The notes under the pieces: model-generated | What the model was told of the DNA's origin: nothing | What the model saw: only the letters and a program-made list of their open reading frames with translations | Database searches by the model: none | Shown here: positions 1 through 18,385 of the stretch, one piece after another | Layout of the letters: each line of letters begins with the position of its first letter | Numbering within the stretch: position 1 is the stretch's first letter | Position numbers and translations under genes: made by a program | Assembly (NCBI GenBank): GCA_002338255.1 | Contig: DDHX01000026.1 | Coordinates: 6,837 to 25,221, forward strand | Length of the DNA: 18,385 nt | Direction: 5' to 3' | From: Ruminococcaceae bacterium UBA1865 | GTDB lineage: Bacteria > Bacillota > Clostridia > Oscillospirales > Acutalibacteraceae

Positions 1-693
1 TGTTTCGGAAAGCCACCCGTCGCGGAATGCGCGCAGTGTATTCAGTTCCGCACAATCATCGCCTTTGCCCAATGAAGAACAAACCGCAGTAGTGATAAAA
101 CAGAGTTTTTTGCGAAAACCGGTGTTAATGTTTTCAAAGGTTGCTTTCCCAAGTGGATTTTTCGGATAGTGAGCGTTCCACTTTGCGAGGAAGTCATCCG
201 CAAGTAACTCTGCAGCCGGTGTTTTCAGCTCCAAAATAGCAGGTACCGTGTAGGCAACGATCATATAACGGCAGTCAAAAAAGCGAACGTCGCTTTCCTT
301 TTTAATTCCTTCGGATTCAAATTGCTTTAGAAAACGGTTAAAAAGCACGCCTGAAAAATAATCTGCGGCCTCATCATTTTCTGTTGCTGCAAGAGAGTAC
401 GCTTTCAACGCGGGGGAAATCAGACTGCAGTAATTCTGAAAATCATCTGGATATGAGCTCTTTTTCAGATTTTTTAGTACAACCCGGTATTTGAAAATTT
501 CTTCATTATTCAAAAGGGATTCCGCTTCATCCATCAGCCTTGCGTAATTCTCGCCAACGGTCTTTTCCGGTTTGGTAAGCAGTGCTTTCACATCAATTGG
601 CTGTGCGCAGTACATGCACACAATGTTTTCGGCATCGTCCGGCACTTGCAGTTCTTTTTTGCAATGCGGACACACAGCGCTGATAAATTTCAT
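1..693 (-). CDS. Zinc-ribbon protein with CFI-box C-terminal motif (partial, C-terminus outside window)
   Basis: An open frame of 231 codons runs from an ATG at 693 to the window edge with no stop, so the C-terminus is missing. The start is preceded by GAAAGAGG seven bases upstream. Residues 8-29 hold two CxxC pairs (C8, C11, C26, C29), a small zinc-ribbon as in many Firmicutes proteins that begin with a rubredoxin-like knuckle. Residues 30-190 are mostly helical and charged with no recognised domain and no membrane segment. Residues 198-205 read CFITTAVC, followed by a Cys-containing loop and an LRAFRDGWL stretch, which I recognise as the 'CFI-box' C-terminal motif of otherwise uncharacterised bacterial proteins. 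Its function is unknown and the protein is probably cytoplasmic. It lies downstream of the DtxR-type repressor on the same strand, separated by a terminator. I am fairly sure of the gene and the motif, and make no claim on biochemical role. Confidence 0.8.
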   Translation of the reverse strand, partial: MKFISAVCPHCKKELQVPDDAENIVCMYCAQPIDVKALLTKPEKTVGENYARLMDEAESLLNNEEIFKYRVVLKNLKKSSYPDDFQNYCSLISPALKAYSLAATENDEAADYFSGVLFNRFLKQFESEGIKKESDVRFFDCRYMIVAYTVPAILELKTPAAELLADDFLAKWNAHYPKNPLGKATFENINTGFRKKLCFITTAVCSSLGKGDDCAELNTLRAFRDGWLSET

Positions 694-710
694 GTTGTAC
701 CTCTTTCATA

Positions 711-740
711 AAACAGGCCGCCCCGTTTCGGAGCGGCCGA
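711..740 (-). terminator. Intrinsic terminator after the DtxR-family gene
   Basis: The stem GGCCGC-C-CCG / CGG-A-GCGGCC (716-738) closes a three-base loop with one internal mismatch. Read on the minus strand it is followed by the T-rich TGTTTTAT. It sits between the repressor stop at 755 and the start of the CFI-box gene at 693, so it should limit read-through between the two. Confidence 0.75.
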
Positions 741-754
741 AACCGTAGTGGTTT

Positions 755-1126
755 TTATTTGTTTTTCTGCGTATACTGTTTGATGCGTTCGAAGCTTTCT
801 TCACTGATAATATGTTCAATGCGGCAGGAATCTTGTAAAGCGATATCGCTGCTAACGCCGAGGGTCATTTCCAGAAACTGAGCAATCAGTGTATGACGCT
901 CAAAAACAGCGTTTGCCTTTTTATTTCCAGCCTCGGTCAGCACAAGGTTGCCGTTTTGTTCCATAGTAATATATCCGGCTTCCTTTAAGATACTCATCGC
1001 GCGGCTGACGCTCGCCTTGGTGAAATCCAGCTGATTCGCAACATCGATAGAACGGACACAACCATTCTCGTTTTGCAAAATCAGTATCGTTTCCAAATAG
1101 TTTTCCCCCGATTCCTGAATCTTCAC
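755..1126 (-). CDS. DtxR/MntR-family metal-dependent transcriptional repressor
   Basis: The frame stays open up to an ATG at 1201, but the best start is the GTG at 1126. It has AGGGGG seven bases upstream and gives a 123-residue protein beginning VKIQESGENYLE, the usual family start. Residues 5-70 form the winged helix-turn-helix (recognition helix around residues 36-50). Residues 71-123 form the metal-binding and dimerisation domain. There is no SH3-like third domain, so the length matches the short MntR-type class. The motif DSCRIEHIIS gives C101, E104 and H105, which line up with DtxR primary-site ligands C102, E105 and H106. H78 fits the conserved RH of the ancillary site. By my alignment, position 9 is Asn where MntR has Asp and DtxR has Met. 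A cysteine in place of the MntR Glu points to iron rather than manganese, but this is an inference. The protein is expected to repress metal-uptake genes. No obvious metal transporter lies next to it in this window. Confidence 0.88.
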   Translation of the reverse strand: MKIQESGENYLETILILQNENGCVRSIDVANQLDFTKASVSRAMSILKEAGYITMEQNGNLVLTEAGNKKANAVFERHTLIAQFLEMTLGVSSDIALQDSCRIEHIISEESFERIKQYTQKNK

Positions 1127-1172
1127 TATAAAACCCCCTAATGAGCATGAATCGTTTGATTGGTATTTGTTT

Positions 1173-1201
1173 ATTGTAGCATTGTTCATCAAAAATAACA
1201 A
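1173..1201 (-). promoter_or_regulatory. Promoter of the DtxR-family gene
   Basis: On the minus strand a TTGTTA -35 (1196-1201) and a TACAAT -10 (1173-1178) are separated by exactly 17 bases. They lie about 45 bases upstream of the chosen GTG start, which also argues against the longer ATG start at 1201, because that ATG would lie inside the promoter. Confidence 0.65.
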
Positions 1202-1220
1202 GCATCCCTGTGATTACTTC

Positions 1221-1234
1221 ATAGTTTTTACTAT
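1221..1234. promoter_or_regulatory. Candidate operator palindrome between divergent genes
   Basis: ATAGT-TTTT-ACTAT is a perfect dyad with five-base arms, placed between the divergent repressor and ABC-F genes and about 20 bases upstream of the repressor's -35. It could be an operator, but the region is AT-rich and such dyads arise by chance, so the call is weak. Confidence 0.25.
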
Positions 1235-1303
1235 ATTTATATTTCATATTTTATGATAAACTATAATAATAATATAATTTTGTTTTTTAATTTGGGAGGA
1301 ACT

Positions 1304-2902
1304 ATGCTTACAGTATCGGATCTTGGCCTTGGCTTTAACGGGCAAAACCTTTTTTCACATGTTAATTTACTTTTCACCGCCGGCAATTGCTACGGAGTGA
1401 TCGGAGCGAACGGTGCGGGAAAATCCACTTTTTTAAAGATACTTTCCGGTGAGCTGGAGCCGACAAAAGGCGAAGTCATCATTGACCCCAAACTTCGTAT
1501 GTCGGTGCTCAAGCAGGATCATCATGCCTATGATCCTTATACCGTATTTGAAACCATTCTGATGGGGAATCCCCGTTTGTACGACATATTGAAGCAAAAG
1601 GATGCCATTTACGAAAAGGAAGATTTCACCGATGAAGACGGAATTCTCGCGGCGAACCTGGAAGCGGAATTTGCTGAATTAAATGGCTGGGAGGCCGAAA
1701 CCGAAGCGGGCAAGCTTTTGCAGGGCCTCGGCGTAGATAATGGGATTCTTTATTCTATCATGAGCACCTTGACGGGTGCTGAAAAAGTGAAGGTTCTGCT
1801 TGCCCGCGCTCTTTTTGGCAAGCCGGATATTATCCTTTTGGATGAGCCGACCAATGACCTTGACAATAAATCCATCGCCTGGCTTGAAAACTTTTTGATG
1901 GATTACGACGGCACAGTCATCGTTGTTTCTCATGACAGGCATTTTCTCAACAACGTTTGTACTCATATTGTTGATATTGATTACAACAAAATCAAAATGT
2001 ACGTCGGTAACTATGACTTTTGGTACGAATCCAGCCAGCTTGTTCAGCGCATCATGCGTGATCAAAACAAGAAGGCGGAAGATAAAATTAAAGAGCTGCA
2101 AAGCTTTATTCTGCGCTTTTCAGCGAACAAGTCGAAGTCCAAGCAGGCGACATCCCGCAAAAAATTACTGGATAAAATCACCGTTGAAGAAATGCCGGCG
2201 TCATCACGCCGCTATCCGTTTGTCGGATTTGCGATGGATCGTGAGCCGGGCAAAGAGATTCTTGAGGTTACGGGACTTTCAAAAACGATTGATGGGGTAA
2301 AGGTACTGAATAATGTCAGTTTCCGTGTGAACAAGGGTGATAAGATTGCGTTTGTCGGTTCAAACGAAATTGCCAACACTACTTTGTTTAAGATATTGGC
2401 GGAGGAGATGGAACCGGATGAAGGCAGCTATAAATGGGGCGTTTCCACCAGCCAGTCCTATTTCCCACAGGACAACTCCGACTACTTCAATAACTGTGAT
2501 GAAAGTATTATCAAATGGCTCGAGCAGTACTCCAAGGATACCACGGAAACCTATTTGCGTGGGTTCCTTGGGAAAATGCTCTTTTCCGGTGAAGATGTTC
2601 TCAAACCGGTAAATGTACTCTCCGGCGGCGAAAAGGTTCGCTGTATGCTTTCACGCATGATGATGTTCGGCTCAAATGCGCTCGTAGTTGACCAGCCGAC
2701 CAATCATTTGGATTTGGAATCCATTACCGCGGTGAACAACGGCTTGATGGATTTTAAGGGCGTTGTGCTGTTTGCTTCCCATGACCATCAGTTTGTGGAA
2801 ACAATTGCGAACCGTATTATCGAAATTATCGATGACGGTGTGATTGACCGCATTTCCACTTATGACGATTATTTGGAGGCTCGCGACGGGATTCTATCCT
2901 GA
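1304..2902 (+). CDS. ABC-F family ATPase (YbiT/YkpA type) with degenerate second nucleotide site
   Basis: The start is the ATG at 1304, behind GGGAGGA with three to four bases of spacing. An in-frame ATG at 1253 lacks a ribosome site and adds a poorly conserved leader. The 532-residue soluble protein has two ABC domains and no membrane segment. NBD1 has Walker A GANGAGKST (34-42), a slightly altered signature LTGAE (156-160), Walker B with catalytic E181 in LLDEPTN, and switch H210. The linker at about 241-300 carries the RFSANKSKSKQATSR stretch typical of YbiT-like members. NBD2 keeps the signature LSGGE (439-443) and switch H493, but its Walker A reads GSNEIANTT (352-360) with Asn358 instead of Lys, and Walker B reads VVDQPTN with Gln464 instead of Glu. 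ABC-F proteins act on the ribosome in translation or antibiotic protection. YbiT-like members are housekeeping translation factors of incompletely known role. No clear terminator separates it from the next gene. Confidence 0.9.
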   Translation: MLTVSDLGLGFNGQNLFSHVNLLFTAGNCYGVIGANGAGKSTFLKILSGELEPTKGEVIIDPKLRMSVLKQDHHAYDPYTVFETILMGNPRLYDILKQKDAIYEKEDFTDEDGILAANLEAEFAELNGWEAETEAGKLLQGLGVDNGILYSIMSTLTGAEKVKVLLARALFGKPDIILLDEPTNDLDNKSIAWLENFLMDYDGTVIVVSHDRHFLNNVCTHIVDIDYNKIKMYVGNYDFWYESSQLVQRIMRDQNKKAEDKIKELQSFILRFSANKSKSKQATSRKKLLDKITVEEMPASSRRYPFVGFAMDREPGKEILEVTGLSKTIDGVKVLNNVSFRVNKGDKIAFVGSNEIANTTLFKILAEEMEPDEGSYKWGVSTSQSYFPQDNSDYFNNCDESIIKWLEQYSKDTTETYLRGFLGKMLFSGEDVLKPVNVLSGGEKVRCMLSRMMMFGSNALVVDQPTNHLDLESITAVNNGLMDFKGVVLFASHDHQFVETIANRIIEIIDDGVIDRISTYDDYLEARDGILS

Positions 2903-3011
2903 TTTGCGGCGCTCTTCAGTTGGACTGATATTAACCAAGCTATAGATCAATTGATTTAACATATTCTTGAAAACTGCGCGTTCTGTGATTGGACGGGAGG
3001 AGGCTTGTAAC

Positions 3012-3875
3012 ATGGCCAACGGTGAGTTTATCTTAAAAATAAATTCGAGATACAGCCTTTTCACCAAAGCGGAGAAGAAGGTTGCCGATTACGTAATACA
3101 AAATCCCAAAAAGGTTTTGTTTATGTCCATTACTGATTTGGCCGAGGCCTGCAAGGTGGGCGATACAAGCGTTTTTCGTTTTTGCAAAACAATGCAGATG
3201 CAGGGCTATCAGGAGTTTAAAATGCTGCTTTCCCTCAGTTTGTCCGACGATGGAGATGACAGGATAGCCACTATGCTTTCCGGGGAAGTCACGCAAAGCG
3301 ATACGAGTGAGAACGTTGCCCAAAAAGTGCTTCATACCAACATCAACGCGCTGAATGAAACTTTTGCACTTCTCGACTATGATCAGCTTTCATTAACGGT
3401 CGATTATATAATGATGGCAAAGCAAATTTACTTTTTTGGCGTGGGAGCATCGTTATTAACTGCATGGGACGCTACGGAGAAGTTTATGAGGATTACGCCG
3501 AACGTTCACTGTGTTGCGGATGCGCACATGCAGGCGATGGCGGCTTCTCTTTTAACGCCGGATGATTTGGCCTTTATTGTTTCCTATTCCGGTGCAACAA
3601 AGGATACGATTTTAATAGCGCAGCAGGCGAGGCAGGCCGGCGCCAGGATTATCTGCATGACGCGCTTTGCTAAGTCGCAGCTGACTGAATCTGCTGATGT
3701 GACCATCTTATGCGGTACAAATGAGGGTCCGCTTCAGGGGGGTTCTACCTCAGCCAGAATGAGCCAGATGATGCTGCTTGACCTGATCTACATGGAATAT
3801 TTTAAAAGAACCTATGAAACGAGCAGCCTGAACAAACAAAAAACATCCGGCGCTGTTCTTAAAAAGCTTTATTGA
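3012..3875 (+). CDS. MurR/RpiR-family transcriptional regulator (HTH plus SIS domain)
   Basis: The start is the ATG at 3012, eight bases after GGGAGGAGG. An ATG at 2967 in frame has no ribosome site. The protein is 287 residues, the usual length. Residues 1-77 are the N-terminal helix-turn-helix of the family, with the characteristic FTKAEKKVADYVIQNP and SITDLAEACKVGDTSVFRFC segments. Residues about 125-265 are a SIS sugar-phosphate isomerase-type domain, with the IYFFGVGAS motif and the conserved IVSYSGATKDT binding loop. Such proteins bind phosphorylated sugars or amino sugars and regulate their catabolism. The usual target genes (a PTS, an amino-sugar lyase or a kinase) are absent from both sides, so the ligand cannot be named. 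The gene follows the ABC-F gene after 109 bases with no obvious terminator and may be co-transcribed with it or have a weak promoter of its own. It is closed by a strong terminator. Confidence 0.88.
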   Translation: MANGEFILKINSRYSLFTKAEKKVADYVIQNPKKVLFMSITDLAEACKVGDTSVFRFCKTMQMQGYQEFKMLLSLSLSDDGDDRIATMLSGEVTQSDTSENVAQKVLHTNINALNETFALLDYDQLSLTVDYIMMAKQIYFFGVGASLLTAWDATEKFMRITPNVHCVADAHMQAMAASLLTPDDLAFIVSYSGATKDTILIAQQARQAGARIICMTRFAKSQLTESADVTILCGTNEGPLQGGSTSARMSQMMLLDLIYMEYFKRTYETSSLNKQKTSGAVLKKLY

Positions 3876-3888
3876 ATACAAATTTTAT

Positions 3889-3929
3889 GCAGCAGCTCCC
3901 GCTTTTTGCGGAGGCTGCTGCTGTTTTTA
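3889..3929 (+). terminator. Intrinsic terminator after the RpiR-family gene
   Basis: The outer stem is GCAGCAGC (3889-3896) paired with GCTGCTGC (3914-3921). An inner CGC/GCG pairing closes a TTTTT loop, and a TGTTTTTAT tract follows. This is a strong plus-strand terminator 14 bases past the stop codon. Confidence 0.9.
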
Positions 3930-3976
3930 TATCATTCTTTAATTTAAAAATAAACAGCTTAGTTGGGGATTTTTTG

Positions 3977-4005
3977 TTGACATAATATTCATAAAAAGAT
4001 ATAAT
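3977..4005 (+). promoter_or_regulatory. Consensus sigma-A promoter of the marR-citrate synthase operon
   Basis: TTGACA (3977-3982) and TATAAT (4000-4005) both match consensus perfectly and are separated by 17 bases. The predicted transcription start near 4012 leaves a leader of about 45 bases before the MarR start codon at 4056. A promoter this strong is often held down by a repressor, and the direct repeat just downstream fits that idea. Confidence 0.85.
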
Positions 4006-4011
4006 ATAATA

Positions 4012-4040
4012 ATCAAATGTTTACTATCATGAAATGTTTA
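4012..4040 (+). promoter_or_regulatory. Direct repeat in the leader of the marR gene, candidate autoregulatory site
   Basis: A 12-base element, AT(C/G)AAATGTTTA, occurs at 4012-4023 and again at 4029-4040, matching at 11 of 12 positions with a 17-base period. It starts at the predicted transcription start. Its placement suits repressor binding, perhaps by the MarR protein encoded directly downstream, although MarR operators are usually inverted repeats. Confidence 0.35.
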
Positions 4041-4055
4041 TTAAGGAAGTTATCT

Positions 4056-4514
4056 ATGATTAATAATCAATCCATCCAGACGGATGAGGATATATTTAAT
4101 TTTATTGTGTCTGTTCACCGCAGGCTGGAAAAACCATTTGAGGATTACTTTAAAGATAAGTTTACAAGCCTGCAGCTCAACGCATTGTGCATTCTGTGTG
4201 CCAGTGGCGAGATGACCATGAGCGAATTGGCGGCCAGCCTGCACACACCGCGCCAGCAAATGAGCCGAATGATTGAAAAGCTTTATGAAGACGGTCATAT
4301 TGTACGTAAATTTGATCAGAACGACCGGCGCAAAATTTGTATTTCCGTTTCAGACGAAACTGCGAAATACATTAATGGAGGCCGTGAAAAATTCGTCCAT
4401 GCCCTCAATGTCGCGTTTGAAGATTTCGACAAAACAGACTATGGGGATTTTAAAACCGCAATTCGTATGGTAAACAGAATTCTCACCAAATTCCCCCAAA
4501 AAGATAGTGTATAA
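4056..4514 (+). CDS. MarR-family transcriptional regulator
   Basis: The ATG at 4056 follows AAGGAAG with six bases of spacing. An in-frame ATG at 4017 would begin almost at the transcription start and is unlikely. The protein is 152 residues, the normal MarR size. Residues about 35-100 form the winged helix-turn-helix: the MTMSELAASLHTPRQQMSRMIEKL segment is the DNA-reading part, and FDQNDRRKICISVSDE is the beta-hairpin wing with the family's conserved D-x-R-R-x-x. The N- and C-terminal helices form the dimer. The citrate synthase gene follows after 25 bases on the same strand, so the two share the consensus promoter. The likely role is to sense a small molecule and control this operon. The ligand is unknown. 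Confidence 0.88.
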   Translation: MINNQSIQTDEDIFNFIVSVHRRLEKPFEDYFKDKFTSLQLNALCILCASGEMTMSELAASLHTPRQQMSRMIEKLYEDGHIVRKFDQNDRRKICISVSDETAKYINGGREKFVHALNVAFEDFDKTDYGDFKTAIRMVNRILTKFPQKDSV

Positions 4515-4539
4515 TAAATTAAAAAAGGAGATACTTAAT

Positions 4540-5916
4540 ATGGCAAAAAAAGGAAATGATGATTTTTTTGCAGTCACTCCTGAAATTATGGAGTTAACCG
4601 GCCTCTGTACCAGTCACAGCACGATTGACGCCAGCTTGTTTGCTAAGTATGATGTGAAGCGCGGCCTGCGTGATATCAACGGTAAAGGCGTTTTAACAGG
4701 ACTTACCGAAATATCGGAAATTATTTCCTCTAAAGAAGTGGACGGAAAAAGCGTGCCCTGTGAAGGGGAGCTCTACTACCGCGGTATCAACGTGGAAGAC
4801 GTTGTGCGCGGTTTTGTCGCTGAGAATCGCTTTGGCTTTGAGGAGACAACATATCTGCTGCTTTTTGGCGAGCTGCCGACAACGGAAAAACTAACGGAGT
4901 TTAAAAAACTGCTTTCAAAATACAGAACCCTGCCGACAAATTTTGTGCGGGATATTATTATGAAGGCGCCGTCCTTTGATATGATGAATACGCTTGCGAG
5001 AAGTGTTTTGACGCTTTACGCTTATGACGAAAAACCCAACGACACTTCGCTGCCGAACGTGCTGCGCCAGTGCCTTGAGATGATTGCGTTGTTTCCGCAG
5101 CTTGCGGTTTATGGCTATCAGGCCTACGCGCACGATATGGACCATAATAACAGCTTCTTTATTCACGCGCCGAAGCCTGAGCTTTCCACCGCTGAAAACA
5201 TTTTGTACATGCTTAGAATTGACAATAAATATACCGCGCTTGAAGCGCGTATTCTCGACCTTGCACTCGTTTTGCACGCCGAACACGGCGGCGGTAATAA
5301 TTCCAGCTTTACTACTCACGTTGTTGCTTCCTCTGGTACGGACGCGTTTTCGGTGATTGCCGCGGCACTCAGTTCCTTAAAAGGGCCAAAACATGGTGGC
5401 GCCAATATTAAAGTTATGATGATGTTTGAAGATATGAAGAAGAATATCGATGACTGGGAGGACGAGGAAAAAATTTCAGACTACCTGGATAAGCTTCTGA
5501 ATAAACAGGCGTTTGATAAGTCGGGGCTGATTTATGGCATGGGGCATGCAGTTTATTCGCTTTCCGATCCCCGTGCAAATATTTTTAAGAAATTCGTAAA
5601 AAGTCTTTCAGAAGAAAAAGGACTTACGAAGGAATACGGGCTCTATGCACTGGTTGAGCGTTTAGCGCCGGAGGTAATTGGCCGCGAGCGTAAAACCTAC
5701 AAGGGCGTCAGTGCGAACATCGATTTTTACAGCGGATTTGTTTACCATATGCTCGGTTTGCCCCCGGAACTCTTTACTCCGGTTTTTGCAATGGCCCGTA
5801 TCGCCGGCTGGAGCGCGCACTTGATGGAGGAGCAAATTAATGTGGGCAAAATCATTCGCCCGGCATATAAAAGCATCTCACCCCACAGGGAATATCTTGC
5901 TCTGGACAATAGATAA
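4540..5916 (+). CDS. Citrate synthase (Si type / 2-methylcitrate synthase family)
   Basis: The start is the ATG at 4540, nine bases after AAGGAG. The longer frame from 4507 overlaps the end of the MarR gene and lacks a ribosome site. The protein is 458 residues, longer than the ~370-residue short bacterial forms because of an N-terminal lead of about 60 residues. It condenses oxaloacetate with acetyl-CoA to citrate. The three catalytic positions are present: H249 in HAEHGGGNNSS, H336 in GMGHAVYSLSDPR and D395 in NIDFYSG. Citrate-binding arginines are visible at R345 (DPR) and R420 (ARIAGW). The family also contains 2-methylcitrate synthases, and sequence alone does not separate the two. No prpBD-type genes are nearby, so citrate is the likelier product, supplying 2-oxoglutarate for glutamate synthesis in an anaerobe. 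It lies in an operon with a MarR regulator and is closed by a terminator. Confidence 0.9.
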   Translation: MAKKGNDDFFAVTPEIMELTGLCTSHSTIDASLFAKYDVKRGLRDINGKGVLTGLTEISEIISSKEVDGKSVPCEGELYYRGINVEDVVRGFVAENRFGFEETTYLLLFGELPTTEKLTEFKKLLSKYRTLPTNFVRDIIMKAPSFDMMNTLARSVLTLYAYDEKPNDTSLPNVLRQCLEMIALFPQLAVYGYQAYAHDMDHNNSFFIHAPKPELSTAENILYMLRIDNKYTALEARILDLALVLHAEHGGGNNSSFTTHVVASSGTDAFSVIAAALSSLKGPKHGGANIKVMMMFEDMKKNIDDWEDEEKISDYLDKLLNKQAFDKSGLIYGMGHAVYSLSDPRANIFKKFVKSLSEEKGLTKEYGLYALVERLAPEVIGRERKTYKGVSANIDFYSGFVYHMLGLPPELFTPVFAMARIAGWSAHLMEEQINVGKIIRPAYKSISPHREYLALDNR

Positions 5917-5924
5917 AAAACACG

Positions 5925-5969
5925 ACGGCCACCATTCTGAAGTTGAGAATGGCGACCGTTTATTTTTGT
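5925..5969 (+). terminator. Intrinsic terminator after citrate synthase
   Basis: ACGG-cCa-CCATTCT (5925-5938) pairs with AGAATGG-cGa-CCGT (5946-5959), with two internal mismatches and a seven-base loop. TTTATTTTTG follows. Confidence 0.85.
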
Positions 5970-6050
5970 GCTTATACTAAAATCCATTAAAAACATGAAA
6001 TCACGTTTTTATAGCTGCAAACTGTAACCGTGAAAGTCGAAAAATTCAGG

Positions 6051-6064
6051 CGACAAGGCTGTCG
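6051..6064. promoter_or_regulatory. Small dyad upstream of the aminopeptidase promoter
   Basis: CGACA-AGGC-TGTCG is a perfect five-base inverted repeat ending four bases before the -35 box. It could be a regulator site. It is short, so the call is weak. Confidence 0.25.
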
Positions 6065-6068
6065 TCTA

Positions 6069-6097
6069 TTGACAATATTCGCCATTCAGCCTATACT
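6069..6097 (+). promoter_or_regulatory. Promoter of the Xaa-Pro aminopeptidase gene
   Basis: A perfect TTGACA (6069-6074) and a TATACT -10 (6092-6097) are separated by 17 bases. They give a leader of about 45 bases before the ATG at 6151. Confidence 0.8.
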
Positions 6098-6150
6098 TTT
6101 TAGTGTTTACATAAGATTAGCCAATTCAATGATATAAGGAGTAATGAACA

Positions 6151-7941
6151 ATGATAAGCGTAAACGAAAGAGTTGCCGAGCTGCGCCGTAAGATGAAAAA
6201 AAATGGTGTGCAGGCGTGCATTATCCCGTCGTCGGACCCGCACATGAGTGAATATATGCCTGCCCACTGGCAGGCTCGCAGTTATTTTTCCGGCTTTGAC
6301 GGTTCCGCGGGAACGCTGGTCGTGACTGAAAAGGAAAGCGGCCTTTGGACGGATGGGCGGTATTTTATTCAGGCCGACCATCAGCTTTCAGGCAGTGAGG
6401 TTGTTCTTTACCGCATGGCGGTGAAGGGAGTACCGACATATATTGAATTTTTAGCCGATAAGCTTGATAAAGGCGATACAGTTGGCTTTGACGGCAAGTT
6501 GATATCCGCTTCAACTGTCAAAGAAATGAATGAAAAATTTGCAGATAAAGCCTTAAATATCAAAGCGGTTGACCTTATTGATGATATTTGGCCGGAAAGA
6601 CCCGAAATTCCGGCTTCCAAAGTATTTGTACACGATGTAAAATATGCCGGGTACACCTGTCATGAAAAACTTGAGCAAGTACGCGCTGAACTGAAAAAAC
6701 AAAAAGCGGACGGCGAAGTCTTCACAAGGCTTGATTGTGTTGCGTGGCTGATGAATATTCGCGCGGATGACATCGATTACAATCCGCTTGCGATATCCTA
6801 CGCTATCGTTTATTCTGATTCCGCGTACTTATTTTTCAACACAAGGCGTGTCTTGCCCGAAACGCTGACCTATTTAAAGGAAAATGGCGTTACGGTAAGA
6901 GAATACGAAGAGATCGACGAAGCTTTAAAGAGCATCAGCAAAAAGAAGACAATGCTTGTTGATACGGCGAGCATCAATTATGATTTGTATACGATTTTGC
7001 AGCATAATGACTTTGTTACCATTCAAGACGGCTGTGATACGGTTGTCAATTTAAAAGGCGTTAAAAATGAGACGGAGATCCGCAATATTATAGAGGCGCA
7101 CGTTAAAGACGGCTGTGCGCTGGTTGAATTCCGAGTGAAATTCGATGAGATGATGAAAAACGGCGAAACGGTAACCGAATGTACGGTCTGCGATATGCTG
7201 AAAGAGTACAGAGCAAAGCAGCCGAACAATATGGGCGAAAGCTTCGGCACAATCGCTGCCTATAATGAAAATGCCGCAATGATGCATTACAGCCCCAAAC
7301 CGGATGCATGCAGCACTTTGAAGAACAGAGGCTTTTTACTTGTCGATTCCGGTGGGCAGTACCTTGAGGGAACAACGGACATTACCCGTACTTTCGTTTT
7401 GGGCGAACTCAGCCAGGAGGAAAAGGAACATTACACCTACGTGTTAAAGGCACATATCGCTTTGGCTACCACTGTATTTTTGGAAGGCTGCACCGGCGGA
7501 AACATAGATATCCTTTGCCGCGAGCAGGTTTGGAAGCACGGCATTGACTACCGCTGCGGTACAGGTCACGGCGTTGGTATGTTCAGCAGCGTTCACGAGG
7601 GTCCGCAAAATTTGCGGATCAGCAACAATGTTGTATTTAAAAAAGGAATGACAGTCACAAATGAACCCGGTATTTATGAGGAAGGCAAGCATGGAATCAG
7701 AACCGAAAACATTATGCTTGTCACAGAATTTGAAAATAACGAATATGGCCAGTTCTACAAATTCGATATTATTACCTATTTCCCGATTGACACTGCCGGC
7801 GTCCTTGTGGAGCTGTTGACCGATGACGAACTTTCATGGCTGAACGATTATCACAAGATGGTTTACGCAAAGCTTTCCCCGTCGCTTTCCGGCAAGGAAC
7901 TTGATTGGTTGAAGAAACACACTGAACCAATTCACAGATAA
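6151..7941 (+). CDS. Xaa-Pro aminopeptidase, M24B family (long, two creatinase-N domains)
   Basis: The ATG at 6151 follows ATAAGGAG with nine bases of spacing. The 596-residue protein is the long eukaryote-like aminopeptidase P form, not the ~360-residue short bacterial one. It has two creatinase-type N-terminal domains (about 5-135 and 155-300), a pita-bread catalytic domain (about 310-525) and the short C-terminal M24 extension (about 535-596). The dinuclear metal ligands are all present: D399 and D410 in VDSGGQYLEGTTDITRTF, H473 in GTGHGVG, E505 in NEPGIY and E519 in GIRTEN. There is no signal peptide, so it is cytoplasmic. It removes the N-terminal residue from peptides with proline in second position, which lets the cell use proline-rich peptides. 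It has its own promoter and terminator and appears monocistronic. Confidence 0.95.
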   Translation: MISVNERVAELRRKMKKNGVQACIIPSSDPHMSEYMPAHWQARSYFSGFDGSAGTLVVTEKESGLWTDGRYFIQADHQLSGSEVVLYRMAVKGVPTYIEFLADKLDKGDTVGFDGKLISASTVKEMNEKFADKALNIKAVDLIDDIWPERPEIPASKVFVHDVKYAGYTCHEKLEQVRAELKKQKADGEVFTRLDCVAWLMNIRADDIDYNPLAISYAIVYSDSAYLFFNTRRVLPETLTYLKENGVTVREYEEIDEALKSISKKKTMLVDTASINYDLYTILQHNDFVTIQDGCDTVVNLKGVKNETEIRNIIEAHVKDGCALVEFRVKFDEMMKNGETVTECTVCDMLKEYRAKQPNNMGESFGTIAAYNENAAMMHYSPKPDACSTLKNRGFLLVDSGGQYLEGTTDITRTFVLGELSQEEKEHYTYVLKAHIALATTVFLEGCTGGNIDILCREQVWKHGIDYRCGTGHGVGMFSSVHEGPQNLRISNNVVFKKGMTVTNEPGIYEEGKHGIRTENIMLVTEFENNEYGQFYKFDIITYFPIDTAGVLVELLTDDELSWLNDYHKMVYAKLSPSLSGKELDWLKKHTEPIHR

Positions 7942-7944
7942 AAT

Positions 7945-7990
7945 AAAAATCCGCACTGGTTTTTAAAACACAGTGCGGATTTATTATTAT
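7945..7990. terminator. Bidirectional terminator between convergent genes
   Basis: ATCCGCACTG (7949-7958) pairs perfectly with CAGTGCGGAT (7971-7980) and extends through flanking A and T bases. A T-rich tract lies on the right for the plus-strand aminopeptidase. The A-rich left flank serves as a T tract for the minus-strand ABC ATPase gene. Confidence 0.9.
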
Positions 7991-7993
7991 AAA

Positions 7994-8758
7994 CTAATTC
8001 TCGTTAAACCTTGACAAGAAAGAACGGGTACGTTCATTTTGCGTGTTCCCAAAAAGCTGTTCCGGGCTGCCTTGTTCAACAATGGCACCGTTGTCCATAA
8101 ACACAACATAATCCGCAACGTCTCGTGCAAATTTCATTTCGTGCGTGACGACAACCATCGTCATGTGCTCAGCTGCGAGTTCACGGATAACCTTTAAAAT
8201 CTCACCCGTTAGCTCGGGGTCAAGCGCACTGGTCGGTTCGTCAAAAAACAGGATATCCGGGTTCATCGCCAACGCACGTGCAATGGAAACACGCTGTTGC
8301 TGTCCGCCGGAAAGCTGGCAGGGGTAGGCGTCGGCTTTATCGGACAAGTCCATTTTTTGGAGCAGTGCGCGCCCCGTCGCTTCGGCTTCCTGTTTCGTCT
8401 TGTTGAGTACGCGCATAGGCGCTTCGATGATGTTTTGCAGTACTGAAAAGTGAGGGAACAGATTAAAATTCTGAAAAACGAGGCCGATGTGCAGTCCGAT
8501 TTTACGGCACTCTTCTTTGCCGGAATACACAGCCTTTTCATTTTTACCGTTCTTTACCAATGTATCACCACAGATGACAATTTCGCCCGAATCCACCGTT
8601 TCCAGTTGGGAGACACAGCGCAGAAACGTGCTTTTCCCCGAGCCGGAAGGCCCGATGATTGCAAGCACTTCACCTTTTGTGACGTCAATTGAAATTCCAT
8701 TGAGTACTTCAGTGCCGTCAAAGCTTTTATAAATATTTTCAGCAGTTAAAATATGCAT
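7994..8758 (-). CDS. Polar amino acid ABC transporter ATP-binding protein
   Basis: The start is the ATG at 8758, six bases after a full AGGAGG. The frame stays open upstream to 8821 but has no better site there. The protein is 254 residues, normal for the GlnQ/ArtP-like class. It has Walker [11 protein letters not shown]-loop [10 protein letters not shown], signature LSGGQQQR, Walker [14 protein letters not shown] and the switch histidine in [15 protein letters not shown]. The FNLFPH and EMKFARDVA stretches are typical of ATPases that drive polar amino acid importers. It starts ten bases past the permease stop, so the two genes are translationally close. It energises uptake of the amino acid bound by the lipoprotein encoded at 9507-10373. 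Confidence 0.93.
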
Positions 8759-8768
8759 TTTGATCCTC

Positions 8769-9410
8769 CTAACGATAGTAGCTGAGGCGCTTTTCAGCAA
8801 CGGTGAAGCAGCGCGTAACAACGCCGTTCATCACAAGGTAGAACGCGCCTGCGATAACCAGCGGCGTCATGTTGACAGCGGAGGAGACCCAGTTCGAGGT
8901 TACCTTTAAAAGCTCAATAATGCCGATTACCTGTGCCAAAGAAGTATCCTTCACGAGGGTAATGAATTCATTGCCCATCGGCGGAATGATATGCTTAATT
9001 ACCTGCGGCAGGATGATACGGAAAAAAGTCTGTTTGCGGGTAAATCCGAGCACTTTGGCTGCCTCATGCTGCCCTTCCGGAATTCCCTCAATGCCGCCGC
9101 GAAAAATTTCCGCGAAATACGCCGCATAATTCAAAGCAAAGGCGACCTCTGCCGCCAAAACGCGTTCGAGTTGGATTCCGAATAGCGGCTTTAAAGCGTA
9201 GAAGAAGAATAAAAGCTGAAGCATCAGCGGTGTGCCGCGCATTAATAATATGTACAGTTTTACCGGCATATTGATGATTTTAAGCTTGGACATGCGCCCC
9301 TTAGCGACGAGTAGCCCAAGCGGCAATGAAAAGATCAGTGTAATAAAAAATATGCGGAGCGACATGAGCGTTGCTCCCAGCATCTGTGTTAAGAGCACCT
9401 GATAATTCAT
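8769..9410 (-). CDS. Polar amino acid ABC transporter permease (HisM/GlnP class)
   Basis: The ATG at 9410 follows GGAGG with nine bases of spacing. The 213-residue protein is the usual size and has about five hydrophobic segments. It carries the class features: LLMRGTPLMLQLLFFFYALKP after the second membrane segment, LNYAAYFAEIFRGGIEGIPEGQHEAAKVLGF, which is the EAA loop docking to the ATPase, and the PPMGNEFITLVKDTSL stretch. A single permease gene is present, so it probably works as a homodimer. The hairpin between it and the binding-protein gene probably lowers its expression relative to the binding protein. Confidence 0.93.
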   Translation of the reverse strand: MNYQVLLTQMLGATLMSLRIFFITLIFSLPLGLLVAKGRMSKLKIINMPVKLYILLMRGTPLMLQLLFFFYALKPLFGIQLERVLAAEVAFALNYAAYFAEIFRGGIEGIPEGQHEAAKVLGFTRKQTFFRIILPQVIKHIIPPMGNEFITLVKDTSLAQVIGIIELLKVTSNWVSSAVNMTPLVIAGAFYLVMNGVVTRCFTVAEKRLSYYR

Positions 9411-9440
9411 GAGCGCGCACCTCCAAAATTGATAGTTTAT

Positions 9441-9484
9441 AAAAAAGCCAAAGGCACAGAGCCGGAAAAATCCAGCTCCGTGCC
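9441..9484 (-). terminator. Intercistronic attenuator hairpin after the binding-protein gene
   Basis: GGCAC-A-GAGC (9453-9462) pairs with GCTC-C-GTGCC (9475-9484) with one mismatch. Read on the minus strand it is followed by TTTGGCTTTTTTAT. It lies between the binding-protein stop and the permease start, where partial termination or 3'-end protection commonly gives more binding protein than permease. Confidence 0.7.
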
Positions 9485-9506
9485 GTGCAGTACCGTCGTC
9501 AAATCT

Positions 9507-10373
9507 TTATTTACCAACCGTGTTTACATCCTTGTCAAACCATTTTTTTGAAATCGTGGTCAACGTTCCGTCAGCAGCCATTTCTTTTAAAACGCCTTCG
9601 ATTTTCACTTTTAATGCATTGTCGGCTTTGCGGAACCCGACTACATAATCTTCGGTGGCAAGTGACGCGTCTTTGCCGCTGTCCTGAAGCACCTTGTAAG
9701 CATTCGGGTTATTGGTCAGGTAGTAGCGGGCTACAACTTCGTCAATTGCGATTGCATCAATAGTTCCGTTTTGCAGCTCAAGAACCGCTTTAGAGTAGTT
9801 ATCAATCTGTACAACGGACTTTAAGGTCTTTTTGAACGCATCATTAGAATTAAGAGCAGCTTCCGCAGAGGAGTCCGATTGTACGCCGATAGTCTTACCG
9901 CCAAGGTCGGCAAGGCTCTTGTAGGGGGCGTCTGTTTTGATCAGAATGATTTGTTCGTTTTTCATATAGGGAATACTTAGATTAAATTCCTTGTCCCGCT
10001 CCGCAGTTTTACTGAAGCCGTTCCAGAGGCAGTCGATGTTTCCGTTGTTCAGTTCTGCAGTTTTATTTTCCCAATCAATTGGCTGTGTTTGCAATTCGAT
10101 TTTTAGCCGTTTGCAGGCTTCTTTTGCAACGTCAATATCAAATCCAACCAGTTCGCCCGTTTTGGGGTCGACAAATCCCATTGGCGGAAATGAGTTGTCA
10201 AGACCGAGCACAAGTTTACCGGCTTTCTCAACGTTATTCCACGATTCGTCTGCCGGTGTAGATTGTGCGTTGGCAGTGGATTGCGCCGCCGAGGTGGATG
10301 TTACTGTATTGCCGCACGCAGCGAAAGAAACGGCCATTGCCGCGGCTAATAATATGGATAATAGTTTTTTCAT
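9507..10373 (-). CDS. Amino acid ABC transporter substrate-binding lipoprotein
   Basis: Two adjacent ATGs (10376 and 10373) follow AGTGGGG. I chose 10373 because its seven-base spacing is better, giving 288 residues. Residues 1-19 are a lipoprotein signal (MKK then a hydrophobic core), and C20 in FAAC is the predicted lipidated cysteine. A Ser/Thr/Ala-rich linker follows to about residue 48. The mature part is a two-lobed SBP_bac_3 domain with GKLVLGLDNSFPPMGF, the G-F-D-I-D-V-A-K-E motif, and SKTAERDKEFNLSIPY, whose arginine usually holds the ligand's alpha-carboxylate. The IGVQSDSSAE stretch is the conserved second-lobe contact. The family takes up polar amino acids. The particular one (glutamine, arginine, cystine and so on) cannot be fixed by eye. 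It is the first gene of a three-gene operon with its own promoter. Confidence 0.92.
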   Translation of the reverse strand: MKKLLSILLAAAMAVSFAACGNTVTSTSAAQSTANAQSTPADESWNNVEKAGKLVLGLDNSFPPMGFVDPKTGELVGFDIDVAKEACKRLKIELQTQPIDWENKTAELNNGNIDCLWNGFSKTAERDKEFNLSIPYMKNEQIILIKTDAPYKSLADLGGKTIGVQSDSSAEAALNSNDAFKKTLKSVVQIDNYSKAVLELQNGTIDAIAIDEVVARYYLTNNPNAYKVLQDSGKDASLATEDYVVGFRKADNALKVKIEGVLKEMAADGTLTTISKKWFDKDVNTVGK

Positions 10374-10419
10374 CATAATACCCCACTTCATTTCTGTTCA
10401 TTGCTCATGTGATATTAGT

Positions 10420-10448
10420 ATTTTACCTTATTAGCACGCTAAAGTAAA
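10420..10448 (-). promoter_or_regulatory. Promoter of the amino acid importer operon with an embedded palindrome
   Basis: On the minus strand a TTTACT -35 (10443-10448) and a TAAAAT -10 (10420-10425) are 17 bases apart. The spacer contains the 12-base palindrome TTAGC-AC-GCTAA (10431-10442). A palindrome between the two boxes is the classic place for a repressor to block polymerase. The repressor is not identified. Confidence 0.6.
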
Positions 10449-10545
10449 GAGCCAATTTAAAATTCGGTAAAATTTCATGATATTAGATACCGAGCTTTGC
10501 TGTTTTACACAGCAATATCAACAAAACGCGCGCTTGTATTTTCTC

Positions 10546-10574
10546 TTGCCATTTGGCATTCAGCGCGGTATGAT
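10546..10574 (+). promoter_or_regulatory. Promoter of the mannose-6-phosphate isomerase gene
   Basis: TTGCCA (10546-10551) and TATGAT (10569-10574) are 17 bases apart, each one base from consensus. The dyad TGCCA-TT-TGGCA (10547-10558) overlaps the -35 box and may be an operator. The leader would be about 80 bases. Confidence 0.6.
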
Positions 10575-10659
10575 AAAGATAGATTTCTATTGGCAGCTAT
10601 CCGCCGTGCGGGCGAATGCCATTCACTCATAACAAATTATTATTTTAAGGAGCAAGAAA

Positions 10660-11619
10660 ATGGAAGCATTAAAATTGACTGCACCCTGTAAGGATTATTT
10701 GTGGGGCGGCACAAAATTGAAAACAGAATATCATCAGCAAAGCTCTGCACAAAAGCTTGCCGAAAGCTGGGAGCTGTCCTGCCACGAGGACGGCCTGTCT
10801 GTAATTGCGGAGGGTGAATTTGCGGGGTTAACGTTAAAAGAACATATTGACCGTACAGGCAGGGACGTGCTCGGAACGGATTGCGACAAATTTGAGCAGT
10901 TTCCGATTTTGGTCAAGCTGATTGACGCGAAGGACCGTCTTTCCGTGCAGGTGCATCCGAATAACGAATACGCCTTAAAAAACGAGGGCGGTTACGGTAA
11001 GACCGAGATGTGGTATGTTGTGGAAAGCGAACCGGATGCGAGCCTTTACTACGGATTTGAAAAACAAATTTCCAAGGAAGAGTTTGCGCAGAGGATTCAG
11101 AACAACACTTTGCTTGAAGTGCTACACAAGGCGGAGGTACACCCCGGTGATGTGTTTTTCATCGAATCCGGTACCCTTCATGCAATCGGTGCGGGCATCT
11201 TAGTGGCCGAAATCCAGCAAAGCTCTAATTCGACCTACCGTATTTACGATTACGGCAGAATCGGAGCGGATGGTAAACAGCGCGAGTTACATATTGCAAA
11301 GGCGCTTGACGTTACTAAACTTGAGCCAAGTCCGGCAAGGCCGCTCAACAAAGCAGAGCATTTTGACGGTTACAGCCGCACATTGCTTGCCTCATGTGAG
11401 TATTTTACAGTGTATGAAATGGAACTTACCACGAAGGCGGAAATGAATGCGGACAGTACAAGCTTCCATTCCATCCTGTGTCTTGACGGCGAAGCGGTTT
11501 TATGGAACGGTGAGAAAGAACTAACTTCCATTGAAAAGGGTGGCAGTATTTTTGTCCCCGCGGGCATGGGCAAGTACACCATCAAGGGGGATTGTAAGAT
11601 CCTGTTTACAAGAGTATAA
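10660..11619 (+). CDS. manA: Mannose-6-phosphate isomerase, class I
   Basis: The ATG at 10660 follows TAAGGAG with about eight bases of spacing. The 319-residue protein matches the short Firmicutes form of the cupin-fold type I isomerase. It interconverts mannose-6-phosphate and fructose-6-phosphate, linking mannose use to glycolysis and supplying mannose for surface sugars. The N-terminal YLWGGTKL motif is the family opening. The zinc-ligand segments are present: SVQVHPNNEYA (Gln and His), GKTEMWY (Glu) and IESGTLHAIG (His). The catalytic-arginine region NSTYRIYDYGR follows. The C-terminal 90 residues form the second cupin. No PTS or mannose gene is adjacent. It has its own promoter, and the bidirectional terminator lies 75 bases past the stop. 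Confidence 0.93.
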   Translation: MEALKLTAPCKDYLWGGTKLKTEYHQQSSAQKLAESWELSCHEDGLSVIAEGEFAGLTLKEHIDRTGRDVLGTDCDKFEQFPILVKLIDAKDRLSVQVHPNNEYALKNEGGYGKTEMWYVVESEPDASLYYGFEKQISKEEFAQRIQNNTLLEVLHKAEVHPGDVFFIESGTLHAIGAGILVAEIQQSSNSTYRIYDYGRIGADGKQRELHIAKALDVTKLEPSPARPLNKAEHFDGYSRTLLASCEYFTVYEMELTTKAEMNADSTSFHSILCLDGEAVLWNGEKELTSIEKGGSIFVPAGMGKYTIKGDCKILFTRV

Positions 11620-11632
11620 GGGATGCTATAAT
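11605..11632 (+). promoter_or_regulatory. Extended -10 promoter at the end of manA
   Basis: TTTACA (11605-11610) and a perfect TATAAT (11627-11632) carrying the extended TGn motif (11624-11626) are 16 bases apart. They straddle the manA stop codon. No coding sequence starts downstream before the terminator at 11695, so if active it would make only a short RNA. Confidence 0.45.
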
Positions 11633-11639
11633 ATTTGCT

Positions 11640-11735
11640 ATTCAACTCTTTGCTGGCTTCTCAGCAAGGATAATCGAATTTTAATCATAATCAAAAAAAG
11701 GGGACACGGCGAAAAATTCGCTGTGTCCCCTTTTT
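11640..11735 (+). ncRNA. Candidate small RNA ending at the manA terminator
   Basis: A transcript from the extended -10 promoter would begin near 11639-11640 and end at the terminator near 11735, about 96 bases. It would contain a six-base-pair hairpin, TTGCTG (11650-11655) with CAGCAA (11662-11667), a single-stranded AT-rich middle, and the long terminator stem. No ATG-initiated frame with a ribosome site is seen in it. This arrangement fits a trans-acting small RNA, or a 3'-UTR-derived RNA of manA. No known family is recognised, and the call is speculative. Confidence 0.3.
11695..11735. terminator. Strong bidirectional terminator between manA and the TrpXYZ-like operon
   Basis: A-tract plus GGGGACAC-G-GCGAA on the left pairs with TTCGC-T-GTGTCCCC plus T-tract on the right around a three-base AAA loop, with a single G-T wobble. 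The flanking A5 and T5 tracts make it work on both strands, for manA (plus) and for the ABC ATPase gene that ends at 11749 (minus). Confidence 0.95.
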
Positions 11736-11748
11736 GAAAAAATGCATC

Positions 11749-12543
11749 TTACGAAAGCAGCATTCTGTCGTTATCCATTGCGTCTCCGCTTGCGGTTTCA
11801 AATTTTTGCAGTAAATCTTTGACCTGTAAATCCTTTTTTTCCTGCCCTTTGATATCCAGAATAATTTTGCCTTCATGCATCATAATCAGGCGATTGCCCA
11901 CCCGAATGGCATCCTTCATATTGTGCGTAACCATCAGCGTAGTCAGACTGTCCCTGCCGACAATTTCGTCGGTCAGTTCCAGCACCTTTCGCGCGGTTTT
12001 GGGGTCAAGCGCGGCTGTGTGTTCATCCAAAAGCAGCAGCTTCGGTTTTTGCAGGGTCGCCATCAGCAGCGTAAGAGCTTGGCGCTGACCGCCGGAAAGC
12101 AAACCGACCTTGCTGGAAAGTCTTGTTTCAAGTCCAAGCTCCAATGTTTGAAGTTTTTCTTTATAGAAAGCGCGTTCCTCGTTCTTAATGCCCCAGCGAA
12201 ACCCGCGCTTTTTCCCTCTGCGGAATGCCATTGCAAGGTTCTCTTCAATACCCATTTCGGATGCGGTACCCATCATCGGGTCTTGAAAAACACGACCCAA
12301 TAATTTTGCGCGTTTGTACTCCGGCTGTCTGGTCAAATCAACGTCGTCCAAAACAATTTGACCGCCGTCACATGGGAAAACACCCGCGATGAGGTTGAGC
12401 AGGGTGGACTTGCCCGCGCCGTTTCCGCCGATTACTGTGATGAAGTCGCCGGTTTCAATTGTTAGGTTCAGATTAGCCAACGCTTTTTTTTCATTGATTG
12501 TATTCGCGTTAAATGTTTTATTCACATTTGTCAGTTGTACCAT
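11749..12543 (-). CDS. ABC transporter ATP-binding protein (TrpZ-like)
   Basis: The ATG at 12543 starts five bases past the permease stop, with AGTGAGGG about nine bases upstream. The 264-residue ATPase has Walker A GGNGAGKST, Q-loop VFQDPMMGT, signature LSGGQRQ, Walker B LLLLDEHTAALDP and the switch histidine in MVTHNMKDA. The DEHTAALDP form, with His after the catalytic Glu where most ABC proteins have Pro, is typical of ATPases paired with ABC_sub_bind-type binding proteins, such as the streptococcal tryptophan system TrpXYZ. It is the last gene of a binding protein, permease, ATPase operon. Aromatic amino acid import is the best guess for the operon, based on family resemblance only. Confidence 0.88.
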   Translation of the reverse strand: MVQLTNVNKTFNANTINEKKALANLNLTIETGDFITVIGGNGAGKSTLLNLIAGVFPCDGGQIVLDDVDLTRQPEYKRAKLLGRVFQDPMMGTASEMGIEENLAMAFRRGKKRGFRWGIKNEERAFYKEKLQTLELGLETRLSSKVGLLSGGQRQALTLLMATLQKPKLLLLDEHTAALDPKTARKVLELTDEIVGRDSLTTLMVTHNMKDAIRVGNRLIMMHEGKIILDIKGQEKKDLQVKDLLQKFETASGDAMDNDRMLLS

Positions 12544-12548
12544 TGTGA

Positions 12549-13610
12549 TTATCCCTCACTTTCGTCGGATTTACGCTTCCTGTGCAACTTTTTGATTAGA
12601 GGCAGGAAAATTCTGCTCAGCATCCGTTTTATTGGCCGCAATATTCTATCTAACATTCTTCTCACTGGCTGAAATATTTTATCCAGTTTTCTTGTTACAG
12701 GAAGCAATATTTTATCCAGCTTTTTCTTCACTGGCTGCAATACTTTATTCAGCACCGGAATTGCCAGTGCAATTGCTACCATGACGGCAGTCAGCAGCTT
12801 TAAGTCGGTGGACTTTAGGCCAAGCCACAGAACCAAAGCGATAATTACACGATAAAGGACGGAACCGACGACTACGGAAATCAGTTTGTAAGCGAACGAG
12901 AATCGTTTCCCCATCAAGACTTCTCCGATGATCACGGACGCAAGTCCAATCATGATGGTACCCGTGCCCATGCCCACATCGGCATAGCCCTGACTTTGCG
13001 CGACCATTGCACCGGAAAGTGCAACCAGACCGTTGCTGAGCACCAAACCTATGATTTTCATTTTGTCGGTGTTCACGCCCAACGCGCGTACCATGTACTC
13101 ATTGTTGCCGGTTGCACGGATGGCGCAGCCGATTTCTGTGCCGAAAATCCAGTACAGCAGAAGAATGACGATTGCTGCGATGATGAGGCCAAGAATCAGG
13201 GATACGATATTTGTGCTGAGTGCTGGAAACAAGACGGAAATTGTTGTGAGAATAGTGGAAACACCAAGAAGCGGAATGTTTGCCTGGCCCATGATTCGTA
13301 TATTGATGGAGTACAAAGCAATCATAGTCAGAATTCCGGCTAAGATACCAGGTATTTCAAGTTTTGTATGTAAGAATCCCGTGATGAACCCGCAAGCCAT
13401 ACCTGCAATCAGTGCGATCAGCAGGGACAAAAAAGGATTCATACCATGTGAAATCAAAACTGCCGAAACTCCGCCGCCGGTCGCAAAGCTTCCGTCAACG
13501 GTCAAATCAGCAAAGTCCAAGACTTTAAATGTGATGTATACGCCGAGCGTCATAATACTCCAGAGCACACCCTGTGCGACCGCGCCCTGCATTGACGAAA
13601 AGATACCCAT
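12549..13610 (-). CDS. ABC transporter permease (TrpY-like) with a five-fold 11-residue repeat tail
   Basis: The ATG at 13610 follows AAGGAG with eight bases of spacing. The protein is 353 residues, longer than the ~290 residues I expect for this BPD_transp_2 permease class. Residues 1-285 are the membrane part, with about eight hydrophobic segments and class motifs such as VLDFADLTVDGSF near the N-terminus, IGCAIRATGNNEYMVRALGVN (the cytoplasmic loop contacting the ATPase) and GFADVG-like AQSQGYADVGMGTG. Residues 287-341 are five tandem 11-residue units of the form L-[DNS]-[KR]-[IV]-[LF]-x-P-[VIL]-x-[KR]-[KM], followed by a 12-residue charged end (342-353). The tail holds about 17 Lys/Arg against three Asp in the repeats. 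Its likely site is the cytoplasmic face. The permease pairs with the lipoprotein and ATPase on either side to import a small solute, possibly tryptophan or a relative. Confidence 0.9.
   Translation of the reverse strand: MGIFSSMQGAVAQGVLWSIMTLGVYITFKVLDFADLTVDGSFATGGGVSAVLISHGMNPFLSLLIALIAGMACGFITGFLHTKLEIPGILAGILTMIALYSINIRIMGQANIPLLGVSTILTTISVLFPALSTNIVSLILGLIIAAIVILLLYWIFGTEIGCAIRATGNNEYMVRALGVNTDKMKIIGLVLSNGLVALSGAMVAQSQGYADVGMGTGTIMIGLASVIIGEVLMGKRFSFAYKLISVVVGSVLYRVIIALVLWLGLKSTDLKLLTAVMVAIALAIPVLNKVLQPVKKKLDKILLPVTRKLDKIFQPVRRMLDRILRPIKRMLSRIFLPLIKKLHRKRKSDESEG
12588..12752 (-). repeat. Five tandem 33-bp units encoding the permease tail
   Basis: Five in-frame 33-bp units cover 165 bp with no spacer. 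Four begin with an L-D/N-K/R codon block, and all carry Pro at unit position 7. DNA identity is clear between units: CTG GAT AAA ATA TT opens two of them, and AATAAAGTATTG, GATAGAATATTG and AGCAGAATTTTC open the others. This points to expansion by repeated duplication within the gene rather than convergence on composition. Confidence 0.9.
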
Positions 13611-13636
13611 GAATGATTCTCCTTAACGCAACATGA

Positions 13637-13660
13637 GCGATAGGGTAAGTACCCTATCGC
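13637..13660 (-). other. Intercistronic hairpin between binding-protein and permease genes
   Basis: GCGATAGGGTA (13637-13647) and TACCCTATCGC (13650-13660) form a perfect 11-base inverted repeat with two central bases. Read on the minus strand no T tract follows, so it is more likely an mRNA 3'-protecting or processing hairpin than a terminator. That would favour binding-protein mRNA over the downstream genes. Confidence 0.7.
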
Positions 13661-13681
13661 CACGCAGCCTTGTTTTTGTTT

Positions 13682-14710
13682 TTATTTACTGGATGTGCCG
13701 GCTTTATCCAGTAGTTCCTGTGGAATTGTTACATTGATTTTGGTGGCGACCTCTTTATTTAAGGTTAAGTCACAGTTGGTGGAATATTCGATCGGCATAT
13801 CAGCCGGTTTCGCGCCGTCCCTTAAAATCTTGACTGCCTGTTTTGCAGTGAGAAGACCGAGGTTATAATAATTAATGCCGTATGTTGCCAATCCTCCATT
13901 TTTCACCATGCCGGATTCACCGACAATGATCGGAAGCTTTGCCGGCTGCGCTACCATGGAAACTGTTGCCATGCCCGCGGCAATCATGTTATCGGTCGGT
14001 GCGTAAATTGCATCTACTTTGCCGACAAGGGATTGTACGACCTGCTGAATTTCATTGGAATTGGAAACCGTTGCGTCAACTGTTTCAAGCCCAAGAGCCG
14101 CGGCGCTTTTCTTAGCAATTTCAACCTGAAACTTTGAGTTGGTTTCACTGGAACAGTAGAGCATCGCAACCTTTTTAGCGGTCGGAATCAGCTGCTTTAA
14201 CAGTTTCATCTGCTCGTCAACCGGAGTTAAATCGGAAGTGCCGGAAACATTTCCGCCCGGCGCTTTGTTTGAAGCAACCAGTTTAGCGTCTGCTGGGTCG
14301 GTTACTGCCGTGACCAGAACCGGTATATCCTTAGTGGTGTTCGCAACCGCTTGCGCGGCCGGTGTTGCGATTGCGAGAATCAGGTCGGATTTGTCATTAA
14401 CCAACTTGCTCGCAATGGTCTGGCAGTTTGGCTGTTCGCCCTGCGCGTTTTCATAGTCAAGCGTAATGTTCTTGCCGTCCACATAACCTTCTTTTGCTAA
14501 CCCGTCGACAAAACCTTTGTAGGCAGCGTCCAGTGCGGGGTGCTCAACAAGTTGTACAACGCCGATTTTAAATTTCTTTTGATCTGCTGTGGAAGCAGCC
14601 TGCGACGCGGCGCTTGCGTTACTTGATGCAGCAGTGGTGCTCGTTGCGGAACAAGCCGAAGCGGAAAGTGCGATGACGCCTGCTAAAAGAAGCGCAATTG
14701 TTTTTTTCAT
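13682..14710 (-). CDS. ABC transporter substrate-binding lipoprotein (TrpX-like, ABC_sub_bind family)
   Basis: The ATG at 14719 lies directly against its GAGAGG, so the start is taken as the ATG at 14710, nine bases after that site. This gives 342 residues opening MKKTIALLLAGVIALSASAC. C20 is the predicted lipidated cysteine. A Ser/Ala/Thr linker follows to about residue 43. The mature protein is a two-lobed periplasmic-binding fold of the ABC_sub_bind family, with KIGVVQLVEHPALDAAYKGF, DLILAIATPAAQA, DPADAKLVASN and GGNVSGTSD. The VEHPALD and GTSD segments are typical of TrpX-like members. The protein is the first gene of the operon. Known relatives bind tryptophan in streptococci, others bind unknown ligands, so substrate assignment is tentative. 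No T-box leader is present. Confidence 0.9.
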   Translation of the reverse strand: MKKTIALLLAGVIALSASACSATSTTAASSNASAASQAASTADQKKFKIGVVQLVEHPALDAAYKGFVDGLAKEGYVDGKNITLDYENAQGEQPNCQTIASKLVNDKSDLILAIATPAAQAVANTTKDIPVLVTAVTDPADAKLVASNKAPGGNVSGTSDLTPVDEQMKLLKQLIPTAKKVAMLYCSSETNSKFQVEIAKKSAAALGLETVDATVSNSNEIQQVVQSLVGKVDAIYAPTDNMIAAGMATVSMVAQPAKLPIIVGESGMVKNGGLATYGINYYNLGLLTAKQAVKILRDGAKPADMPIEYSTNCDLTLNKEVATKINVTIPQELLDKAGTSSK

Positions 14711-14789
14711 AATACCCATCCTCTCACTATTGCAAACACATTTAATACTTTAAAGTCATAAATGCTTTATCACTTTAAACCGATAAGTA

Positions 14790-14818
14790 ATTTTAACTTA
14801 TTTTAATGCATTCGTCAA
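14790..14818 (-). promoter_or_regulatory. Promoter of the TrpXYZ-like operon
   Basis: On the minus strand a TTGACG -35 (14813-14818) and a TAAAAT -10 (14790-14795), each one base from consensus, are separated by 17 bases. The transcription start would be near 14783. Confidence 0.7.
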
Positions 14819-14824
14819 CCTTTA

Positions 14825-14868
14825 ATTTCACAAAATATTTCGAATTGATTTTAAATATATTGTGAAAT
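14825..14868. repeat. 44-bp inverted repeat between divergent operons
   Basis: ATTTCACAAAATATTT (14825-14840) and AAATATATTGTGAAAT (14853-14868) are inverted copies matching at 15 of 16 positions, with a 12-base spacer. The left arm ends six bases upstream of the minus-strand -35 box. It has low GC content and no T tract, so it is not a typical terminator. It may be a regulator site for one or both divergent operons. Confidence 0.7.
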
Positions 14869-14998
14869 AACACTTCGTTTATAGAGGTTACTGCAAGTCT
14901 GATTTTATATCATCATCAATCCGGCACAGCTTCTCAAAAGTATTGTTTGGCGGAGAACAGCAATATTGGTACATGTGTATATTTTATTTAAATTCAAT

Positions 14999-15037
14999 CT
15001 AAACTAAGCTTAACATGGATTTAACATTGAAGCTTTA
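14999..15037 (+). promoter_or_regulatory. Candidate Pho box upstream of pstS
   Basis: Two perfect TTAACA hexamers (15010-15015 and 15021-15026) are five bases apart, the 11-bp period of Bacillus-type PhoP sites. In the same register CTAAAC (14999-15004) and GCTTTA (15032-15037) are degenerate flanking copies. An A/T-rich -10 candidate, TATAAA, follows at 15041. The position upstream of a phosphate-transport operon supports control by phosphate starvation. Confidence 0.6.
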
Positions 15038-15090
15038 ATATATAAACTGTACTAAAGAACTGAACAAAATTTATAGGGGGATTACCAAGA

Positions 15091-15972
15091 ATGAGAAAGA
15101 TCGTATCTTCTATTTTAACAGCCGCACTCCTGCTTTCTACTGTGGCGTTTGCGGGTTGTAGCTCCGAAATTCAGGGAACCACTTCAACACCTGCTCCGCA
15201 AAGTGCGGCGGCTAATTCCCAAGCTGCTTCGACAGCGGACTTGAGCGGTAAGCTTACATTAAACGGTTCAACTTCCATGGCAAAGGTTTGCCAGGCGCTT
15301 GGCGAAGCCTTTCAGGCAAAGTACCCGGGCGTAACAGTGGAAAAGAGCGGAACAGGCTCCGGCGATGCTTCAAAAGCAGTCAGCGCGGGCACAGCTTTAA
15401 TCGGTGACCTTTCCAGAAACATGAAGGACGAAGAAAAACCCGGCGACTATGAAATTGTACAAATCGCAATCGATGGTATTGCGATTGCAGTTAATAAGGA
15501 TAACAAAGTTTCCGCATTGACCAGCGACCAAATTTCTAAGATATTTACCGGTGAAATCACCAACTGGAAAGCCGTCGGCGGTGCGGACCAAAAAATCACA
15601 GTGCTTGGCCGTGAGGCTGCGAGCGGTACGCGCGATGGTTTTGAGACAATTTTTAAAGTTGCTAAAAAAACCAAGTATGCCGCGGAGCTTTCTTCTACCG
15701 GCGAAGTTGTGACAAAGGTCGGCAGCGATAAAGGTGCCATTGGCTACGTATCGCTTGACTCTGTAAACGATACAATCCAGGCAGTCAGTATCGACGGAGT
15801 AAAGGCCAGTGAAGAAAATATCATTAATAAAACTTACAAGGCACAAAGACCATTCATCGAAATCTACAAAAAAGGTACCGACAGTGATTTGATAAAAGCA
15901 TGGTTCGAATACATCAAATCGGACGAGGGACAGGCAGTTATTAAGAAAACCGGTCTGGTAACTGTAAAATGA
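15091..15972 (+). CDS. pstS: Phosphate ABC transporter substrate-binding lipoprotein
   Basis: The ATG at 15091 follows TAGGGGG with ten bases of spacing. The protein is 293 residues, the usual size for Gram-positive PstS. Residues 1-22 are a lipoprotein signal and C23 in AFAGC is the lipidation site. A Ser/Ala/Thr-rich linker runs to about residue 50. The phosphate-binding loops are visible: LNGSTSM after the linker, EKSGTGSGDASKAV, and GREAASGTRDGFE, the region giving the conserved Arg and Ser contacts. It captures inorganic phosphate outside the membrane and hands it to PstC and PstA. Its stop overlaps the pstC start by four bases (ATGA). It is the first gene of pstSCA(B), with a candidate Pho box upstream. 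Confidence 0.95.
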   Translation: MRKIVSSILTAALLLSTVAFAGCSSEIQGTTSTPAPQSAAANSQAASTADLSGKLTLNGSTSMAKVCQALGEAFQAKYPGVTVEKSGTGSGDASKAVSAGTALIGDLSRNMKDEEKPGDYEIVQIAIDGIAIAVNKDNKVSALTSDQISKIFTGEITNWKAVGGADQKITVLGREAASGTRDGFETIFKVAKKTKYAAELSSTGEVVTKVGSDKGAIGYVSLDSVNDTIQAVSIDGVKASEENIINKTYKAQRPFIEIYKKGTDSDLIKAWFEYIKSDEGQAVIKKTGLVTVK

Positions 15973-17330
15973 GCATATCAATGAAAAGCGCAGAAAGCGC
16001 ACAAAGAGATATAAATAAGAATAAAGTGAAAAAGGGCTTAGCAGTATTGTTAGGCCTTATTTCCGTTTTAGTATTCTTTTTTCTTCCTTACATTCGGTTT
16101 GTCTTTAAAAATACGACATACATTGTAAGTGGTTTTCAGCTTGCAACAGTCAAGGGATTTCGCGTACAGGGGCCGGAATTAAGCGGACTTGTAACGATAC
16201 CTCTTTTAACAAGAATATCTGTTATTGCGGGCGCTTTAATGGCGATTGCGGGAATTGTGCTGATTCTCTGCAAGAAGCCCGCACTTGCCGGCGCGGCCTA
16301 TGTAATTTCAGGCATTACGCCGCTAATTGTGCTGATTACCACTTCCAACATACAAACAGCGGTGACTCAGCTGAACATCAGCAAGATTACAATCGACTAC
16401 CTTTGGCCGGCAATTTACGTGCTGATTGGCGGAATTGTCTGCTCCGTCTTATCGCTTTGGACACAGGGTACGGAACGGCTTGCAGAATCAATTTTTCTGG
16501 TTTTTTCCTGTGTATCCGTTGGCTCTGTCATCATGATCACCGTTTATATTTTTGCGGCGGGTGCTCCCGCAATCATGAAAATTGGTCTGGGCCACTTTGT
16601 ATTGGGGACCCAGTGGAACGCGGAAGCCCAGCTGTTCGGTATTTTGCCCCTTATTCTATCATCCATCGCAGGGACAATCGGTGCAATTGTTCTCGGCGTG
16701 CCAATTGGAATTTTAACGGCGGTTTTTCTTGCGGAAACAGCTAAGCCGCGTGTGGCAAGGCTTGTACATCCGGCAATTGAATTGCTCGCGGGCATTCCGT
16801 CCGTTATCTACGGCTTTTTTGGAATGCTTGTTATTGTTCCGGCAATCCGCAATTTTCCGCCGTTCCAAAACAACACCATTGGGGACAGTCTATTGGCTGC
16901 CATTTTGATTCTTGCCATTATGGTGCTCCCTACGATTGTCAGTGTAACCGAAACTTCATTAAAAGCGGTGCCGCAGGCATACCGTGAAGCCTCACTCGCG
17001 TTGGGTGCCACACCGACAAAAACTATTTTCAAGGTGAGTATTCCCGCGGCAAGGTCAGGAATTCTTGCGGGCGTCATTTTGGGTGTCGGGCGCGCAATCG
17101 GCGAAACGATGGCCGTCATCATGGTTGCGGGCAACGTTGCCAACATGCCGTCCCTTTTGGGAACAGTACGGCTTCTTACCACAGGAATCGCTATGGAGAT
17201 GAGCTATGCGTCCGGCTTGCACCGGGAGGCGCTGTTTGCCATTGGTTTGGTACTGTTTGTATTTATCATGATTGTTAATATCAGCTTCACCTATATTTCA
17301 AAGAGAGGGGTGCAGATGGATGCCGAGTAG
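15969..17330 (+). CDS. pstC: Phosphate ABC transporter permease PstC with extra N-terminal membrane module
   Basis: The ATG at 15969 overlaps the pstS stop as ATGA. The protein is 453 residues, about 150 more than ordinary PstC. Residues from about 168 to 453 are a complete PstC: first helix at about 172-197, GTQWNAEAQLFGILPLI, LAGIPSVIYGFFGMLVIVP, and the ATPase-docking loop REASLALGATPTKTIFKVSIPAARSG followed by GRAIGETMAV. Residues 1-167 are extra. A charged N-terminus (1-22) is followed by four hydrophobic helices (about 23-46, 82-100, 105-124, 145-164), with an outside loop containing YIVSGFQLATVKGF between the first two. That module resembles four-helix domains found in Firmicutes membrane proteins of unknown role. 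Phosphate passes through the PstC-PstA pair. The frame is continuous with no break at the junction. Confidence 0.92.
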   Translation: MSISMKSAESAQRDINKNKVKKGLAVLLGLISVLVFFFLPYIRFVFKNTTYIVSGFQLATVKGFRVQGPELSGLVTIPLLTRISVIAGALMAIAGIVLILCKKPALAGAAYVISGITPLIVLITTSNIQTAVTQLNISKITIDYLWPAIYVLIGGIVCSVLSLWTQGTERLAESIFLVFSCVSVGSVIMITVYIFAAGAPAIMKIGLGHFVLGTQWNAEAQLFGILPLILSSIAGTIGAIVLGVPIGILTAVFLAETAKPRVARLVHPAIELLAGIPSVIYGFFGMLVIVPAIRNFPPFQNNTIGDSLLAAILILAIMVLPTIVSVTETSLKAVPQAYREASLALGATPTKTIFKVSIPAARSGILAGVILGVGRAIGETMAVIMVAGNVANMPSLLGTVRLLTTGIAMEMSYASGLHREALFAIGLVLFVFIMIVNISFTYISKRGVQMDAE

Positions 17331-18192
17331 CTCACTTTACGGAAAAAAGAAGCGTTCCTCCGACACCGTTCTGAAAATTTTGATCAATGCGGCGGCGGCA
17401 ATTACTGTGATCACGCTTTTAGGAATTATTTTATACATTTTGTTTAACGGCGTACCATATATTTCATGGAGCTTTGTCTCAACGGCGTACTCTGAAACGA
17501 ATGACAAATTAAAGGGCATTCTTCCGATGATTATCAATACCATGTATATTGTCGTCATCACGCTGCTGATTTCCGCGCCGATCGGTATTTCTTCGGCGAT
17601 TTATCTTACTCAGTATGCGAAACAGGGAAGGCTGGTCAAAGCGATTCGCTTTACAACGGAGGTACTGTCCGGTATTCCGTCCATTATTTTCGGACTGTTC
17701 GGCTACACGGTGTTCTGCATCCTGTTCCGGCTGCAAACCTCGATTTTGGCCGGCTGCCTTACCATGTCACTGTGTATTTTGCCGACGATTATCCGTACGA
17801 CCGAAGAATCGCTTTTGTCCGTTCCAAACAACTACAAGGAAGGCGCAATGGCACTCGGCGCGGGAAAACTGCGTGTCGTAATGGGAATTGTGCTGCCCTG
17901 CGCCATGCCCGGTGTGCTGACTGCTGTCATCCTTGCCATGGGGCGCATTGTTGGAGAAAGCGCGGCTCTTTTATTTACCTCCGGTTTGTCTTATAATATG
18001 CCAAAGGGCTTTTTTCAGCAGATCTTCGCCAGCGGCCGTACTCTGACATTACATTTGTACCAAACAGCGCGTGAAGCCGCATCACCCGACGCGATGCACA
18101 TCGCGTTTGCGACGGCGGCGGTGCTGCTGATTTTAGTGTTTCTACTCAACCGCCTCGCAGGATTGCTGTCAAGGGCGCTCAGGAAAGGATAA
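17320..18192 (+). CDS. pstA: Phosphate ABC transporter permease PstA
   Basis: The start is the ATG at 17320, nine bases after GAGAGGGG, overlapping the end of pstC by 11 bases. The in-frame ATG at 17272 lies deeper in pstC and has no ribosome site. The 290-residue protein is the standard size, with about six membrane helices. Typical segments are [25 protein letters not shown], the [17 protein letters not shown] stretch, and the EAA-like docking loop [29 protein letters not shown] followed by [15 protein letters not shown]. It pairs with PstC to form the phosphate channel and contacts PstB. PstB starts four bases after its stop. Confidence 0.95.
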
Positions 18193-18196
18193 CGAT

Positions 18197-18385
18197 ATGG
18201 AAAGTAAAATATCAATTCAGAACTTAAATTTATATTACGGAGATTTTCAGGCGCTTAAAAATGTGAATATGGAGATCCCGTGCAACAAGGTAACTGCTTT
18301 TATCGGCCCTTCAGGCTGCGGAAAATCCACCTGTCTCAAAACGCTCAACCGCATGAATGATATGATTGAAAACTGTAAAATAACA
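18197..18385 (+). CDS. pstB: Phosphate ABC transporter ATP-binding protein PstB (partial, C-terminus outside window)
   Basis: The ATG at 18197 follows GGAAAGGA, four bases past the pstA stop, and 63 codons are visible before the window ends. The visible part contains the N-terminal [19 protein letters not shown] strand and Walker [10 protein letters not shown], followed by [11 protein letters not shown], a signature of PstB among ABC ATPases. Signature motif, Walker B and H-loop lie outside the window. It powers the PstC-PstA channel. Confidence 0.95.

What the first reader, a model, noticed from the sequence alone, without database searches (positions are those of the whole stretch)
12588..12752. 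A TrpY-like permease ends in five tandem, proline-punctuated, strongly basic 11-residue repeats
Seen directly: residues 287-341 split without gaps into five 11-residue units, L-[DNS]-[KR]-[IV]-[LF]-x-P-[VIL]-x-[KR]-[KM], encoded by five 33-bp units. The hydrophobic residues sit at unit positions 1, 4, 5 and 8, and the basic residues at 3, 9, 10 and 11, so each unit is amphipathic with net charge near +3. Known families with 11-residue periods (alpha-synuclein, perilipins, apolipoproteins) bind membrane surfaces through 3-11 helices, and hendecads also form coiled coils. I infer a cytoplasmic tail that lies on the anionic inner membrane face or binds a partner, RNA or the ATPase. I do not know of such a tail in this permease class. 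Unit-to-unit DNA similarity suggests recent expansion, so copy number may vary between strains.
Basis: partly seen in the sequence, partly recalled or inferred. Interest (0 to 1): 0.72.

Follow-up and report, generated by a model that had tools for sequence, protein, structure and literature searches.

The report
Exchangeable proline-repeat tail on nutrient importer
A bacterial nutrient-import protein ends in five copies of an 11-residue, positively charged, proline-marked helix unit that probably lies on the inside of the cell membrane, and close relatives carry a different, shorter tail on a nearly identical protein, which makes it a natural test of what such tails do.

Summary
The repeat is real and where stated: five 33-bp units, 12588-12752 (-), residues 287-341 of a BPD_transp_2 permease in an SBP-permease-ATPase operon. 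It is not chance (0 of 100,000 shuffles) and not recent (units 52-79% alike in DNA).

In 25 units from six repeat-bearing proteins, Pro stands at position 7 in 25 and hydrophobic residues at 1, 4, 5 and 8 in 100 of 100, although the tail changes 3-11 times faster than the core. Copy number is 3, 4 or 5. Most other listed homologues have shorter tails without it.

Repeat and non-repeat tails sit on nearly identical cores in three lineages; repeat tails do not form one clade on the core tree. The 3' end of the gene therefore seems to be exchanged.

Best reading (inferred, about 0.5): an enlarged cytoplasmic, cationic amphipathic helix after the last membrane helix, lying on the membrane and tuning the importer. 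A shorter helix is modelled there in a relative. A look-alike repeat follows an apparent membrane helix in two LRR proteins. No Pfam family matched the tail. A new variant of a known kind.

The parts
12549..13610 (-). ABC importer permease, 353 aa, BPD_transp_2 (PF02653); core = residues 1-286
   Evidence: ORF; Pfam 98.1 bits, cut-off 26.8; AF2 model matches PsaBC and BtuC-like importer chains by fold, TM-scores 0.44-0.51 by query length
12720..12752 (-). unit 1 LNKVLQPVKKK
12687..12719 (-). unit 2 LDKILLPVTRK
12654..12686 (-). unit 3 LDKIFQPVRRM
12621..12653 (-). unit 4 LDRILRPIKRM
12588..12620 (-). unit 5 LSRIFLPLIKK
12552..12587 (-). end of tail LHRKRKSDESEG; model confidence below 50
12552..12557 (-). 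GAGGGA, probable ribosome-binding site of the ATPase inside the last codons (Glu-Gly) of the permease; five bases lie between the permease stop and the ATPase ATG
   Evidence: GAGGGG or GGAGGGG lies at the same place in 5 of 8 loci printed (L001, L002, L042, L050, L051), where the genes overlap by ATGA; not in L003, L004, L005
11749..12543 (-). ABC ATPase, 264 aa, downstream partner
   Evidence: PF00005 96.3 bits
13682..14719 (-). substrate-binding protein, PF04392 ABC_sub_bind, TrpX-like below cut-off

Best explanation
The tail is an enlarged version of a cytoplasmic amphipathic helix that follows the last membrane helix of this importer in the window's nearest (Caproiciproducens-like) relatives. 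Each 11-residue unit makes three helical turns with one hydrophobic stripe (positions 1, 4, 5, 8) flanked by Lys/Arg, and a proline at position 7 off the stripe, so the helix can bend at regular intervals on one side. I infer that the tail lies as a bent, cationic helix on the anionic inner membrane face next to the ATPases and there anchors or tunes the transporter, as C-terminal domains do in ProP and BetP. The array grew by in-frame 33-bp duplication, and the whole 3' end is exchanged between lineages against a shorter tail. Shown: repeat, pattern, copy-number variation, mosaic proteins. Predicted: helix. Inferred: cytoplasmic side, membrane contact, regulatory effect, direction of change.
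For: Pattern kept while the tail evolves fast: window-P0001 11/55 against 5/286 in the core, p 1.8e-6; window-P0002 20/55 against 27/286, p 2e-6, and there the changes avoid the 25 hydrophobic/Pro sites (3/25 against 17/30, p 0.0007; all three are hydrophobic to hydrophobic). The third codon position is the least alike between units (0.77, 0.65, 0.55 for positions 1, 2, 3), so selection is on protein rather than RNA. AF2: helix 267-346 continuous with TM10, pLDDT blocks 71-75 for residues 281-330; in a non-repeat relative (P0016) the tail is a separate helix 292-311. 26 of 85 distinct homologue tails (those of 18 residues or more, first 27 residues) have a hydrophobic moment with p <= 0.05 against their own shuffles; by my count 19 of the 26 are the window or its nearest relatives. 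A very similar Pro hendecad (VFTPVGNVLKK...) follows an apparent membrane helix in two BspA-type LRR proteins (L074, L075), which are not ABC transporters; this favours a membrane role over an ATPase-specific one.
Against: No binding or transport data. The 25/25 pattern count is partly circular, because proteins were picked for having the repeat. The hydrophobic pattern equals a hendecad coiled-coil core, and the best PDB sequence match is a designed helical bundle (4UOS, E 8.7e-10). The window-P0001 pair alone shows no significant avoidance of hydrophobic/Pro sites (p 0.31). Charge is not kept: whole tails carry +15 in the window but +10 and +9 in P0001 and P0002. 125 of 140 listed homologues have no proline hendecad by the strict rule, so the importer does not need it. 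Near relatives P0003 and P0012 are not significantly amphipathic (p 0.09, 0.16). Unit 5 is modelled poorly (block 331-340 pLDDT 55), and Pro lowers helix stability.
Confidence: 0.5

Rival explanations
1. Hendecad coiled coil: tails of the two permease copies, or of neighbouring transporters, pair through positions 1-4-5-8 (a-d-e-h) into a straight bundle that clusters or locks transporters.
For: Exact a-d-e-h spacing (assignment recalled); sequence match to the designed helical bundle 4UOS, which I recall as built on 11-residue repeats; AF2 draws one long helix. ProP is reported to switch its C-terminal domain between membrane and coiled coil (PMC10710835, passages), so both could be true.
Against: Proline in 25 of 25 units; charge +14 on the five units of each window tail would repel; matches to designed helices may reflect composition.
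Confidence: 0.17
2. Nearly neutral tail: the permease end tolerates almost any extension, replication slippage made the repeats, and they drift.
For: Tail length varies from 8 to 73 residues in 150 aligned rows; most listed homologues lack the repeat; the tail changes 3-11 times faster than the core.
Against: Hydrophobic and Pro sites are kept in class through 20 changes between window and P0002, which drift would break; same copy number in window, P0001 and P0002.
Confidence: 0.18
3. Docking tail for the ATPase, another protein or nucleic acid, held by its positive charge.
For: Probably cytoplasmic (inferred from the basic residues after the last membrane helix); the ATPase is the next gene; net charge +14 over the five units.
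Against: The ATPase is 88-91% identical in five relatives with a different tail (L001, L002, L042, L050, L051), no more diverged than the permease core (83-90%); look-alike repeats occur in LRR proteins; a hydrophobic stripe is not needed for RNA.
Confidence: 0.1

Closest known systems
C-terminal regulatory domains of ProP, BetP and OpuA
   Same: Cytoplasmic C-terminal extension of a bacterial transporter; for ProP and BetP switching between membrane and other contacts is reported (PMC10710835, passages)
   Different: No sequence relation tested or known to me; not described there as 11-residue Pro repeats; osmotic regulation is not known here
Apolipoprotein A-I amphipathic repeats (11- and 22-mers)
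   Same: Amphipathic helices of 11 and 22 residues interrupted by Pro or Gly (PMC4403311, passages)
   Different: Eukaryotic protein without a membrane-helix anchor (recalled); strong net positive charge here; no homology found
Alpha-synuclein and perilipin 11-residue repeats
   Same: Eleven-residue period, membrane-surface helices (recalled)
   Different: No Pro in each unit (recalled); neither appeared in the PDB or Pfam scans of the tail
Phage tape-measure-like proteins with 11-residue hydrophobic/Pro spacing (L076, L080)
   Same: hh-x-P-h every 11 residues, runs of 6 and 3; the name tape measure is my reading of the sequence
   Different: Not basic by eye, not after a last membrane helix; E 4e-4 and 0.007 only, not found by profile A6
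TrpXYZ importer (Streptococcus suis)
   Same: SBP-permease-ATPase operon (PMC9382623, passages)
   Different: No T-box found in the window; substrate not shown; no tail mentioned in the passages seen

Membership tests
BPD_transp_2 ABC importer permease | PF02653 match above gathering score | tested here: met
   98.1 bits against 26.8
BPD_transp_2 ABC importer permease | Adjacent ATPase and SBP genes | tested here: met
   PF00005 and PF04392 neighbours
TrpXYZ tryptophan importer | SBP above NCBIfam TrpX cut-off | tested here: not met
   362.5 bits, cut-off 390
TrpXYZ tryptophan importer | tryptophan T-box upstream | tested here: not met
   no Rfam match at gathering in the window; at E <= 1 in 14650-15100 two weak matches to other families only
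Hendecad coiled coil | hydrophobic a-d-e-h positions | tested here: met
   100 of 100 in 25 units of repeat-bearing proteins
Hendecad coiled coil | continuous helix without helix breakers | tested here: inconclusive
   Pro in 25 of 25 units, yet AF2 draws a continuous helix at moderate confidence
Amphipathic membrane-surface helix (apolipoprotein-like) | one hydrophobic face along the whole repeat | tested here: met
   moment 0.71 at 98.2 degrees, 0 of 20,000 shuffles
Amphipathic membrane-surface helix (apolipoprotein-like) | binds lipid surfaces | not testable with these tools
   needs a liposome assay

The most novel reading that the evidence does not exclude
The 3' end of this permease gene is an exchangeable tail cassette: two old tail types (proline-hendecad, 3-5 units, and a shorter Lys/Arg-rich helix) are swapped by recombination between near-identical cores in at least three lineages, flanked by the conserved last membrane helix on one side and the ATPase's ribosome-binding site on the other, so that selection keeps both types and tunes the importer by tail length.
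Probability: 0.35. Interest if true: 0.65.

Novelty: new variant of a known kind. Interest (0 to 1): 0.5.

Why it matters
To my knowledge it is poorly known how lipid-facing tails regulate ABC importers. Here nature supplies matched pairs: cores that differ at 6-8 of 286 residues with entirely different tails, and a series of 3, 4 and 5 units. That makes tail function directly testable by transport assays. The tail is also a minimal natural repeat, defined by five fixed positions of eleven, for studying Pro-bent cationic helices; by sequence its best match in the PDB is a designed helical bundle and not a natural protein.

Tried and rejected
Tail-only protein search: only P0001 and P0040 among 18 candidates, because the method needs shared exact words. 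Tail profiles in wider samples: A3 in 398 family genomes, 7 at E <= 0.01 (about 4 expected by chance by my reckoning), of which only L074 and L075 are strong; A6 in 391 class genomes, 1 at E <= 0.001 (L081, a 22-residue match in an unidentified ORF of 674 aa); A6 in 295 order genomes, 0; A3 in 398 phylum genomes, 0. These empty samples held no known positive. Control: A6 finds G241 and G159 but not G232 and G024; one A6 row comes from each of G241 and G159, so the control holds by construction. DNA origin of the units from the shorter tail: no significant DNA similarity (five tails; shuffles as good in 28-464 of 500). Foreign origin by GC: tail 36% against core 49%, but GC3 0.40 lies inside the core range 0.38-0.71, so not claimed. 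RNA role: third codon positions are the least alike, so not favoured. RNA families: none at gathering, two weak chance-like matches upstream. Solved homologue of the permease by sequence: none but a designed bundle that matches the tail. Literature: (search listings; passages seen of PMC10710835, PMC9382623, PMC4403311); no report of such a permease tail in these listings, which is weak evidence because most subscription papers are missing.

Full report
Observation. The window holds an operon on the minus strand: SBP (13682-14719, PF04392), permease (12549-13610, PF02653) and ATPase (11749-12543, PF00005). The source organism is not known; the nearest named relatives of the permease are Caproiciproducens (Acutalibacteraceae). 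The permease ends in five gapless 11-residue units, residues 287-341, window 12588-12752, as reported. Lag-11 identity is 23 of 44 and was reached by 0 of 100,000 shuffles; lag 22 gives 15. The hydrophobic moment peaks near 98 degrees (0.71; 0 of 20,000 shuffles). TRF finds period 33.

Age. Units are 36-64% identical in protein and 52-79% in DNA; nine of ten pairwise dS values are 0.57 or more or saturated, one (units 1 and 3) is 0.16. P0001 (95% identical overall) and P0002 (86%) also have five units. So the array is not a recent expansion, although a newer exchange between units 1 and 3 is possible.

Pattern. In 25 units from window, P0001, P0002, P0004, P0006 and P0008: Pro at 7 in 25/25; hydrophobic at 1, 4, 5, 8 in 100/100; basic at 3 in 23/25, at 10 in 22/25, at 11 in 15/25, at 9 in 12/25. 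These proteins were picked because they have the repeat, so the count is partly circular. P0005 and P0007, near-copies of P0004 and P0006, were left out; P0007 has Ser at position 5 of unit 4, the one exception seen. P0040, a 247-residue piece with the same tail as P0001, was also left out. The tail evolves faster than the core: window-P0001 11/55 against 5/286, window-P0002 20/55 against 27/286, P0001-P0002 19/55 against 32/286. In window-P0002, changes avoid the hydrophobic and Pro sites (3/25 against 17/30, p 0.0007); in window-P0001 this is not significant (3/25 against 8/30, p 0.31); the third pair (4/25 against 15/30) was not tested. Net charge of the whole tail falls from +15 (window) to +10 and +9 (P0001, P0002).

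Distribution. The two searches with the whole permease listed 140 different proteins (the best 120 of 7,997 and of 3,971, so biased to close relatives). By a strict rule the longest run of Pro hendecads is 5 in 3 (one a fragment), 4 in 1, 3 in 4, 2 in 4, 1 in 3 and none in 125. P0007 counts as 3 by this rule and as 4 if its Ser unit is allowed. Of 73 loci from genome collections, some of them the same gene twice, none carries two or more. Two-unit forms (P0026-P0028, P0035; P0039 with one unit outside the rule) lie elsewhere on the tree. Most other listed homologues have shorter tails that begin K/R-rich after IPV; P0029 has a longer one of another kind.

Tail exchange. A first tree of 57 cores, where only 14 rows bore labels, gave 3 changes for the repeat group with one origin not ruled out. 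On a second tree of 33 cores (31 different; rows chosen by me from 154 collected, 150 after removal of identical ones) with every row labelled, the seven repeat-tail rows need 5 changes, at least 4 forced by well-supported branches, and one clade is rejected (p-AU 1.8e-50; I had seen the first tree). The core columns include the last membrane helix, part of which looks exchanged, so the tree itself is approximate. P0004 and P0013 differ at 1 of residues 1-262 and at 7 of 263-286 (p 9e-8) and then have different tails. P0006 and P0020 differ at 1 of 1-243 and 5 of 244-286 (p 3e-4), then different tails. The window and P0003 differ at 6 of 1-155 and 0 of 156-286 (p 0.03), then different tails, so here no flank came along. 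The repeat tails look homologous to each other (LN[KR][IV][LF]QPV start), and so do the KRKxPA...W tails, so exchange of the 3' end is more likely than repeated independent loss; ancestral polymorphism is not excluded. The breakpoints were chosen by eye, these p-values are descriptive, and I had no DNA of P0004, P0006 or P0003. P0004 is in 2 contigs, P0005 in 1, P0006 in 1, P0007 in 4 (sources may overlap), which speaks against chimeric assembly; P0003 rests on one 1,849-base contig, though P0009, in 2 contigs, has a like tail.

Boundary. The last codons of the permease carry the probable ribosome-binding site of the ATPase (GAGGGA, 12552-12557). In 5 of 8 loci printed (L001, L002, L042, L050, L051) a GAGGGG or GGAGGGG lies at the same place and the genes overlap by ATGA; L003, L004 and L005 differ. 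This can explain the shared SEG/NEG/NGG ending of otherwise different tails and gives conserved sequence on both sides of the exchanged part.

Structure. AF2 from 71 sequences (pLDDT 77.9, pTM 0.72) shows TM10 and tail as one helix 267-346; blocks 281-330 have pLDDT 71-75, block 331-340 has 55, and 338-340 and 342-353 fall below 50. By fold the best PDB matches are PsaBC and BtuC-like chains (E 6e-4 and weaker), whose C-termini I recall as cytoplasmic. P0016, with the shorter tail, gives TM10 267-290, a break, helix 292-311 and disorder. Among 85 distinct tails of 18 residues or more, 26 are amphipathic at p <= 0.05 without correction for many tests; the near relatives P0003 and P0012 are not (0.09, 0.16). 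The tail alone matches in the PDB a designed helical bundle, 4UOS (E 8.7e-10), then 7RDR (1.9e-8), a repeat protein that I recall as designed; no Pfam family matched above cut-off.

Look-alikes. A tail profile found, in 2 of 398 family genomes, ORFs of 2,615 and 3,009 aa (E 6e-10, 3e-9 per genome) with BspA-type LRR domains (PF13306), a hydrophobic stretch that looks like a membrane helix, and in L074 then CRKVFTPVGNV LKKVFSPVGRF LKKIFAPVGRV LMKVLAPIGRF. Register, Pro, hydrophobic sites and Lys fit the permease unit. The two proteins look related to each other, so this is one case; common origin with the permease tail is not shown.

Mechanism. I infer a cytoplasmic, cationic amphipathic helix on the inner membrane face. 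The moment points to 341 degrees and Pro to 229 degrees on the wheel, so regular Pro bends would curve the helix largely within the membrane plane, perhaps round the transporter; this last step is speculation. Reported analogues are the C-terminal domains of ProP and BetP (PMC10710835, passages). A coiled coil fits the hydrophobic spacing but less well the Pro and charge.

Noticed in passing
window 12541-12557: Probable ribosome-binding site of the ATPase lies inside the last permease codons; five of eight relatives printed have a 4-bp ATGA overlap, the window has a TAA and 5 bases instead.
   Followed up: partly
L074 1174-3150 (-); L075 1-3183 (+): BspA-type LRR proteins with runs of four proline hendecads after an apparent membrane helix, very like the permease tail.
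   Followed up: partly
L076, L080: Tape-measure-like proteins (my reading) with hh-x-P-h every 11 residues, runs of 6 and 3.
   Followed up: no
P0029 (protein): A 73-residue permease tail with a longer duplicated stretch (KKLFAPI... about 34 residues apart by my count), another kind of tail expansion.
   Followed up: no
window 11693-11735: Inverted repeat GGGGACACGGCGAAAAATTCGCTGTGTCCCC with A/T runs on both sides just after the ATPase gene, likely a terminator, though the pattern scan listed none.
   Followed up: no
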